DNA of 64,000 bases, from contig NZ_CANLZM010000011.1 of assembly GCF_947495565.1 (NCBI RefSeq), forward strand, positions 1-64,000, given 5' to 3'. Below, in pieces: positions 1 through 64,000 of this stretch. Position 1 is the stretch's first letter; each line of letters begins with the position of its first letter. Under the pieces are notes generated by a model. It saw only the letters and a program-made list of their open reading frames with translations, was not told the DNA's origin and searched no databases. The stretch comes from an uncultured Pontibacter sp. (lineage in GTDB: Bacteria > Bacteroidota > Bacteroidia > Cytophagales > Hymenobacteraceae). Made by a program: the position numbers and the translations under genes.

Positions 1-78
1 TAGTAGTGGTGATAGAAGTGATTTGAAATATGTTGAATACTCTACTCCTAAACGGTTCTAAAACCGGGGAGCCGACAC
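1..78. mobile_element. possible end of an insertion element interrupting the peptidase gene
   Basis: Reading the minus strand, family-like coding sequence ends after residues LVV of the peptidase. It is followed by TGTCGGCTCCCCGGTTTTAG and then A/T-rich sequence with stops that resembles no part of the peptidase. A sharp junction of this kind, starting with TG and a G/C-rich block, is what an insertion-sequence terminal repeat would look like. No transposase or opposite end lies in the window, so this is inference. A contig edge or assembly artefact would look the same. Confidence 0.35.
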
Positions 79-1743
79 TACTACCAACCCTCCGTTAGAA
101 CCTCCGGTTGCAGCAAGCTTGTCAGGAGAAGTATAGCCGCTCTTTATCAGAAACTCTGCTGCTGAAATATAATCATCAAAAGAAGTCTGTTTGTTAGCGC
201 CGCGGCCCTGAGCGGCCCATTGCCCACCTTTCTCTCCGCCGCCACGCACAGATGCATAGGCAAACACGCCGCCGTTTCTGATAAAATGAATAATGCCCGG
301 CTCAAAACCTGGCGTTGAGATAGTACCAAAGCCACCGTAAGCTTTCAGTAGAGTTGGGTTTTTACCGTTTAGCTTCAGCCCTTTTTCATAAACCAGCGTT
401 ATCGGAATCAATGTGCCGTCTTTGCCCGGATATTCCACCGCTTTATACTCAAACTTGTCGAGGTCGTAAGTTACCGTGGTTCGGTCGGTGAGGGTGCGCT
501 CAAAAGTCTTTACGTTAAACTTGTAAACTACCGAAGGGAAAGTATAGGAAGCGTAGCGGTAGAGTACTTCGTCATCATCAGGAGAGCCTGTAAAGTTACC
601 TATGGTTGTGGCTACGGGCAGCTCAAGCTTGTAAAGCATTTTGCCGCTGTAGTCGAATACCGTCAGTAGCGGATGCCCATCGGTTAAATAGGTCGCGATA
701 AACCTGTCCTTCATCAGAAAAGTGTTCAGCAGCAGTTCTTTGGAGAACTCAGGCACAATAACACGCCAGTTGAAGGGTGCGCCTGGGTCTAGCTCAACTA
801 TGCGGCCGTTGTTAGCCTTATAGCTGGTTTCAGCGATAAACTTACCATTGTTAACCCCAAGTATATCCAAGCCAAAACTGATATTGGTTAAAAGCGGCTT
901 TAGTGCAGGCTGCGCTTGCTGGTAATCTATGTAATAGTAGTTCTTCAATCCGGTCTGCTCGTTAACCTCTGTCAGAACAAAGAAGCGCTCATCGGCTGAG
1001 GTAAAAAAGCGGAATGTAACAGCAGCATTGCCGCGCTCAAATATCAGCTTATCATCGCTTTGCGCTGTTCCGATTCGGTGGTAAAAAACTTTCTGGTCGT
1101 TTCCGTCTGGGTAAGCCGCGTAGAAAAAGCCGTTGTCCTTCCAGGCAATGTTGGAAAACTTTACCTTGTGCAGATGATCTGATTGATGAACGCCTTTTTT
1201 AAGATCCACTACTTTCATCTCGGCCCAATCGCTGCCATTGCGGCTAAACTGATAGGCCAGCAGGTTGGAGCTTTTAGAAACATCGAACCCCTCCAGCATA
1301 ATTCTGTCTTTGCCAGAAATATGCGCAGGGTCTACAAGTGCCTTCAGGTCATCGAGCCTTGGGTCCTTGCTCATTTCTTTTTTATAGTATAGAGCCGGTG
1401 TGCCGTTCTTGTTATAATAATAGTAACGGAAGTAGTAGTTGCCGACTTTAGTGAAGTTCTGTGTTGTATTTACATAAGAGTACTTATCTATGGCCAGAAA
1501 AGCATTAGTCTGGTTTGATGCCTTTGTAAGGTACTTCCCGGAAACTTTGTTCTGAGCTTCCACCCAGGCGTTTACCTCTGGGCTGTTTGGCTCCTCTAAC
1601 CATCTGTACGTATCTGGTACAACATACTGGCTGTGAAACGTATCGGCTGTGGCGGTTTGGCGGGTGACTGGGTAATCGAGCTGCTGCGCAGATAACTGGC
1701 TCGCTGATAAACAGATCAGCAAGGAGAGTAAAGTTTGTTTCAT
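58..1743 (-). pseudogene. prolyl oligopeptidase (S9 family), truncated after the catalytic-serine motif
   Basis: Prolyl oligopeptidases cut short proline-containing peptides. They have an N-terminal seven-bladed propeller and a C-terminal alpha/beta-hydrolase domain with a Ser-Asp-His triad. The 561-residue product starts with a signal peptide (about residues 1-20, ending SAQ), so it is probably periplasmic. The propeller region follows, and the hydrolase part ends with GGSNGG at 547-552 (nucleophile Ser549). Only nine residues later the frame stops. Family members usually run to about 690-720 residues, so the Asp and His of the triad are missing. Similarity breaks near bases 75-80. The sequence from there to base 1 is A/T-rich and looks like the end of an inserted element. 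I read the gene as interrupted and inactive. The alternative is a gene reaching outside the window through a frameshift or assembly break. Confidence 0.8.
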
Positions 1744-1932
1744 GAACGGGTAAAAGATAAAGCGTAAATGGTATTGAACATCTACCGGCTTAAAGCATAT
1801 GCTTAGCGGTAGCCAATTTGCGGTGAAATTACTATTTTCTACTATAACCTACCACCGATGCTTTATCTTACTCTAAAGTATAACTGTACGAGGCCAAACC
1901 GTAAGGCAGAATAATTCATACTTGCACGCACT

Positions 1933-3561
1933 TTAATTCAGGTAATAGCGAAGCAGCCAGCCTGCAGCGTCAAAGGTTTGCGCCTGCTGGTCGTTGTCAA
2001 GTTGTACATGCGTTTCGTCTGGCATTTTAACGGTGTTACGGTACAGGCTGTCGTAAATGCACACGCGCTTGGCAAGCGCTGCGCTATTGGATTCATACCA
2101 GTCTTCGCCGGCGCCTCCCCATACTTTTATCTTTAGCTTTGGTTTAGTAGAGCCCTTAAATACAAACTCATCTTCTCCGCTTAAGCCGTAAATTTCGAGC
2201 AGGTTTGTTTCGGATGGGTGGAAAGTGCGCTCGTAAAGCAGCTGCTGTATCTCTCCGCCTTTATGTATTTTATACATCCGCACCCGTACATCGCCGTTCG
2301 GCTGTATCGCCACTTCAAAGCGCTCGTGCTTATCAGTGCCCACTACCTGCACGTTTTTAGCCAGGGTTTCATAATAGTTGCGGGCTATCTGCGGCAGCTT
2401 ATCCCGTCGTGATTTAAGTTTGGTGATAAGAGGATCGGCCGTGAGCGTGGCAATTGTATCTGGCAAGGCTGTAAAGGCTTGGTTGATCACCTCATCCGTC
2501 AGGGCTTGCTGTACGCTGTCTGCTATCTCCTGCCAGTCCTGCCACTCCAGCTTGGTAAGTATAAGCTCATCCAGGTTGCGGCCGCTTCGGTTCAGTTTTT
2601 CGAGCTTGCTGGCGCTGATGTCTTTTTTAAACGTCTGGAAATGAGGTTTTACGCCTAGCCGCTGCAAAAGCCAAAGTATGGGGCCATCGTCTATCTTGTA
2701 AAAGATGTTATCGCGGTCGCGGGGAATAGCCTCGTAAATATAAGCTTTGTCGGCGTGCTCGAACTCGGCCCAGCGCCAATTGTCTTCATGGCGGCTCCAG
2801 TCACCGATCAGCATATCGAAGAGGCGCGAACGCAGGAACAGCCGTGCATCAAAGTATGAATCATTATCGGTGAGGCGCTCTGTGATGGCGGAGCGGGTGC
2901 TTTTCACTTTTGGGGCATTGCCCATAGGGTTATAGTCTGTTTGGCTGTCAGTAGGCCGGCGTTCCATCAGAGCCAGAGTGCCACCAATTTTATCTGTAAA
3001 CTTGCCCAGCCGCGGGTCGTGCGGTACATAAACCAGTTTTGGCTCCAGGTAATGTATATCAATGGCGCGTGCCATGGTAGGCAAAACCAGCGGGGCGTAA
3101 GGAATGGTGGCGGAGGTAGCATCGCGTATAAAACCAGCAATAAAGCTTTGTTGCCATTTTACAGGCAATGCGCTGGCAGGCTCTTTATCCAGGGAGCGGA
3201 TAACGTACTCTGTGCCTGTGCTATCTTCCATGCGCAGGCTAATAGTCTGTCTGCTGCCGCCCATCTGCAGCGGGGTAAGGCCTCCGTGGGCGGTGCCAAT
3301 ATCCAACACCGGGGCTTCAACGGGGGCGGTCCAGGCGGGGCGATAATGTTTCCCGAAGAACAAAGTATGCAGGCGGCTACGGCCGTAATGCTCTCCGGCA
3401 GCCAAGGTTATGGTACTATCAGTATAATCCGGTGTAGCGGCAGGGGTGTTGGCAGGAGGAGGAACCTGTTGTACACTATGCGCAAAGCGCTCGCTGCAGG
3501 AGGCCGCTGTGCAGAGCACCAGTAGCCACAACGTATGGTATATAGTTTTGGTGAAATTCAT
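1933..3561 (-). CDS. lipoprotein with atypical-kinase-like core (paralogue A)
   Basis: A 542-residue protein with a lipoprotein signal (lipobox AASC, Cys22), so it is likely anchored in the outer membrane or periplasm. The middle carries a block resembling the catalytic loop of atypical kinases (HipA/CotH/PI3K-like): GDWSRHEDNW at 253-262 (Asp254, His258, Asn261), then PRDRD at 280-284. Lys126, in RSLDKEP, is a candidate nucleotide-binding lysine. The C-terminal third has two acidic glycine-rich turns (GLSGEDEF near 459, GGAGEDWY near 482). The overall layout recalls the soluble N-terminal part of some large Bacteroidota BamA/TamA-like surface antigens, but no beta-barrel follows here. Its neighbour 63 bp upstream is a clear paralogue. 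Kinase activity is inferred only from motif layout; no family name was verified. Confidence 0.7.
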   Translation of the reverse strand: MNFTKTIYHTLWLLVLCTAASCSERFAHSVQQVPPPANTPAATPDYTDSTITLAAGEHYGRSRLHTLFFGKHYRPAWTAPVEAPVLDIGTAHGGLTPLQMGGSRQTISLRMEDSTGTEYVIRSLDKEPASALPVKWQQSFIAGFIRDATSATIPYAPLVLPTMARAIDIHYLEPKLVYVPHDPRLGKFTDKIGGTLALMERRPTDSQTDYNPMGNAPKVKSTRSAITERLTDNDSYFDARLFLRSRLFDMLIGDWSRHEDNWRWAEFEHADKAYIYEAIPRDRDNIFYKIDDGPILWLLQRLGVKPHFQTFKKDISASKLEKLNRSGRNLDELILTKLEWQDWQEIADSVQQALTDEVINQAFTALPDTIATLTADPLITKLKSRRDKLPQIARNYYETLAKNVQVVGTDKHERFEVAIQPNGDVRVRMYKIHKGGEIQQLLYERTFHPSETNLLEIYGLSGEDEFVFKGSTKPKLKIKVWGGAGEDWYESNSAALAKRVCIYDSLYRNTVKMPDETHVQLDNDQQAQTFDAAGWLLRYYLN

Positions 3562-3624
3562 TTAGGTGATATAGGAACACTGGAAGTATGGAAAAGTATG
3601 AAAGTGTACTGCCGGGGGGTGGCA

Positions 3625-5217
3625 TCAAAAGCCTTCCCGGTCAAAGGCGTGTACGCGCACATCATGTGTGCGTTTGTCTTTGGTGTCAGGGCCAGCCTCT
3701 AGCTCGGTGCCGCGCTTTGTGTCGTAAACCCAGGTTTTCTTTCCCCAGCCTCCCACTTCAGATTCGTCTTTTATCTCATCCTCTCCGCGGCCTCCCACTA
3801 TTTTTATTTTGATGCCTTTCTTCACTTTGCCGCTCACTCTAAAAACATCGTCCTCTGCCAAGCCATGCAGCGTAATCAGTTTTGTTTCGGAGCGTTTAAA
3901 GGTGCGGTGATAGGTTACTTTATTGTCAGACTCGCGACGTACGGTAACTTCTGTTTCTTCATCGTTGAGCCGGTTTACTTCAAAAATATCCTCTTTGTCT
4001 GTGCCTGCTACCAATACTTCTTCAGCCAGGATCTCATAAAATTCAGCGGCAGCCTGGCGCAGCTGGTTGCGGCGGCTGATGAGTTTCTGCCTGGTGCGCT
4101 CTCCCTCCAGTTCATACACAGATGGAGGATACTGCCGCACCGCCTCTTCTATCACTTCGTCGGTTATACTTTGCTGCAGCGCCACCGCCAGCGAGTCGAA
4201 CTGCGCGCGGGTTACTTGCGCCAGCGCCCGCTTGTCTATAAACTGCGAGTTAACGGTGAGGGCGTATACATCGTTAAAGTCCTCGTCAAAAGACTCAAAT
4301 TTGCGGATAGCCCAGTTGCGGCTGAAAATCCAGGGGATAAGGCCGTCCTGAAACCGGTAAAAGGCATTATCGCGGTCTTTGGGTATAGGGCGATAGTATT
4401 GGTTATCGTTGCGCTTATACTCAGCCCATTCCCACTGCCCCTCGTGGCGGTCCCAGTCGTTTATAAGTAAGTCGAAGAGGCGGGCACGGGCGAAGGCCAC
4501 CTGATCTATAAAATGATCATCATCCCCGTAGCGTTGGTTCAGCATTTTCCCGCTCCCTATTATATCAGCGGCATTTCCGGGCATGTCTTCTACGGTACGC
4601 TCGTCGTTATACTTTTCTTCCAGCATGTATACTTTATTGCTGGCTGTTTCCTTGTACTCACCAAAATCAGCATCATTGGGGCGCACGTACACTAGCTGAG
4701 GCGAGGGGTGCGGAATACCGGCGGCTTGGGCCATAGGCGGCAGCACCAGGGCTGCATACGGGTTTATAGCTGATATCTGGTCGCGCAGAATATTAACGAC
4801 AAAGGTTTTGCGCCATACTTTGGGCAGCACCTCGGAGGGTTCTTTATCAAGGGAGCGAAGGGCATAGGTAAAGTTATCCGGCCCAACCATGGTAAAACTT
4901 GTTGTCTGAAAGCCGCCTCCTTTCTTTTCTATAGCCAGCCCGCCCCAGGTGGTATCCATCTCAAAAACCGGAACCGTAACGGGGGCATTCCAGAGAGGGC
5001 GGTGGTGCTGGCCCCAGAATACGCGGTGCAGGAAACCGCGTTTGTAATGGGAGCCCGCTTTTATGGTAACGCTGTCTGTAGCGGTTAAATCATTTTTCAG
5101 GCTTTGGTATACTTCAGCGTCTACCACCGGTGTGTCGGAGTAGAAGTTCTTTTTGGCACAGCCACCTGAAGTAATAAGGAGAAGGGCAAGTATAACCTGC
5201 CAAAGGTATAGCTTCAT
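3625..5217 (-). CDS. lipoprotein with atypical-kinase-like core (paralogue B)
   Basis: 530 residues, with lipobox TSGGC (Cys20). It aligns along its length with the next gene downstream: AGSHYKRGFLHRVFWG near 54, RSLDKEP with Lys125, the loop NDWDRHEGQW at 253-262 (Asp254, His258), PKDRD at 279-283, and the acidic turns GLAEDDVF and GGRGEDEI in the C-terminal region. The catalytic-loop Asn of the paralogue (Asn261) is Gln here, which could mean loss or change of activity. The order suggests tandem duplication and one transcription unit, B then A. The product stops where a beta-barrel would begin in the larger surface antigens it resembles. Function is unknown; a secreted kinase-like or glycan/lipid-modifying role is speculative. 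Confidence 0.7.
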   Translation of the reverse strand: MKLYLWQVILALLLITSGGCAKKNFYSDTPVVDAEVYQSLKNDLTATDSVTIKAGSHYKRGFLHRVFWGQHHRPLWNAPVTVPVFEMDTTWGGLAIEKKGGGFQTTSFTMVGPDNFTYALRSLDKEPSEVLPKVWRKTFVVNILRDQISAINPYAALVLPPMAQAAGIPHPSPQLVYVRPNDADFGEYKETASNKVYMLEEKYNDERTVEDMPGNAADIIGSGKMLNQRYGDDDHFIDQVAFARARLFDLLINDWDRHEGQWEWAEYKRNDNQYYRPIPKDRDNAFYRFQDGLIPWIFSRNWAIRKFESFDEDFNDVYALTVNSQFIDKRALAQVTRAQFDSLAVALQQSITDEVIEEAVRQYPPSVYELEGERTRQKLISRRNQLRQAAAEFYEILAEEVLVAGTDKEDIFEVNRLNDEETEVTVRRESDNKVTYHRTFKRSETKLITLHGLAEDDVFRVSGKVKKGIKIKIVGGRGEDEIKDESEVGGWGKKTWVYDTKRGTELEAGPDTKDKRTHDVRVHAFDREGF

Positions 5218-5483
5218 ATAGATGCGGATCCTATTAATTAACTTGTTAAACGTAAAACAGCTGTAATGTTTTCATGTGAACTATACAGAAAGATTAGGCA
5301 AGGCACAGCAGGCACAGGTAAACGTAATATAGAAGTTTAGCTATACTTATGCGGCTCCAGTTCATTCATACAAATATGATATGTTATGTGTTGCAACTCC
5401 GATTCAGGAGATTGTTTACTAAATCAGCGGTTTACAGCCACTGTTGTTGAAACAAATATGATGATCAATTAAAAAAATCAGCA

Positions 5484-5491
5484 TACCTTTG
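5484..5491 (+). promoter_or_regulatory. -7 box (TACCTTTG) of the DUF5686 gene
   Basis: A perfect TAnnTTTG Bacteroidota -7 element. No TTG lies at the usual 19-21 nt upstream, so only the -7 box is supported. It overlaps the earliest TTG codon of the open frame (5489), so translation must start further in. Confidence 0.5.
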
Positions 5492-5512
5492 CAGCCTTCA
5501 AAAAATATAGTT

Positions 5513-7999
5513 TTGCAAAGATATATTGTATTATCCCTGCTGCTGTTTGCCACGCTGATAAGCCAGGCGCAAACCCGAATTTCAGGACAGGTAACAGATG
5601 TTGCAACAGGCGAGACGCTTCCTTTTGTAGGCATCTATATTAAAAACACCTCTCTTGGCACCTCCACTGACGTAGATGGCAACTTTAACATACGGCTTGC
5701 CAGCACCCCGGATTCGCTTACGGCTGCCTTTGTAGGCTATCTGCCACTTACATTGCCTGTAAAAAAAGGAGTAGCCGTACAAACACTGAATTTTAAGCTG
5801 AACACCAATGCGCAGCAGCTGCAGGAGGTGGTGATACGCCCCGGCGAAAACCCGGCCTGGCCTATTATGAGGCGCGTAATGGAGAACAAAAACGCCAATG
5901 ATAAACGCAAACTGACCGCTTATCAGTACGAAGCCTATACTAAAATGCAGTTTGACGTAGACAACGTGGGGCAGCAGAAAGGCAAAGGCGTGGTGGGCAA
6001 AGCCATCACCTCTCTGGTAGACTCACAAATGTACCAGGCCGGCGAGGATGGCAAGAAGGTGCTGCCGTTCTTTATTTCAGAGGCCTTATCCGATGTGTAT
6101 TTTAACCATGACCCCAAGCGGAGCAAAGAAATCATAAAAGCCTCTAAAGTAACCGGTATTGGCTTGCAAGACGGAGCTCTGGTATCGCAGGTGATTGGCA
6201 GCAGCTTTCAGGATTATAATTTTTACCAGAACTGGGTAAGTGTGCTGCAGAAGAACTTTGTCAGCCCGATTGCCGATGGCTGGAAAGGCTACTATGCTTA
6301 CGAACTGGAGGACAGCACCTACATTGGCAACGACTGGTGCTATGAACTCTCTTTTAAGCAGAAGCGCCCGCAGGACCTGGCTTTTAGCGGCCGTATGTGG
6401 ATTACCGCAGAAGGCTACGCTTTGCGTAAAATTGAAGCCCGCGTCAACAAATCAGCAAACATAAACTTTGTGGAAAGGATCGGCCTGACGCAGGAACTGC
6501 AGCAGGTAGGGGAGAAGACTTGGGTGCCTTCCGAAACAGAGGTCAGGATTAAAATTGTGGGACTTACCCCAAAGCGCCCCGGTATTTTGGCGAAAGTTTA
6601 TACTTCTTACAAAGATGTAACTGTAAACCAGCCGCAGGATAATGTGTTTTTTGATAAACCCGTGGAGCTACTTGCCGGAGCAGGCAAGCAGGCGGAAAGT
6701 TACTGGGAAGAGCGCCGCCACGATACTTTGAGCACTGCCGACCAGCAGGTTTATGCTACAATCAACGCTTTAAGGGAAACTCCCAAGATAAAGCGGTTTA
6801 CCAACATCGCAACCATACTAGGCACAGGCTATAAAAGTTTTGGAAAAGTTAGCCTGGGGCCGTGGCCGTACACTTACGCTTACAACGATGTGGAGGGGCA
6901 CCGGTTTCAGGTGGGAGGCAAGACAAACATCAACTTCAGCAACAAACTGGAACTACGGGCATATGCTGCCTACGGCACCGAGGACGATAAGTATAAGTAT
7001 AGCCTGGGCGGGCGCTACATCCTGAGCCGAAAGCGCTGGAGCGAGATTGGAATTAACCATTCGCAGGACTTGGAGCAAGTGGGGCTGATGTCTGATAAAC
7101 TGGAGGCTAGTCCTTTCTTCCTGGGCTTTTCGCGCTTCGGAGAATTGCGCAAACCTATACTTGTGCGCGAAACAAACCTGTACCTGCAGCGCGATGTGCT
7201 GCGGGGCATGACAGAGCGTATCAGTATGCGCACGCGCCACTTTGATCCGCAGTACGATTTTGCATATTACAAAAACGGGCCTGAAAACCCTGATGAGGTT
7301 GCCAGCAGCTTTACCGCTACAGAAGTCAGTTTCCTGACGCGCTACGCCAACAACGAAATTTTTGTAGAGAATGACAACGAGCGAATTAGCCTGGGCAGTG
7401 GCAGCCGTCCTGTGCTGAGCCTGAAATATACCCTCGGCCTGAACAACGCCTTGGGCTCTACAGTGGATTACCAGCGCGTGGACCTGGGGGTGGAGCAGGC
7501 GTTTGTAATGGGTAAGTTGGGTAATGCGCTTTATAAGCTGGAAGCAGGCAGAATTTTCTCGCCGGTGCCTTACCAGCTGCTGGAGGTGCACACCGGAAAC
7601 GAGACTCCTTTTTATTACGATGCCACCTATAACCTGATGGACTACTTTGAATTTGCCAGCGATACATATGCTTCGCTGCACTTTGAGCAGTATTTTGAAG
7701 GATTATTGTTTAACCGCCTGCCACTGATAAAAAAGCTGAAATGGCGCGTACAGGGCTCGGCTAACATTCTTTACGGCAGCCTTAGCCAAAAAAACCTTAA
7801 CCTGATGCCGGAGGTAACGCCTGCCGGCACAACACAGGAGTCGTTTAAGGCGCTGGGACATACGCCGTATGTAGAAGTCGGTTATGGTATCGAGAACATT
7901 TTCAGGTTCCTGCGTGTGGATGCTTTCCACAGGCTGACATACCGGGACGAAGGCGCCAGAAAATTCGGGCTTAAGTTTTCGGTGCAGTTTAAGCTGTAG
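5513..7999 (+). CDS. DUF5686 family outer-membrane protein with carboxypeptidase-regulatory-like domain
   Basis: About 828 residues. The signal peptide (YIVLSLLLFATLISQAQ) is followed by a carboxypeptidase-regulatory-like beta-sandwich (roughly residues 22-105: ISGQVTDVATGETLPFVGIY). The rest is a long region rich in aromatic and alternating residues, typical of an outer-membrane barrel, ending in FSVQFKL with a C-terminal hydrophobic strand. There is no TonB plug domain. This layout matches the DUF5686 proteins of Bacteroidota, whose substrate is unknown. The open frame extends upstream to a TTG at 5489, but that codon lies inside the -7 promoter box, so I chose the in-frame TTG at 5513, which gives a normal signal peptide. 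A strong terminator follows. Confidence 0.85.
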   Translation: MQRYIVLSLLLFATLISQAQTRISGQVTDVATGETLPFVGIYIKNTSLGTSTDVDGNFNIRLASTPDSLTAAFVGYLPLTLPVKKGVAVQTLNFKLNTNAQQLQEVVIRPGENPAWPIMRRVMENKNANDKRKLTAYQYEAYTKMQFDVDNVGQQKGKGVVGKAITSLVDSQMYQAGEDGKKVLPFFISEALSDVYFNHDPKRSKEIIKASKVTGIGLQDGALVSQVIGSSFQDYNFYQNWVSVLQKNFVSPIADGWKGYYAYELEDSTYIGNDWCYELSFKQKRPQDLAFSGRMWITAEGYALRKIEARVNKSANINFVERIGLTQELQQVGEKTWVPSETEVRIKIVGLTPKRPGILAKVYTSYKDVTVNQPQDNVFFDKPVELLAGAGKQAESYWEERRHDTLSTADQQVYATINALRETPKIKRFTNIATILGTGYKSFGKVSLGPWPYTYAYNDVEGHRFQVGGKTNINFSNKLELRAYAAYGTEDDKYKYSLGGRYILSRKRWSEIGINHSQDLEQVGLMSDKLEASPFFLGFSRFGELRKPILVRETNLYLQRDVLRGMTERISMRTRHFDPQYDFAYYKNGPENPDEVASSFTATEVSFLTRYANNEIFVENDNERISLGSGSRPVLSLKYTLGLNNALGSTVDYQRVDLGVEQAFVMGKLGNALYKLEAGRIFSPVPYQLLEVHTGNETPFYYDATYNLMDYFEFASDTYASLHFEQYFEGLLFNRLPLIKKLKWRVQGSANILYGSLSQKNLNLMPEVTPAGTTQESFKALGHTPYVEVGYGIENIFRFLRVDAFHRLTYRDEGARKFGLKFSVQFKL

Positions 8000-8013
8000 C
8001 AAGTATAAAGTAT

Positions 8014-8057
8014 AAAACGCCGGAGCCGCAAGTATAAACTTGCGGCTCCGGCGTTTT
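8014..8057 (+). terminator. rho-independent terminator after the DUF5686 gene
   Basis: A 20-bp near-perfect stem (8014-8033 with 8038-8057) and a 4-nt loop, ending in TTTT. The loop region contains AAGTATA (8030-8036) facing ACTT, so the overrepresented heptamer is built into the hairpin. Confidence 0.85.
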
Positions 8058-8061
8058 AAGT

Positions 8062-8249
8062 ATGGAAACTAGGTTTAATACTTCATTTTACCTGCTTCAA
8101 GTTTTCAGCCTGGAGCTTTGTTTAAACTGGCATGAGTTGCTTTGCCTAGATCGTCAGTTGACAACTGGACTCATAAAAGCCACAAGACGCAATTTTGCGG
8201 CAGAAGAAACGACTCTATCGAAAGTAACTATTATTAAGAATTGCAATTC
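8062..8249. other. spacer with short palindromes
   Basis: No credible gene. It contains the palindrome CAGTTGACAACTG (8155-8167) and a CAAGTTTTCAG segment (8098-8108) like the repeat cluster near 19.2 kb. It separates two convergent genes. Confidence 0.4.
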
Positions 8250-9356
8250 CTACCGCACCACCTTCACCAGCTTCCTTGGTTTTTGCTTTACAGACTCCTG
8301 CTGCGGCTGTTGGCGGTAGTGCCAGATGGCAAATCCGGATATGGAAAGTATACCCGGCATCAGCCCGAAAAAGGCATAAAGTAACTTTACAAACAAGCCG
8401 GCAAAATCTCCGAAGTGGATGGGGTGCAGTGATATCAGGAAGCGGTCGAGTAACGGTTGATCCTGTACAAAGTATGGCGCACTCAACTCTCCTGTTCTAT
8501 AGTCTGCCTGTATTTTGCTGTAGAATTTGCCATAGTAGGAGGGGTCTGAGCGTAGGCGGCCGAGCAGTTGTATCTTACCTTCTTCATTTACAGGGAAGCG
8601 CAGGTAAGTAACTTCAAACATTGGGTGAGCAGTGTTTACGGCCGCTAAGGCTGTATCCACAGAAGCTCTTATCTCGGGCACCGCAACTTCGTTAGAGCCG
8701 CTTTTTAATGCCGCATTCACTACCGCAATAGCCAACGAAATACCTGTAACGCACATCAGCAGGTTAAAAGCCAGTGCCCATACTCCTATAATCCGGTGCA
8801 GGCTGGAAAACATACTTCTGCGGCTAGTGAAGCTGATCTTTTGCCGGAAGGTAAGCACCTTCACAACTGACTTGCGGTAAAGTATAAACCCGGTAACGGT
8901 GAGCAGCAGCAGCGCGAGGCCTACCAGCAACACGATAATTTTGCCAGGTGTGCCTGAAAGGAGGTTGTAATGAATGTTAAGAACAACGTAGGAAAAGCGG
9001 TTGTGCGCCTGACCGACGGTTGATAGTTTTTCGCCGGTTTCCGGGTGCACGAACAGCCATTTGCGCAGCTGCCCCTGCCGCAGCTCGTACAGCAGCGCCT
9101 CATTGCCTTTAGCCGGCAAGGCTGGCACTCGTATATCCCAGCTCGGGTTCTCAGCTCTCACCCAACCTATTGACTTATCAATATGTAAAGCCCCGGCAGG
9201 TTTCTCCAGCTGAGAGTGGCTAGCAAACATAGCCTCGTCAATGTCATCATCAAAGACAAGTATAACGCCGGAAAGGCTGATAACCAGGATGAATATCCCG
9301 GCTATCAGCCCACACCAATGGTGAATTGAGAAGGTTTTTTTAACGCGCTTCTTCAA
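8250..9356 (-). CDS. PepSY-associated transmembrane protein
   Basis: Members of this family are inner-membrane proteins with PepSY domains and are often encoded with siderophore receptors, where some act as ferric-siderophore reductases. The protein opens MKKRVKKTFSIHHWCG, then a first membrane helix (LIAGIFILVISLSGVIL). A periplasmic PepSY-like stretch follows, then helices around IIVLLVGLALLLLTVTGFIL, GVWALAFNLLMCVTGISLAI and a C-terminal one. The open frame runs 75 bp further upstream, overlapping the receptor gene. I prefer a TTG start at 9356, just downstream of the receptor's stop, because it gives the typical family N-terminus. The gene is translationally close to the TonB receptor upstream, so a joint role in iron uptake is likely. 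Confidence 0.85.
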   Translation of the reverse strand: MKKRVKKTFSIHHWCGLIAGIFILVISLSGVILVFDDDIDEAMFASHSQLEKPAGALHIDKSIGWVRAENPSWDIRVPALPAKGNEALLYELRQGQLRKWLFVHPETGEKLSTVGQAHNRFSYVVLNIHYNLLSGTPGKIIVLLVGLALLLLTVTGFILYRKSVVKVLTFRQKISFTSRRSMFSSLHRIIGVWALAFNLLMCVTGISLAIAVVNAALKSGSNEVAVPEIRASVDTALAAVNTAHPMFEVTYLRFPVNEEGKIQLLGRLRSDPSYYGKFYSKIQADYRTGELSAPYFVQDQPLLDRFLISLHPIHFGDFAGLFVKLLYAFFGLMPGILSISGFAIWHYRQQPQQESVKQKPRKLVKVVR

Positions 9357-9360
9357 AATA

Positions 9361-11703
9361 TTACCACTTATAGGCTGCCCCAAACTGGAATCTGGCACCG
9401 TTGGCTCTTGTAAAAGTATCGTCGCGGCCATACCAGTAAGCCTGTGGCAGGTAATAGGCTTTATTCAGCAGGTTCTCGATCCCCAGATTCAGGCTCAGCT
9501 TTTCGGTGGCTTGGTAAGAAGCAGCCAGGTTAAACACATCAAATGCCTCTACTGGGCCCTGGCCGGAGCTATAGCTGCCATTGGCGTTACGCTCAAAACG
9601 GTCTCGCTCTCCTGAATAAATCCACTGCAGGTTAATGTTCAGTTTTTCTGTTGGCTTCAGGTTGAGGTAGGAGGTAAGTTTGAAGGGTGGGATGCGCAAG
9701 CTGTTCAGATATTTATCTTCACTGTCGTTGTAGTCATCGTTATTATTGAAATCGGCTTTTCCCTCGCTGTAAGAGGCGTTGGCACCAAGCGTTATTTTAT
9801 CTGAAATAAACAGATCTACTAAGGCCTCGAAACCTTCTACACGCTCCGGTGCACGCTCAATCTCATACACGCCATCTGCGTTGGCAACCAGGTTAGCGCC
9901 AAGTTTAGAAGTGCTGATAAAATAAGCGCCGCTAAAAGAAGCGATGCCAACCTGGCTATGGAAACCAACCTCATAGTTGTTCACAATTACAGGTTCCAGG
10001 TCCATCTGTGAAATAAAATCCTCTTTGGCACTACGCACGTAACGGCCCACGTCGATCATAGAAAACCCTTGTGAGTAGCTAACAAACGGCTTAAAGTAAG
10101 CTAGTGCAGAGTAGCGCAGGCCAGCATTGAAAGTATGCGCGTTGAATTTCAGTTTTCCGCCCTGCACATAATTGCCGCCGGCGCCGCTTGCCAGTACCAG
10201 TTGCTGAAAATCATCTACCTGTATCGACACGTTGTCAAAACGATAGCCGGCTTTAAAATTAAGGTCTTGCAGGATGTTGAGTTGCAACTGTGCGTAAGGA
10301 GCCAGGTTTTTCAGGTCCATTTCCGGTACCCAGGTGCTGCCGTCTACCAGCGGCTGCGATGTTACGTCGTTCAGGTAGTCGGCGCCATAAATCAAATTGC
10401 CCTCCACGTTGCTGCTGATGCTGAATGGCGTGTTCAGGTTAAGGCGCACACCGTTTTTTGCTGACTTGATGGTAGACTGACCGCCATCTTTAAAGTATGG
10501 CGTATAGCCGTAAACCGTGTAAAAGTTCTGCAAGTAAGCGCTTGCCTCCATGCTGGTGTTCAGGAAAAGATTCTTGCCGATGTATTTCACCTGCGCATTG
10601 TGGTTATACTTAGTACCCTCCGGTTCGCCCTGCACTTCACCTTTCACCCCGATAGCTGGCTGCTCGCCATACTTGCCTGGTTGCAATACATAATCTGAGT
10701 TCTGGCGGCTGCCAAAGTAATTATACATAGCCTCCACACGATGATCAGAACTGAAATTATACCCAGCCTTGGCAAAGCCGTTGTACATTTTTGTTTCGCC
10801 GAGGCCATATACCGGTGAAATTACCTCACCCTCTCCGTCGCGCATCACACCTGTTTTTTCGTAGGTTCCGCTGGCCACATAATCAAAATTTTTCAGCTTG
10901 CCGGAAAACACCTGAGAAGCACGCCCTCCAAAGGTATTATCTGAATGGAAAAGTGCACCGGTGCCGGTAAGCGAAGTATAGGCGCTAAACGGTTTGGCGG
11001 TATTTGGCTGGCGGGTAATATAATTGATGAGGCCGCCGTCTGCACCGTTGCCATAAACAGCTGTGGCGCCTTTTACCACCTCCACGCGCTCAATAGCGGC
11101 AGGGTCTATGGTACGTATATCTCGGCTGCCGTTGCGTAGCGGCGTGGACTGCGGTATGCCATCCACCATTATCAGTGCGTTACGGCCACGCAGGGTCTGC
11201 CCCACGTTGCTGGTTGTGTTGCTATTTAGAGCGAGGCCCGGTACAGTGTTCGCCAGAATATTAGAAAGGTCGGTGCTGATCTGCGACTGAATCTGTAGCG
11301 TACGCGAGTCAATTACATACACCGAGGCAGGAGTCTCATCCAAAGTCTCCACAGAGCGGCTGGCTGAAACTACTACTTCATCCAGCGAGCTTGTGCTTGG
11401 CAGCAGTGTGAAGCTCAGGTTTAGGTTATCGCTGGCATTCAGGGTTACTGGCTGGCGAACTGCTTTATAGCCTAATCCTCCCACACGCAAAGTATAGCTT
11501 CCGGGCTTGATGTTAGTGAGTTTAAACTCTCCGGCAGCGTTTGTGTTAGTGCCTAGCACAGTTCCTTCCAGCGCTACTGTTAAAAGCTCCAGCGCTTGGC
11601 CTTCCGAGGAAATGACTTTACCAGAAATGCTAGCGTTCTGACTTTGCGCCTGCCCAACAGATAGAGCAAAAAGCCATAAAACCAGGAGTAGATACTTTTG
11701 CAT
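9361..11703 (-). CDS. TonB-dependent receptor, probably for an iron-siderophore complex
   Basis: 780 residues. The order is a signal peptide (to about residue 20, VGQAQ), a carboxypeptidase-regulatory-like domain (about 23-105), a plug domain (about 115-230, including RGRNALIMVDGIPQSTPLR and the VEVVKGATAVYGNGADGG box), then a large beta-barrel ending AAYKW with a terminal aromatic residue. These receptors import chelated metal or vitamins across the outer membrane using TonB energy. The substrate cannot be read from the sequence. The PepSY gene directly downstream favours ferric siderophores. A good promoter (11741-11771) sits 38 bp upstream of the start. No Fur-box-like site was convincing. 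Confidence 0.9.
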   Translation of the reverse strand: MQKYLLLVLWLFALSVGQAQSQNASISGKVISSEGQALELLTVALEGTVLGTNTNAAGEFKLTNIKPGSYTLRVGGLGYKAVRQPVTLNASDNLNLSFTLLPSTSSLDEVVVSASRSVETLDETPASVYVIDSRTLQIQSQISTDLSNILANTVPGLALNSNTTSNVGQTLRGRNALIMVDGIPQSTPLRNGSRDIRTIDPAAIERVEVVKGATAVYGNGADGGLINYITRQPNTAKPFSAYTSLTGTGALFHSDNTFGGRASQVFSGKLKNFDYVASGTYEKTGVMRDGEGEVISPVYGLGETKMYNGFAKAGYNFSSDHRVEAMYNYFGSRQNSDYVLQPGKYGEQPAIGVKGEVQGEPEGTKYNHNAQVKYIGKNLFLNTSMEASAYLQNFYTVYGYTPYFKDGGQSTIKSAKNGVRLNLNTPFSISSNVEGNLIYGADYLNDVTSQPLVDGSTWVPEMDLKNLAPYAQLQLNILQDLNFKAGYRFDNVSIQVDDFQQLVLASGAGGNYVQGGKLKFNAHTFNAGLRYSALAYFKPFVSYSQGFSMIDVGRYVRSAKEDFISQMDLEPVIVNNYEVGFHSQVGIASFSGAYFISTSKLGANLVANADGVYEIERAPERVEGFEALVDLFISDKITLGANASYSEGKADFNNNDDYNDSEDKYLNSLRIPPFKLTSYLNLKPTEKLNINLQWIYSGERDRFERNANGSYSSGQGPVEAFDVFNLAASYQATEKLSLNLGIENLLNKAYYLPQAYWYGRDDTFTRANGARFQFGAAYKW

Positions 11704-11740
11704 ATAAGCTTGTGTTTATTTAGACTGATTATATTTAAGG

Positions 11741-11771
11741 CAAAAGTATCAGCTTCTTCTGTAGTAGGCAA
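11741..11771 (-). promoter_or_regulatory. promoter of the TonB receptor-PepSY operon
   Basis: On the minus strand, TTG (11769-11771) is followed by 20 nt and TACTTTTG (11741-11748), which fits the Bacteroidota TTTG/TAnnTTTG consensus. The start codon is about 38 nt downstream. Confidence 0.65.
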
Positions 11772-11982
11772 GAGTTATTTAAATTAATTCTAAATAATAC
11801 ATATAGGAACTGCTTTCAATCTTGAAAAACAGATATAGAACGAGAAAAAGCCTGTAGCATTGGTAATGCTGCGCTTAACAGCGGGAATTAGAAAGGCAAA
11901 TGCCCGTGTGCTGGGAAGATTATTTAAGTTGCTTCCAACATAGTATAACCTGAGCCTGTCCTTATGAGGTCAATGTAAAAAA
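11772..11982. other. spacer without recognisable gene
   Basis: A/T-rich sequence between the receptor promoter and the typA terminator. I see no coding frame or structured RNA in it. Confidence 0.4.
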
Positions 11983-12019
11983 AGTAGCCCCATGCAACCA
12001 GAAGTCGCATGGGGCTACT
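11983..12019 (-). terminator. terminator of typA
   Basis: A perfect 13-bp stem (11983-11995 with 12007-12019) with an 11-nt loop, followed on the minus strand by a run of seven T. Confidence 0.85.
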
Positions 12020-12041
12020 CTTAAAGTATTTTTGCTAGTGC

Positions 12042-13853
12042 TTAAGCATTTGCGTCGGCTCTAGACATACGGTTGCGCTCATTCTCTTCAAGATAGATTT
12101 TGCGCATACGGATGCTCTTAGGTGTTACCTCCAGCAATTCATCCTTCTGGATGTATTCCATGGCTTCTTCCAGAGAGAACTTCTTGGCAGGTGCGATTTT
12201 CACGTTGTTATCAGAACCGGAAGCACGCATGTTTGTCAGCTTCTTGCCTTTCTGAATGTTAACTGTGATATCGTTCTGGCGGCTGTGCTCACCAATTACC
12301 TGGCCCATGTATACATCCACGCCCGGATCAACGAAGAATACACCACGGTCCTGCAGCTTATCAATAGAGTAAGCTGTACCTGGGCCCTGCTCCATCGAGA
12401 TGATAGAACCGTTGTTACGGCTAGGAATGTTGCCTTTATGCGGCTCGTAAGCCAGGAAGCGGTGGTTCATGATTGCCTCACCAGCAGTAGCCGTAAGCAC
12501 GTTGTTACGCAGGCCAATCAGGCCACGCGCCGGAATGTTGAACTCCAGGTGCTGCAGGTCGCCTTTTGGCTCCATAATCGTCAGTTCACCTTTACGCTGC
12601 GTTACCAACTCAATTACCTTACCGGCAGTTTCTTCTGGCACGTCAACTACCATGTGCTCAATTGGCTCGTGGCGCTGTCCGTCAATTTCTTTATAGATTA
12701 CCTGTGGCTGGCCAACCTGAAGCTCATAGCCTTCGCGGCGCATAGTTTCGATCAGTACAGACAAGTGCAGGATACCACGACCAAATACCAGGAAGGTATC
12801 CTCACGGTCGGTTTCCTGTACGCGCAGGGCAAGGTTTTTCTCAGTTTCCTTGTATAAACGGTCGCGCAGGTGGCGTGATGTCACGAACTTACCTTCTTTA
12901 CCGAAGAAAGGAGAGTTGTTGATCGTGAACAGCATGTTCATCGTCGGCTCGTCGATAGAGATACGTGCCAACGGCTCCGGGTTCTCAGCATCAGCAATAG
13001 TATCGCCAATGTCAAAACCTTCGATACCAGTTACTGCGCAAATCTCGCCAGCCGATACTTCAGGAACGCTCTTACGGCCAAGACCTTCGAAAACCTGAAG
13101 CTCAGCGATTTTACCTTTCTTGATAGTGCCATCTGCTTTGCACAAGCTAATCGGCATACCTTCCTTCAGCGTACCACGGTGAACGCGGCCAATAGCAATA
13201 CGTCCAACAAAAGAAGAGTAGTCCAGTGAAGTGATCTGCATTTGCGGCGTGCCTTCGCGGAACGGAGCGGCAGGAATCACATCAATGATAGCATCTAGCA
13301 AAGGTGTGATGTTATCAGTAGGCTGTGTCCAGTCTGTGCTCATCCAACCCTGCTTAGAAGAACCGTAAAGCGTTGTGAAGTCCAGCTGGTCTTCTGTCGC
13401 ATCCAGGTTAAACATCAGGTCGAATACCTGCTCGTGCACCTCATCCGGGCGGCAGTTCTCTTTGTCAACTTTGTTTACCACCACAATTGGCTTCAGGCCA
13501 AGTTGGATAGCTTTGCTCAACACGAAACGTGTCTGAGGCATGGCTCCTTCAAAAGCATCTACCAGAAGAAGTACTCCATCTGCCATTTTCAGTACGCGCT
13601 CTACCTCACCACCGAAGTCGGCGTGACCAGGCGTGTCGATAATGTTGATCTTAACGTCTTTATAACGAACCGACACGTTCTTAGAAACGATCGTGATGCC
13701 ACGCTCGCGCTCCAGGTCGTTGTTGTCCAGAATAAGGTCGTCAAACTGCTGGTGCTCTGCGAATAGCTTAGAAGCATGGATGATCTTGTCCACGAGCGTT
13801 GTCTTGCCGTGGTCTACGTGTGCGATGATCGCGATATTTCGAATATTTTGCAT
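12042..13853 (-). CDS. typA: translational GTPase TypA/BipA
   Basis: A ribosome-associated GTPase of the EF-G family that helps 50S assembly and adaptation to cold and other stress. The 603-residue length is normal. G motifs are all visible: AHVDHGKT (11-18), RGITI (51-55), DTPGH (73-77) and NKVD (127-130). Domains II, III, V and the BipA-specific C-terminal domain follow (ARGLIGLRNNVLTATAGEAI). It is monocistronic, with a -7 box (TACTTTTG, minus strand, 13874-13881) just upstream and a strong terminator downstream. Like other highly expressed genes here, it lacks the AAGTATA heptamer. Confidence 0.97.
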   Translation of the reverse strand: MQNIRNIAIIAHVDHGKTTLVDKIIHASKLFAEHQQFDDLILDNNDLERERGITIVSKNVSVRYKDVKINIIDTPGHADFGGEVERVLKMADGVLLLVDAFEGAMPQTRFVLSKAIQLGLKPIVVVNKVDKENCRPDEVHEQVFDLMFNLDATEDQLDFTTLYGSSKQGWMSTDWTQPTDNITPLLDAIIDVIPAAPFREGTPQMQITSLDYSSFVGRIAIGRVHRGTLKEGMPISLCKADGTIKKGKIAELQVFEGLGRKSVPEVSAGEICAVTGIEGFDIGDTIADAENPEPLARISIDEPTMNMLFTINNSPFFGKEGKFVTSRHLRDRLYKETEKNLALRVQETDREDTFLVFGRGILHLSVLIETMRREGYELQVGQPQVIYKEIDGQRHEPIEHMVVDVPEETAGKVIELVTQRKGELTIMEPKGDLQHLEFNIPARGLIGLRNNVLTATAGEAIMNHRFLAYEPHKGNIPSRNNGSIISMEQGPGTAYSIDKLQDRGVFFVDPGVDVYMGQVIGEHSRQNDITVNIQKGKKLTNMRASGSDNNVKIAPAKKFSLEEAMEYIQKDELLEVTPKSIRMRKIYLEENERNRMSRADANA

Positions 13854-14061
13854 TGAATTGGTTTTTCGAGCCGCAAAAGTACTAAAAAGGCTTCATACTT
13901 TCACTAGTTCGCTCGAAATAAACAGGTTATGGTTGTATTAATTTATTTGCACAACTGTATTTGGTACAGTTATGGAGCAAACATTACAATGTTAAAGTTT
14001 GTTTCCTAAGGTGTTAGGTATTTTAAACCGGTAAAGCCAAGGGGGCTTTTGGATCGTAAGT

Positions 14062-14625
14062 ATGAACATGAGAATGATACAGATAATTTGCATGATGGCC
14101 TTGCTGAGTTTTACAGCATGCGCGCAGGAAGACACCCAAGCCAATTACACAGCCACTACCGCCTCAGCAGGCGATGAGCCGCTGGAACAGGCAGTGGTAG
14201 AGGCGCTTAACAGTGAGTCGCTGCAAGATACCGTGGTTAAAACGGAAGCCGAGTGGAAAAAGCAGCTGACGCCGGAGCAGTACTATGTGCTGCGGCAGGA
14301 GGGAACCGAGCCTCCCTTCAGAAACAAGTATAACAGCAACAAAAAGAAAGGGCTTTACTCCTGCGCCGCCTGCGGTAACCCTATGTTCAGCTCCAAAACA
14401 AAATTTGAGTCCGGCACCGGATGGCCTAGTTTTTATGCTCCCATTGCTAAAGAGCGGGTAAAAGAGGTGGAAGACAGGAGTTTGGGCGAGCTAAGAACAG
14501 AAGTAGAGTGCGCCCGCTGCGGCTCTCATATCGGGCATGTGTTTCCGGATGGCCCTAAGCCAACAGGCCTGCGCTATTGCCTGAACTCTGCAGCGCTAAA
14601 TTTTACTGAAAGTAAGGTAAATTAA
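14062..14625 (+). CDS. msrB: peptide-methionine (R)-S-oxide reductase, lipoprotein form
   Basis: MsrB reduces the R isomer of methionine sulfoxide in proteins. The 187-residue product has a lipoprotein signal (FTAC, Cys20), a linker of about 40 residues, and the MsrB domain from about 62. Zinc cysteines are Cys101/Cys104 (CAAC) and Cys150/Cys153 (CARC). The catalytic Cys173 is in [13 protein letters not shown] and GHVFPDGP are also present. The location implies repair of oxidised envelope proteins, with electrons from a periplasmic thiol partner that is not encoded nearby. The ATG follows AAGT, and no strong Shine-Dalgarno is seen. Confidence 0.95.
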
Positions 14626-14757
14626 ACCCAGTTTGATTTACTCTGTTATACTTTTGCCTTTGCCAGATTTTATGGTGAAGGCAATTTTTTTCGTGATGTG
14701 CCTGTTTCAGCCATCAGTAACAGGCTGCGGTAGCAGGAATTATACTTTAAATGAAAT

Positions 14758-15534
14758 ATGAATAACAGAATTGAAGCACTGCAGCAGGCGCTGCAGGAGC
14801 ATAGGCAGCAACTGCTGCAGCACAACGTTTACCAGAGCCTGACCACGCTCGAAGATTTGCGCCTGTTTATGGAGCACCACGTGTTTGCCGTCTGGGATTT
14901 CATGAGTCTGCTAAAGGCCTTGCAGCGCGACCTTACCTGCACCACACTGCCCTGGGTACCAACCGGTAGCCCTAGCACCCGGCGCCTGATTAATGAGATT
15001 GTACTGGAGGAGGAGACAGACGTAGACCAGCAAGGTAACCCGATCAGCCATTTTGAGCTTTACCTGCTAGCCATGGCAGAAGCCGGGGCTGACAGTACCC
15101 GAATTAACGAGTTGCTGCAAAGCGTGAAGTCCGGCAAAACCGTGGACAACGCGCTGGATCAGCTTCCGTTAGACTCCTCTGTAAAAGCATTTGTCCGAAA
15201 CACCTTCCGGATTATCAATTCAGGTAAGACACATGCCATTGCCGCAGCTTTCACTTTCGGCCGCGAAGACCTGATACCGGATATGTTCCGCCACTTAATA
15301 GCTGACCTGAACAAGCGCTTTCCGGGTAAGCTGGATACTTTTATCTATTACCTGGACCGACACGTGCAGCTGGATGAGGAAGTGCACACACCGCTTGCAC
15401 TGCAGATGGTAAACGAACTGTGCGGAGAGGACGAAGAGAAGTTGCAGGAGGCGCTGGAAGTGTCTAAACAGTGTATTGCGCAGCGCATAGAACTCTGGAG
15501 CGGCATCCGGAGCATGCTGCCTTCCGAAGTATAA
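14758..15534 (+). CDS. DUF3050 domain protein, haem-oxygenase-like fold
   Basis: 258 residues, soluble, no signal peptide, mostly helical. The sequence matches the DUF3050 pattern: an N-terminal helix with MEHHVFAVWDFMSLLKALQ (38-56), NEIVLEEETDVD (79-90), HFELYLLAM (98-106), and a C-terminal DEEVHTPLA. The recurring E/H/D pairs on these helices are what a haem-oxygenase-like or di-iron helical bundle would need. No biochemical role is known to me. It stands alone, about 130 bp after msrB. A TACTTTTG box (14649-14656) about 100 bp upstream may be its promoter. Confidence 0.8.
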   Translation: MNNRIEALQQALQEHRQQLLQHNVYQSLTTLEDLRLFMEHHVFAVWDFMSLLKALQRDLTCTTLPWVPTGSPSTRRLINEIVLEEETDVDQQGNPISHFELYLLAMAEAGADSTRINELLQSVKSGKTVDNALDQLPLDSSVKAFVRNTFRIINSGKTHAIAAAFTFGREDLIPDMFRHLIADLNKRFPGKLDTFIYYLDRHVQLDEEVHTPLALQMVNELCGEDEEKLQEALEVSKQCIAQRIELWSGIRSMLPSEV

Positions 15535-15672
15535 ACGCCACAATTTTAGAGCTTGTAGCGTAGTATGCTATTGCTTTGATCACCACCGCAGCGATTGTGC
15601 GGGCATTTTACTGTAACTAACAATACCGAAGAAGCTGTCGTACTCTTATTCTAAACCAAAAAGAATAAAACT

Positions 15673-15933
15673 ATGACAGAGCTACATTCAGAAGCTGATA
15701 ATATAGAGAACACGGCGCAGTGCATTATAGATGCCTTTAAAAAGTTTGAAGTGCGTGAAGGAAGCGTATTGCATTACCAGCAGCTTTACCCATACTTGCA
15801 GGAGAAATACCCGCACTACAAAGACGTACAAAAGGAGGCCGAGCATCACCTGGCAAAAGAAGGTTACGTAAACCCGGCTCCGGACGGACTGATGCTGACG
15901 CAGGTAGGGCATAATCATGTTTGGGGCAAGTAG
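15673..15933 (+). CDS. small protein of unknown function
   Basis: 86 residues, soluble, no signal. It begins with a helical acidic segment (TELHSEADNIENTAQCIIDAF) and contains YPYLQEKYPHYKDVQKEAEHHL, which looks like a small winged or helical fold. The C-terminus has GLMLTQVGHNHVWGK. The ATG has adenine-rich sequence upstream and a perfect 20-bp terminator follows the stop, both of which support a real single gene. I do not recognise a family. Confidence 0.65.
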   Translation: MTELHSEADNIENTAQCIIDAFKKFEVREGSVLHYQQLYPYLQEKYPHYKDVQKEAEHHLAKEGYVNPAPDGLMLTQVGHNHVWGK

Positions 15934-15970
15934 AATCACCGTTCTCACACTGCTTTACAAAAGTTATTAA

Positions 15971-16015
15971 AAAGCCGCTCCCAAAGTATAAGTTATACTT
16001 TGGGAGCGGCTTTTT
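15971..16015 (+). terminator. terminator with inverted AAGTATA/TATACTT pair
   Basis: A perfect 20-bp stem (15971-15990 with 15994-16013) with a 3-nt loop and T-run. The top of the stem is made of AAGTATA (15984-15990) and TATACTT (15994-16000), like uptake-signal terminators in other bacteria. Confidence 0.9.
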
Positions 16016-16130
16016 ATACTTTAACCAGGTATTGCGGCGCACTAATTTTTAGCAGTTCTGGGATGTATGCGTATACTATAGTAAGAGGCCTGTGGCAGCA
16101 GGCAAAGTATAACTATAGCAGTAAAAGACG

Positions 16131-16475
16131 ATGCGCAAATATAAAATATACAGTATAGGTTTTATTTTGATGAGTTTGGCGGCTTGTACTTCACTTTCGG
16201 AAGGGCAGCAGACCTTGCCTCCGCCCATACCTGCCACCGAAAGGGTAACCCTGCAAGGCAACCCCACCACCACACTAAGGCAACGTATGGATAACCAGGC
16301 CAGCGAGATAAACCGGAAACGCAACATCGAACAGTTTGACAGCAACAAACCAGCCATGGAGCCCAATACTCTAAGGCCGCAACTGCTGCCGCACGCCCCA
16401 ATCGACTCCTCCCGCCATTTTATTTATTGGCCGGTACAGACGGTGGTGCGGCCATTGCCACCCGTAAACGAGTAA
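16131..16475 (+). CDS. small proline-rich lipoprotein of unknown function
   Basis: 114 residues. A signal peptide (IYSIGFILMSLAAC) ends in a lipobox with Cys19. The mature part is short, polar and rich in proline and asparagine (LPPPIPATERVTLQGNP near 29, ending VVRPLPPVNE), with no visible fold or metal motif. It shares a G/C-rich bidirectional terminator with the small gene facing it. Function unknown. Confidence 0.65.
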   Translation: MRKYKIYSIGFILMSLAACTSLSEGQQTLPPPIPATERVTLQGNPTTTLRQRMDNQASEINRKRNIEQFDSNKPAMEPNTLRPQLLPHAPIDSSRHFIYWPVQTVVRPLPPVNE

Positions 16476-16476
16476 A

Positions 16477-16522
16477 AACCGTAATCGGCTCCGGAGCTTA
16501 ATTTACGGAGCCGATTACGGTT
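16477..16522. terminator. bidirectional terminator
   Basis: A 17-bp perfect stem (16477-16493 with 16506-16522) between convergent genes. A run of five T follows on the minus strand and three T on the plus strand. Confidence 0.8.
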
Positions 16523-16530
16523 TAACAGGC

Positions 16531-16758
16531 TTAGTCTTTCTTTTGCTTTTTATCAACGTCTTCCGGTTTTTCCTCCTCGCTCAGGTGCAACTCATCAGGC
16601 TCCAGGTCAACGTATACTTCATTTTCAGGCGGTGTATTCTCTGACTCGCGGTCTGTTCCACGTGGTGCAGGTTTTTGGGTCACTTCTTCGGTGCTATCGC
16701 GCTCACCTAAGTTATCGCCGTCATTTTTAGAGGTCCTAAAATTATCTTTGTTCTTCAT
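16531..16758 (-). CDS. small acidic protein of unknown function
   Basis: 75 residues from the preferred start MKNKDNFRTSK. An in-frame ATG at 16809 would add 17 residues. The product is strongly charged: an acidic middle (ENEVYVDLEPDELHLSEEEK) and a lysine tail (KKQKKD), so it is probably disordered. No signal peptide or motif. A shared terminator lies just downstream. The gene could be a stress-related disordered protein, but no family is recognised. Confidence 0.5.
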   Translation of the reverse strand: MKNKDNFRTSKNDGDNLGERDSTEEVTQKPAPRGTDRESENTPPENEVYVDLEPDELHLSEEEKPEDVDKKQKKD

Positions 16759-16946
16759 GGGTAAGGATGATTTGGTTTCAGCTTCTACTATATTGATTGT
16801 TGCAGGCAAGGCGGCTAACAGTTTCTAATGGCCGTAGCCTGTCTGTAGCTCAGCGCCTGTGTCGTTTTACGGAAATCTGCCGCATAAAGCTGTGTTTCCT
16901 TTTACGGGATTGGCGACACTTAGCGCTTCATTCCGCTTCGGATTTG

Positions 16947-16954
16947 TATATTTG
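16947..16954 (+). promoter_or_regulatory. -7 box (TATATTTG) of metG
   Basis: A perfect TAnnTTTG, 17 nt before the metG start. No clear -33 element. Confidence 0.45.
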
Positions 16955-16971
16955 CTTTTTAAAGACACGTC

Positions 16972-19011
16972 ATGACGAATAATCCCAAACGATATACAGT
17001 TACGGCAGCCTTGCCGTACGCCAATGGGCCGGTGCACATTGGCCACCTGGCAGGGGTATACTTGCCAGCCGATATTTATGCACGCTACCTGCGCCTGCAA
17101 AACCGCGATGTGAAGTTTATCTGTGGCTCCGACGAGCACGGGGTGCCCATCACAATCCGGGCGAAGAAGGAAGGTATAACGCCGCAGCAAGCCGTAGATA
17201 AATACCACGAGCTTATCCGCGACTCTTTCCGGGATTTTAACATCTCGTTTGATATCTACGACCGGACATCCTCTAAAATACATGCCGAAACCGCCGGCGA
17301 TTTCTTTAAAAAGCTGCACGCAGAAGGTAAGTTTATAGAGCAAACCACGCAGCAGTACTACGACGAGAAGGCGCAGCAGTTCCTGGCTGACCGCTACATA
17401 GTAGGCACCTGCCCGAAATGCGGCAACGAGAACGCTTACGGCGACCAGTGTGAAGCCTGCGGCACTTCGCTCAACGCCACCGACCTCATCAACCCGAAAA
17501 GCACGCTAAGCGGCGCTGTGCCGGTTATGCGCGAGACCAAGCACTGGTACCTGCCCCTGAACGAGTACGAGCCCTGGCTGCGCGAATGGATTGTGGAAGG
17601 ACACAAAAGTGACTGGAAATCTAACGTGTACGGGCAGTGCAAATCCTGGATAGATCAAGGGCTGCAGCCGCGCGCCGTAACCCGCGACCTGAATTGGGGC
17701 GTGCCTGTGCCCGTAGAAGGTGCTGAAGGAAAGGTGCTGTACGTATGGTTTGATGCCCCGATCGGTTACATCTCGGCCACCAAAGCCCTGACAGACGACT
17801 GGGAAAAGTACTGGAAGGACGAGGAAACTAAACTGGTGCACTTCATCGGCAAGGATAACATCGTATTCCACTGCATCATTTTCCCGAGCATGCTGAAGGC
17901 GCACGGCGATTATATTTTGCCAGACAACGTGCCTGCCAACGAGTTCCTGAACCTGGAAGGCGAGAAGATATCAACCTCGCGCAACTGGGCGGTATGGCTG
18001 CACGAGTACCTGCAGGATTTTGAGGGCAAGGCCGATGTGCTGCGCTATGTGCTCTGCGCCAACGCCCCCGAAACAAAAGACAACGACTTTACCTGGAAAG
18101 ACTACCAGGCCCGCAACAACAGCGAACTGCTTTCCATACTTGGCAACTTCATTAACCGCGCCGTGGTGCTCACCCAAAAGTACTACGAGGGTGCCGTTCC
18201 TGCCCGTGGCGAGCTCACGGATTATGATAAAACAGTACTGGCCGACCTGGAGGGCATGCCGCTGGTAATCTCAACCTATATTGAGCGCTACCGTTTCCGC
18301 GATGCCCTTTCTGAGCTGATGAACCTGGCACGCCTGGGCAATAAATACCTGGCCGACACAGAGCCCTGGAAACTGATCAAGACGGATGCCGAGCGTGTGA
18401 AAACCATCATGAACATTGCCCTGCAGATCTCCGGAAGCCTGAGCATTCTGATGGAGCCGTTCCTGCCAGCCTCCGCCACTAAGCTGCGTGCCATGCTAAA
18501 CATGCAACAAGGCCAGTGGGCCGATGCCGGTGCAGCCGATTTGATGCAGCCAGGCCATACTATTGGCAAGCCGGAGTTACTGTTTGAAAAAGTAGAAGAT
18601 GCCGCCGTAGAGGCGCAGGTGCAGAAGCTGCTGGACACCAAAAAAGCCAACGAAATGGCAAATGCTGTAGTGGAGCCTGCCAAAGAAGACATCACGTTCG
18701 AGGACTTCACCAAACTGGACATACGCGTAGGTACGATCCTGGAAGCTGAGAAAGTGGCCAAAACCAAAAAGCTGCTGAAACTGAAAGTAGATACCGGCAT
18801 AGACCAACGCACCGTGGTAAGCGGCATAGCGGAGTTCTTTAAACCGGAAGATATTGTAGGGCAACAGGTAAGTATACTTGTAAACCTGGCCCCGCGCGAG
18901 ATCAAAGGCATTACCAGCCAGGGCATGATCCTGATGGCAGAAAACGCCGATGGTTCCTTAGCTTTTGTGCAGCCAAGCAAGGAAATCCGTAACGGTGGCA
19001 CAGTAAGCTAA
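16972..19011 (+). CDS. metG: methionyl-tRNA synthetase
   Basis: It charges tRNA-Met with methionine. The 679-residue length matches the class with a C-terminal tRNA-binding (EMAPII-like) domain, here from about residue 575 ([17 protein letters not shown]). Class I signatures are HIGH (22-25) and a KMSKS variant, KISTS, near residue 331. The zinc knuckle has [18 protein letters not shown] (about 147-164). The -7 box lies close upstream, and a terminator with AAGTATA at its base lies downstream. This is a complete, ordinary housekeeping gene. Confidence 0.97.
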
Positions 19012-19036
19012 AAGTATAGCCTCGGCTACAAAGTAT

Positions 19037-19068
19037 AAACCTCACTTGCTTTCTGGCAGGTGAGGTTT
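19037..19068 (+). terminator. terminator of metG
   Basis: Stem AAACCTCAC/GTGAGGTTT (19037-19045 with 19060-19068), followed by TTC and A/T-rich sequence. It begins directly after AAGTATA at 19031-19037. Confidence 0.7.
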
Positions 19069-19157
19069 TCTTGATTATACGCAGGATGCTTTTTTCGAAG
19101 AGAGGCGATAAGAAGATGCTTGCAGCGTGGTGGACTGGAAAACGAAGTACACAACAT

Positions 19158-19312
19158 GCCGCAAGTTTTCAACTTGTGGCTTACCATGAGACCAGTTTTC
19201 AACTGGCGAAAGCATAGATGCTAATGCAAAGGCAGTTGAAACTGACCTTATCACTAACCACGCTTGCCACTACCTTTAGTATGGCTTTTCAAGCCAGTCG
19301 GGTTGCAAACCC
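19158..19312. repeat. cluster of short palindromes, REP-like
   Basis: Five palindromes with a similar centre in 155 bp: 19158-19180 (arms GCCGCAAGT/ACTTGTGGC around TTTTCA), 19192-19206, 19233-19244, 19282-19296 and 19300-19312. Each is a 3-9 bp arm around TTTTCAA, TTGAAA or TTGCAAA. The first shares AGTTGAAAACTTGCGG (16 nt, inverted) with 33257-33272. The spacer (19069-19415) holds no gene I can support. Confidence 0.6.
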
Positions 19313-19415
19313 AACCTTGTAACAAGAGACAAGCCTAAAGACTTGCGCCAGTAGAAAGGTACCAGATCAAGCTTAGAAAAGCAGCTTCATTATCCAGCTA
19401 TCAAAAATATCCCCT

Positions 19416-20681
19416 TTACCCAATCGCTATTCCTTTCGCCTCAGATGCCGCCACCGATAGTTTATTGGTGCGCTGCCCCTCCATGTGCTGCACCACAAAG
19501 TATAAACCTATTGCCGTAACGATGGATAGCCCGCCCACAAACCACCAGAGCGCGGCAAAGCCGAAAGTGGCTGCCAGCGTGGTGCCCAGGTATGGCGCCA
19601 CCACATGCGCTGCGGCGTAGGAGATAGTATATAGCCCCATATAGGCCCCACGGTTGGCAGAGCCGGAGCGCTCTACGGTGATGGTAGCCATAAATGGCAT
19701 TGCCAGAATCTCAGCAATACTTAGCAGCAGCATGGCTGCGTAGAGGATGCTGCTATGTTGGGTGAGGTTAAGCAGCACAAAGGAAAAGCCCAGCACCAGC
19801 ACACCGCCTGCAATCAGCCACGATTTTCGGTATCGCTCGCCAATTAAGTAAACTACAATCATCTCCAGCAAAAAAACGATCAGCCCGTTTAAACCCAACA
19901 AGGTGCCGATCCTAGTCTCCGGTAAGTTATAAACTTGGCGGTAGTACAGAGGCAGCGTAACAAACAGCTGAAAAAAGATGATAGCAAAGCAGCAGCAAAG
20001 TATGGCGAAAAGTATAAAGTAGCCGTCGCGGTAAGGGGAGCGGAGTTTGGCTGTAAGTTTCCCTCTCGTGTTCTGGGTTTGCTGCGGTTGCTGGCCCTGG
20101 CGGTTCCGGAAGTAGAAATAGAAAAACAGGCCAGCCAGGATGCACGTAGTACCATCAGCAATAAAAAGCCATTTATAAGAGACTGCCGCCAGCAAGCCGC
20201 CAATGGCCGGACCAATGGAAAAGCCCAGGTTGATAGCCATGCGGTTGAGCGAGAAGGCGCGCGTTACGTTCTCGGGGCGGGCATAGGATGCTATAGAAGA
20301 GGCATTGGCTGGCCGCAGCGTATCGTTTACGAGGCTAAGTATAAACACGCCAAAGGCCAGCGAAGCAAACTCCTGTAAGCTCAGCAGCATAAAGTATAAA
20401 CTCCCGCCAAGCGTAAGGCTGAGCAACTGCACCTTAAAATGCCCGACTTTATCGGTTAGCCAGCCGCCCAAAAAAGAGCCGCACACTGAGCCTAGCCCAT
20501 ACATACTCAGAATCAAACCAACCTCCTTTAAAGTATAGCCAAGCACCTCGGTCAGGTACACGCTCAGGAAAGGTGTAACCATGGCGCCGCTGCGGTTTAT
20601 CAGCATCACCACCGACATCATCCAGGCTGGGCGGGAGAGACCCCCAAAGGCGTTACGGTAAAGGAGAACGATTTTTTTCAT
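19416..20681 (-). CDS. MFS transporter (multidrug-type)
   Basis: 421 residues from MKKIVLLYRNAFGGLSRPAW; an in-frame ATG at 20711 would add ten. Twelve hydrophobic helices are recognisable. Between helices 2 and 3 is GGWLTDKVGHFKV, a variant of the MFS signature GxxxDrxGrr. A basic cytoplasmic loop in the middle (FRNRQGQQPQQTQ) separates the two halves. It most resembles DHA1-type drug or metabolite exporters of Bacteroidota; the substrate is not readable. A CAAAAGTA (-7 on minus) at 20709-20716 may be its promoter. The gene contains several AAGTATA copies. Confidence 0.88.
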   Translation of the reverse strand: MKKIVLLYRNAFGGLSRPAWMMSVVMLINRSGAMVTPFLSVYLTEVLGYTLKEVGLILSMYGLGSVCGSFLGGWLTDKVGHFKVQLLSLTLGGSLYFMLLSLQEFASLAFGVFILSLVNDTLRPANASSIASYARPENVTRAFSLNRMAINLGFSIGPAIGGLLAAVSYKWLFIADGTTCILAGLFFYFYFRNRQGQQPQQTQNTRGKLTAKLRSPYRDGYFILFAILCCCFAIIFFQLFVTLPLYYRQVYNLPETRIGTLLGLNGLIVFLLEMIVVYLIGERYRKSWLIAGGVLVLGFSFVLLNLTQHSSILYAAMLLLSIAEILAMPFMATITVERSGSANRGAYMGLYTISYAAAHVVAPYLGTTLAATFGFAALWWFVGGLSIVTAIGLYFVVQHMEGQRTNKLSVAASEAKGIAIG

Positions 20682-20753
20682 AGGTGAGGCTACACAGTGG
20701 TGTATCAGCAAAAGTATACTTTCGGACTGAAACTTTTAGCGGCATCAATTAAA

Positions 20754-20785
20754 GAGCCTCACCCAATTATACTTGAGTGAGGCTT
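20754..20785 (-). terminator. terminator downstream of the small membrane protein gene
   Basis: Inverted repeat GAGCCTCACCCAA/TTGAGTGAGGCTT around a loop with TATACTT (20768-20774). A short T-run follows on the minus strand. Confidence 0.6.
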
Positions 20786-20803
20786 GATTTTAAGCGAGAA
20801 CCA

Positions 20804-21097
20804 CTAAACTAAGAAAATGAGCAACAGTAAATTGAAGAGCAGGTTAAATACTACTAACAAAGCTGTAACACCTGAAAAACATCCTCCTTTGCCGCGTCCG
20901 GCTTGTAGGCTCCAAAAGAAAAACAACGCGAGTACAGCTGAAAGAGATAGCAATAAAAAGCTAGAGGGTGAATAGTAACTTCCTGCATACCACGCTTCAG
21001 CGAAGGCAACCCCAAAATTCATAAAGTTGCATATTGCCAAAGTAAGTCCTGACCAGAAGTAAAAGCTTAAACTACGGTTAAGGAAGAATTCTTTCAT
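20804..21097 (-). CDS. small membrane protein of unknown function
   Basis: 97 residues with three hydrophobic segments (about 10-32, 43-64 and 75-96), and GRGKGGCFSG between the second and third. It ends in the membrane (LLLLIFLV). It begins 12 bp after the pth stop on the same strand, so it is probably the last gene of the rplY-pth transcript. No family recognised. Confidence 0.6.
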   Translation of the reverse strand: MKEFFLNRSLSFYFWSGLTLAICNFMNFGVAFAEAWYAGSYYSPSSFLLLSLSAVLALFFFWSLQAGRGKGGCFSGVTALLVVFNLLFNLLLLIFLV

Positions 21098-21109
21098 CTA
21101 ATATACCTT

Positions 21110-21673
21110 CTACTTGGTATTAAACTGGTTCATGGTGCGCTCCAGTCCAATCGTGCCGAAGGAGATAACAGCATCTGCGGCTTTCTCGATAAGCGTTTGG
21201 AGCTCGGGTTGCTCGTCTTCGCTGAACTTGCTGAGCACGAAATCCACTTGCTTGCCTTTGTTAAAGCTATCGCCAACCCCGAAGCGCAGGCGTGGGTAAT
21301 TGTTATGCCCCAGCGTTTGCTCGATGTGTTTCAAGCCGTTGTGCCCGCCGGCGCTGCCTTTTGCCCGAATGCGCAGCTTGCCGAAAGGTATGGCAATATC
21401 ATCAGTAATCACCAGCATCTGGTCCGCGGTAAGTTTCAGGCTGTTCAGCCAGTGCCCCACGGCTTTGCCGCTCAGGTTCATGTAAGTGGTAGGCTTTACC
21501 AGCACAAAGGTGCGGCCCTTCGATTTTATCTCCGTTACAAAGGAGTGGCGCCCGGTGTCAAAATTGCCATCATACTTTTTGGCCAGGTAATCCAGTACCA
21601 TAAAGCCAATGTTGTGGCGCGTGTCAGCATATTCAGGGCCGATGTTACCTAGGCCCACTATCAGGTATTTCAT
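21110..21673 (-). CDS. pth: peptidyl-tRNA hydrolase
   Basis: It releases tRNA from peptidyl-tRNAs that drop off the ribosome. The conserved N-terminus MKYLIVGLGNIGPEYADTRH is at the ATG at 21673, giving 187 residues, the family length. The frame stays open 42 codons upstream, but that part is low-complexity spacer. The catalytic His20 is in TRHNIGF, with Asn10 in GLGN and the DDIAIPFGK segment near 93. GGHNGLKHI is present too. The order prs-rplY-pth is conserved in Bacteroidota. The ATG overlaps an AAGTATG. Confidence 0.95.
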   Translation of the reverse strand: MKYLIVGLGNIGPEYADTRHNIGFMVLDYLAKKYDGNFDTGRHSFVTEIKSKGRTFVLVKPTTYMNLSGKAVGHWLNSLKLTADQMLVITDDIAIPFGKLRIRAKGSAGGHNGLKHIEQTLGHNNYPRLRFGVGDSFNKGKQVDFVLSKFSEDEQPELQTLIEKAADAVISFGTIGLERTMNQFNTK

Positions 21674-21733
21674 ACTTGTATCTTGGGTAGCGGCAGCCCC
21701 GGCAGGAGCGAGGCCTAGCCACTTTTTTATCGT

Positions 21734-21893
21734 GTTGATTGTTGAGTTGCTCAAGGGTTTAATTGCTGTTTGTTTATTGCTAATTGTTGAGGAGTACAAA
21801 GAATAAGCGCTGCATAGAAAGTAACTGCTTTAAGATCAATTACATGTTTTTTACAACAATCAATAATCAGCAACTAACAATTAAACTGCTAAA
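21734..21893. repeat. low-complexity octamer-type spacer between rplY and pth
   Basis: Degenerate ATTGTTGA-like units (21734-21792) face inverted CAACAATC/CAACTAAC-like units (21855-21890). One of several such spacers in the window. Confidence 0.5.
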
Positions 21894-21900
21894 AGAAAAA

Positions 21901-21925
21901 GTCCTGCCCCGCTCGGAAGCAGGAC
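21901..21925 (-). terminator. terminator of rplY
   Basis: Stem GTCCTGC/GCAGGAC (21901-21907 with 21919-21925), followed on the minus strand by TTTTTCTTTT. Confidence 0.75.
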
Positions 21926-21963
21926 AGGACTTTAGAGAATATTCTGAGCTGTGGCTCAAAAAA

Positions 21964-22551
21964 TTACTTTTTACCACCACGAGCTTCTTCAGCCTGTGCG
22001 CTCTTAAGGGCACGCGGAATAGTTACTGTAGCGATTGGAGCGCTTGGGTTTGTCAGGATTTCGTAGTTCTCCGGCTGGATTTTAGAAACCTTGATAGACT
22101 TACCAAGTTCCAGTTCAGAGATGTTTACCTCTACAAAGTCTGGCAGGTTAGCAGGAAGCGCTTTGATCTTGATAGCACGCAGCTTCGTTACCAGCTTACC
22201 ACCGGCCAACACACCCGGAGAAACACCAACAAACTTAACTGGAACATCAATCTTAACTTGCTTGTCGTCCTGCAGCTCCAGGAAGTCAACGTGCAGCAGC
22301 ATTTCGTTTACCGGGTGGAACTGAGAAGCCTGAAGGACAGCTCTGTAGTGCGTGCCTTCAATGTTCAGGTCTACCTCGTGTACTTCTGGCGTGTAAATCA
22401 GGTCACGGAAAAGGATAGCTGGAGCATAGAAATGAACCTGCTCGCTACCGCCGTAAAGTACGCCTGGTACAAAAGACTCATTACGCAGTTCTTTCGACTG
22501 CTGCTTGCCGAGATTTGCTCTTTTAAACCCTATAATCTCTAACGTTTTCAT
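21964..22551 (-). CDS. rplY: 50S ribosomal protein L25/Ctc
   Basis: L25 binds 5S rRNA. This 195-residue CTC-type form has the L25 domain (about 1-90, with SKELRNESFVPGVLYGG at 19-35) and a C-terminal TL5/CTC beta-domain. It ends in an Ala/Glu/Lys-rich tail (EEARGGKK). A -7 box (22580-22587, minus strand, TACTTTTG) lies 29 nt upstream. It sits in the conserved prs-rplY-pth order. Confidence 0.96.
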   Translation of the reverse strand: MKTLEIIGFKRANLGKQQSKELRNESFVPGVLYGGSEQVHFYAPAILFRDLIYTPEVHEVDLNIEGTHYRAVLQASQFHPVNEMLLHVDFLELQDDKQVKIDVPVKFVGVSPGVLAGGKLVTKLRAIKIKALPANLPDFVEVNISELELGKSIKVSKIQPENYEILTNPSAPIATVTIPRALKSAQAEEARGGKK

Positions 22552-22597
22552 AAAGATGTTTTGTTAAAATATATTGCTACAAAAGTATAGCCTTAGT

Positions 22598-22677
22598 TAA
22601 ATTGTTAATTGCTAACTAGATAATTGCCGCTCGTTTAGTGTAAAAACAATTGACAATCATTAACCAACAATTAAATA
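22598..22677. repeat. low-complexity inverted spacer between prs and rplY
   Basis: Units such as AATTGTTAATTGCTAAC (from 22600) face CAATTGACAATCATTAACC (from 22648). It is the same kind of degenerate inverted spacer as those near 21.8, 37.5, 40.8 and 62.3 kb. Confidence 0.5.
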
Positions 22678-23600
22678 AATAGCGAGCTGATCGACTCGTG
22701 CGTTACCACGTTATTGATCGCTCTCGCAAAAAGGTCTGCAAACGACAGTACCTTAATTTTAGAGCTTTGCTGCTTCAGCGGAATCGTATCGGACACCACC
22801 AGCTCCTCCAGCACCGATTTCTCGATGCGCTCATAGGCAGGGCCTGAAAGCACAGGGTGCGTGGCAATGGCTCTAACAGATTTCGCTCCTTTATCTTTAA
22901 GCAACTCAGCCGCTTTGGTGATAGTGCCTGCTGTATCCACCATGTCGTCTACCAGCACCACGTCCATTCCTTCCACATCGCCGATCACCTGCATCGAGGC
23001 AATCTCGTTAGCGCGTTTGCGGTGTTTGTCGCAAACAACCATTTCAGCGCCAAAGTTCTTAGCAAAGGATCTTGTTCTTACCACACCCCCTACGTCAGGC
23101 GATGCGAAGATAAGGTCTTCGCCTAAGTTTAGGCTGCGCAGGTAAGGCACAAATATGGCAGAACCATCTAAATGATCCACTGGGATATCGAAGAAGCCCT
23201 GAATCTGGCCTGCATGCAGGTCGCAGGTCATCAGGCGGTCTGCACCTACCGACTGTATGGCATTGGCTAGCACTTTGGAGCCTATCGCCACACGCGGCTT
23301 GTCTTTTCGGTCCTGGCGGGCATAGCCATAGTATGGCATCACCACAATCACTTTATGGGCCGAGGCACGTTTGGCGGCATCTACCAGCAGCATCAGTTCC
23401 ATCAGGTTATCAGCGGGCGGAAAAGTAGATGATACGATAAACACCTCTGCCCCACGAACTGACTCATTGTAATGTACACCGATCTCTCCATCGCTGAAAC
23501 GGGAGATGGTAAGATCGCCGAGAGTAGTGCCGTAGGCGGCAGCTATTTTCTCAGCCAGGTAACGGGATTCTGAACCAGAGAAGATTTTAACTTGTGGCAT
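22671..23600 (-). CDS. prs: ribose-phosphate pyrophosphokinase
   Basis: It makes PRPP from ribose-5-phosphate and ATP for nucleotide, His and Trp synthesis. 309 residues, normal length. It shows SRFSDGEIGVHYNESVRG near 39, the flexible-loop region KRASAHKVIVVMPYYGYARQDRK, DLHAGQIQGFFDIPVDHL, and the PRPP-binding loop VLVDDMVDTAGT. A -7 box on the minus strand (23652-23659, TAGCTTTG) is upstream. The stop is embedded in the A/T-rich spacer before rplY. Confidence 0.97.
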   Translation of the reverse strand: MPQVKIFSGSESRYLAEKIAAAYGTTLGDLTISRFSDGEIGVHYNESVRGAEVFIVSSTFPPADNLMELMLLVDAAKRASAHKVIVVMPYYGYARQDRKDKPRVAIGSKVLANAIQSVGADRLMTCDLHAGQIQGFFDIPVDHLDGSAIFVPYLRSLNLGEDLIFASPDVGGVVRTRSFAKNFGAEMVVCDKHRKRANEIASMQVIGDVEGMDVVLVDDMVDTAGTITKAAELLKDKGAKSVRAIATHPVLSGPAYERIEKSVLEELVVSDTIPLKQQSSKIKVLSFADLFARAINNVVTHESISSLFI

Positions 23601-23730
23601 AACGGGGCTAAAACTAAATAACGGTTGTTTGGGTTTAGGTAATTATGCTCGCAAAGCTACCAAAAATACTGATGGTAGGCATTAAATATTTCTGATTTTT
23701 AACTAGTTACCTTTTTAGTATAAACAAAAA

Positions 23731-23760
23731 AAGAACAACACTTAGCTAAGTGTTGTTCTT
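23731..23760 (-). terminator. terminator of tRNA-Gln
   Basis: A perfect 30-nt palindrome (arms of 15) followed on the minus strand by seven T. It lies 5 bp downstream of the tRNA 3' end. Confidence 0.85.
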
Positions 23761-23765
23761 TTAAG

Positions 23766-23838
23766 TTGTCCGACCAGGGCTCGAACCTGGACTCTTCTGA
23801 ACCAAAATCAGACGTGTTGCCAGTTACACCATCGGACA
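23766..23838 (-). tRNA. tRNA-Gln (anticodon UUG)
   Basis: A 73-nt cloverleaf on the minus strand. The acceptor stem TGTCCGA pairs with TCGGACA and the discriminator is A. The anticodon stem TCTGA/TCAGA holds the loop TTTTGGT with anticodon TTG. The T arm reads CCAGG-TTCGAGC-CCTGG. CCA is not encoded. It has its own promoter and terminator. Confidence 0.97.
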
Positions 23839-23888
23839 ATCTCCCTACTTGACTCTTAGAACTTTCGTCCTGTTGTCGTTTGGTGATG

Positions 23889-23919
23889 CAAAGATAGAGA
23901 GACGATTTTAAACTGCAAA
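23889..23919 (-). promoter_or_regulatory. promoter of tRNA-Gln
   Basis: On the minus strand, TTTG (23916-23919), 19 nt, then TATCTTTG (23889-23896): an exact consensus match, 50 bp upstream of the tRNA. Confidence 0.8.
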
Positions 23920-23946
23920 CATTTGCTTCAAAATTTTTCTAAAATT

Positions 23947-26163
23947 TTAGTCTAAAATCTGCTCTAGCGCCGTGTCATAGTGTTTTTTCGCTACCGTAAT
24001 ACCACCAAAAAGATCTCCGTCTATGTGGCAGTCGTGGGCAGTTACTTTTCCTAATTTAGTGAAATTCACGCTTTTATTTTGCAGTGCCTGCTCAAATGCC
24101 GCCTCTTGCTCCGCCGAAACCGACACAACTACGCGGCTCTGGCTCTCCCCAAATAAAAATGCGTCTTTTCTGAAATTTTTATCTGTTTCGATGTCAAAGC
24201 CCAGTTCTTTCGGCATGGCAGACTCCAGCAGCGTAATGTATAAACCACCGTCAGCCACGTCGTGCGCCGAGTTGATAAGCTTCTGCTCGATTACCTCTTT
24301 CACGGCAGCATGCAGCTTCAGTTCCTCGTCCATGTTAAAGTATGGCGCAGGCGTCAGCTTAATTTTGTGGAAAGAGTAAACATACTCTGAAGAAGCGATG
24401 TCGTTCTGCGCATCACCCATCATGTATATCGTATCACCGGCGTTCTGGAAAGCCAGTGTCATTTTATTGTCTTTGTTCTCCAGGATGCCCAGCATACCGA
24501 TGGTTGGGGTCGGGAATACAGGGCCCTCGTCTGAAGACTGGTTGTAGAAGCTCACGTTACCGCCTGTTACCGGCGTTCCGAAGGCCTCGCAGGCTTTACC
24601 CATACCTTTAATAGCGCCTACAAAGTGCCAGTATACTTCCGGTACATACGGGTTACCGAAGTTAAGGCAGTTTGTGACAGCCACTGGCTCAGCGCCGGAA
24701 CATACTATATTACGTGCAGCCTCGGCCACGGCTATTGCCGTTCCTACTTCCGGGTCGGAGTATACGTAGCGGCTGTTGCAGTCCACGGTTACGGCAATAG
24801 ACTTGTCGGTGCCTTTTACTTTAACTAAAGCCGCATCAGATGGTGCATTCGTGGTCATAGTAGCGGTGCCTACCATAGAGTCGTACTGGCGGTATACCCA
24901 ACGCTTAGAGGCGATGTTAGGGTGCGTGGCCAGGAACTCGGCTACAGCCTGGTAATCCTGCGGCTCTTCTACCTGATCGATGCTGAATTTCTTAGACTCT
25001 GCAAAGTAAGCAGGCTCTTTATACTCTCTGTGGTACACCGGGGCGCCGCCACCGAGTACAAGGTCGTCGGCTGGTACTTCTGCCACCAGTTCATCGTTCT
25101 GGTAGTAGCGTAGCATGCCTCCTTCTGTTACCACGCCAATCTGCTCGCAGTAAAGGTCCCACTTGTCGCAAATATCCTTAATTGTTTGCTCGTAGCCTTT
25201 CTTCATCACGATCAGCATGCGCTCCTGGCTCTCTGACAGCAGAATCTCGAACGGCACCATGTTTCTCTGGCGGGTAGGTACTTTATCCAGCCAAATATCC
25301 ATGCCGTGCTCGCCTTTGGCACTCATTTCAGAGGTAGAACATGTGATGCCCGCAGCGCCCATGTCCTGCATACCAATTACGTGGCCCGACTGAATGATCT
25401 CCAGCGTTGCTTCCAGCAGAAGTTTCTCCTGAAACGGATCGCCTACCTGCACCGACGGAAGGTCTTTAGCAGAGTCTTCGGTAATATCCTTAGATGCAAA
25501 GGCAGCACCGTGAATACCATCCTTGCCTGTGGCAGAGCCAACTATAAACACCGGATTGCCTACACCATAAGATGTGGCAGAAGCAGTTTCGCCTACTTTT
25601 ACAATACCAGCCGAGAAGGCGTTAACCAGCGGGTTGATGTTGTAGCACTCGTCAAAAAACAGCTCGCCACCGACGGTAGGTATGCCAAAAGCATTGCCGT
25701 AATCGCCGATGCCTTTTACCACACCACGCAGCAGGCGCTGTGTTTTCTCAGATTTAGGGTTGCCAAAACGGAGCGAGTTAAGCTGCGCGATAGGGCGGGC
25801 ACCCATCGTGAAAATATCTCTGTTGATACCACCCACGCCGGTAGCTGCGCCTTGATAAGGCTCAATGGCAGAAGGGTGGTTATGGGATTCTATTTTAAAG
25901 CTGCAGGCATAGCCGTCGCCAATGTCTACCAAACCGGCGTTCTCTTCGCCAGCTTTGGCCAGCATGCGCGGCGAGTCTTTTGGCAGCGTTTTAAGCCAGA
26001 CGATGGAGTTCTTATAAGAGCAGTGCTCAGACCACATCACAGAGAAGATGCTCAGTTCTGTGAAGTTTGGCGTGCGCCCCAAGATCTGTTTGATGCGTTC
26101 AAATTCCTCTTCCAGAAGACCAAGCTTCTGGGCGGTTTCTACGGTAGTGAGTTGTTGTTCCAC
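23947..26163 (-). CDS. purL: phosphoribosylformylglycinamidine synthase, PurL subunit
   Basis: It converts FGAR to FGAM in purine synthesis. The 738-residue length is that of the small PurL, which works with separate PurS and PurQ subunits; no glutaminase domain is fused and neither partner is in the window. Recognisable parts are [11 protein letters not shown] (44-54), [20 protein letters not shown] (91-110), [20 protein letters not shown] and the C-terminal HDVADGGL. Promoter at 26192-26223. Confidence 0.97.
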
Positions 26164-26191
26164 TGGTTGTATGGCTTATGTAACGGATAAA

Positions 26192-26223
26192 CAAAAGTAG
26201 GAACTTAAAGTTAAAGAGTACAA
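26192..26223 (-). promoter_or_regulatory. promoter of purL
   Basis: On the minus strand, TTG (26221-26223), 21 nt, then TACTTTTG (26192-26199). The leader is about 25 nt. Confidence 0.65.
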
Positions 26224-26417
26224 GTATATGCAAAGGCTTTTTACCTGCCCCGGAAATCCGAGGCTATCAGAGCCATCTAGTTTTGGTATTAAAAAGCCTA
26301 CTGGTTGCACCCTACTATGGTAATTAAAATATATACATTTTTCTGCAGATAAACTGTCACCCCTGCCGGATTTATGCGTAAAGAACTCCGCAACAGCTTA
26401 TACTACATATTACTACT

Positions 26418-26654
26418 ATGCCCCAGCTTATGACCACCATTAACCCAGACATGATCATCACGACCTGCGGACGAGAGTTAGACTTGAGTAACACAGAGTT
26501 AGTGATCGAGCGTGCTAACAGCCTGTTCAGCTATAACATTCATAAGCTGAAGACGGGAGAGTACATCATTGCCGAAAAGTTTTACGCCAACCCCTTTAAC
26601 AATCGTTACATTTTGCTTAACGATGAGCAAATAGAGCTGCTGAAGAACCTTTAG
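26418..26654 (+). CDS. orphan small protein of unknown function
   Basis: 78 residues, soluble, no signal peptide. It contains a single Cys (TTCGREL), then alternating hydrophobic stretches (YNIHKLKTGEYIIAEKFY and NNRYILLNDEQIELLKNL) that suggest a small alpha/beta fold. Codon use looks normal for the window. It stands alone between purL and atpD, with a small hairpin terminator (26732-26758) downstream. No family recognised. Confidence 0.55.
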   Translation: MPQLMTTINPDMIITTCGRELDLSNTELVIERANSLFSYNIHKLKTGEYIIAEKFYANPFNNRYILLNDEQIELLKNL

Positions 26655-28564
<1,910 letters not shown>

Positions 28565-28573
28565 GTTAAACAA

Positions 28574-28648
28574 GTTCTGAGTTCTGAGCCCTGAATCTCG
28601 AGTTTTTCGGGGTAATTCAAGACTCAGAACTCGAGACTCAGAACTCAT
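28574..28648. repeat. heptamer-unit inverted spacer between atpD and atpC
   Basis: Left arm is five 7-base units: GTTCTGA, GTTCTGA, GCCCTGA, ATCTCGA, GTTTTTC (28574-28608). Right arm is GACTCAG, AACTCGA, GACTCAG, AACTCAT (28621-28648), largely complementary to the left. It would form a long hairpin in the atpD-atpC mRNA. Confidence 0.7.
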
Positions 28649-28652
28649 AGAA

Positions 28653-28898
28653 ATGTATTTAGAGATAATCACACCTGACAAGAAGGTTTATGCCGGTGAG
28701 GTAGAGGCCGCTCAGTTCCCGGGAGCTAATGGCTCTTTTGAGGTACTGGACTCACATGCTCCGCTCATCAGCACCCTTGATAAAGGAAGCATCCGTATCA
28801 CTACCAGTAAAGGGCAAGAGTTCTTTACCGTGGACGGTGGTGTGGTAGAAGTGCTCAACAATAAGATTATTGTATTGGCTGAGTCTGTAACAGCGTAA
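28653..28898 (+). CDS. atpC: ATP synthase F1 epsilon subunit, short form
   Basis: 81 residues, equal to the N-terminal beta-sandwich of the family only (MYLEIITPDKKVYAGEVE, then FTVDGGVVEVLNNKIIVLAE). The C-terminal helical hairpin that inhibits hydrolysis in longer homologues (about 130-140 residues) is absent, as is usual in Bacteroidota. It lies 88 bp after atpD across the hairpin spacer and is followed by a strong terminator. Confidence 0.95.
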   Translation: MYLEIITPDKKVYAGEVEAAQFPGANGSFEVLDSHAPLISTLDKGSIRITTSKGQEFFTVDGGVVEVLNNKIIVLAESVTA

Positions 28899-28920
28899 CA
28901 GCCCGTAACAAAGTATAAAT

Positions 28921-28963
28921 AAAGCAAGGCCTCCTGTTCTTCGTGAGCAGGAGGCCTTGCTTT
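28921..28963 (+). terminator. terminator of atpD-atpC
   Basis: A perfect 16-bp stem (28921-28936 with 28948-28963) with an 11-nt loop and TTTATTT. AAGTATA (28911-28917) lies just before it. Confidence 0.9.
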
Positions 28964-29195
28964 ATTTAGAAGCATACCCGTTTGTGTTTCTGCAGCAGTG
29001 CGCTTCCAAAGCCGCGCCCTGTACCACGAAACCTAACGTAAAACGAAGATAAAAAACTTATTTCTTACACCTCACCATTGCAGAAACATGTTGTCAGCAA
29101 CCTGTAGTCGGTCAAAACATTGTCGTCATGGTGTCGCGGAATAGAGTTGATTGTCGCGCCACCGTTATAACCTGCCAATGGATGCTTTACCTTCT

Positions 29196-31523
29196 TTACT
29201 CTACTTTTAAAACTTTTACAGGTTCAATATGCGCCGCTCGAATGGTTTGGGATAGGACAGTCAGAAGCCCGACTATGGCAACCAAACCAAAGCCTATGCT
29301 TACATTTATAAAACTCAATTCAACAAGACTGCTGCCTAAATCTTGTCTAATTAATTCACCGCTAAACAAGCCAGCCGGAACACCAATAAGTCCGGCAATC
29401 AGGATAAGAATGCCAAAATTTCTGGTAACTGCCCACACCAATTCTTTGTTGCTTGCTCCCAATACTTTTCTTATACCCAATTCTTTAGTGCGTGTTTCTA
29501 CGGAGTAACTGGCTATGCCTAAAATGCCCAAGCCAGCGATTATCATGACGATAAGGGCTAAGCCTCCAATAGAACCTAATCTATCTCCAATTTTTAAATA
29601 ACCATCTTTTAAATTCTGAAGATTTGCTGTTTTTTCAGGAAAATGGTTTTCCCATATGGATTGAATAGCTTTGGTTGCTTCCAATTCTGTATTTGGATTT
29701 ATTTTTATGGTCAAGGTGGCAATTTCATTTGGCAAATACCTATAGAGTAAAGGAGCTGTTTCGCCAATAATTTCATTGGGCATGATGCCAATGACTTGTA
29801 CATAGGCAGAATCCAGCAGTAGCGTTTGCCCCACTAAAGTCTCCGATTTAGATTCCAATAATTTTGCGGCAGCTTCATTCACCAACACATATTGCTCCGT
29901 GCGCTGAGGCAAATTCGTAGGAAAATTTTGTCCAGATTTTAAGCTGATTCCTTCTGTTTCAATTGTTTTTGGATCAATACTTACGTAAAACATTTCCAAA
30001 ATTTTATCATTTAATGTTACAGAAGATTTGCCCTTTATCATTGGTTTAAAGTACCAGTTAGTTGCCAAAGTTGTCTCTACCTGGCTTAACTGGCTTATTT
30101 CATTTTGCAGGTTTTCATATTTTTCACCACTTAAATCAAGTGTCAAAACATTAGGCGACACGGTTGAGTTAATGATTGCATGATTTTTTATTTCATAATC
30201 GGCTAATATGACAACCACTATCATCAGCATAATAGTCACTGAAAACTGTACGACAATTAAAACTTTGTAAACAGCAATACTCCGGAACAGCTTAATATTC
30301 TTCATTTTACGCAAAACCTGTATAGGCTGAAACGCTGACAATAGCCATGATGGAAGTGCTCCAGCGACTAAGCCTGTGATACCTGCGTAAGTCAACAAGC
30401 CTAAAATTAAGGTTGTGTCATAGGAAAATGCCATATCCATTTCGGGTATATAGTTCGTTAAAATTTCAACACATGGCATTGTAAACAACAAAGCAAACAG
30501 GGAAACAAGGGTCGATTCCATCAAAAATTGACTAATAATTTGCCTTCTTGTGGCGCCTATTGTCTTGCGAATGCCTACTTCTTTCGCTCGGGAGAAGGCA
30601 CGCGCCAATGTCAAGCTGACATAGTTGAAAGCAGATAAAAGTGTTAAGGCTAGAATTAAAGACAGCTGTATTTTTATGCCCGTCCAATCGGTGCCCGCAT
30701 TGCTGTCATTTTTAATGTCATTGTTTCGAGGAGTAATAGCCTCTATGGGTTGTGCCAAAAATTGGAGACTGCTCTTCTCCAGTTTCCGATTATATTTTTG
30801 GAGCGTTGAATTGAGCTGCGATAAATCACCTTCAGATTTTAAACGCGCGTAAATTGCTGCACTCTTGAAGTCTCCCCAGTTTTGTGCACTAGTACTCAGT
30901 GCTCCTTTTTTTTCAAGCACTTCGGCAGCATTCATAGAAAGCATGGCCTCAATGGGTAGATGTGTTTCTAAGGGTGGGTCCTGGATAATTCCCCCAACGG
31001 TATAAGCACCTAACTTTTCAAATTGAATTGTTTTCCCTAAAGCATTGGTGTTGCCAAATATCTTCTCTGCTGTTTTTTCAGTTAAAAAAAGGGTGGTGGG
31101 ATTGAGGGTAAGGCTTTGTGCATTACCTGATACCAGTTTAAAGCCAAAAACATCAAAAAAAGAAGGCTCTGAAAATTTTATGTCAATAGGTACATCACCT
31201 CCGTCGGTTTGCAAGTTATGTTTTCCTGCCAGGCGTACTTTTACCGTTTTTTCAACAAAGGAGATACTCTCTATTTGAGTCTCCAATGGCAACGGAGCTG
31301 TTGCCCATTTGGTTTGTTCCACCTCATTTGTTTCCTGCGTGAGTATCCGTACTGTTTGGTTTAATTCTGGATGGAAATGGTCTGTATCGTAAGTGGCTTT
31401 TAGGCCTGTAAAAAGAACAACACCAACCGCCATACTCAGTGACAAGCTCAGTATATTGACTAATGAAAAAAGTTTGTTTTTCCAGAGTATCCGTAAAGCG
31501 ATTTTTAGATTATTCTTTATCAT
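29196..31523 (-). CDS. FtsX/MacB-like ABC transporter permease
   Basis: 775 residues. It has an N-terminal membrane helix (ILSLSLSMAVGVVLFTGL), a periplasmic MacB-type domain, three helices around 285-435, a second helix-plus-periplasmic block, and a C-terminal FtsX domain with three helices and ELGIRKVLGAS. The duplicated layout matches Bacteroidota MacB-like permeases that export peptides, drugs or lipoproteins. No ATPase, membrane-fusion protein or sensor lies next to it, which is unusual. The sequence is visibly more A/T-rich than its neighbours and contains no AAGTATA in about 3 kb, consistent with recent acquisition. Confidence 0.85.
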   Translation of the reverse strand: MIKNNLKIALRILWKNKLFSLVNILSLSLSMAVGVVLFTGLKATYDTDHFHPELNQTVRILTQETNEVEQTKWATAPLPLETQIESISFVEKTVKVRLAGKHNLQTDGGDVPIDIKFSEPSFFDVFGFKLVSGNAQSLTLNPTTLFLTEKTAEKIFGNTNALGKTIQFEKLGAYTVGGIIQDPPLETHLPIEAMLSMNAAEVLEKKGALSTSAQNWGDFKSAAIYARLKSEGDLSQLNSTLQKYNRKLEKSSLQFLAQPIEAITPRNNDIKNDSNAGTDWTGIKIQLSLILALTLLSAFNYVSLTLARAFSRAKEVGIRKTIGATRRQIISQFLMESTLVSLFALLFTMPCVEILTNYIPEMDMAFSYDTTLILGLLTYAGITGLVAGALPSWLLSAFQPIQVLRKMKNIKLFRSIAVYKVLIVVQFSVTIMLMIVVVILADYEIKNHAIINSTVSPNVLTLDLSGEKYENLQNEISQLSQVETTLATNWYFKPMIKGKSSVTLNDKILEMFYVSIDPKTIETEGISLKSGQNFPTNLPQRTEQYVLVNEAAAKLLESKSETLVGQTLLLDSAYVQVIGIMPNEIIGETAPLLYRYLPNEIATLTIKINPNTELEATKAIQSIWENHFPEKTANLQNLKDGYLKIGDRLGSIGGLALIVMIIAGLGILGIASYSVETRTKELGIRKVLGASNKELVWAVTRNFGILILIAGLIGVPAGLFSGELIRQDLGSSLVELSFINVSIGFGLVAIVGLLTVLSQTIRAAHIEPVKVLKVE

Positions 31524-31993
31524 GACTTAAAGTGTCGATTTTAAGGGAAAAGAAGCCAATACTGTGCAGGGGATTTTTCTCAATTTTATTGGCAAAGTTG
31601 GGGCCAAAATACAATTAGTTAATTGTCAGAATTTTAGACAATTGTTAATCAAACACTGTTCGATTTCAGACACTTGATTGTTCGATTTGATACACTCAAG
31701 TACAAAATATTTTACATCCAAATGAGACTGCGGCACTTACTTTTATCTCAGTGGGTGTTTGCCGTGGAGAAGCTTATAAGTAGGATTGTCAAACGTTTCC
31801 TTGTTGTCTGTGAACATTTGTCGGGTTACACGAAAGGGCATTGTTGCCAACTACCTCAAAAGCGTTAACATAGGCTTATCTGCACTATGCACGAAGTGGG
31901 TTGAGGCAATGAAATGAGAAAACCACCTTCCGCTATACCTTTACTATATAAGAATTCTCCTTAACTTAGAGTGCAGATTTATACTTCCTTAAC
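31524..31993. other. 470-bp spacer without supported gene
   Basis: A/T-rich. A short plus-strand frame (31674-31868) has no recognisable product and no convincing start context. A TATACTT (31980-31986) sits just before the next gene. This may be decayed sequence flanking the acquired permease gene. Confidence 0.4.
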
Positions 31994-33124
31994 ATGCCAA
32001 ACATCCACCCAAAAACTACCCCGCTTTACCAGACTTCTGTATTTACTTTCGACGACCTGAACGAGCTGGAGTTATACTTTGAGCAGCCAGGGCAAAGCTA
32101 CATGTACACGCGCTACGGCAACCCCAATACCGATGAGCTGGCGCAGGAGGTGAATAAGCTGGAAAGCGGTGGAGGAGCGGTGGTAACGTCTTCGGGTATG
32201 TCGGCGATACTGGCGGCTGTGCTGGCTGTTTGCAAAGCCGGTGATCATGTGCTGTGTGCCGAGGATATCTATGGCGGCTCATCCACGTTGCTGGCGCAGG
32301 AACTGACGCGAGTGGGCATAGAGGTGACTTTTGTTCCGACGGCTCATATTTATACTTTAGAGAACTATGTGCAGCCAAACACGCGCTTGCTGCTGGCTGA
32401 AACCATGAGCAACCCGCTGCTGCAGGTGCTGGATATTACGCGGCTAGCCCAGGAAACGCAGCAACAAAGTATAAAACTGGTTATCGACAACACCTTTGCC
32501 ACGCCTGTAATTACCAAACCACTTGCCTTGGGTGCAGACATGGTGATACATAGCGTAACCAAGTACCTTTCCGGCCACAGCGATGTAACGGCGGGTGTGG
32601 TAGTTTGTAAAGGTCAGGAAGACCTGCAGCGGGTACAGCGGGTGATGATGGTGTACGGCTTAAACCTTAGCCCTTTTGAAGCTTGGTTGGCAGCGCGTGG
32701 CCTGAAAACACTGCGCCTGCGCATGAAGCAGCACAGCAACAACGCGCTGGATATAGCCAGATACCTGCAGCAGCACCCGAAGGTGGAAAAAGTATGGTAC
32801 CCAGGCCTGGAGGAGCACCCGCAGCACGAACTTGCAAAGCAGCAGGGGCAGGGGCTGTTTGGCGGTATGCTCAGCTTCAGGATTAAAGATGATACGGAGG
32901 CTGTAAACCGGTTTATGCAGGCGCTGCCAAGTATACCTTTCGCACCGTCGTTGGCCGGAGTAAACACTTCTATTTCATACCCGCTGGGTACCTCGCACCG
33001 TGCCCTTTCGCCCGATCAGCAACAGAACATGGGAATAACGGTGGGCGTAATCCGTTTCTCGGTAGGTATAGAAGAGCCGGAGGAGCTAATTGCAGAGCTG
33101 GAAACAGCTTTGGCCGCGGTGTAG
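31994..33124 (+). CDS. PLP-dependent trans-sulfuration enzyme (Cys/Met metabolism family)
   Basis: 376 residues, of the cystathionine gamma-synthase/gamma-lyase/O-acylhomoserine sulfhydrylase fold. PLP-binding Lys190 is in SVTKYLSGHSDVTAG, with YTRYGNPNTDELAQEVNKLE near 38 and SSGMSAILAA near 67. The C-terminus has the substrate-binding SLAGVNTSISYP and SVGIEEPEELI. It cannot be assigned to one reaction (synthase, lyase or gamma-lyase) from motifs alone. It has no linked met or cys genes. An SAM-type riboswitch was not seen upstream. Confidence 0.85.
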   Translation: MPNIHPKTTPLYQTSVFTFDDLNELELYFEQPGQSYMYTRYGNPNTDELAQEVNKLESGGGAVVTSSGMSAILAAVLAVCKAGDHVLCAEDIYGGSSTLLAQELTRVGIEVTFVPTAHIYTLENYVQPNTRLLLAETMSNPLLQVLDITRLAQETQQQSIKLVIDNTFATPVITKPLALGADMVIHSVTKYLSGHSDVTAGVVVCKGQEDLQRVQRVMMVYGLNLSPFEAWLAARGLKTLRLRMKQHSNNALDIARYLQQHPKVEKVWYPGLEEHPQHELAKQQGQGLFGGMLSFRIKDDTEAVNRFMQALPSIPFAPSLAGVNTSISYPLGTSHRALSPDQQQNMGITVGVIRFSVGIEEPEELIAELETALAAV

Positions 33125-33193
33125 GTTGCAGCTATTAGGGTATGTGCTGTCGCGAGATTTTGACGTGTAATAAGGCACGTTTTCAGCTTGCAT

Positions 33194-33304
33194 AAGTATA
33201 TAACTTAGGTTACTACCGGTTAAAGCAAACTGAAAGCTTAGAGCAAGTAAACCATGAGTTGAAAACTTGCGGTAGGATATCGGCAATATGGCAGTTTTAT
33301 ACTT
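33194..33304. repeat. spacer with REP-like half and AAGTATA sites
   Basis: Contains AGTTGAAAACTTGCGG (33257-33272), which matches inverted the repeat near 19.16 kb, plus AAGTATA (33194-33200) and TATACTT (33298-33304). No gene. Confidence 0.45.
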
Positions 33305-33350
33305 AGGAGCTGATTAGAACTGTTGGGGAATATGTAAAAAGAGCCGCTTG

Positions 33351-34490
33351 CTATACTACTTCCAGCAATCGCTTTAGGTGCTTCACTACTTTTTCCTGTT
33401 CCTCGTCTGTCATACTGCTGCTGCTGGGCAGGCAGAGGCCGCGCTCAAAAAGCTTTCCGCTAAGGTTATTGCCTACGTATGGGTGGTGCTGAAACAAGGG
33501 TTGCAGGTGCATCGGCTTCCAGAGGGCACGAACTTCGATGTTTTCTTCTTCCAATGCCAGCCGAATGCTTTCCGGAGTGTGCGGGGCGGGAAGCAGAACT
33601 GTGGTGAGCCAGCGGTTAGAAAAGCAGGCTTTCGGCTCTGCCATAAACTCCAGCCCTTCTATATGCTCCAGCTGCTGTTTATAGTATGTAAAAATCTCCC
33701 GTCGCTGTTTCACCCGCTTCTCCAGCACCTCCATCTGGCCCCGGCCAATGCCTGCGCTCACATTACTCATGCGGTAGTTATAGCCCATCTGAGAATGCTC
33801 GTAATAAGGTGCCGGGTCTTTCGCTTGCGTAGACAGAAAACGCGCCTGCTCCACCACCTGCTCATCTTCTGATATAAGCGCACCGCCCCCTGAGGTGGTA
33901 ATGATTTTATTCCCGTTGAATGAAAAAGCTCCCACTTGCCCAAATGTACCTACCTGATGGCCGCCGTAACGGGAGCCAAGCGCCTCGGCAGCGTCTTCTA
34001 TCACCGGAATACCGAACTCCTGCGCAATGTGCATGATCTCCTTCATTTTAGCGGGCATACCATACAGGTGCACCAGCATAATGGCAGCGGGGCGTTTGCC
34101 GAGGCGCAGCCGGTCAGCAATGGCTTCGTGCAGGGCCTCCGGGCTCATGTTCCACGTATCAGGCTCGCTCTCCACAAAAACGGGTTGTGCGCCTAAGTAT
34201 AAAATGGGGTTAGCCGTAGCCACAAAGGTAAAGGTGGAGCAAAGCACTTCATCGCCGGGCTTTACGCCTACCACCTGAAGCGCCAGGTGCAGAGCAGCTG
34301 TGCCAGAGCTTAGAGCAACGGCGTGGCGGGCGTTTGTATGCTGGCAAATGTCGTGCTCAAAACCTGCCAAATTAGGGCCGGCAGTAGTTACCCAATTATC
34401 CTCTATTGCTTTTGAAACATAGTTTTTTTCATGCCCGCCCATGTGCGGCACCGAGAGGAAGATACGTCCTGGCCTGTAAATCATATTCAT
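33351..34490 (-). CDS. DegT/DnrJ/EryC1/StrS-type sugar aminotransferase
   Basis: 379 residues from MNMIYRPGRIFLSVPHMGG; a longer in-frame start at 34544 would add 18. PLP enzymes of this family amidate keto-sugar nucleotides for surface glycans. The PLP lysine is in SFNGNKIITTSGGGAL (Lys195 from this start), and VALSSGTAALHLALQ and VIEDAAEALGSRYGG are typical. A glycan-biosynthesis role fits, but no sugar-pathway genes surround it here. Divergent from ispE. Confidence 0.85.
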   Translation of the reverse strand: MNMIYRPGRIFLSVPHMGGHEKNYVSKAIEDNWVTTAGPNLAGFEHDICQHTNARHAVALSSGTAALHLALQVVGVKPGDEVLCSTFTFVATANPILYLGAQPVFVESEPDTWNMSPEALHEAIADRLRLGKRPAAIMLVHLYGMPAKMKEIMHIAQEFGIPVIEDAAEALGSRYGGHQVGTFGQVGAFSFNGNKIITTSGGGALISEDEQVVEQARFLSTQAKDPAPYYEHSQMGYNYRMSNVSAGIGRGQMEVLEKRVKQRREIFTYYKQQLEHIEGLEFMAEPKACFSNRWLTTVLLPAPHTPESIRLALEEENIEVRALWKPMHLQPLFQHHPYVGNNLSGKLFERGLCLPSSSSMTDEEQEKVVKHLKRLLEVV

Positions 34491-34728
34491 GTGAGTGAGG
34501 TGTGGCTTCTGTGGCCGCAGAGCCACTAAGTCAGATGCTATCATACGGCACTTCCGCCAGTTAGGCTGGCTCCTGCAGGCATGGGTGCTGTACTACTGTC
34601 CTTTAATATACTGTTTTTCTGTTGAGTATAATAGTGTGGCTGCCTACATTTTTAAGAAAGCTGTGTGCCTCAGCCGCATTTTCAGCGTAAATTTATAGCT
34701 TGCAACCTTTAAACAGCACTTTCAGACG

Positions 34729-35538
34729 ATGCTCGATTACCCAAACGCAAAGATAAACCTGGGCCTGTACATTACGGAGAAGCGCCCGGACGGATTTCAT
34801 AACCTGCAGTCCTGCTTTTACCCGGTGCGCTGGTGCGATGCGTTGGAGATTCTGCCTGCTCAGGAAGAGCAATTTACCATAACAGGCCTGCCAGTGCCGG
34901 GCAATCCGGACACGAACCTGTGCCTGAAAGCATACAAACTGCTGCAGCAGGATCATGATTTGCCACCTGTGCACCTGCACCTGCACAAGGTAATACCGAT
35001 GGGTGCTGGCCTTGGCGGTGGCTCCTCAAATGCGGCTTTCACGCTGCGTATACTTAACCAGTTGTTCGAGCTGAGCCTGAGCCCTGAGGCGCTGGAGAAT
35101 TATGCCCGGCAGTTAGGTTCCGATTGCGCTTTTTTTGTGCAGAACAAGCCTGTAATTGCCACAGAGCGAGGCGATGTGTTTACGCCTGTAGATTTAAACC
35201 TGGCCGGTTACACGTGCGTGGTGGTCTATCCGGGCATTCATATCACCACAGCCGAGGCCTACGGAAGTATAAAACCTGAAAAACCCGCCTGCGACATGCA
35301 GATGCTCCTGAAGCAGGATCTGAAAATATGGCGTGACGTGCTGAAGAACGACTTTGAGGCAGCGCTGTTTCCGAAGTACCCAGAGCTGCCGCAGGTAAAG
35401 GAAAAACTATACGAGGCCGGAGCCGCCTATGCCTCTATGACGGGCTCTGGCTCTGCCGTATATGGCCTTTTTAAAGGCGATGCCCCTGAAAATTTAGTCT
35501 TTCCCGGCCACTATGCTATCTGGAAAGGGCTGCTGTAG
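34729..35538 (+). CDS. ispE: 4-diphosphocytidyl-2-C-methyl-D-erythritol kinase
   Basis: A GHMP kinase of the MEP isoprenoid pathway. 269 residues. It begins with PNAKINLGLYITEKRPDGFH (residues 5-24), has the GHMP ATP loop PMGAGLGGGSSNAAF (90-104), and the catalytic LGSDCAFF (129-136, Asp132). The third motif GSGSAVYGLF lies near 238. Its last 45 bp overlap the end of the convergent transporter gene. Confidence 0.96.
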   Translation: MLDYPNAKINLGLYITEKRPDGFHNLQSCFYPVRWCDALEILPAQEEQFTITGLPVPGNPDTNLCLKAYKLLQQDHDLPPVHLHLHKVIPMGAGLGGGSSNAAFTLRILNQLFELSLSPEALENYARQLGSDCAFFVQNKPVIATERGDVFTPVDLNLAGYTCVVVYPGIHITTAEAYGSIKPEKPACDMQMLLKQDLKIWRDVLKNDFEAALFPKYPELPQVKEKLYEAGAAYASMTGSGSAVYGLFKGDAPENLVFPGHYAIWKGLL

Positions 35539-36438
35539 CCTTTTCTTACGGCGCTTATCGAACATCTCCAGAACAGGGTAAATAAACACGCTGAGCAAAA
35601 TAACCATGGCGCCAATATAAAACCCCTGCGACATCTGCTCTCCCTCATTAAAGATAAACCAAGCCAGGATAATACCATACACTGGCTCCAGGTTTACAGT
35701 TAAGTTTACAGTATAGGCAGATATGCGCTGCATCAGGCGCACAGAAGCAGTATAGGCGTACACGGTGCAAGCCAGCGCCAGGATGAGCAGGTATACCCAA
35801 TCCATTGTGGTAAGCCCGAAGTTAAGGCTGCCGCTTTCTACAAAGTATGCGGTGTAAAGCGGGAAGAACAGCACAGTGCCCAGGCAGGCTCCAGCCATTT
35901 CATACATGGTGATGGTGGTAGAGGATACCTTCTTTACCAGGTTCGCGTTGATGATCGTGAAGATGGAGCCGAGCAACGCCGCACCAATGGCCATACTGAT
36001 GCCTAACACACTGTCGAAGCTGGTTTCGTGCTGGAAAATGATGTAAAGCCCCATAATAACTAGCAGGGCCAGGAAAATCTCGTGAGGCTTAATTTTACCT
36101 TTGTTGAAGAGCGGCTCCAGAAAGGCAGTCCAAAGGCTGCAGGTGGCTAGCCCCACCAAACTTATGGAAACGGACGCCACACGAGCCGCCGCGAAAAAAA
36201 GAATCCAGTGACCCGCGATGATAACGCCAACAGCCATAAGCTGAAGTGCCAGTTTGCGCCCCATCCAAAGTGGCATGCCGCGTCGGAAAATAATGGCACC
36301 CAAAGCCAGCGCAGTAATAAGCGTACGCAGCGCTACCAGCTCCACGGCAGGTATGGTGATCAGCTTGCCAAGTATGGCCGTAAAGCCCCACAAGAAAATC
36401 ACGAAGTGAAGCTCAATAAAATCTTTAAAACGTGGCAT
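35494..36438 (-). CDS. EamA/DMT-family transporter
   Basis: 314 residues with ten hydrophobic helices in two five-helix EamA halves (HFVIFLWGFTAILGKL first; FNEGEQMSQGFYIGA later). Drug/metabolite transporters move amino acids, nucleobases or other small metabolites; the substrate is not readable. It starts directly after the LptG-like stop (TAA then ATG), so the two genes are translationally coupled. Its 3' end overlaps ispE by 45 bp. Confidence 0.88.
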   Translation of the reverse strand: MPRFKDFIELHFVIFLWGFTAILGKLITIPAVELVALRTLITALALGAIIFRRGMPLWMGRKLALQLMAVGVIIAGHWILFFAAARVASVSISLVGLATCSLWTAFLEPLFNKGKIKPHEIFLALLVIMGLYIIFQHETSFDSVLGISMAIGAALLGSIFTIINANLVKKVSSTTITMYEMAGACLGTVLFFPLYTAYFVESGSLNFGLTTMDWVYLLILALACTVYAYTASVRLMQRISAYTVNLTVNLEPVYGIILAWFIFNEGEQMSQGFYIGAMVILLSVFIYPVLEMFDKRRKKRLQQPFPDSIVAGKD

Positions 36439-37515
36439 TTAGCGCGGAATATAGCGGTACAACAAAAAGCCTATACCTGTAAATACGAACGTCGGAATCC
36501 AGGCGGCAATCTGCGGTGCAATATCGCCAACCTGCGCCAGACTTCGGCTCGTGATCACGAAAATAATAAAGATGAAAGCCAGCAGGAACCCGAGCGCGAT
36601 CTGAAAACCTACACCGCCCCGTGCCTTGCGCGCACTCACAATCACACCGATCACGGTAAGTATAATAATGGCAAAAGGATAACTGAAACGCTCATACTTC
36701 TCTATCAGGTAAATTTCTATGTCGTCTGCGCCGCGCGATATTTTCTCGTTGATGTAGTCGTTGAGCTGGGTTAACGTAAGTGTCTGCTCCAGCTTGTAAG
36801 TGCTCTCAAAGTCTTTAGGCAAAAGGTTGAGCGTAGTATCCAGGTTAGCGCCTTTGTATATGGTCTCCTTCTCGCCATCGAACGTGCGCAGGGTATACTG
36901 GTTTATGTGCCACTTCTTCTTCTCGGCGTTCCAGGAGATGCTGCTGGCGCTGAGTTTGCTGTTAAGGTTGGTATCGCTGATAGTCTCCATGGCGAAGTTG
37001 TAGCCGATGTGAGCGGAGTTGTTGTAGCTCTCCATGTACACATAAGTTTCCGGGCCGATTTTGATATGGATGTTCCGGCTATCGTAGGTAAAAGGGCTTT
37101 TGATATACTTTACCTGAAAGGCCACGCTCTCCTTGTTTGCGTTCGGGATCACCCAGCCAATCAGCACAAAAATAGTTGCCCCGATAATGCTGGCCCCGAT
37201 CAGGTAAGGTACCAGAAAGCGCCGGAAGCTGATGCCGCTGCTCAGTATGGCCACAATTTCGGTATGCGAGGCCAGCTTGGCCGTAACAAATACCGTAGCG
37301 ATAAACACCGTAATTGGGCTGAGCATGTTCGCATAAAACGGAATCAGGTTGAGGTAGTAGTCAAACAGGATCTCGCTTATGCTGGGGTTGGTTTTAATAA
37401 AGTCGTCATTCTTCTCCGTGAAATCGATCACCAGAATAACAGCCACCATAATCAGCACCGTGAACACATAAGTGGTCAGGAACTTCTTGAGTATGTACTT
37501 ATCGAGGAGCTTCAA
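36439..37515 (-). CDS. LptF/LptG-family LPS transport permease
   Basis: 358 residues of the YjgP/YjgQ family. Three N-terminal helices (KFLTTYVFTVLIMVAVILVI first), a periplasmic jellyroll domain of about 150 residues, and three C-terminal helices (FAIIILTVIGVIVSARKARGG). These permeases pair with LptB to extract LPS from the inner membrane. Whether it is LptF or LptG is not clear. It lies downstream of tgt, separated by the octamer hairpin, and upstream of a coupled EamA gene. Confidence 0.9.
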   Translation of the reverse strand: MKLLDKYILKKFLTTYVFTVLIMVAVILVIDFTEKNDDFIKTNPSISEILFDYYLNLIPFYANMLSPITVFIATVFVTAKLASHTEIVAILSSGISFRRFLVPYLIGASIIGATIFVLIGWVIPNANKESVAFQVKYIKSPFTYDSRNIHIKIGPETYVYMESYNNSAHIGYNFAMETISDTNLNSKLSASSISWNAEKKKWHINQYTLRTFDGEKETIYKGANLDTTLNLLPKDFESTYKLEQTLTLTQLNDYINEKISRGADDIEIYLIEKYERFSYPFAIIILTVIGVIVSARKARGGVGFQIALGFLLAFIFIIFVITSRSLAQVGDIAPQIAAWIPTFVFTGIGFLLYRYIPR

Positions 37516-37516
37516 C

Positions 37517-37599
37517 TTGAGTTATAAAGTTAGAAGGTTAAAAAGTTAGAAAGTTAGAGCGTTAGAAAGAACAACTTTCTAACGCTCTAACTTTCTAAC
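37517..37599. repeat. octamer-unit hairpin between tgt and lptG
   Basis: Left half reads as 8-base units: AAGTTAGA, AGGTTAAA, AAGTTAGA, AAGTTAGA, GCGTTAGA (37527-37566). The right half is the inverted complement. A perfect 25-bp stem forms between 37545-37569 and 37575-37599 with a 5-nt loop. There is no T-run after it, so it is not a simple terminator; it may protect or process mRNA ends. Confidence 0.8.
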
Positions 37600-37600
37600 T

Positions 37601-38731
37601 CTACAAACGTGTCATTAATTTCTTTACCATCACATCTTTCCAGTCGCGGAAAGTTCCGTTCAGGATATGCTGGCGGGCCTGCTTTACCAGCCACAGGAAA
37701 AATGTAAGGTTGTGTACGCTGGCTATCTGCCCTGCCAGGTATTCGCCGCTGTGGATGAGGTGGCGCAGGTAAGCTTTCGTATAAAACGTGCTTGCGTAGC
37801 CACCCAACTCCGCGTCTATCGGGCTAAAGTCATCTGACCATTTTTTGTTTCTGATGTTGATGATGCCTTGTGTGGTAAACAGCATGCCGTTACGGGCATT
37901 GCGGGTTGGTAGCACACAATCAAACATATCTACGCCTAAGGCAATGTTTTCCAGGATATTAGCCGGTGTGCCGACACCCATGAGGTACCGCGGTTTGTCT
38001 TTTGGTAGTATGTCGCAAACAACCTCTGTCATTTCATACATCATCTCGGCCGGCTCGCCCACAGATAAGCCACCGATGGCATTGCCTTCGCGGCCAAAGC
38101 TTGCAATGGTCTCCGCCGACTGTATGCGCAGGTCTTTGTAAGTGCTGCCTTGCACAATCGGGAAGAGCGTCTGGTTGTAGCCATACTTTGGCTCTGTGCT
38201 GTCGAAGCGGTTAACGCAGCGCTGCAGCCAGCGGTGCGTGCGCTCCATCGAATGCTTGGCGTAGGTATGGTCGCAAGGGTAGGGAGTACATTCATCAAAA
38301 GCCATGATGATATCGGCCCCGATGGTGCGCTGCGTATCCATGACGTTTTCCGGAGTAAAATCAAGCGTGGAGCCGTCTATATGCGATTTAAACTTAACGC
38401 CCTCTTCCTTGATCTTGCGCGTGCCGGCCAGCGAAAAAACCTGGTAGCCGCCGCTGTCGGTAAGTATGGGGCGGTCCCAGCCGTTAAATTTATGCAAGCC
38501 ACCTGCCTGCTCCAGTACATCCAGGCCGGGGCGCAGGTACAAATGGTAGGTGTTGCCAAGTATGATTTGGGCTTTTATGTCTTCTTTAAGTTCGCGCTGG
38601 TGCACGGCCTTTACGGTGCCGGCGGTGCCCACGGGCATAAAAATAGGTGTTTCGATGACTCCGTGGTCGGTTTGCACCACACCGGCGCGTGCTTTGGATT
38701 GAGCGTCTGTAGCTACTAAGTTAAACTGCAT
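37601..38731 (-). CDS. tgt: queuine tRNA-ribosyltransferase, Bacteroidota type without zinc cysteines
   Basis: It exchanges G34 for preQ1 in tRNAs with GUN anticodons. I chose ATG at 38731 (MQFNLVATDAQSKARAG), giving 376 residues. The frame stays open for 55 further codons, but these lie upstream of a -7 box on the minus strand (38835-38842, TATCTTTG). DSGGYQVF and DCVLPTRNARNG (with nucleophile Asp) are present. The usual zinc ligands (CxC, C in the C-terminal loop) are replaced by LGG and AS in SPIDAELGGYASTFY, as in Bacteroidota homologues I recall. Confidence 0.94.
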   Translation of the reverse strand: MQFNLVATDAQSKARAGVVQTDHGVIETPIFMPVGTAGTVKAVHQRELKEDIKAQIILGNTYHLYLRPGLDVLEQAGGLHKFNGWDRPILTDSGGYQVFSLAGTRKIKEEGVKFKSHIDGSTLDFTPENVMDTQRTIGADIIMAFDECTPYPCDHTYAKHSMERTHRWLQRCVNRFDSTEPKYGYNQTLFPIVQGSTYKDLRIQSAETIASFGREGNAIGGLSVGEPAEMMYEMTEVVCDILPKDKPRYLMGVGTPANILENIALGVDMFDCVLPTRNARNGMLFTTQGIINIRNKKWSDDFSPIDAELGGYASTFYTKAYLRHLIHSGEYLAGQIASVHNLTFFLWLVKQARQHILNGTFRDWKDVMVKKLMTRL

Positions 38732-38834
38732 GGTTGTATGGTTGCCGGCGCATTGTCTTACAAAAACAACACCAAAACCCGGCCCGCCCGCAAAGGCTTC
38801 TATTTCTTTTAGTTCTAAAAATTTAATTAACCGG

Positions 38835-38842
38835 CAAAGATA
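38835..38842 (-). promoter_or_regulatory. -7 box of tgt
   Basis: TATCTTTG on the minus strand, about 100 nt upstream of the preferred start and inside the longer open frame. A TTTG 15 nt upstream is too close for a canonical -33. Confidence 0.45.
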
Positions 38843-38928
38843 CGAAGTACGCCTGCACAAACCATAGTTAACTGCAGGGGTAAAGTTAAAATTCATACTT
38901 TGCAGTGCAATTTGTCTTAGATGCTACT

Positions 38929-38963
38929 CATGATAGCTTCTTTAATTCATGATAGCTTCTTTA
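38929..38963. repeat. direct repeat, 16 bp, period 19
   Basis: CATGATAGCTTCTTTA occurs twice (38929-38944 and 38948-38963) between tgt and the glycosyltransferase gene. The rest of the 38732-39118 spacer holds the tgt -7 box and the glycosyltransferase promoter, and no gene. Confidence 0.7.
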
Positions 38964-39089
38964 TAAGAAGCGATGAACATTATCATACTTTAATAACTGC
39001 ACATGCTTCGTAAATGGCTACACTTTGCCTAATTTTGAGAGGGGAGCCGGGGTTAGCCCGCGCAGGCTTCCGGCATCTTAGCTCATGAG

Positions 39090-39121
39090 TTGTACAATCC
39101 GATAATCAACAGTTAAATTTG
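39090..39121 (+). promoter_or_regulatory. promoter of the glycosyltransferase gene
   Basis: TTG (39090-39092), 21 nt, TAAATTTG (39114-39121). The earliest TTG codon of the gene lies inside this -7 box. Confidence 0.6.
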
Positions 39122-40222
39122 GTACCACTTATACTTCTTGGTGCGCTGGCTATATGTGTGCTGGTGCAGTTATACTTTGCCCTGTTTAGATTTTTGCCCT
39201 TTACCAAGCACCATGACCCGGAGCCGGACACGCTGCGGCCGGTGTCGGTTATTATTGCTGCGCATAACGAGCAGGATAACCTTTTTGAGCTGCTGCCTCA
39301 GTTGCTGGACCAGGACTACCCGGAGTTTGAAGTGCTGCTGGTAAACGACCGATCCGACGATGACACCGAGTTTTATACTTTTGAGCTGGAGCGCCAGTAC
39401 CCGAACTTTAGGGTGGTAACCGTAAAAAAAACGCCGGACTACCTAAACCCGAAAAAATATGCGCTGGCTTTAGGCATACGTGCCGCCCGCTACGAGCACC
39501 TGCTTTTTACCGATGCAGACTGCCGCCCCTGCAGCCAGCACTGGATAAAAAAGATGCAGGCAGGCTACAAAAATGGCGCAGACGTGGTACTGGGCTATTC
39601 TCCGTATGTACATTTAAAAGGTTTTTTAAATCAGCTTATCCGCTTTGAAACCTTACTGACCGGAATTCAGTATTTGTCTCAAGCAAACGCAGGTCGCGCG
39701 TATATGGGCGTGGGCCGAAACTTATCTTATACTAAGTCTTGTTTCTTTAGAAACAAAGGGTTTGCATCTCATATCAAAACAACAGGCGGCGACGATGATC
39801 TTTTTGTACGCGATGCCGCCAACAATAGTAAGGTTAGTATTGTTATCGACAAGGAGGCGCAGACAGTCAGCATTCCCAAAAAGACGTTTCGGGAGTGGGT
39901 CGTTCAGAAACGAAGGCATTTGTCGGTAGGAGGGCGGTATAAAGCAGCGGATAGAAGAAGGATAGGGGCTTTTGTAGGATCAAATTTACTTTTTTACATA
40001 CTTCTCGTAATTCTTCTTGTTCTAAATAGCCATTTCGCTATATTGGGGGCGCTTGTTGGCGTCCGTTACCTTGCGGTATTCCCAGTATACCTGGCGGCCG
40101 CCCGTAGACTAGACGATAAGATATCCTTGTTGATGATGCCCGTGCTGGACTTGGTTTACTATGTAAACTACCTGTTCCTTGGGATATCTGTGGTACTGTA
40201 TAAACAATTCAGATGGAAGTAA
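39119..40222 (+). CDS. glycosyltransferase family 2
   Basis: Up to 367 residues. An N-terminal membrane helix (about 2-24) is followed by a GT-A domain: PVSVIIAAHNEQDNL at 41-55, LLVNDRSDDDTEF near 73-85, the DxD motif TDAD (131-134), and GRNLSYTK. Two or three C-terminal helices (about 292-365) follow. It probably makes a membrane-linked glycan. The TTG at 39119 overlaps the promoter -7 box, so translation likely begins downstream, perhaps at GTG 39158 or another weak start; I could not settle it. The end overlaps the sigma-factor start by 10 bp. Confidence 0.85.
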   Translation: MVPLILLGALAICVLVQLYFALFRFLPFTKHHDPEPDTLRPVSVIIAAHNEQDNLFELLPQLLDQDYPEFEVLLVNDRSDDDTEFYTFELERQYPNFRVVTVKKTPDYLNPKKYALALGIRAARYEHLLFTDADCRPCSQHWIKKMQAGYKNGADVVLGYSPYVHLKGFLNQLIRFETLLTGIQYLSQANAGRAYMGVGRNLSYTKSCFFRNKGFASHIKTTGGDDDLFVRDAANNSKVSIVIDKEAQTVSIPKKTFREWVVQKRRHLSVGGRYKAADRRRIGAFVGSNLLFYILLVILLVLNSHFAILGALVGVRYLAVFPVYLAAARRLDDKISLLMMPVLDLVYYVNYLFLGISVVLYKQFRWK

Positions 40223-40821
40223 ACAAACAATTCTCTGCAAAAGCAAAGCACGATTTTAAGTTAATCCAGGCAGCAGTAGAAGAGAACGATGAGAAGGCAT
40301 ACGCCGAACTCATGAGCATATACAAAAAGCCTGTGTACCATGTAGTGCTGAAGATGGTGCGCAACGCTGACGATGCAGAGGACCTGACGATAGAGGCTTT
40401 TGCCAAGGCGTTTAAAAACCTGCACAAATTCAACCCGGAGTACGCTTTCAGTACCTGGCTTTTCCGTATCGCCACAAACAACTGCATCGATTTTATCCGT
40501 AAGAACAGGATCAAAACCATGAGCATCGACTCGGCCATTAAGATAGATAACGGCGACGAGATCACGATCGACTTTAAAGATAAGAACCTGAACCCGCAGG
40601 AGGAGGCGATCAAGAACCAGAAGATCGAGATTATGCAGTATGTGGTGGCCAAGCTGCCTGATAAATACCAGCGCCTGGTAACGCTGCGTTACTTTAACGA
40701 GTTGAGCTACGAGGAGATAGCAACTGAGCTGAACGCCCCGCTTGGCACCGTTAAAGCCCAACTGCACCGCGCCCGCGAGCTGCTCTATGACATGGTGAAA
40801 AACAAGAAGCACCTCATTTAA
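40213..40821 (+). CDS. ECF-type RNA polymerase sigma factor
   Basis: 202 residues. Region 2 spans about 25-105 (ADDAEDLTIEAFAKAFKNL, FSTWLFRIATNNCIDFIRK) and region 4 about 140-195 (LPDKYQRLVTLRYFNELSYEEIATEL, GTVKAQLHRARELL). A charged linker, rich in Lys and Asp, separates the two. It starts inside the last codons of the glycosyltransferase gene, so the two are translationally coupled. No anti-sigma gene is beside it. Its regulon cannot be inferred here. This matches a sigma factor widely kept in Bacteroidota. Confidence 0.92.
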   Translation: MEVNKQFSAKAKHDFKLIQAAVEENDEKAYAELMSIYKKPVYHVVLKMVRNADDAEDLTIEAFAKAFKNLHKFNPEYAFSTWLFRIATNNCIDFIRKNRIKTMSIDSAIKIDNGDEITIDFKDKNLNPQEEAIKNQKIEIMQYVVAKLPDKYQRLVTLRYFNELSYEEIATELNAPLGTVKAQLHRARELLYDMVKNKKHLI

Positions 40822-40916
40822 TTGTTGGATAGTTGATTGTTAAATTGTCAAGATGGTAAACCACTGCTTCGTGAGTTTGCAGCCCAACAATCAACAACTA
40901 ACAATAAACGATTTGT
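40820..40916. repeat. octamer-type inverted spacer
   Basis: Units such as ATTGTTGG, ATAGTTGA, TTGTTAAA (40821-40844) face CAACAATC, AACAACTA, ACAATAAA (from 40884). It follows the sigma-factor gene. Confidence 0.5.
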
Positions 40917-41049
40917 TAGATTAAGGTTAATTATATTGATTACGTTAGAAGCCCCTGTTGCCTTTGTGCGGCAGGGGTTTTGTACTTTTAGTGCCGATAC
41001 CGTACTTATTTTATACTTTTGCAGTCGATACTTTACACATCAGCTAAAA

Positions 41050-41265
41050 GTGATTTCAGGAGACCGAGTATTGGAAAAGGTAGGGAAACTATACTTGCAC
41101 TGGAGTTTGCGCAAACCAGAAAAGGTGCAGCGCGAGCTACAGGTAAAGTATGAGGGGCGCTACCGCAACGCCGGACTGATGCTGCTTTTCGACCTGCTGA
41201 TGGCTTTGGCCGTAGCTGTTTTTGTAGCTATCGCCGCCGCTGCTCTATACTTTGTAGTGGCCTAG
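41050..41265 (+). CDS. small membrane protein of unknown function
   Basis: 71 residues from GTG at 41050. An open frame from 40837 exists, but its first 71 residues cross the spacer repeat and look non-coding. The N-terminal half is basic (KLYLHWSLRKPEKVQREL), and one or two helices follow (LMLLFDLLMALAVAVFVAIAAAALYFVV). A TACTTTTG box at 41014-41021 lies 28 nt upstream. No family recognised. Confidence 0.5.
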   Translation: MISGDRVLEKVGKLYLHWSLRKPEKVQRELQVKYEGRYRNAGLMLLFDLLMALAVAVFVAIAAAALYFVVA

Positions 41266-41304
41266 AAGTATAAACTCTAACTTTTTAACTTTCTAACGAA
41301 ACAT

Positions 41305-41946
41305 ATGCCTCACTCTACCGCCATCCGTACTTTGCTTTCCGGTTACTTTCCTGAGCTAACCGAAGACCAGCTGCAGAAGTATGAGCAGATGGGAGAGCTG
41401 TACCAGGAGTGGAACCAGAAAATTAACGTGATCTCTCGCAAAGATACGGACCAGATAGGCGTGCACCACATTTTGCACTCGCTGGGCATTGGCAAGGTGG
41501 TGCAGTTTCCGGAGAATACTTCGGTGATGGACGTGGGAACTGGCGGAGGCTTGCCGGGCTTGCCGCTGGCGGTTATGTTTCCGGAGGTAAAGTTTCACCT
41601 GGTAGACTCTATCGGTAAGAAAATACACGTGGTAAACGAGATTGCCCGTGAGCTGCATTTACATAACGTAACAGCCTCTCATACCCGCGCTGAGCAGGTG
41701 CGCGATAAGTATGACTTTGTGGTTAGCCGCGCCGTTACCCGTCTTGCTAACTTCTGGCCGTGGGTGATGAACAGTTTCAAGAAAACCGGCTTAGAAACCG
41801 AAGGCTTATACTACCTGAAAGGCGGCGACCTGCAGGAAGAACTGGCGGAGTCCGGGCTTATAACCCAAACGCATGATCTGAAAGACTACTTTAACGAAGA
41901 ATTTTTTGAGACTAAAAAAGTGGTCTACGTACCCCTGAAAAAGTAA
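41305..41946 (+). CDS. rsmG: 16S rRNA (guanine-N7) methyltransferase G
   Basis: It methylates G527 of 16S rRNA. 213 residues, family length. The SAM-binding motif VMDVGTGGGLPGLPLAVMFP lies about 74-93, then FHLVDSIGKKIHVVNEIA and SRAVTRL. Standard start MPHSTAIRTLLSGYF. A G/C-rich terminator follows. Confidence 0.95.
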   Translation: MPHSTAIRTLLSGYFPELTEDQLQKYEQMGELYQEWNQKINVISRKDTDQIGVHHILHSLGIGKVVQFPENTSVMDVGTGGGLPGLPLAVMFPEVKFHLVDSIGKKIHVVNEIARELHLHNVTASHTRAEQVRDKYDFVVSRAVTRLANFWPWVMNSFKKTGLETEGLYYLKGGDLQEELAESGLITQTHDLKDYFNEEFFETKKVVYVPLKK

Positions 41947-41969
41947 CAGAGCTTATTGAATGATTTTTT

Positions 41970-41993
41970 CGCCCCTTGCCTTGGTTAGGGGCG
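41970..41993 (+). terminator. terminator of rsmG
   Basis: Stem CGCCCC/GGGGCG (41970-41975 with 41988-41993), then TTTT. Confidence 0.75.
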
Positions 41994-42037
41994 TTTTAAT
42001 TTTCTCTCACATAGTACATAAGCCGGTAAAGTCCATT

Positions 42038-42985
42038 TTAAGCCCCTCCCAATATAAACCGCAGTGCCCGCTCCTCGGAGTAATAACGGTCTTTCCTGAA
42101 ATCCTCTGTGAAACCAACATGGCCGCCATCATCTGGCATTTCCAAATATAAGCAGGAGTTTCGCTTAGCCTCCTCTATCGGAAAGCACTCTTCTGACAAG
42201 AAAGGGTCATTTTTGGCATTTACGAGAAGTGTCGGTATTTTAACGTTGTTCAGAAACTGTTTTGAGCTGACACGGGCATAGTACTCTTCTGCATCTTTAA
42301 AGCCGTGAATCGGGGCGGTGTAGCGGTCGTCAAACTCAGGGAAAGACCAGAACAGGCTATAGTCGGTTAGGTCTAAATCGTTCGGGTACATCTGCCGCTT
42401 TTGCTCCAACTTCTCGCCCAGCGTTTTGAGAAAGCGCTGCGTGTATATCCTGGAAATTTTCTGGGCAGAGCCTTTCAAATCTACTGGCGTAGAAAAAACC
42501 GAGGCCCGCTTTACCTGCTCCGGCGCAAGGCCCTCGCCAAGGTACTTTAACGTAATGTTGCCGCCTGCGCTAAAACCAATCAGGTACACGTTTTTGTATT
42601 TGCCTGTAGCCAGTGCATGCTGTATAACAAAATCCAGGTCGTCGGAGGCGCCCAGGTGGTAGGAGCGGAGCAGTTTGTTTGGCTCCCCGCTGCAACTGCG
42701 GTAATTCCAAGCCAGCGCATCCACCCCTTGCGCGTTAAAAGCCTTTACCATGCCTGTAATGTATGGCCTGCCGGAGTCGCCCTCCAGCCCGTGAGACAGC
42801 ACCAGCAGTGAGTCTGAGCCAACAGTAGACCAGTCTATATCAATAAAATCATCATCAGGGGTAAGCAAACGCTCGCGTTCATATTCCACGCCCTCCACTT
42901 GCCTGAATAAGCCGGGAATGATGGTTTGCAGGTGTCCGTTGAAAAGATAAAAGGGTGCCCTATGTTTTGAAGGTAATAGTGGCAT
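42038..42985 (-). CDS. YheT-family alpha/beta hydrolase
   Basis: 315 residues. Opens with FYLFNGHLQTIIPGLFR, the family's N-terminal signature. Nucleophile Ser139 is in YLIGFSAGGNITLKYLG; LSHGLEGDSGRPY (63-75) forms the oxyanion region, and a C-terminal GGHVGF (His) completes the triad. Such cytosolic hydrolases may act on lipids or esters, but the substrate is unknown. Convergent with rsmG. Confidence 0.88.
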   Translation of the reverse strand: MPLLPSKHRAPFYLFNGHLQTIIPGLFRQVEGVEYERERLLTPDDDFIDIDWSTVGSDSLLVLSHGLEGDSGRPYITGMVKAFNAQGVDALAWNYRSCSGEPNKLLRSYHLGASDDLDFVIQHALATGKYKNVYLIGFSAGGNITLKYLGEGLAPEQVKRASVFSTPVDLKGSAQKISRIYTQRFLKTLGEKLEQKRQMYPNDLDLTDYSLFWSFPEFDDRYTAPIHGFKDAEEYYARVSSKQFLNNVKIPTLLVNAKNDPFLSEECFPIEEAKRNSCLYLEMPDDGGHVGFTEDFRKDRYYSEERALRFILGGA

Positions 42986-43117
42986 GGTAGTAAGAACTTA
43001 TACTTGTGTATTCTTAAATACGATAAAACCGTGAAAAATGTCTATACCTACGGTGTTATATATCAATATCATATTTTCGTACGTATAAACAGCTAAACTA
43101 TTAATAAGATTAGAACT

Positions 43118-43537
43118 ATGGAAATTACATCAAAGTTTAAAACTATAGGATTGGCTTTAGCATTAGGTTCTTTTATGTTTGCCTGTAGTCAGGAAACGCA
43201 GAATGAGACCAATGAAGAAGTAAATGAGGTGCAAACCGAAATGAGTGATGCCAACATGGAGGCAAGGTCTTCTTACGATGAGTTCGATGCCTGGGTAACC
43301 ACAAATACTGAACGTGCAGAGGCGGTAACTGAAGATGAGTACCGTGAGATGCGCACCGAATACAGACGCCGCGAAGCCGAGTTAGAAGCCGAATCTGCCA
43401 ACTGGGATGAGGAAACCCGCCGTGAGTGGGAAGAAACCAAAGCCGAATGGAATGATTTTGAAAACAAAGTACAGGAGCGTCTGGGTGAGATAGATGACGT
43501 AGACGTGGATGTAGACGTAAACCGTGAAAATAACTAG
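43118..43537 (+). CDS. acidic coiled-coil-like lipoprotein
   Basis: 139 residues. A signal peptide and lipobox (MFAC, Cys23) are followed by a highly charged helix: repeated E/R/W pairs such as EYRREMRT-like segments and WDEETRREWEETKAEW near 105. The tail is an Asp/Val repeat (DVDVDVDV). It looks like a surface or periplasmic helical lipoprotein of unknown role. A strong terminator follows. Confidence 0.6.
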   Translation: MEITSKFKTIGLALALGSFMFACSQETQNETNEEVNEVQTEMSDANMEARSSYDEFDAWVTTNTERAEAVTEDEYREMRTEYRRREAELEAESANWDEETRREWEETKAEWNDFENKVQERLGEIDDVDVDVDVNRENN

Positions 43538-43563
43538 CACCTTGTGCTGTAATCTTTAAAAAT

Positions 43564-43608
43564 AAAAAGCCGGGGCGCTGTAGTTTAACTGCAGCGCCCC
43601 GGCTTTTT
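43564..43608 (+). terminator. terminator of the acidic lipoprotein gene
   Basis: A 17-bp perfect stem (43564-43580 with 43592-43608) with an 11-nt loop and T-run. Confidence 0.9.
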
Positions 43609-43662
43609 ATGGTTTTACCTGATGGTGAACGATGGGAAAGTATATTTTGGGTCTGCCTTCCA

Positions 43663-44736
43663 TTAATAAGGGTTGGATAAGGCCTTGTTTTGCACAAAAT
43701 CCTCGTCTGTTAGGGTGTTCAGAAACAGGATAATCTTCTTTTTCTCTTCTTGTGTGATGGGGATGCCCAGATTGCCGTTCTGCTGCAGCTCCGGTGCCAG
43801 CGAGACTGACCAGGTTACGCCTGTGCGGTAATGATCCAAAACTTCTTCCAGCGTAGCAAAGCGACCGTCGTGCATGTAGGGTGCCGTTAGCTGGATGTTG
43901 CGCAACGTGGGAGTTTTATACTTGCCGATATCCTGCTGTTGCCGCGAAATGCGCCCTCGCCCAAAAGCCAGCGCTTCAAAATCTTCTGAATAAGTGCTGT
44001 CTAAACCGTTGTTATGGTAGCTATTGTCGGTGAAAAAATCTGTGGCGTGGCAGGAGGCGCAGTGCTGCTTGAATAAGGCCATACCTTGTAGCTCCTGCTC
44101 CGCCAGATGGCCCCCGCTCTCGCCGCGCACATACTTGTCGTATCGGGAGTTGGCGGAGATCAGGGTGCGCTGAAACTGCGCCAGCGCCTGCGCTACACGT
44201 GCCGACGTAATGGTGTCGGTGCCAAATGCCAGCCGGAACTGCTTTCGGTATTTCTCCTGGCTTTGCAGCTCCAAAACCAGCTCCTTTAAGTTCTGCCCCA
44301 TTTCGTCAGGGTGGGTTAGCGGCCCAAACGCCAACGATTCAATATCTTTTGCCCCGCCATCCCAAAACAAACCTTTCATCCATGCCAAGTTAATCAGAGC
44401 TGGCGCATGCCTCTTCAACTGCTTGCCGGATACACCTATACTTGTCAGGGCTTCTCCATCTGAGAAAGCTTTGTCTTGTTGATGGCAGCTGGCGCAGGAA
44501 AGCTCGTTGTTAGCTGACAGTACAGGATCGTAGAAGAGCATGCGGCCCAAAGTTACACCCTCCTCCGTAAACGGGTTGTGCTCCGGGTAAGGTACGGCTG
44601 TTGCTAAGTTGCCCGGCACTACAGGGCTAAAGCGCTTGGCTTGTGGCGCAGGTGCTTCGGCATCAGGCTCATTGCAGGCAGGCAATAGCAGCATGCTTAT
44701 ACTTGCAATTGTTATGTAGCGCAGCAGGTGCATCAT
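43663..44736 (-). CDS. di-haem cytochrome-c peroxidase family lipoprotein, MbnH-like
   Basis: 357 residues, lipobox LLPAC (Cys21). Two haem-c sites: CASCH at 81-85 and CASCH at 226-230. The C-terminal AFGRGR and PTLRNIQLTAPYMHDGRF are shared with CcpA/MauG/MbnH. Third gene of a cluster: after the MbnP-like gene, 146 bp away. MbnH enzymes oxidise a Trp of their MbnP partner to kynurenine and create a copper site. Here a second paralogue flanks the MbnP. I call this MbnH-like from context; a hydrogen-peroxide reductase role is the alternative. Confidence 0.88.
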   Translation of the reverse strand: MMHLLRYITIASISMLLLPACNEPDAEAPAPQAKRFSPVVPGNLATAVPYPEHNPFTEEGVTLGRMLFYDPVLSANNELSCASCHQQDKAFSDGEALTSIGVSGKQLKRHAPALINLAWMKGLFWDGGAKDIESLAFGPLTHPDEMGQNLKELVLELQSQEKYRKQFRLAFGTDTITSARVAQALAQFQRTLISANSRYDKYVRGESGGHLAEQELQGMALFKQHCASCHATDFFTDNSYHNNGLDSTYSEDFEALAFGRGRISRQQQDIGKYKTPTLRNIQLTAPYMHDGRFATLEEVLDHYRTGVTWSVSLAPELQQNGNLGIPITQEEKKKIILFLNTLTDEDFVQNKALSNPY

Positions 44737-44882
44737 CTTATTTCATAACCTAGATGAGTGTAACAAGAGCAAATAGTTTACTTTATGTGCGGAAGATGCA
44801 GGAGGCAACTATATATACTTTATAACGTGAAATGAACGCTAAGTCAGGAGGAGCATAGGCGACAAAAGTATTTTTCCGAAAC

Positions 44883-45629
44883 TTACTGCTTTACTTCCGT
44901 AATTTTCAGGAAGCCGTTGCTGTAGTTCTCTGCCATCATACTTGGGCCGGCACCATGGCCTCCGGAGTTCATCACATCGAAATCAATCAGGTTTGGCCCC
45001 TGAAACATTTCATTAACATCTGCCTGCAGCATTAGCTCCGGGTTAGTTTGTTTACGGAGGTCGATGGGCTGGGGAAGGTCCAAGGTTATAGTTTTGAAGT
45101 TGGCATCTCCACCTATATGAAACACCAGAAAACCGCTTTTGGTATCTCCTGTATAACTGCCCATCAGCGAAACAAACTTATAGCCCGTGTCCCAATCCCA
45201 AACCATTTCATTGCTCGGGTCCAGGTCTCCTTCCTGGTCGGTGGAGTGGTTGTGCGCCTCGTCCACGCCAATGGATAGCTCTATTTGGTTGTAAGTGTTT
45301 GCAGGAACATCTAGCAGCTCGAAAGCTAATTTGCCGTCCTGGCTAATCAGGTGGTAGCTTTCAGGCTCTATATAAACAGTTTGGCCGTTGCTGCCGATAA
45401 GCTTTACGTTGCTGATGTAGTACTTAAGGTCACTGACAGTGTAGGTGTCGCCTGCTGGGCTGGTATAGGTAGCATCGTTCAACTGTAGAGGTTCTGACCC
45501 TACTATGTGCTGAATGTTAACCTGTACTGTGCCCGCTTCTGGTACCTCATCATCGTCGTCGGAGCAGGCGGCTAGAAAAGGAAATGCCAACAGCAGCAAT
45601 ATAAATTTAAAAATTGTCGTCTTCTTCAT
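44883..45629 (-). CDS. MbnP-family lipoprotein, putative copper-binding partner
   Basis: 248 residues. Lipobox AAC (Cys22), then an Asp-rich linker and a beta-sandwich. The conserved centre is EMVWDWDTGYKFVSLMGSY at 141-159, with Trp144 and Trp146 as candidate targets, plus VSDLKYYISNVKL (65-77), GVDEAHNHS (121-129) and FHIGGD (170-175). It lies 8 bp after the second MbnH-like gene and so shares a transcript. In methanotrophs, MbnH converts a Trp of MbnP to kynurenine to make a copper site; here the pair sits without methanobactin genes. Confidence 0.85.
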   Translation of the reverse strand: MKKTTIFKFILLLLAFPFLAACSDDDDEVPEAGTVQVNIQHIVGSEPLQLNDATYTSPAGDTYTVSDLKYYISNVKLIGSNGQTVYIEPESYHLISQDGKLAFELLDVPANTYNQIELSIGVDEAHNHSTDQEGDLDPSNEMVWDWDTGYKFVSLMGSYTGDTKSGFLVFHIGGDANFKTITLDLPQPIDLRKQTNPELMLQADVNEMFQGPNLIDFDVMNSGGHGAGPSMMAENYSNGFLKITEVKQ

Positions 45630-45637
45630 GAAAGGTT

Positions 45638-46753
45638 TTATTTGAAAGGGTCTGAGAATTTTGGGTTAGCGATAAAGGTGGAATCGGTGAGGGTATGCAG
45701 AAAAGCTATGATTTTGCGCTTCTCTTCTTGGGTGATCAATAATGTTTTGCCGCCTACCTCGTTAGTGGCCTCAATAATCAACGGTGATAGATGAGGACTG
45801 TTATACTTGATGTGCTCATTATAATGGTCCAGCACTTCTTCTAGTGTGTTAAAGCGGCCGTCGTGCATGTAAGGTGCGGTGAGGGCGATGTTTCGGAGGG
45901 AAGGCACCTTGAACTTGCCGTTATCCACTTCTCTTCCTGTTACAGCTCCGTAACCCAAATCTGTCAATGTCTCGTCCAAGCCGTTGTTCTGCATCGTACG
46001 CATAGACAGCAGCGTGCCGCCGTGGCAGTCGCCGCAGTTGCCTCCGCGCAGGGCAATGCCAGGCTCCGGATGTGTCATAAACAGTTTCATGCCTTCCTGC
46101 TCATCCGGGGTAAGGGCCTGCTCTCCTGCCAGGTAGCGGTCGTAGCGGGAGTCGGCGGAGATGAGCGTGCGCTGAAACTGCGCCAGCGCCTTCAGTATAT
46201 TAGCCTCCGTTATAGTATCGGAGCCGAAAGCCTTCCGGAACATAGGCGGGTAAAGCGCTGTGTTCTGCAGTTTTTTTACGCCTTCAGCCAGTGGCTGGTG
46301 CAATTCCACCTCACTCTCGATCGGAATCCGGGCCTGCTCTTCAAGTGTTAAAGCGCTGCCATCCCAGTTATAGTTAAAAAACCAAAGCAGGTTGGCCAAC
46401 GACATGGCGTTGCGCCGGTGCTGATTGCCGTCTATGCCAACTGCCAGCGCCTTCCCGTCCGTAAAAGCCTTCTCCTGCTGGTGGCAGCTGCCGCACGACA
46501 TCGTGTTGTTGCCAGACAGCCTCTTCTCATAAAACAGGTGCCTTCCGAGTTCCACGCCATCTTTCGTCATGGGGTTGTCTTCAAAACGAGGATAGTTGTT
46601 GGTAAAAGTCTTTGGCAACTGCAGGGTGTATGGGGTAGGGTTAAATGGGTCAACAGGTTTCGGATCCTCTTCAGCAGCATTTTGGGAGCATGCAAAAAAG
46701 AGCAGGGTAAGAGGCAGCAGTAAAATTCTTCGGGAAGTATAGAAAGTATGCAT
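45638..46753 (-). CDS. di-haem peroxidase family lipoprotein, MbnH-like (second copy)
   Basis: 371 residues, lipobox FFAC (Cys22). Two haem-c motifs: CGSCH at 87-91 and CGDCH at 240-244. FDGR-type AFGSDT and the C-terminal SLRNIALTAPYMHDGRF are present. It is first in the cluster and has just 8 bp to the MbnP gene. Together with the third gene it brackets one MbnP. Sequence differs clearly from the other copy, so it is an old paralogue and not a fresh duplication. Role as above. Confidence 0.88.
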   Translation of the reverse strand: MHTFYTSRRILLLPLTLLFFACSQNAAEEDPKPVDPFNPTPYTLQLPKTFTNNYPRFEDNPMTKDGVELGRHLFYEKRLSGNNTMSCGSCHQQEKAFTDGKALAVGIDGNQHRRNAMSLANLLWFFNYNWDGSALTLEEQARIPIESEVELHQPLAEGVKKLQNTALYPPMFRKAFGSDTITEANILKALAQFQRTLISADSRYDRYLAGEQALTPDEQEGMKLFMTHPEPGIALRGGNCGDCHGGTLLSMRTMQNNGLDETLTDLGYGAVTGREVDNGKFKVPSLRNIALTAPYMHDGRFNTLEEVLDHYNEHIKYNSPHLSPLIIEATNEVGGKTLLITQEEKRKIIAFLHTLTDSTFIANPKFSDPFK

Positions 46754-46942
46754 GACTTCTTCTATCGGGTTTCTTTTGCTAAAAGTTTCAGGTAAACAGC
46801 ATCTATTGATCTTTATTTGCTGCAGGTGGCGGCACAGTATAGTAGTACGCTTGCAAAACAGTAAGGCAATAGTAGGTTAAAGTCACTGAATTTGTTAACT
46901 TTGGAAATAAGTTACAAACCGAAATATTTTTGACAGAGGTGT

Positions 46943-46974
46943 TTTGGAAATTAATGCTAAAGGGTTTACCTTTG
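46943..46974 (+). promoter_or_regulatory. promoter of rpsT
   Basis: TTTG (46943-46946), 20 nt, TACCTTTG (46967-46974), with rpsT starting about 49 nt downstream: an exact consensus match. Confidence 0.8.
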
Positions 46975-47022
46975 CAAACTCATTCAGAAAAAGCATCAGA
47001 AGATTTAATATTATAGAATAAC

Positions 47023-47280
47023 ATGGCTAACCATAAGTCGGCACTAAAGAGAATCAGAGCGAACAACGCTAAACGTCTTCGTAACAGATACCAGGCGAAA
47101 ACTACTCGTACTTTCATCAAAAAGCTGAGAAATACAACTGACAAGGCCGAGGCGCAGGAGCTGTACAAGACAGTTTCTTCTATGCTTGACCGTCTGGCTA
47201 AGAAAAACATCATCCACAAAAACAAAGCGGCTAACAACAAGTCTAAATTGGCTAAGTTGGTTAACAGTATCGCTGCCTAG
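47023..47280 (+). CDS. rpsT: 30S ribosomal protein S20
   Basis: 85 residues, basic and helical, MANHKSALKRIRANNAKRLR at the start. S20 binds 16S rRNA early in assembly. It is monocistronic with promoter and terminator both clearly visible. Confidence 0.97.
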   Translation: MANHKSALKRIRANNAKRLRNRYQAKTTRTFIKKLRNTTDKAEAQELYKTVSSMLDRLAKKNIIHKNKAANNKSKLAKLVNSIAA

Positions 47281-47302
47281 TTTTAAGGGAATCATACTTG
47301 GC

Positions 47303-47333
47303 AAAAGCCCTGCACACACAGTGCAGGGCTTTT
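47303..47333 (+). terminator. terminator of rpsT
   Basis: A perfect 13-bp stem (47303-47315 with 47321-47333) and T-run. Confidence 0.88.
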
Positions 47334-47512
47334 GTGTTTGTGCCTACCTCTGAGTTAAAATACAATAGATAGTTGAGTGATTACTTTGCTTTATACTTGT
47401 TGCAATCAAAAGTAGCCTTTGCCTGCAAGTATAAACTGCCGCGCCAGAAAAATCTTGTAGCTTAAAACTTATACTTTGCTGCCAGCTAATCAGTAGCTTC
47501 AGATACAAAAAA

Positions 47513-47542
47513 AAGCGCCTGAAACCGAGGTTCCAGGCGCTT
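47513..47542 (-). terminator. terminator of pyk
   Basis: Stem AAGCGCCTG/CAGGCGCTT (47513-47521 with 47534-47542), then eight T on the minus strand. Confidence 0.85.
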
Positions 47543-47562
47543 CGTCATTCTAGTAAGTATAT

Positions 47563-48990
47563 TTAAGCGATACTCAACTTGATCATATTCGTGCGTTTCT
47601 GCTCATTTATAGGCATGCTAGCCGTGTTGATGAACACATCGCCTTTCTGTAGATAGCCTTCGTCAAGCAGCGTCTGCTTAATGTCTGCAATCGTATTGTC
47701 AGTAGACTCAAACTTGTTGTAGTAGAAGCCGCGTACGCCCCAAACCAGGTTCAGGGTATTTAATAGGCGGTGGTTTTCGGTAAAAACGAAAATGTGCGCC
47801 TGTGGGCGATACTTGGCCAGTTGGAAAGCTGTGTACCCGGACTTCGTCATGCCGATGATAGCCTTGGCGTTTGTGTCGCGGGCCAGGTTGCAGGCGTTCG
47901 CAACCAGAATGTCACTGAAGAACGTGTCGGCAGACGGGTTAGGCTGATATACTTTGTTAAATACCTCTGGGTGCTCCTCTACTGTACGGATGGTAAGCGT
48001 CATGCTGTTGATCGTCTCTACAGGGTAGGCTCCCACAGCGGTCTCTGCGCTAAGCATCAGGCAGTGCGCGCCGTCTATCACGGCGTTGGCCACGTCATTG
48101 GTCTCAGCACGGGTAGGGCGTGGGTTCACGATCATACTTTCCATCATTTGCGTAGCAACGATAACCGGCTTGGCAGCTATGTTACATTTGTCGATCAGCA
48201 TTTTCTGGATCATCGGTACTTTTTCCATGCCAACCTCAACGCCCAAATCGCCACGAGCCACCATAATAGCGTCTGTCGCTTCAATTATCTCATCGATATT
48301 TTCGATAGCCTCCGGTTTTTCGATTTTGGCTATCACACGTGTGTCTTTGCCTCGCTCGCTAATAATGCGTTTGATCTCATGGATATCCTCCACCTTACGC
48401 ACAAAAGACAGCGCCACCCATTCCACATCGTTGTCAAGGCCGAAATGCAGGTCCTTCACATCTTTCTCCGTCAGAGATGGGGCAGATACTCTGGTGTTAG
48501 GCAGGTTGATGCCTTTTCGGGGCTTTACAATGCCGCCGTATTTTACCTGCGCCTCTACCTCGTTCTTCTTATCGGTTTTGGTTACGATCACCTCCAGCTT
48601 GCCGTCATCTAACAGGATAGAATCGCCTGGGTTTACATCTTTTGCCAATTCAGTGTAGCTGGTAGCCAACTGGTCTGGCGTACTTAAAGAGCCATCGCAA
48701 ACAATTTTAATAAACTGCCCTTCCCTGATCTCTACACCTCCGTTCTCTACTTCGCCAACTCTGATCTTTGGGCCCTGCAAATCCTGAACCAGGCAGATGT
48801 TGGTGTTATGCTTGCTGTTGATCTCGCGCACACGGTCAATTACTTTTTTGTGCTCTTCGTAAGCGCCATGCGAGAAATTGAGACGAAATGCATTCACGCC
48901 TTCCTTAACAAGGGCCAACAGGCGCTCAGGGGAGTCAGAGGCTGGCCCTACTGTAGCCAGAACTTTAGTTTTATTAAATGTAACTTCCAT
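47563..48990 (-). CDS. pyk: pyruvate kinase
   Basis: It makes pyruvate and ATP from phosphoenolpyruvate. 475 residues. Visible parts are KVLATVGPASDS (8-19), FRLNFSHG, VARGDLGVEVGMEKVPMIQK (ADP/metal loop near 244-263) and the C-terminal allosteric domain. It lies 2 bp after the IPExxxVDY-family gene on the same strand, the usual pairing in Bacteroidota. The terminator is clear. Confidence 0.97.
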   Translation of the reverse strand: MEVTFNKTKVLATVGPASDSPERLLALVKEGVNAFRLNFSHGAYEEHKKVIDRVREINSKHNTNICLVQDLQGPKIRVGEVENGGVEIREGQFIKIVCDGSLSTPDQLATSYTELAKDVNPGDSILLDDGKLEVIVTKTDKKNEVEAQVKYGGIVKPRKGINLPNTRVSAPSLTEKDVKDLHFGLDNDVEWVALSFVRKVEDIHEIKRIISERGKDTRVIAKIEKPEAIENIDEIIEATDAIMVARGDLGVEVGMEKVPMIQKMLIDKCNIAAKPVIVATQMMESMIVNPRPTRAETNDVANAVIDGAHCLMLSAETAVGAYPVETINSMTLTIRTVEEHPEVFNKVYQPNPSADTFFSDILVANACNLARDTNAKAIIGMTKSGYTAFQLAKYRPQAHIFVFTENHRLLNTLNLVWGVRGFYYNKFESTDNTIADIKQTLLDEGYLQKGDVFINTASMPINEQKRTNMIKLSIA

Positions 48991-48992
48991 AC

Positions 48993-49421
48993 TTAGAAAA
49001 TCAGGTTCTCCTTAAATTTTAAAGTGAGCGGGTCAAATTGTTTTACATATTGCACCAACGGAACACGCAGAAGTTTCTGGATAATTTCCTGTGGGTGCAG
49101 CTGCTGCATTGCCCCGGTTATTTGTAATAAAAAATCATACTCTTTAATGTCTGGCAGCAAAAAAGGTTTTTTCAGGGTGGGGCTGCCAAGCGCTCTGTTG
49201 CGGAATAACCGCACCTCGCAATGCTCTGTAACCTGCTGGAAATTAGAGATAAGCAGGCGACCTTTGCCTGCCAGATCATAACATAAATCCCGCTGTTTGG
49301 CCAGGTCCAGGCCCAGTAACCTGTTCAGCGCCCACGCTAACTTATAGTCTTTTGCCGACGTAACCAAACCGTAAAGTTCAAAGCTATAGTCATACTCTAT
49401 GTGAAGGCGGTGCGTTTTCAT
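48993..49421 (-). CDS. IPExxxVDY-family protein
   Basis: 142 residues. The family is named for a short motif, seen here as LPDIKEYDF at about 89-97. It contains IEYDYSFELYGLV at 8-20 and KFKENLIF at the end. Function is unknown. It is upstream of pyk with a 2-bp gap, so the two are co-transcribed; in Bacteroidota the gene also lies near acpP-fabF-rnc, which here is divergent. Confidence 0.82.
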   Translation of the reverse strand: MKTHRLHIEYDYSFELYGLVTSAKDYKLAWALNRLLGLDLAKQRDLCYDLAGKGRLLISNFQQVTEHCEVRLFRNRALGSPTLKKPFLLPDIKEYDFLLQITGAMQQLHPQEIIQKLLRVPLVQYVKQFDPLTLKFKENLIF

Positions 49422-49514
49422 AAAAAAGATTGAAACGCTAAATTAACAAGCGCTGTCTGTAAATGGGAGCGTAAGGTATAAAACTTTTGTTACGTTGCGA
49501 ATAGAGTAATTTTT

Positions 49515-49546
49515 TTTGACATTGTCTGTTAAAAGCTATTTCTTTG
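49515..49546 (+). promoter_or_regulatory. promoter of acpP
   Basis: TTTG (49515-49518), 20 nt, TTTCTTTG (49539-49546; one mismatch to TAnnTTTG). acpP starts 28 nt after. Confidence 0.55.
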
Positions 49547-49574
49547 CACAGTGTTTTAATTAACTATAAGAAAA

Positions 49575-49811
49575 ATGTCAGAAATCGCAGAAAAAGTAAA
49601 AGCTATCATCATCGATAAGCTTGGTGTTGAAGAGTCAGAGGTTACTCCGGAGGCAAGCTTCACAAACGACCTTGGCGCTGATTCACTGGATACAGTTGAG
49701 CTTATCATGGAATTCGAAAAAGAATTCAACGTATCTATTCCAGATGATCAGGCTGAAAACATTGCTACTGTAGGTCAGGCTGTAAGCTACCTGGAAGAGC
49801 ACGCGAAGTAA
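49575..49811 (+). CDS. acpP: acyl carrier protein
   Basis: Carrier of growing fatty-acyl chains. 78 residues, acidic. The phosphopantetheine serine is Ser37 in [17 protein letters not shown]. First gene of the acpP-fabF-rnc operon. Confidence 0.98.
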
Positions 49812-49869
49812 TATAACCTTCCTTTAGTTTATCTAGAATTTCTACTATCTATCCCTCTACTAACAGCTT

Positions 49870-51123
49870 ATGGAGCTTAAGAGAGTCGTAGTTACTGGGC
49901 TAGGCGCACTCACGCCACTTGGAAATACTGTTTCAGAGTACTGGAACGGCTTAGTCAATGGTGTGAGTGGCGCTGCACCTATCACACGCTTTGATGCGAG
50001 TAAGTTTAAGACCCAGTTTGCCTGTGAGGTAAAAGGATATGATCCGGGGAATTATTTTGACCGGAAAGAGGCTCGCAAAATGGACCTTTTTTCGCAGTTT
50101 GCGATGGTGGTGGCCGATGAGGCCGTTGCCGATGCAAATCTGATCGAAGGGAGCTATGACCCAGACCGTATAGGCGTCATCTGGGGGTCTGGCATTGGAG
50201 GGCTCCGCACCTTCCAGGAAGAGTGTGTGAACTTCGCCAACGGCGACGGCACCCCACGCTTCAATCCTTTCTTCATTCCTAAGATGATCGCCGACATCAG
50301 TGCCGGCCACATCTCTATCAAGCATGGCTTCCGCGGGCCTAACTTCGTAACTGTTTCCGCTTGTGCCTCTGCTACAAACGCCATCATCGACTCGTTTAAC
50401 TATATCCGCTTGGGTATGGCTGACGCGATTGTGACAGGCGGTTCCGAGGCTGCCGTAACAGAAGCCGGTATAGGTGGTTTTAATGCCCTGAAAGCCCTTT
50501 CTGAGCGTAACGACTCCCCTGAAACCGCCTCCCGCCCGTTTGATGCTGACCGTGATGGTTTTGTATTAGGCGAAGGTGCAGGTGCGCTGATTCTGGAAGA
50601 GTATGAGCACGCCAAAGCACGAGGCGCTAAGATTTATGCTGAGATTATCGGTGGCGGTATGTCTGCCGATGCTTATCATATCACGGCTCCTCACCCTGGA
50701 GGCTTAGGCGCTTTAAACGTTATGAAAAACGTGTTGCGCGATGCCAATATCAAACCGGAAGAAGTTGATTATATCAACGTACACGGTACATCTACTCCAC
50801 TTGGTGATATCAGCGAGGTAAAAGCGATAGAATCTGTTTTTGGTGAGCACGCATACAACCTGAATATCAGCTCAACTAAATCTATGACTGGCCATTTGCT
50901 AGGTGCCGCAGGTGCCATAGAGGCTATTGCTTCTATCATGGCTGTTCGTAACAACATGGTTCCACCAACCATCAACCATTTCACGGACGATGCAAGCATC
51001 GACAACCGCTTGAACTTTACCTTTAACAAGGCGCAGGAGCGTGAGGTGAAAGTTGCCCTGAGCAACACGTTTGGCTTCGGTGGACATAATACCTCTGTTA
51101 TATTCCGTCAATACAACGATTAG
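49870..51123 (+). CDS. fabF: 3-oxoacyl-ACP synthase II
   Basis: It elongates fatty acids by condensing malonyl-ACP with acyl-ACP. 417 residues. Catalytic Cys165 is in TVSACASATNA; the two His are in NVHGTSTPLGD and STKSMTGHLLGAAG. The stop overlaps the rnc start by one base. Part of the acpP-fabF-rnc operon typical of Bacteroidota. Confidence 0.98.
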   Translation: MELKRVVVTGLGALTPLGNTVSEYWNGLVNGVSGAAPITRFDASKFKTQFACEVKGYDPGNYFDRKEARKMDLFSQFAMVVADEAVADANLIEGSYDPDRIGVIWGSGIGGLRTFQEECVNFANGDGTPRFNPFFIPKMIADISAGHISIKHGFRGPNFVTVSACASATNAIIDSFNYIRLGMADAIVTGGSEAAVTEAGIGGFNALKALSERNDSPETASRPFDADRDGFVLGEGAGALILEEYEHAKARGAKIYAEIIGGGMSADAYHITAPHPGGLGALNVMKNVLRDANIKPEEVDYINVHGTSTPLGDISEVKAIESVFGEHAYNLNISSTKSMTGHLLGAAGAIEAIASIMAVRNNMVPPTINHFTDDASIDNRLNFTFNKAQEREVKVALSNTFGFGGHNTSVIFRQYND

Positions 51124-51863
51124 TGTTTGGGCCTTTAAAACCAGTTCGGCGCGCTTACCACAGGCTATTTAATAAAGATAAAGCATTAGTACGGTCGCTT
51201 GCTGGTATTATTGGCAGTACACCCGATAACCTGCGTCTGTACAAGCTCGCCCTCACGCATACTTCTTTTGCCAGGCAAACCTCTGCCGGCAAGCATGAAA
51301 CAAACGAGCGCCTGGAATTTTTGGGCGATGCCGTGCTTGGTGCTGTAGTGGCTGAACTCCTGTTTAAGAAGTTTCCATATGAAGACGAGGGTTTTCTGAC
51401 GGAGATACGCTCGCGCATCGTAAATCGGGAGTCGCTGAACCATATTGCCCTTAAAATTGGCTTAAATTTGCTCGTAAAGGTGGACAGCTCCGGCCATAGT
51501 ATGCGCCATAAATCAGTGAACGGCAACGCGCTGGAAGCACTGGTAGGGGCAATCTATCTGGATAAAGGCTATAACACCACCCGCCAGTTTATACTTGGCA
51601 AGCTCGTAAAACCGCATGTAGACCTGCACCAACTGGTAAACACTACGGCTAACTTCAAGAGCAAGCTGATTGAGTGGGCACAGGGGCAGAACCTGGAAAT
51701 ACGTTTCGATATCATCAAACGTAAGCAGCAGGGAAATACCACTGAGTTTACCTCCGAAGTATACATCGATGAAAAACCTATCGCCATTGGCGTAGGCCTC
51801 TCTAAGAAAAAAGCCGACCAGGCAGCCGCCGAAAAAGGGCTGGACTTCCTGAACATCACCTAA
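51123..51863 (+). CDS. rnc: ribonuclease III
   Basis: It cuts double-stranded RNA in rRNA and mRNA processing. 246 residues. RNase III signature ERLEFLGDAVLGAVVAELLF (about 61-80); the dsRNA-binding domain is at about 180-246 (EVYIDEKPIAIGVGLSKKKAD). Start is GTG at 51123, sharing G with the fabF stop. Confidence 0.96.
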   Translation: MFGPLKPVRRAYHRLFNKDKALVRSLAGIIGSTPDNLRLYKLALTHTSFARQTSAGKHETNERLEFLGDAVLGAVVAELLFKKFPYEDEGFLTEIRSRIVNRESLNHIALKIGLNLLVKVDSSGHSMRHKSVNGNALEALVGAIYLDKGYNTTRQFILGKLVKPHVDLHQLVNTTANFKSKLIEWAQGQNLEIRFDIIKRKQQGNTTEFTSEVYIDEKPIAIGVGLSKKKADQAAAEKGLDFLNIT

Positions 51864-52078
51864 TTGGTGCTTATTGATTGCTGATTTTTGGCTGTAAAGT
51901 ATACTTTGCAGCCTTTATTACTTTGTACCTATTATATTTAAACAGAGGCAAAAAGGTTTTACGTGCTTTATAGTTTGCAGAATGGCGAAGTAGGCATAGC
52001 TGCGTAACAGCAAGCAGCGATTTAACAATTCAGCAATTAGGCTTAACTTGCCTTGGTATACATGCGTTATAACCTCCT

Positions 52079-53965
52079 ATGGAAGAAACTAGACTAATGT
52101 TGGCCGCCGCCGCCCTAAACCAGACACCTATGGACTGGGCCGGAAACCTGCAAAACATACAAACGGCCATATCAGAGGCAAAACAAAACAATACAAACAT
52201 CCTGCTACTGCCCGAGCTTTGCATTACCGGCTATGGCTGCGAAGACATGTTCCTGAGCCCCTGGCTATCGGAGATGGCTTTTGACCAGCTGCTGAAGGTA
52301 AAAGAGTGGTGCGAAGGCATTACTGTGGCCATAGGCTTACCTATTTTCCTGAATCAAAGCATTTATAACACGGCCTGCGTCATCAAGAACAAAGAGATTA
52401 TTGGCTTTACGGCGAAACAGTTTCTGGCCAACGACGGTGTGCATTACGAGCCGCGCTGGTTCACTCCCTGGCCAGCCCACGAGGTGCAGGAGTTTGAAAG
52501 GCTGGGGCAGAAGTATAAAATCGGTGATATTATATATGAGGAACAGGGCGTAAATTACGCTTTCGAGATTTGTGAGGATGCCTGGCGACCAAACAGACCG
52601 GCGGAGCGCCACATGCCAAAGGGTGTGCAGCTGATCCTGAACCCGAGCGCCAGCCACTTTGCCCTGAGCAAAACCGATGTGCGCTACAGGCTGGTAGTGG
52701 ATGCATCTAAAAAGTACCAGTGCGCTTACATGTACGCCAACTTGCTGGGCAACGAAGCCGGCAAAATGATTTATGACGGAGAGGTACTGATTGCTCAAAA
52801 CGGAAAGCTGATCCGCAGAAATGAGCTCCTGTGCTTTAAGGATGTGGATATGGAGTGCGCGGAAGTGTGCTTCTCGGCACAACCTGAGATAGCCGAAGTA
52901 ATTGAGTACCTGCCGCCGATTGATGAAAACAAGGAGCTGATTGCGGCGCTCAGCCTGGCCCTGTTCGATTATATGCGCAAGAGCCGCAGCCGAGGCTTTG
53001 TGCTTTCACTGAGCGGAGGAGCCGATTCTTCTTTGTGTGCCGTGGCAGTGGCTGAGATGGTACGCAGAGGTGTTGAGAGCCTGGGTTTGGAGGCGTTTGT
53101 AGAGAAGGCCCTGTTCTTTTCGGGTGAGGACAAAGCCGGTTTAGCACAGCTGCCGCAGGAAGATGCACGGAAAGCAATTGTGAACCGCATGCTGACCTGT
53201 GCCTACCAGGGAACGGTAAACTCTTCGGATAACACCTACATTTCTGCCAAAGAGCTGGCCGATTCTATCGGTGCTACTTTCTATAACTGGACGATTGATG
53301 CAGAGGTGCAGGGTTATACTTCAAAAATTGAGCACGCCCTGGCCCGTGAGCTAACCTGGGCTCAAGACGACATCACACTGCAAAACATACAGGCAAGGGT
53401 GCGCGCACCCGCCATTTGGATGCTGGCCAATATAAAATATGCGCTGCTAATGGCTACCTCTAACCGCAGCGAAGCCTCGGTTGGCTATGCCACCATGGAT
53501 GGCGACACGGCAGGCAGCATTTCTCCGATTGCAGGTATAGACAAGGCTTTTATCCGGCAGTTTCTGGTGTGGGCGCAACAGGAGTTGGGTTACACAGGAC
53601 TGCAATACGTGAACAACCTGCAACCAAGCGCTGAGTTGCGGCCATCGGAAGAGGAGCAGACCGACGAGAAAGACCTAATGCCGTACGAAGTGCTGAACAT
53701 GATCGAGCGACTGGCTTTTCATGACCGTTACTCACCGGAGGAAGTATACGATATCCTGCTGGAGCAGAAAGTTGCCACCCCGGATCTGCTGAAGTTGTGG
53801 ATCACGAAATTCTACAGCCTCTGGAGCCGTAACCAATGGAAACGCGAGCGCTATGCCCCGGCTTTCCACCTGGATGATTATAATGTAGACCCACGCAGTT
53901 GGCTGCGCTTCCCGATACTTAGCGGAGGCTTTAAAGAAGAACTGCAGCGGATGCAGAATAAATAG
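52079..53965 (+). CDS. nadE: glutamine-dependent NAD+ synthetase
   Basis: It makes NAD from deamido-NAD, taking ammonia from glutamine. 628 residues. The N-terminal nitrilase domain has Glu46 (LPELCITGYG), Lys113 (TAKQFLANDG) and Cys165 (EICEDAWR). The C-terminal synthetase domain has PPi-loop SGGADS (312-317). A strong terminator follows. Confidence 0.96.
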   Translation: MEETRLMLAAAALNQTPMDWAGNLQNIQTAISEAKQNNTNILLLPELCITGYGCEDMFLSPWLSEMAFDQLLKVKEWCEGITVAIGLPIFLNQSIYNTACVIKNKEIIGFTAKQFLANDGVHYEPRWFTPWPAHEVQEFERLGQKYKIGDIIYEEQGVNYAFEICEDAWRPNRPAERHMPKGVQLILNPSASHFALSKTDVRYRLVVDASKKYQCAYMYANLLGNEAGKMIYDGEVLIAQNGKLIRRNELLCFKDVDMECAEVCFSAQPEIAEVIEYLPPIDENKELIAALSLALFDYMRKSRSRGFVLSLSGGADSSLCAVAVAEMVRRGVESLGLEAFVEKALFFSGEDKAGLAQLPQEDARKAIVNRMLTCAYQGTVNSSDNTYISAKELADSIGATFYNWTIDAEVQGYTSKIEHALARELTWAQDDITLQNIQARVRAPAIWMLANIKYALLMATSNRSEASVGYATMDGDTAGSISPIAGIDKAFIRQFLVWAQQELGYTGLQYVNNLQPSAELRPSEEEQTDEKDLMPYEVLNMIERLAFHDRYSPEEVYDILLEQKVATPDLLKLWITKFYSLWSRNQWKRERYAPAFHLDDYNVDPRSWLRFPILSGGFKEELQRMQNK

Positions 53966-53968
53966 TGT

Positions 53969-53998
53969 AAAGGCGCTGCCACATCAGGCAGCGCCTTT
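53969..53998 (+). terminator. terminator of nadE
   Basis: A perfect 12-bp stem (53969-53980 with 53987-53998), then TTT; bidirectional with the facing gene possible. Confidence 0.85.
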
Positions 53999-54004
53999 TT
54001 TGCA

Positions 54005-54337
54005 TCACCACTTTCCATACTTCCGCTTCAGGTGCTCGTTGGTAATTACAATACTAACCATAAAGAGCGGAAGCATCAGGCCCACCAGCACAAGTATACT
54101 TACCGGAAAAATCAGGAACAGAAAGAGGAGCCAACCTGCAAGCGCAGAAACGAAACCAATCCCGATCAGCACCTTCGCATAATAGCGGTTCGCCTCGTGC
54201 CAGTTTTCCAGGTTGCGCATAGAGTAGTGCGTCCGGAAACCATAAAACCAGTTAATTTGCTTCGGCGGCCGTGTTTTTATCAAAAGCCCGATGAGCAGCA
54301 CCAGCAAGCCGGGCAAAAGGTGTAAGAACAGCATCAT
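54005..54337 (-). CDS. SdpI-family membrane protein
   Basis: 110 residues with three helices (about 3-21, 58-78 and 79-98) and the family's NWFYGFRTHYSMRNLENWHEAN at 29-50 after the first. SdpI of Bacillus gives immunity to the SdpC toxin; most homologues have no known toxin. No toxin gene is adjacent here. Confidence 0.8.
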   Translation of the reverse strand: MMLFLHLLPGLLVLLIGLLIKTRPPKQINWFYGFRTHYSMRNLENWHEANRYYAKVLIGIGFVSALAGWLLFLFLIFPVSILVLVGLMLPLFMVSIVITNEHLKRKYGKW

Positions 54338-54405
54338 CTAAAGTATAAACTAGGTGGCATGTTGGTAGTGCGGCATCTTCCGTTTTTTCGGTGGCCTATT
54401 TATCT

Positions 54406-54413
54406 TAACTTTG
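54406..54413 (+). promoter_or_regulatory. -7 box of lgt
   Basis: TAACTTTG (54406-54413), 18 nt before the lgt ATG. It overlaps the earliest TTG of the frame (54411). A T-rich -33 region (54383-54388) is weak. Confidence 0.5.
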
Positions 54414-54431
54414 TATGATAGCATCACTTGT

Positions 54432-55271
54432 ATGAACTTATTGAACTACATTACCTGGAACGTTGATCCAGAAATCTTCAGCATCGGCCCGCTCAGTATC
54501 CGTTGGTATGGACTGCTGTTTGCATTGGGCTTTATCATTGGGCAGCGCATCCTCACTAAAATATACGTAGCCGAAGGCCGCACAGAGGGCGATGTGGACG
54601 TAATCACGATTTACATGATTATCGGTACGGTGGTGGGCGCACGCCTTGGCCATACTTTATTCTATTCTCCGGAGTATTACCTGAGCAACCCGGTAGAGAT
54701 TTTAAAGATATGGGAAGGCGGCTTGGCCAGCCACGGAGCTACTATAGGTATACTTTTCGCGCTGTGGCTTTTCAGCCGTAAGCAGAAGTTTGATTATATG
54801 TGGGTGCTGGACCGCATCGTTATTGTGGTGGCGCTCGGCGGTGCCTTAATCCGTTTAGGCAACCTGATGAACTCTGAGATTATCGGGCACCAGACAACCG
54901 TACCTTGGGCATTTATGTTTGAGCGCTTAGGCGAGAACCCGACTGTGCCGCGCCATCCAACGCAGCTATACGAATCGCTGAGTGTGTTTATGCTGTTTGT
55001 GCTGCTTTACTGGCTCTGGAACAAGTATAGAAGTGCCCTGCCGAAAGGCCTGTTGTTCGGTATATTCGTAACGGCGCTGTTTACCTTCCGCTTCTTTGTG
55101 GAGTTCCTGAAAGAGGACCAGGTGGCGAAAGAGGCAACAATGGCCTTGAATATCGGGCAGATTCTGAGCATTCCGCTTATACTTATAGGCTTGTTTATTC
55201 TGTTTAAAGTATGGCAGAACCCGCATCCGGCTTTGCCGGGCGGCAAGCCCAAGGAAAGAAGCAAAGTATAA
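54432..55271 (+). CDS. lgt: prolipoprotein diacylglyceryl transferase
   Basis: It transfers diacylglycerol to the Cys of prolipoproteins, needed by all lipoproteins in this window. 279 residues from the ATG at 54432; an in-frame TTG at 54411 lies in the promoter. Seven helices. Lgt signature GALIRLGNLMNSEIIG (about 137-152, with the Arg and Glu of the active site). N-terminus MNLLNYITWNVDPEIF. Confidence 0.96.
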   Translation: MNLLNYITWNVDPEIFSIGPLSIRWYGLLFALGFIIGQRILTKIYVAEGRTEGDVDVITIYMIIGTVVGARLGHTLFYSPEYYLSNPVEILKIWEGGLASHGATIGILFALWLFSRKQKFDYMWVLDRIVIVVALGGALIRLGNLMNSEIIGHQTTVPWAFMFERLGENPTVPRHPTQLYESLSVFMLFVLLYWLWNKYRSALPKGLLFGIFVTALFTFRFFVEFLKEDQVAKEATMALNIGQILSIPLILIGLFILFKVWQNPHPALPGGKPKERSKV

Positions 55272-55286
55272 GTAAAATAAAAGCTC

Positions 55287-55334
55287 AAAAAAAGCATCCC
55301 CTTTTGCCGCACAGCAGGAGGGGATGCTTTTTTT
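55287..55334. terminator. bidirectional terminator
   Basis: A perfect 15-bp stem (55287-55301 with 55320-55334) with A-run on one side and T-run on the other, between convergent genes. Confidence 0.9.
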
Positions 55335-55348
55335 TAAGTCTATTATGT

Positions 55349-56191
55349 CTATAAAGTATAACGGTATAAATTGCCGCCCTCGCTGGTGATGATCACAACT
55401 CCATCATCCTCAAAAGCCACTGCTTCAGTCTGTCCTGTGCCTTTGAGAGCGCGCTTTTCATACTTGCCTTTGTAAAAAGTTTCAACGCTACTGAAGCCCT
55501 GGAACAGATGCAGGGCCTCTTCACTTAACAAGGCCACGGTTTTGCCGTTCGGGCTGATGGCGGCGCTAGTTATCTGCGCTTTTAGCTGGTGGCTGCCTAT
55601 GAGTTTAGCTTTATACGTGCCGGCTCTATCAGGTACCTGGTATACTTTAGCGGTCTGGCCAAGGCCTCGGTCTTTAGAAATAATGTACAAGTTGCCACCG
55701 CTCCAGAAAAGGGCTTCGGAGTCAAAGTTTCGTTCTTTTTTCTTGGGAGGATATTTTTTCTGGTCTTCGTAGGTAAAGCGGATAGCCTGCACCTGCTCCG
55801 GCTCCTGAAGGTTAACTTTGTACACGGCAAGCTCACGACGTTTGTTATCGTTATTGCCTGTGTCGGCTATATAAATATTGCCTTCCGTATCACGTGTCAG
55901 GTCTTCCCAATCTACGTTAGGCACTTTCAGTTTGATGGTTTCCTGTAGCTTGCCCTTATTATCCAGCTTGTACAGGTTGGCGTTGTTGCCGGCGTCGTTG
56001 TGCGTCAGGTACTCTCCTGTAGCCAGTACGGCCACACCAGAGCTTTCGCTTACCTCATTCGGAAGCGAGGCCAAATGCTCCATTTTAGCAGGGCCTGACG
56101 GAGCATCTCCAAAAAGGGCATCCCGGAAAAAGAAAGTAGCAAACCCAATGAGCGCTACAAAAAGTACAGTAATTCGTATCATTAGCTTCAT
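55349..56191 (-). CDS. membrane-anchored beta-propeller-like protein of unknown function
   Basis: 280 residues from MKLMIRITVLFVALIG; an in-frame ATG at 56236 adds 15 upstream. A signal anchor is followed by a series of strands with ESSGVAV, THNDAGNNANLYKLD, WEDLTRDTEGNIYIADTGNN and a C-terminal TSEGGNLYRYTL, suggesting propeller blades. No catalytic residues are clear. Convergent with lgt. Confidence 0.7.
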   Translation of the reverse strand: MKLMIRITVLFVALIGFATFFFRDALFGDAPSGPAKMEHLASLPNEVSESSGVAVLATGEYLTHNDAGNNANLYKLDNKGKLQETIKLKVPNVDWEDLTRDTEGNIYIADTGNNDNKRRELAVYKVNLQEPEQVQAIRFTYEDQKKYPPKKKERNFDSEALFWSGGNLYIISKDRGLGQTAKVYQVPDRAGTYKAKLIGSHQLKAQITSAAISPNGKTVALLSEEALHLFQGFSSVETFYKGKYEKRALKGTGQTEAVAFEDDGVVIITSEGGNLYRYTL

Positions 56192-56317
56192 GCAGTGTAG
56201 TAGTACAGTGCTTGTATAAACGAGAAGTGCCCGCACACGTTAAGACAAAAAAGTATAAAAAGTCCTGTTATTTAATATAGGTCAAATCTACGTGACAGTC
56301 TACAACAGCTAAAGAGG

Positions 56318-56716
56318 ATGGATATTAAAAAAATAAAGGAAACTTGCCTGTATGTACAGAACCTGGATGCCAGCAAAGATTTTTACCACAACAAGCTGGG
56401 GTTTAAGGTAATTGGCGAAGTGGCGGGGCGTCACGTATTCTTCAGGGCGGGCGCTTCGGTGCTGCTTTGCTTTAACCCCGAAGCATCAAAAGAGAGCAAA
56501 AACCTGCCGCCGCACTTTGGCTCCGGGCAACTGCATCTGGCCTTTGAGGTGGAGCAGCAGCAGTACGAACCCTGGAAGCAGAAGGTGCAAGACCTTGGCA
56601 TTGCCATAGAGCAGGAGTTTGACTGGGGCGGCGGCTTCCTATCGTTCTACTTCCGCGATCCGGACGAGCACCTGCTGGAGGTAGTAATGGAGGGAATGTG
56701 GGAAAGGGGAGGGTAA
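56318..56716 (+). CDS. VOC (glyoxalase-like) family protein
   Basis: 132 residues, two babab modules. DIKKIKETCLYVQNLDASKD at the start, FYHNKLGFKVIGEV in the first module, and FYFRDPDEHLLEVV at 116-129 with the metal-binding Glu. Family members bind metals and act on varied substrates, so the reaction is not assigned. Confidence 0.82.
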   Translation: MDIKKIKETCLYVQNLDASKDFYHNKLGFKVIGEVAGRHVFFRAGASVLLCFNPEASKESKNLPPHFGSGQLHLAFEVEQQQYEPWKQKVQDLGIAIEQEFDWGGGFLSFYFRDPDEHLLEVVMEGMWERGG

Positions 56717-56777
56717 GACAATAAAATGTTACACCATAGCCTATTAGGGAGTGTATTTTGTTTCTGTTAATGTATAA

Positions 56778-57617
56778 TTACTTTCTAAAATAGGTGATTT
56801 TTCTTGTCACAGCAGACTGCTTACGTTGCTTATTTTTACTTTCTACCTGTACGTGTCTTTCTGTCCAATTTTTACTGCTATCATATTTATATGTATGTAT
56901 ATAGAATGCCTTATTATCTTGAGAAGATGTTGGCCAAACATGTTTAGTTAGATCACCATTTGAATTCGAAAGATTCAGAGAAGTATCAATGTTGCTAAAT
57001 TTAATTTCTTGGAAAACTAAATCACCCGTTGAGTTGAATATTTTGTGAATGTATTTGTAGTTGTCTTGATAATCAGCAGTCTCATAAGAATCTAATTCTC
57101 CGTTAGAGTTGTAAAGCTGAAGCTGAGTTGGCCGCCCAAGTGCATCATATTCATACTTTGCAAATCTCAAGAGGTTATTATTAGCATCAAAATGCCTTTC
57201 TGTATCTCTATTGTTACCAACATACTCGAAAGTATAAGTTTCTTTTTGCCATCCGATTAAAGGAACTTTTGATTCAATTACATTTTTAGTTCGTCTATTT
57301 AAGCTATCAAATTCATATATGAACCGAGCCTTTAGCTCCTTGTCCTTATAATATTCCCCTTGAATGTTGTAAGGGTCTATGAAGTTATAAACCCATTTTT
57401 CCTTATATGACTGACCATTAGAGTAGTAACCCTTCTTATCAGCAACAATTCTTTTAATTTCCCCATTTCTAGACTCATGAAAATTCTCCAATTTATAAAT
57501 ATTCATCCAAAACGAAGGAATTGACTGCCCACAAACATTCAAAGTAAGACTTCCAAAAAGAATTAGAATAAGAAGAGATCCCTTTACGTTTATGCTTTCC
57601 ATTTGATTTATTTTCAA
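56778..57617 (-). CDS. secreted YD-repeat-like protein, A/T-rich
   Basis: 279 residues (a start at the second ATG, MESINVKG, is equally possible). Signal peptide GSLLILILFGSLTLNVCGQ, then a strand-rich region with YEFDSLNRRTKN, YEYDALGRPTQLQLYNSNGE and HTYKYDSSKNWTERH, like the YD/RHS-type wrap in secreted toxins, but too short for a full RHS. Base composition is clearly lower in G/C than neighbouring genes, suggesting transfer. Confidence 0.6.
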   Translation of the reverse strand: MKINQMESINVKGSLLILILFGSLTLNVCGQSIPSFWMNIYKLENFHESRNGEIKRIVADKKGYYSNGQSYKEKWVYNFIDPYNIQGEYYKDKELKARFIYEFDSLNRRTKNVIESKVPLIGWQKETYTFEYVGNNRDTERHFDANNNLLRFAKYEYDALGRPTQLQLYNSNGELDSYETADYQDNYKYIHKIFNSTGDLVFQEIKFSNIDTSLNLSNSNGDLTKHVWPTSSQDNKAFYIHTYKYDSSKNWTERHVQVESKNKQRKQSAVTRKITYFRK

Positions 57618-57713
57618 TTTTTGAGCTGAAATTACAGTTGATAGTTACTAAACATAAATCAACAAAAGCAGCCAAACTAGTTATATCTTCTTCTATTTAA
57701 AACTGCAGTTCAC

Positions 57714-58361
57714 CTACAACTCTCCATCCACCAACTCTAAAATTTCAGGATGCAAAGTATGGCTGCCCTCAAAAGTATAAACCTGAGGCTCAATGCCAAG
57801 TTCCTGCATCAGCTGCTGTTTGCGCTGAAGGGCTTCAGGAGTGATAAATTCGTCTTGAGTGCCGTAGACCATGGCAACAGGCAGGTTGTTAAAAGCAGCT
57901 TTCCCGGCGGCAAAGTCAATATCTTCAGGGAAGGAGGCGGCCCAGAGGATGAGGCGGTGCACTGGCACTTGCTGCGTGGCAAGCCAGCGGCTAACGGTAG
58001 CGCCGCCCTGCGAGAAGCCAAGCACGGTAATACGTACGTTCCGGGGTAGTTGCCGGAGCTGTTCCTGCAGGAGCAGGTTGAGGTAATTGGCCTGGTCGTT
58101 TATTTCGGAGAGGCGGTCTTCTTTGGTCATCCAGGTGGCGCCAACACGGCCCGAAAACCTCTCCAGGTAAAACCGCGACAGCGCCTCCGGTGCCACCACC
58201 AGCGTATGGCCGTCATCCAGCACACTGAAGTGCCGCAGAAAGAAACGCGCCAACTGCCCATAGCCGTGGCACACGATCCAAAGGTCTTTTATACTTTCAG
58301 AAGGCATACCTAAAGTATAAAAGCGAGCGGTGCGGGGTACAGTCAGGTTATGTTCAGTCAT
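57714..58361 (-). CDS. alpha/beta hydrolase, phospholipase/carboxylesterase type
   Basis: 215 residues. Nucleophile Ser117 in LGFSQGGATV (114-123); the catalytic Asp is probably in GTQDEF and His in GSHTLHPEI. CHGYGQLARFF (31-41) is the oxyanion segment. Several AAGTATA copies lie in the C-terminal part and at the start. Substrate unknown. Confidence 0.82.
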   Translation of the reverse strand: MTEHNLTVPRTARFYTLGMPSESIKDLWIVCHGYGQLARFFLRHFSVLDDGHTLVVAPEALSRFYLERFSGRVGATWMTKEDRLSEINDQANYLNLLLQEQLRQLPRNVRITVLGFSQGGATVSRWLATQQVPVHRLILWAASFPEDIDFAAGKAAFNNLPVAMVYGTQDEFITPEALQRKQQLMQELGIEPQVYTFEGSHTLHPEILELVDGEL

Positions 58362-58538
58362 AGGAACGTAAGTTAATAAAGCCGTTGTGTTTGCACAAAT
58401 TCAACTCTTGCCTACGTCCTACAAGTATGGCTTGCTGAGTTAAAAACGCAATACCATATCAAGGCACGGGTTACAAACCCGCGCCAGCGAAAAGTGCAGG
58501 AAGCAGCAGTTTATTTAACTTTCTAACTCCTAAACTTC

Positions 58539-59021
58539 CTACAAGTGTTCTTTATTGAACTGGAAAGGCAGCAGGTCGGCTACAGATTTAAAACGGTAGA
58601 ACTTGCCATCTAAGGCCTGCAGCAGCACCGGTATCGGCTTTTGCTGCTTGTACTCGTACTCGGCCATTACCTGGCGGCAGGCACCGCAGGGCATAGCCGG
58701 TAAGAAATCCTTTTCCTGGCGGCGGCGCGCCGTTACAGCCAATAACTTTATTTTAGCTTTAGGGTGATGGGCGCTTAAGGCGAAAAGTGCGGTACGCTCA
58801 GCGCAAAGGCCCGAAGGATAAGCCGCGTTCTCTTGGTTACTTCCCTTAAACATGGTGCCGTCTTCCAGCACTAAAGCTGCCCCAACTAAAAAGTTAGAGT
58901 ACGGGGCATAAGCATCGTTGGCGGCCTCCTGGGCAACTTGTATAGCCTGGCGCTCCTCAGCTGTTAACTCCTGCGGCTCCAGCACATCAACACTTATTTG
59001 TACTTTCAGTTCACTTGCCAT
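58539..59021 (-). CDS. cdd: cytidine deaminase
   Basis: It deaminates cytidine and deoxycytidine to uridine. 160 residues, homotetrameric type. Zinc ligands are Cys73 (GLCAERTALF, with catalytic Glu75) and Cys112/Cys115 (PCGACRQV). Confidence 0.95.
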   Translation of the reverse strand: MASELKVQISVDVLEPQELTAEERQAIQVAQEAANDAYAPYSNFLVGAALVLEDGTMFKGSNQENAAYPSGLCAERTALFALSAHHPKAKIKLLAVTARRRQEKDFLPAMPCGACRQVMAEYEYKQQKPIPVLLQALDGKFYRFKSVADLLPFQFNKEHL

Positions 59022-59151
59022 TTTATTACAAGTAGGTTCAAAAATTAGAAAAGGGCTATAAATTTAAACTAATATTCTGATAAATCCATACTTAGTGTTT
59101 GCCTTGCCAAAGGTAATTTCTAACTTAAGACAAAACCCACTAACCCATACT

Positions 59152-60492
59152 ATGAAAAAGATTTTGGTACTAGGCGCAGGCCGCTCGGCTTCATCGCTCA
59201 TAAAATATCTCTTCGATAATGCCACTGCCGAGAACTGGCACATAACCATCGGCGACATTTCTGTTACACACCTGCAGCCGCTCGTGGAGCCTATTTCTTT
59301 TGCTGATACCATTACTTTTAATGTGCACAACGCAGAGCAGCGGGCAAAGGAGGTGGCAAAAGCCGACCTGGTGATTTCGCTGTTGCCGGCCATTTTCCAT
59401 ATAGAGGTGGCAAAAGAATGCCTGAAGCAGCAGAAGCACCTGATTACCGCCAGCTACGTGTCTTCCGATTTTCTGGCACTGCATGCGGAGGCGCAAAAGA
59501 AGAACCTGACCATTATAATGGAAGCCGGCCTCGATCCGGGCATAGATCATATGTCTGCCATGCGCATTATCGGAAGTATAAAATCGAATGGCGGAAAGCT
59601 TACTTCTTTTAAATCCTACACAGGCGGGTTGGTAGCCCCAGAATCAGATAACAACCCCTGGAACTATAAGTTTACCTGGAACCCGCGCAACGTGGTGCTG
59701 GCAGGGCAGGGCACAGCCAAATACATCAAAAAAGGCCAGTACAAGTATATCCCGTACCACAAATTATTTAAGCGCACCGACGAATTTTATGTAGAAGGCT
59801 TTGGTCATTTTGAGGGGTATGCCAACCGCGACTCCCTGAGCTACCGCGAGCCTTACGGCCTGCTCAATATCCCAACTATGCTGCGGGGCACGCTGCGCCG
59901 CAAAGGCTTTTGCGAGGCTTGGGACGTGTTTGTGCAGCTCGGCCTCACCGACGACAGCTACACCCTGGATGGCTCTGAGCGTATGACACACCGCACTTTT
60001 GTAGAATCATTTCTGCCTCCAGCGGCCTCGCCGAGCCAAAGCATGGCCGAGCGTGTTAGTTTATACTTAGGTATACCTTTAGAGGGCGTGGTGATGCAAA
60101 AACTGGAGTGGCTGGAGCTGTTCGAAGATACCCCTGTAGGGATAGAAGCTGCCACACCTGCACAAGTGCTGGAAAAAATCCTGAAACAAAAGTTATCGCT
60201 GGCCCCCGGCGACAAAGACATGATTGTGATGCAGCACCTGTTTGAGTATGAGCTTAACGGCGAGCAGCACGAAATTAGCTCTACGCTGGCTGCTCTTGGC
60301 GAAGACGAAGTACAAACCGCTATGGCCAAAACCGTTGGCTTGCCGGTAGGCATATTGGCCAAACTGCTGTTGCAGGGCAAAATAACGCATCGGGGCATCG
60401 TCATACCAATTCATCCGGAACTGTACGAGCCTGTGCTGGCAGAGCTGGAGGAACACGGAATTGTATTTGTGGAGACAGAGCGGGCGCTTTAA
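59152..60492 (+). CDS. saccharopine dehydrogenase-like protein
   Basis: 446 residues from MKKILVLGAGRSASSLIKYL (dinucleotide loop GAGRSAS, 8-14). A GTG further upstream (59095) gives a poor N-terminus. The C-terminal domain matches saccharopine dehydrogenase (MEAGLDPGIDHMSAMRI and NPWNYKFTWNPRNVVLAGQG). It could act in lysine metabolism or be a related amino-acid dehydrogenase. The neighbour downstream begins 10 bp later. Confidence 0.86.
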   Translation: MKKILVLGAGRSASSLIKYLFDNATAENWHITIGDISVTHLQPLVEPISFADTITFNVHNAEQRAKEVAKADLVISLLPAIFHIEVAKECLKQQKHLITASYVSSDFLALHAEAQKKNLTIIMEAGLDPGIDHMSAMRIIGSIKSNGGKLTSFKSYTGGLVAPESDNNPWNYKFTWNPRNVVLAGQGTAKYIKKGQYKYIPYHKLFKRTDEFYVEGFGHFEGYANRDSLSYREPYGLLNIPTMLRGTLRRKGFCEAWDVFVQLGLTDDSYTLDGSERMTHRTFVESFLPPAASPSQSMAERVSLYLGIPLEGVVMQKLEWLELFEDTPVGIEAATPAQVLEKILKQKLSLAPGDKDMIVMQHLFEYELNGEQHEISSTLAALGEDEVQTAMAKTVGLPVGILAKLLLQGKITHRGIVIPIHPELYEPVLAELEEHGIVFVETERAL

Positions 60493-60501
60493 AAGTATGA
60501 G

Positions 60502-60888
60502 ATGAGTAACGAAACGCAAAAAAGACAGATAATAGAAAACTACGTAATAGCCTACAACGCTTTTGATGTAGCTGGCATGAGCAAGCACATGCACCCGGAT
60601 GTAGTTTTTGAGAACATCTCTGACGGCATCACAAACCTCAGGATTCTGGGTATTTCTGCTTTTAAACAACAGGCCGAGGCCGCTGCCGAATACTTTCTGG
60701 AAAGGGAGCAGCAGGTTAAAAGTATAAATTTCAACGATGATGTGGCAGAAGCGGAGATTAATTACAGCGGCATTGTGGCAATGGATTTGCCCAACGGAAT
60801 GAAAGCCGGAGACAAACTAACCCTATCCGGCAAATCAATCTTTTACTTTGAAGGCGATAAAATTAGTAAGCTGCAGGATATCAGCTGA
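60502..60888 (+). CDS. SnoaL/NTF2-like protein
   Basis: 128 residues, NTF2-like cone fold: ENYVIAYNAFDVAGMSKHMHPDVVFEN at 12-38 in parts, and FYFEGDKISKLQDIS at the end. Function ranges widely in this family. It starts 10 bp after the dehydrogenase gene and so shares its transcript. Confidence 0.8.
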   Translation: MSNETQKRQIIENYVIAYNAFDVAGMSKHMHPDVVFENISDGITNLRILGISAFKQQAEAAAEYFLEREQQVKSINFNDDVAEAEINYSGIVAMDLPNGMKAGDKLTLSGKSIFYFEGDKISKLQDIS

Positions 60889-60965
60889 CTTCTGCATAAT
60901 CCTTCAGCGTGAAAGAAGCTTGCAATGCCGGAAGGTGCTGGCGAGTGCTTTGCCCAACAAGGCGC

Positions 60966-61682
60966 TTACAAGATGAGGTAATAGGCCTGTAGCAAGTCTG
61001 CAAAGTCAGAAGTATAGGTTGCCTTGTCTTCTTCTCTGATGAAAAACTCCTTGGTAACGGGTGCTGCAACAGGGGCAAAAGCATACGCCTGGATGTGGCG
61101 GATGCATTTACCGCCGTGGTAAGTATACACCTGCAGCACCTCCTGCAAGTATAAATCAGAGGCTAAGGCCAGTTTGGCAAAGTATAATGCTTCGGGGGGA
61201 GGTAGCAGCAAGTATAACTTCCCTTGCTCCGTCAGCTGTTGCTGGGCAAAGTATAAAATATCCTCAAACAGCAGTTCTCCAATATGCTTTGCTGTATTTT
61301 TGGCAGCATCCGGCGATTTTAGGGAGCTTAAGAAGAAAGGCGGGTTAGAAAGTATAACATCATACTTTGGGCGCTTCTGCCTGGCAAATTCCTGCAGGCT
61401 TATGGGGTGCAGGTGCAGTCGTGCTTGCCAGGGGCTGGCGGCAAAATTCTCCTGCGCCTGAAGCTGCGCCTCCGGGTTAATTTCCACGGCATCTATACTT
61501 GCCGCGCTCCGCTGTGCCACCATCAGCGAGAGCAGCCCGCTGCCAGTGCCAATATCCAGTATCCGCTGCGCCTCTTTTACGGCAACATGAGCCCCAAACA
61601 CGCAGGAGTCGGTGCAAACCTTCATGGCGCACTTGTCCTGCTCCACCCGGAACTGCTTAAATTGGAAGTAGGTGTTGGGCAT
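60966..61682 (-). CDS. tRNA1(Val) A37 N6-methyltransferase-like protein
   Basis: 238 residues. SAM motif ILDIGTGSGLLSLMVAQ at 41-57 and the N6-adenine motif NPPF at 113-116 place it in the TrmN6/YfiC family, which methylates A37 of tRNA-Val. VCTDSCVFGAHV at 22-33 is also typical. The gene carries eight AAGTATA/TATACTT sites in 491 bp, the densest stretch in the window. Confidence 0.87.
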   Translation of the reverse strand: MPNTYFQFKQFRVEQDKCAMKVCTDSCVFGAHVAVKEAQRILDIGTGSGLLSLMVAQRSAASIDAVEINPEAQLQAQENFAASPWQARLHLHPISLQEFARQKRPKYDVILSNPPFFLSSLKSPDAAKNTAKHIGELLFEDILYFAQQQLTEQGKLYLLLPPPEALYFAKLALASDLYLQEVLQVYTYHGGKCIRHIQAYAFAPVAAPVTKEFFIREEDKATYTSDFADLLQAYYLIL

Positions 61683-61856
61683 GGGAGGTTGATTTTGGAT
61701 GAGTGATTGGTCTAAAGTATAACGTAACGCTATCGCTTCAAAAGCATTTTAGTAGCAAGCCGCGGCTTCAATAAAAATCTCCTGACTGTTCAGGTGTGCC
61801 ACCTCTAGAGGTATAGCGAGCATCAAGTTTTCTCAATCACGCATTCTCTCCTTAAA

Positions 61857-62321
61857 TTAACTCGGCTGGCATGCCCCGGACTCAAAGCCCTGATCTATGA
61901 GCAGGTTAGAGGATAGGGCACTGGCTACGGCAAGTTCATCGCAGCGTTCGTTTTCCGGGTGGCCTGCGTGGCCGCGAATCCAGACGAATTTTACTTTATG
62001 CTTCGGGTACACGCGCAGAAAGCGAGACCACAAATCGGAGTTAGCCTTGCCTTTAAAACCTTTCTTCTGCCAGCCAAACACCCAGCCTTTCTCCACGGCA
62101 TCTACCACATATTTAGAGTCGGAGTAAACGGTAACCGGCATGCCCGGTTTGGTAATTGCCTCCAAGCCCTTGATCACGGCAAGCAGCTCCATGCGGTTGT
62201 TTGTCGTTTTACGGAACCCCTCTGTCAACTCCTTCTCATGCTGCTTCCAGCGCAAAATAGTGCCGTAGCCGCCCGGCCCCGGATTGCCTCTGGAAGCTCC
62301 GTCTGTATATAATTCGATCAT
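61857..62321 (-). CDS. rnhA: ribonuclease HI
   Basis: It removes RNA in RNA-DNA hybrids. 154 residues from MIELYTDGASRGNPG; an upstream in-frame ATG lies in the octamer spacer. The acidic residues are in YTDGAS (Asp7), NRMELLAVIKGL, YSDSKYVV and ENERCDELA, a complete set. Confidence 0.95.
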   Translation of the reverse strand: MIELYTDGASRGNPGPGGYGTILRWKQHEKELTEGFRKTTNNRMELLAVIKGLEAITKPGMPVTVYSDSKYVVDAVEKGWVFGWQKKGFKGKANSDLWSRFLRVYPKHKVKFVWIRGHAGHPENERCDELAVASALSSNLLIDQGFESGACQPS

Positions 62322-62333
62322 AGTATAAGTGGT

Positions 62334-62396
62334 GAATGAGTGGTTGGGTGAATGAGCGAATGTTTTGTACTCACTCATTCACTCAACCACTCATTC
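62334..62396. repeat. octamer-unit hairpin between rnhA and marC
   Basis: Units GAATGAGT, GGTTGGGT, GAATGAGC on the left and their inverted complement on the right. A 27-bp stem with two or three mismatches forms between 62334-62360 and 62370-62396. Confidence 0.75.
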
Positions 62397-62400
62397 AAAA

Positions 62401-62961
62401 TTACAAATTTGTTTTAAACAGTTTGATGGCGATAGCCAGCAGTATGATACCGAACACCTTACGTAGCACGTTGGCACCGTCTTTACCCAGTTTACGCTCT
62501 ATCCAGCTGCTTGCCTTCAGTACAATGTATACAAACACTAGGTTCAGCACAATGCCTACCAGCACATTCGGGAGCGAGTAAGCCGCGCGCAATGAGAGCA
62601 GCGTCGTCATGGTGCCGGCACCTACAATAAGCGGAAACGCCAGCGGCACAATAGATCCGCTCTTGCTTTCCGGGTCAGAATGAAAGAAGTCTTTGCCCAG
62701 GATCATCTCCAGACCTATTAAAAATATAATAATGGCACCGGCCATGGCAAAAGACTCGAAGTCGATACCGAACAGGCTCAGGATAGACTGCCCCAGAAAA
62801 AGAAACGCAATCATCAGCACCCCTGAGATAACCGTTGCTTTCTCCGACTCAATTTTCCCCTCCCGCTTGCGCAGGTCAATTATGATCGGGATAGAACCAA
62901 TGATATCAATCACGGCAAACAGCGTGAGCGTAACCGACGCTATCTCTTTTATGCTAAACAC
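62401..62961 (-). CDS. MarC-family membrane protein
   Basis: 186 residues with about six helices: FAVIDIIGSIPIIIDLRKREG at the start, and LAFPLIVGAGTMTTLLSL in the middle, the MarC signature. Role unknown; proposed transporters. The stop is next to the octamer hairpin. Confidence 0.9.
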   Translation of the reverse strand: MFSIKEIASVTLTLFAVIDIIGSIPIIIDLRKREGKIESEKATVISGVLMIAFLFLGQSILSLFGIDFESFAMAGAIIIFLIGLEMILGKDFFHSDPESKSGSIVPLAFPLIVGAGTMTTLLSLRAAYSLPNVLVGIVLNLVFVYIVLKASSWIERKLGKDGANVLRKVFGIILLAIAIKLFKTNL

Positions 62962-62963
62962 AG

Positions 62964-63103
62964 TGAGTTAGGAAGTTAGAGAGTTAAAGAGTTAGAAAGT
63001 TAGAGCATCTGGAGCTAAAGTGTTAAAAAGTTAGGGATGGTTTGAGAGGCTATAGACTTGCCATGCAAAATAACTCCTAAACGCTCTAACTCCTCAACTC
63101 CAA
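62964..63103. repeat. octamer-type spacer upstream of marC
   Basis: GAGTTAGG, AAGTTAGA, GAGTTAAA, GAGTTAGA, AAGTTAGA units (62964-63003), more decayed copies to 63034, then inverted copies AACTCCTA, AACGCTCT, AACTCCTC (63072-63095). Confidence 0.65.
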
Positions 63104-64000
63104 TCAGGCGTAGTAATGCAGGAAAAAGCGCTTCAGCTCCTCGTACTCCTCATCCTGTATGGCCGGGAAGTTAGCGATGCGAAACGTATTGCGTGCCCAT
63201 GCCCCGTAGCCGTTGCCAAGGCGAATGTTGTGGTGCAGCGCGCGCTTCTTGGCATCTTCTACCAGTTTATCGGTGCCCTGCAGCGTTATAACAGTTTTAG
63301 ACCGGACTTCCTCATTTTCTATCAGCGGCTTAAAATCAACAAACTGCTCAAAGAAAGTATACAAGTCCTGTGCGCGGTCTGTCAGGTGCTGCTCTATGCC
63401 TTTTATGAATGGGCGGTCTTCGAGCATACGCTTGAGCAGGTAAATGTTTAGCTCGTTGGGCGTATGAGTGGTCTGGTAGTTCAGCATCTTCTCGTACATC
63501 GGCACAAGGCTGTTGTAGTGGTTGCGCTCGGCCATCTTTTTGGCCCTGAAAATAGCGCGTGGCGAACAGGCCATCACTGCCAGCCCCGGAGGCAGGCCAA
63601 AGCACTTTTGCACGGAGGCAAACCAGATATCAGCCTTAATCAGCTTCAGGTTTAGCCCAGCCATAGAAGAGGTGGCGTCCACGGCGATTAGCGTGTCGCG
63701 GAAGCGGTTGTGTAGGTTCAGGATAGTGGTAGGGCTTACCTGTGTGCCGTTGGAGGTTTCGTTCTGCGTAAAGCAAATCAGTTCTGTATCCGGGCTAATC
63801 TGCAGGTCGCTCACCGGCATCGGCTCGTTCACATCAAACTGTAAACCCTCGGACGCAGAACGCAGCTTTTGGGCATACTCAAACCATTTCTCCCCGAAAG
63901 AGCCGTTGTAAATATGGTAGCTTTTGTGCTTCGTCAGGCTCTGGATCAGGATTTCCCAGCATTCTGTGGCCGAAGAGGCGAAGAAAATGTAGTAGTCCTG
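63104..64000 (-). CDS. class V PLP-dependent aminotransferase (partial, SerC-like)
   Basis: The C-terminal 298 codons or so; the 5' end is beyond the window. The frame is open to base 64000 and there encodes FFASSATECWEILIQSL, a SerC-like substrate-binding start. The PLP lysine is in WFASVQKCFGLPPGLAV (codon 63605-63607), and AVDATSSMAGL precedes it. Most like phosphoserine aminotransferase; alanine-glyoxylate transaminase is an alternative. An ATG at 63832 is internal. Confidence 0.82.
   Translation of the reverse strand, partial: QDYYIFFASSATECWEILIQSLTKHKSYHIYNGSFGEKWFEYAQKLRSASEGLQFDVNEPMPVSDLQISPDTELICFTQNETSNGTQVSPTTILNLHNRFRDTLIAVDATSSMAGLNLKLIKADIWFASVQKCFGLPPGLAVMACSPRAIFRAKKMAERNHYNSLVPMYEKMLNYQTTHTPNELNIYLLKRMLEDRPFIKGIEQHLTDRAQDLYTFFEQFVDFKPLIENEEVRSKTVITLQGTDKLVEDAKKRALHHNIRLGNGYGAWARNTFRIANFPAIQDEEYEELKRFFLHYYA

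Follow-up and report, generated by a model that had tools for sequence, protein, structure and literature searches.

In Methylosinus trichosporium OB3b, adjacent genes encode MbnP (7l6g) and the di-haem enzyme MbnH (6e1c). MbnH reportedly reaches a bis-Fe(IV) state and turns the first tryptophan of a WxW motif in MbnP into kynurenine, which MbnP is said to need for holding Cu(I). In Methylosinus the first tryptophan alone is reported to be modified. MauG likewise oxidises tryptophan of a partner protein, in this case methylamine dehydrogenase, in the synthesis of tryptophan tryptophylquinone. Bacterial di-haem peroxidases are usually homodimers. Surface proteins whose Cu(I) site depends on kynurenine are also described in the systems MopE/SACCP of Methylococcus capsulatus and CorA/CorB of Methylomicrobium album, where the copper protein gene lies beside that of a single di-haem peroxidase (PMC3912023); these copper proteins are of a different sequence family from MbnP, and ligation by two histidines has been reported. 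The MbnP-MbnH system is described as a one-to-one pair, and in the open papers searched we found no report of a two-enzyme form, nor any biochemistry on a Bacteroidota MbnP or MbnH. The locus analysed here indicates that the usual pair of one enzyme and one protein appears to have a two-enzyme version.

The window, i.e. the whole stretch of DNA analysed, comprises 64,000 nucleotides from an uncultured Pontibacter sp. Its minus strand carries a cassette of three genes transcribed in the order PB, MbnP, PA. PB (45638-46753) encodes a di-haem lipoprotein of the MbnH/MauG type of 371 aa, and is followed after 8 bp by the gene for an MbnP-family lipoprotein of 248 aa (44883-45629), predicted to be a surface-exposed copper-binding protein. 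PA (43663-44736), a second di-haem lipoprotein of the MbnH/MauG type with 357 aa, is separated from MbnP by a gap of 146 bp (44737-44882); at three further loci of Pontibacter this gap measures 11-19 bp. All three products have a lipobox. Between PA and a convergent ORF encoding a small lipoprotein (43118-43537) there is a strong palindromic terminator-like stem of 20 pairs (43564-43608). A promoter scan gave no signal exceeding chance.

The assembly of 4.52 Mb is 99.97% complete. It contains exactly one MbnP gene and two CCP_MauG genes, all within the cassette. A search of the whole genome found no MbnB-family gene, the member of mbnA/mbnB/mbnC through which alone the presence of methanobactin biosynthesis was judged. 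The cassette shares with the Methylosinus pair the MbnP fold, a WxW motif accompanied by conserved Met and His residues, and a di-haem enzyme with two CxxCH motifs, an inter-haem Trp and a MauG-type Tyr encoded by an adjacent gene. It differs in having two enzymes from separate clades rather than one, in lacking methanobactin genes, a TonB receptor and a regulator, and in that all its products are lipoproteins. An earlier note, made from the sequence, had placed one MbnP between two clearly diverged di-haem peroxidases, with Trp144 and Trp146 in MbnP and no methanobactin biosynthesis genes nearby. The positions and tryptophans are as it gave them, the Pfam families agree with its assignments, the divergence is real (47-48% identity between PA and PB, which fall in separate clades), and the lack of an MbnB relative extends to the whole genome.

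MbnP matches Pfam MbnP PF20243 at 9.7e-48, with a score of 163 bits where the cut-off is 27. Its score of 58.5 bits with NCBIfam TIGR04052 (MbnP_like_WxW) is beneath the curated cut-off of 140, so it belongs to the family broadly defined rather than to the curated equivalog. A PDB search with the single sequence gave no match and an alignment profile was required; the profile matches 7l6g at 6.2e-8, although the aligned identity to 7l6g is only about 14%. An AF2 model built from a 50-sequence alignment has a mean pLDDT of 91.8, and its best Foldseek matches are the six chains of 7l6g (E 2e-7 to 1e-5, probability 1.00, TM ~0.53), with the next unrelated match at only 6e-4. The fold predicted for MbnP is therefore that of 7l6g.

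The WxW motif is W144-D145-W146 (codons at 45192-45200, minus strand) and aligns with the WNW of 7l6g, placing the expected kynurenine site at W144. Conservation marks His171 (45117-45119, minus strand) as a candidate copper ligand. Among 153 MbnPs, W144 is conserved in 97%, W146 in 86%, His171 in 97% and Met142 in 84%, and His171 is invariant in the 50-sequence alignment. The mature protein has no tryptophans besides W144 and W146, and the same holds for all six Pontibacter MbnPs, which rules out a conserved extra tryptophan as a second target. With just two tryptophans in MbnP, the outcome of a mass-spectrometric analysis should be unambiguous.

After the lipobox Cys, MbnP reads SDDDDE. This equals the SDDDD consensus of the Bacteroides fragilis surface-export signal, which is functional in Capnocytophaga (PMC5080379). 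PA (C-NEPDA) and PB (C-SQNAA) have no such acidic lipoprotein export signal past the lipobox Cys. MbnP is therefore probably displayed outside the cell, with the two enzymes facing the periplasm, and on that arrangement its maturation would precede export.

Both enzymes match Pfam CCP_MauG (PA 2.2e-61, PB 2.1e-56), and for both the closest PDB relative by sequence is MbnH 6e1c (PB 3.7e-59, PA 9.6e-50). Scores with NCBIfam TIGR04039 are 259 bits for PA and 289 for PB, both beneath the curated MbnH cut-off of 363. The AF2 model of PB (pLDDT 90.6) has 6e1c_A as its top Foldseek match (E 2.3e-28, TM 0.79), ahead of the bacterial peroxidases and MauG, with the next protein at E 8.7e-22. MbnH is thus the closest solved relative of both enzymes by sequence and of PB also by predicted fold, MauG being more distant in each of these comparisons.

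Both enzymes retain their haem and catalytic residues. PB has the haem motifs CGSCH (residues 87-91, 46481-46495) and CGDCH (residues 240-244, 46022-46036), with inter-haem Trp130, Glu150 and Tyr311. PA has CASCH twice (residues 81-85, 44482-44496, and 226-230, 44047-44061; all four motifs on the minus strand), with inter-haem Trp125, Glu145 and Tyr303. Alignment with Methylobacterium MauG gives equivalents of its W93, P107, E113 and Y294 in both. The position of MauG Q103 is Gln140 in PB, a glutamine shared with MbnH, and Leu135 in PA, a substitution that may alter the high-valent chemistry of PA. Substitution rates point to purifying selection on all three genes. Where dS could be estimated, dN/dS is ~0.1-0.2 for PB and MbnP; for PA dS is saturated in most comparisons, and pN is 0.17-0.26 compared with pS of 0.70-0.84.

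In trees of the di-haem enzymes from MbnP loci, PA and PB fall into separate well-supported clades. Each of these includes a Marivirga member from a locus with the order enzyme, MbnP, MbnP, enzyme. The two clades are old, so a recent tandem duplication of the peroxidase is rejected. The PA clade is sister to a large clade that provides the usual single enzyme downstream of MbnP in Bacteroidota, and the PB clade is centred on the Hymenobacteraceae.

The earlier note proposed a survey of synteny in Bacteroidota, and implied that the arrangement was unique. The latter is incorrect. MbnP is present in 101 genomes of a random draw of 392 from Bacteroidota, and at 16 of the 124 MbnP loci read, two same-strand MbnH-like genes lie within 4.5 kb. 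Several of these (e.g. L066, L075, L091 and L120) combine clades otherwise than Pontibacter does, so such loci probably arose more than once. The order found in the cassette, with MbnP between the two enzymes, is confined among the loci read to Hymenobacteraceae and, with two MbnPs, Marivirga.

We then consider inheritance of the three genes. Fifty genomes of the genus were surveyed. MbnP with at least 52% identity occurs in 15, PA-type with at least 56% in exactly those 15 and PB-type with at least 62% in 14 of them (Fisher p 1.6e-11). The single MbnP-bearing genome lacking PB-type (G519) holds no more of MbnP than a truncated fragment, which probably lies at a contig end. One further genome (G513) has a different MbnP, 30% identical, and the remaining 34 have none of the three genes. 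Gene order varies, with two MbnPs between the enzymes in two genomes and the order PA, PB, MbnP in two. Six Pontibacter loci have no flanking genes in common, so it is the cassette alone that is conserved. As it is kept or lost whole by the genus, it provides a small and genetically simple system.

The association extends to the family. Among 150 Hymenobacteraceae genomes, 95 with MbnP and 55 without, PB-type is present in 92 of the former and two of the latter (odds ratio 813, p 3e-34). PB-type genes lie immediately upstream of MbnP in 21 cases, immediately downstream in 11, farther away on the same strand in 50 and elsewhere in 16. In 14 MbnP-bearing Hymenobacteraceae genomes PB-type is the sole MbnH-like match (E <= 1e-30), and every MbnP read from genomes with PB-type only retains the first motif Trp. 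Taken with the usual role of the sister clade of PA, this means that each line accompanies MbnP alone somewhere. The suggestion in the earlier note that both enzymes are tied to the single MbnP is upheld by this and by the all-or-nothing inheritance in the genus. That both serve the MbnP module is well supported, but co-inheritance is evidence of shared function and not of the same substrate.

We consider that the cassette probably constitutes an MbnP-MbnH system that is self-contained and has two enzymes, in which PA and PB act on MbnP and W144 is converted to the kynurenine of a copper site. Of the readings considered, we judge action of both enzymes on MbnP the likeliest. All three proteins are lipoproteins of the cell envelope. 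With their di-haem centres in a high-valent state, PA and PB would oxidise MbnP by hole transfer, W144 would become kynurenine, and MbnP would then be able to bind Cu(I), before its display at the surface. The two enzymes would not be redundant copies, given their old and separate clades, the occurrence of each line (for PA, its sister clade) as sole partner elsewhere, and the retention of both by the genus. They may act one after the other, on different tryptophans, under different conditions or as a heterodimer. Points against this reading are the scores of all three proteins beneath the curated NCBIfam cut-offs, the Leu of PA at the Q103 position, and the lack of copper-linked neighbours and of the accessory proteins common at other loci.

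The earlier note suggested that two enzymes for one substrate could give two modifications or two redox inputs. A possible but rather doubtful variant is that two non-redundant enzymes have different tasks on the one MbnP, such as formation of kynurenine at W144 and a second, hitherto undescribed modification, of W146 or another residue. If the two enzymes make distinct modifications, the result would be a protein-derived copper site of a new type.

Alternatively the contribution of one enzyme to the module could lie in dealing with H2O2 or in electron transfer. In the specific form that we regard as unlikely, the kynurenine is made by one enzyme, most likely PA. PB would then be a peroxidase linked to the module that leaves MbnP alone and serves to remove or meter H2O2 or to supply oxidising equivalents. 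The positions of the genes favour such a division. The sister clade of PA is the usual sole downstream partner of MbnP, an enzyme of the PA/C type, where present, comes immediately after MbnP at almost every locus read, and some PB-type genes of Hymenobacteraceae are 2-10 kb from MbnP or on another contig. Yet the 14 MbnP-bearing genomes noted above have PB-type as their sole MbnH-like enzyme, and PB itself shows the inter-haem Trp and Tyr ligand characteristic of MauG and MbnH, with a predicted fold nearest to MbnH. These observations argue for the reading in which PB also acts on MbnP.

The possibility of two modifications was explored further by comparing the second Trp of the motif with the type of adjacent enzyme. 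Enzymes were typed by the residue at position 117 of PB, 13 residues ahead of the inter-haem Trp. In Bacteroidota this is Met in all 63 B-clade enzymes and Pro in all 15 of the A clade, and two-enzyme loci nearly always combine one Pro-type with one Met-type. We reject the residue as a functional rule, as Trichormus and Ideonella each combine a single MbnH of the Met type with an intact WxW, and the tree requires six or more changes of the residue.

At Bacteroidota loci the second Trp is kept in 101/101 cases with Pro-type (PA-like) enzyme only and 46/47 with both types, but in 19/33 with Met-type (PB-like) only and 6/21 with no adjacent enzyme. Locus L093 is the one exception to a link between loss of W146 and a missing Pro-type enzyme. 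A rule that W146 is lost only without a Pro-type enzyme was nevertheless rejected, since there are only about eight changes on the tree and an independent-pairs test is not significant. Outside Bacteroidota, moreover, single Met-type enzymes accompany an intact WxW. The relation between loss of the second Trp and enzyme type is confounded by descent, and is a lead rather than a result.

It is therefore improbable that one enzyme converts W144 to kynurenine and the other modifies W146, giving a new kind of site. The counts just given and the restriction of tryptophan to W144 and W146 in all six Pontibacter MbnPs would suit such a scheme, but single-enzyme systems keep WxW too, including those with Met-type enzymes outside Bacteroidota, and the Methylosinus protein is reportedly modified at its first Trp only. 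A PA-PB heterodimer, in which one subunit carries out catalysis and its partner accepts electrons or provides a docking site for MbnP, would be in keeping with the usual dimeric state of bacterial di-haem peroxidases and the retention of both genes in one cassette, but is very improbable given that each enzyme type is found alone with MbnP elsewhere.

The cassette could be used to ask how MauG-like enzymes select a tryptophan, and whether the oxidation of tryptophan to kynurenine can be divided between enzymes. It also bears on the copper-related role of MbnP proteins outside methanotrophs.

Some MbnP relatives depart from the WxW motif. In three (L087:6917-7687, L090:6920-7696 and L092:6920-7681) that adjoin an MbnH-like enzyme, the first motif Trp is replaced by Phe (FNVPxM), so the target of the enzyme there cannot be that Trp. 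MbnPs of the Hymenobacter type without an adjacent MbnH have WxM instead of WxW (L170, L174-L179, L220, L222, L223, L227, L231, L236 and L237), and several of these genomes carry a PB-type gene elsewhere. In one genome (G394) the PB-type gene (L190:3222-4324) appears to be split into two overlapping frames, by a frameshift or an assembly error.

The usual Bacteroidota operon resembles the cassette in having MbnP followed by an MbnH-type lipoprotein, and differs in having one enzyme and often two accessory genes that are absent from the cassette. Upstream there is a small membrane protein with the motif CVN..P..C.G.C.L in 64 MbnP loci (e.g. L126:6405-6785), and downstream a barrel-like protein starting ACDICGC in 53 (e.g. 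L126:8824-9825). Representatives of both had no match in a Pfam/NCBIfam scan, and the ACDICGC protein was not found anywhere in the genome carrying the Pontibacter cassette. Near MbnP in other Bacteroidota we also find SCO1-type genes at 10 loci (e.g. L055:4979-5704) and genes for YtkA-domain lipoproteins at 17 (e.g. L081:8812-9666), neighbours that are consistent with a copper role; such copper-linked genes are likewise absent at the cassette. Lastly, three MbnH enzymes (L241:3432-4592, L242:3351-4502 and L243:3270-4541) are publicly annotated as 'methanobactin export MATE transporter MbnM', evidently a misnaming that is spreading across phyla.
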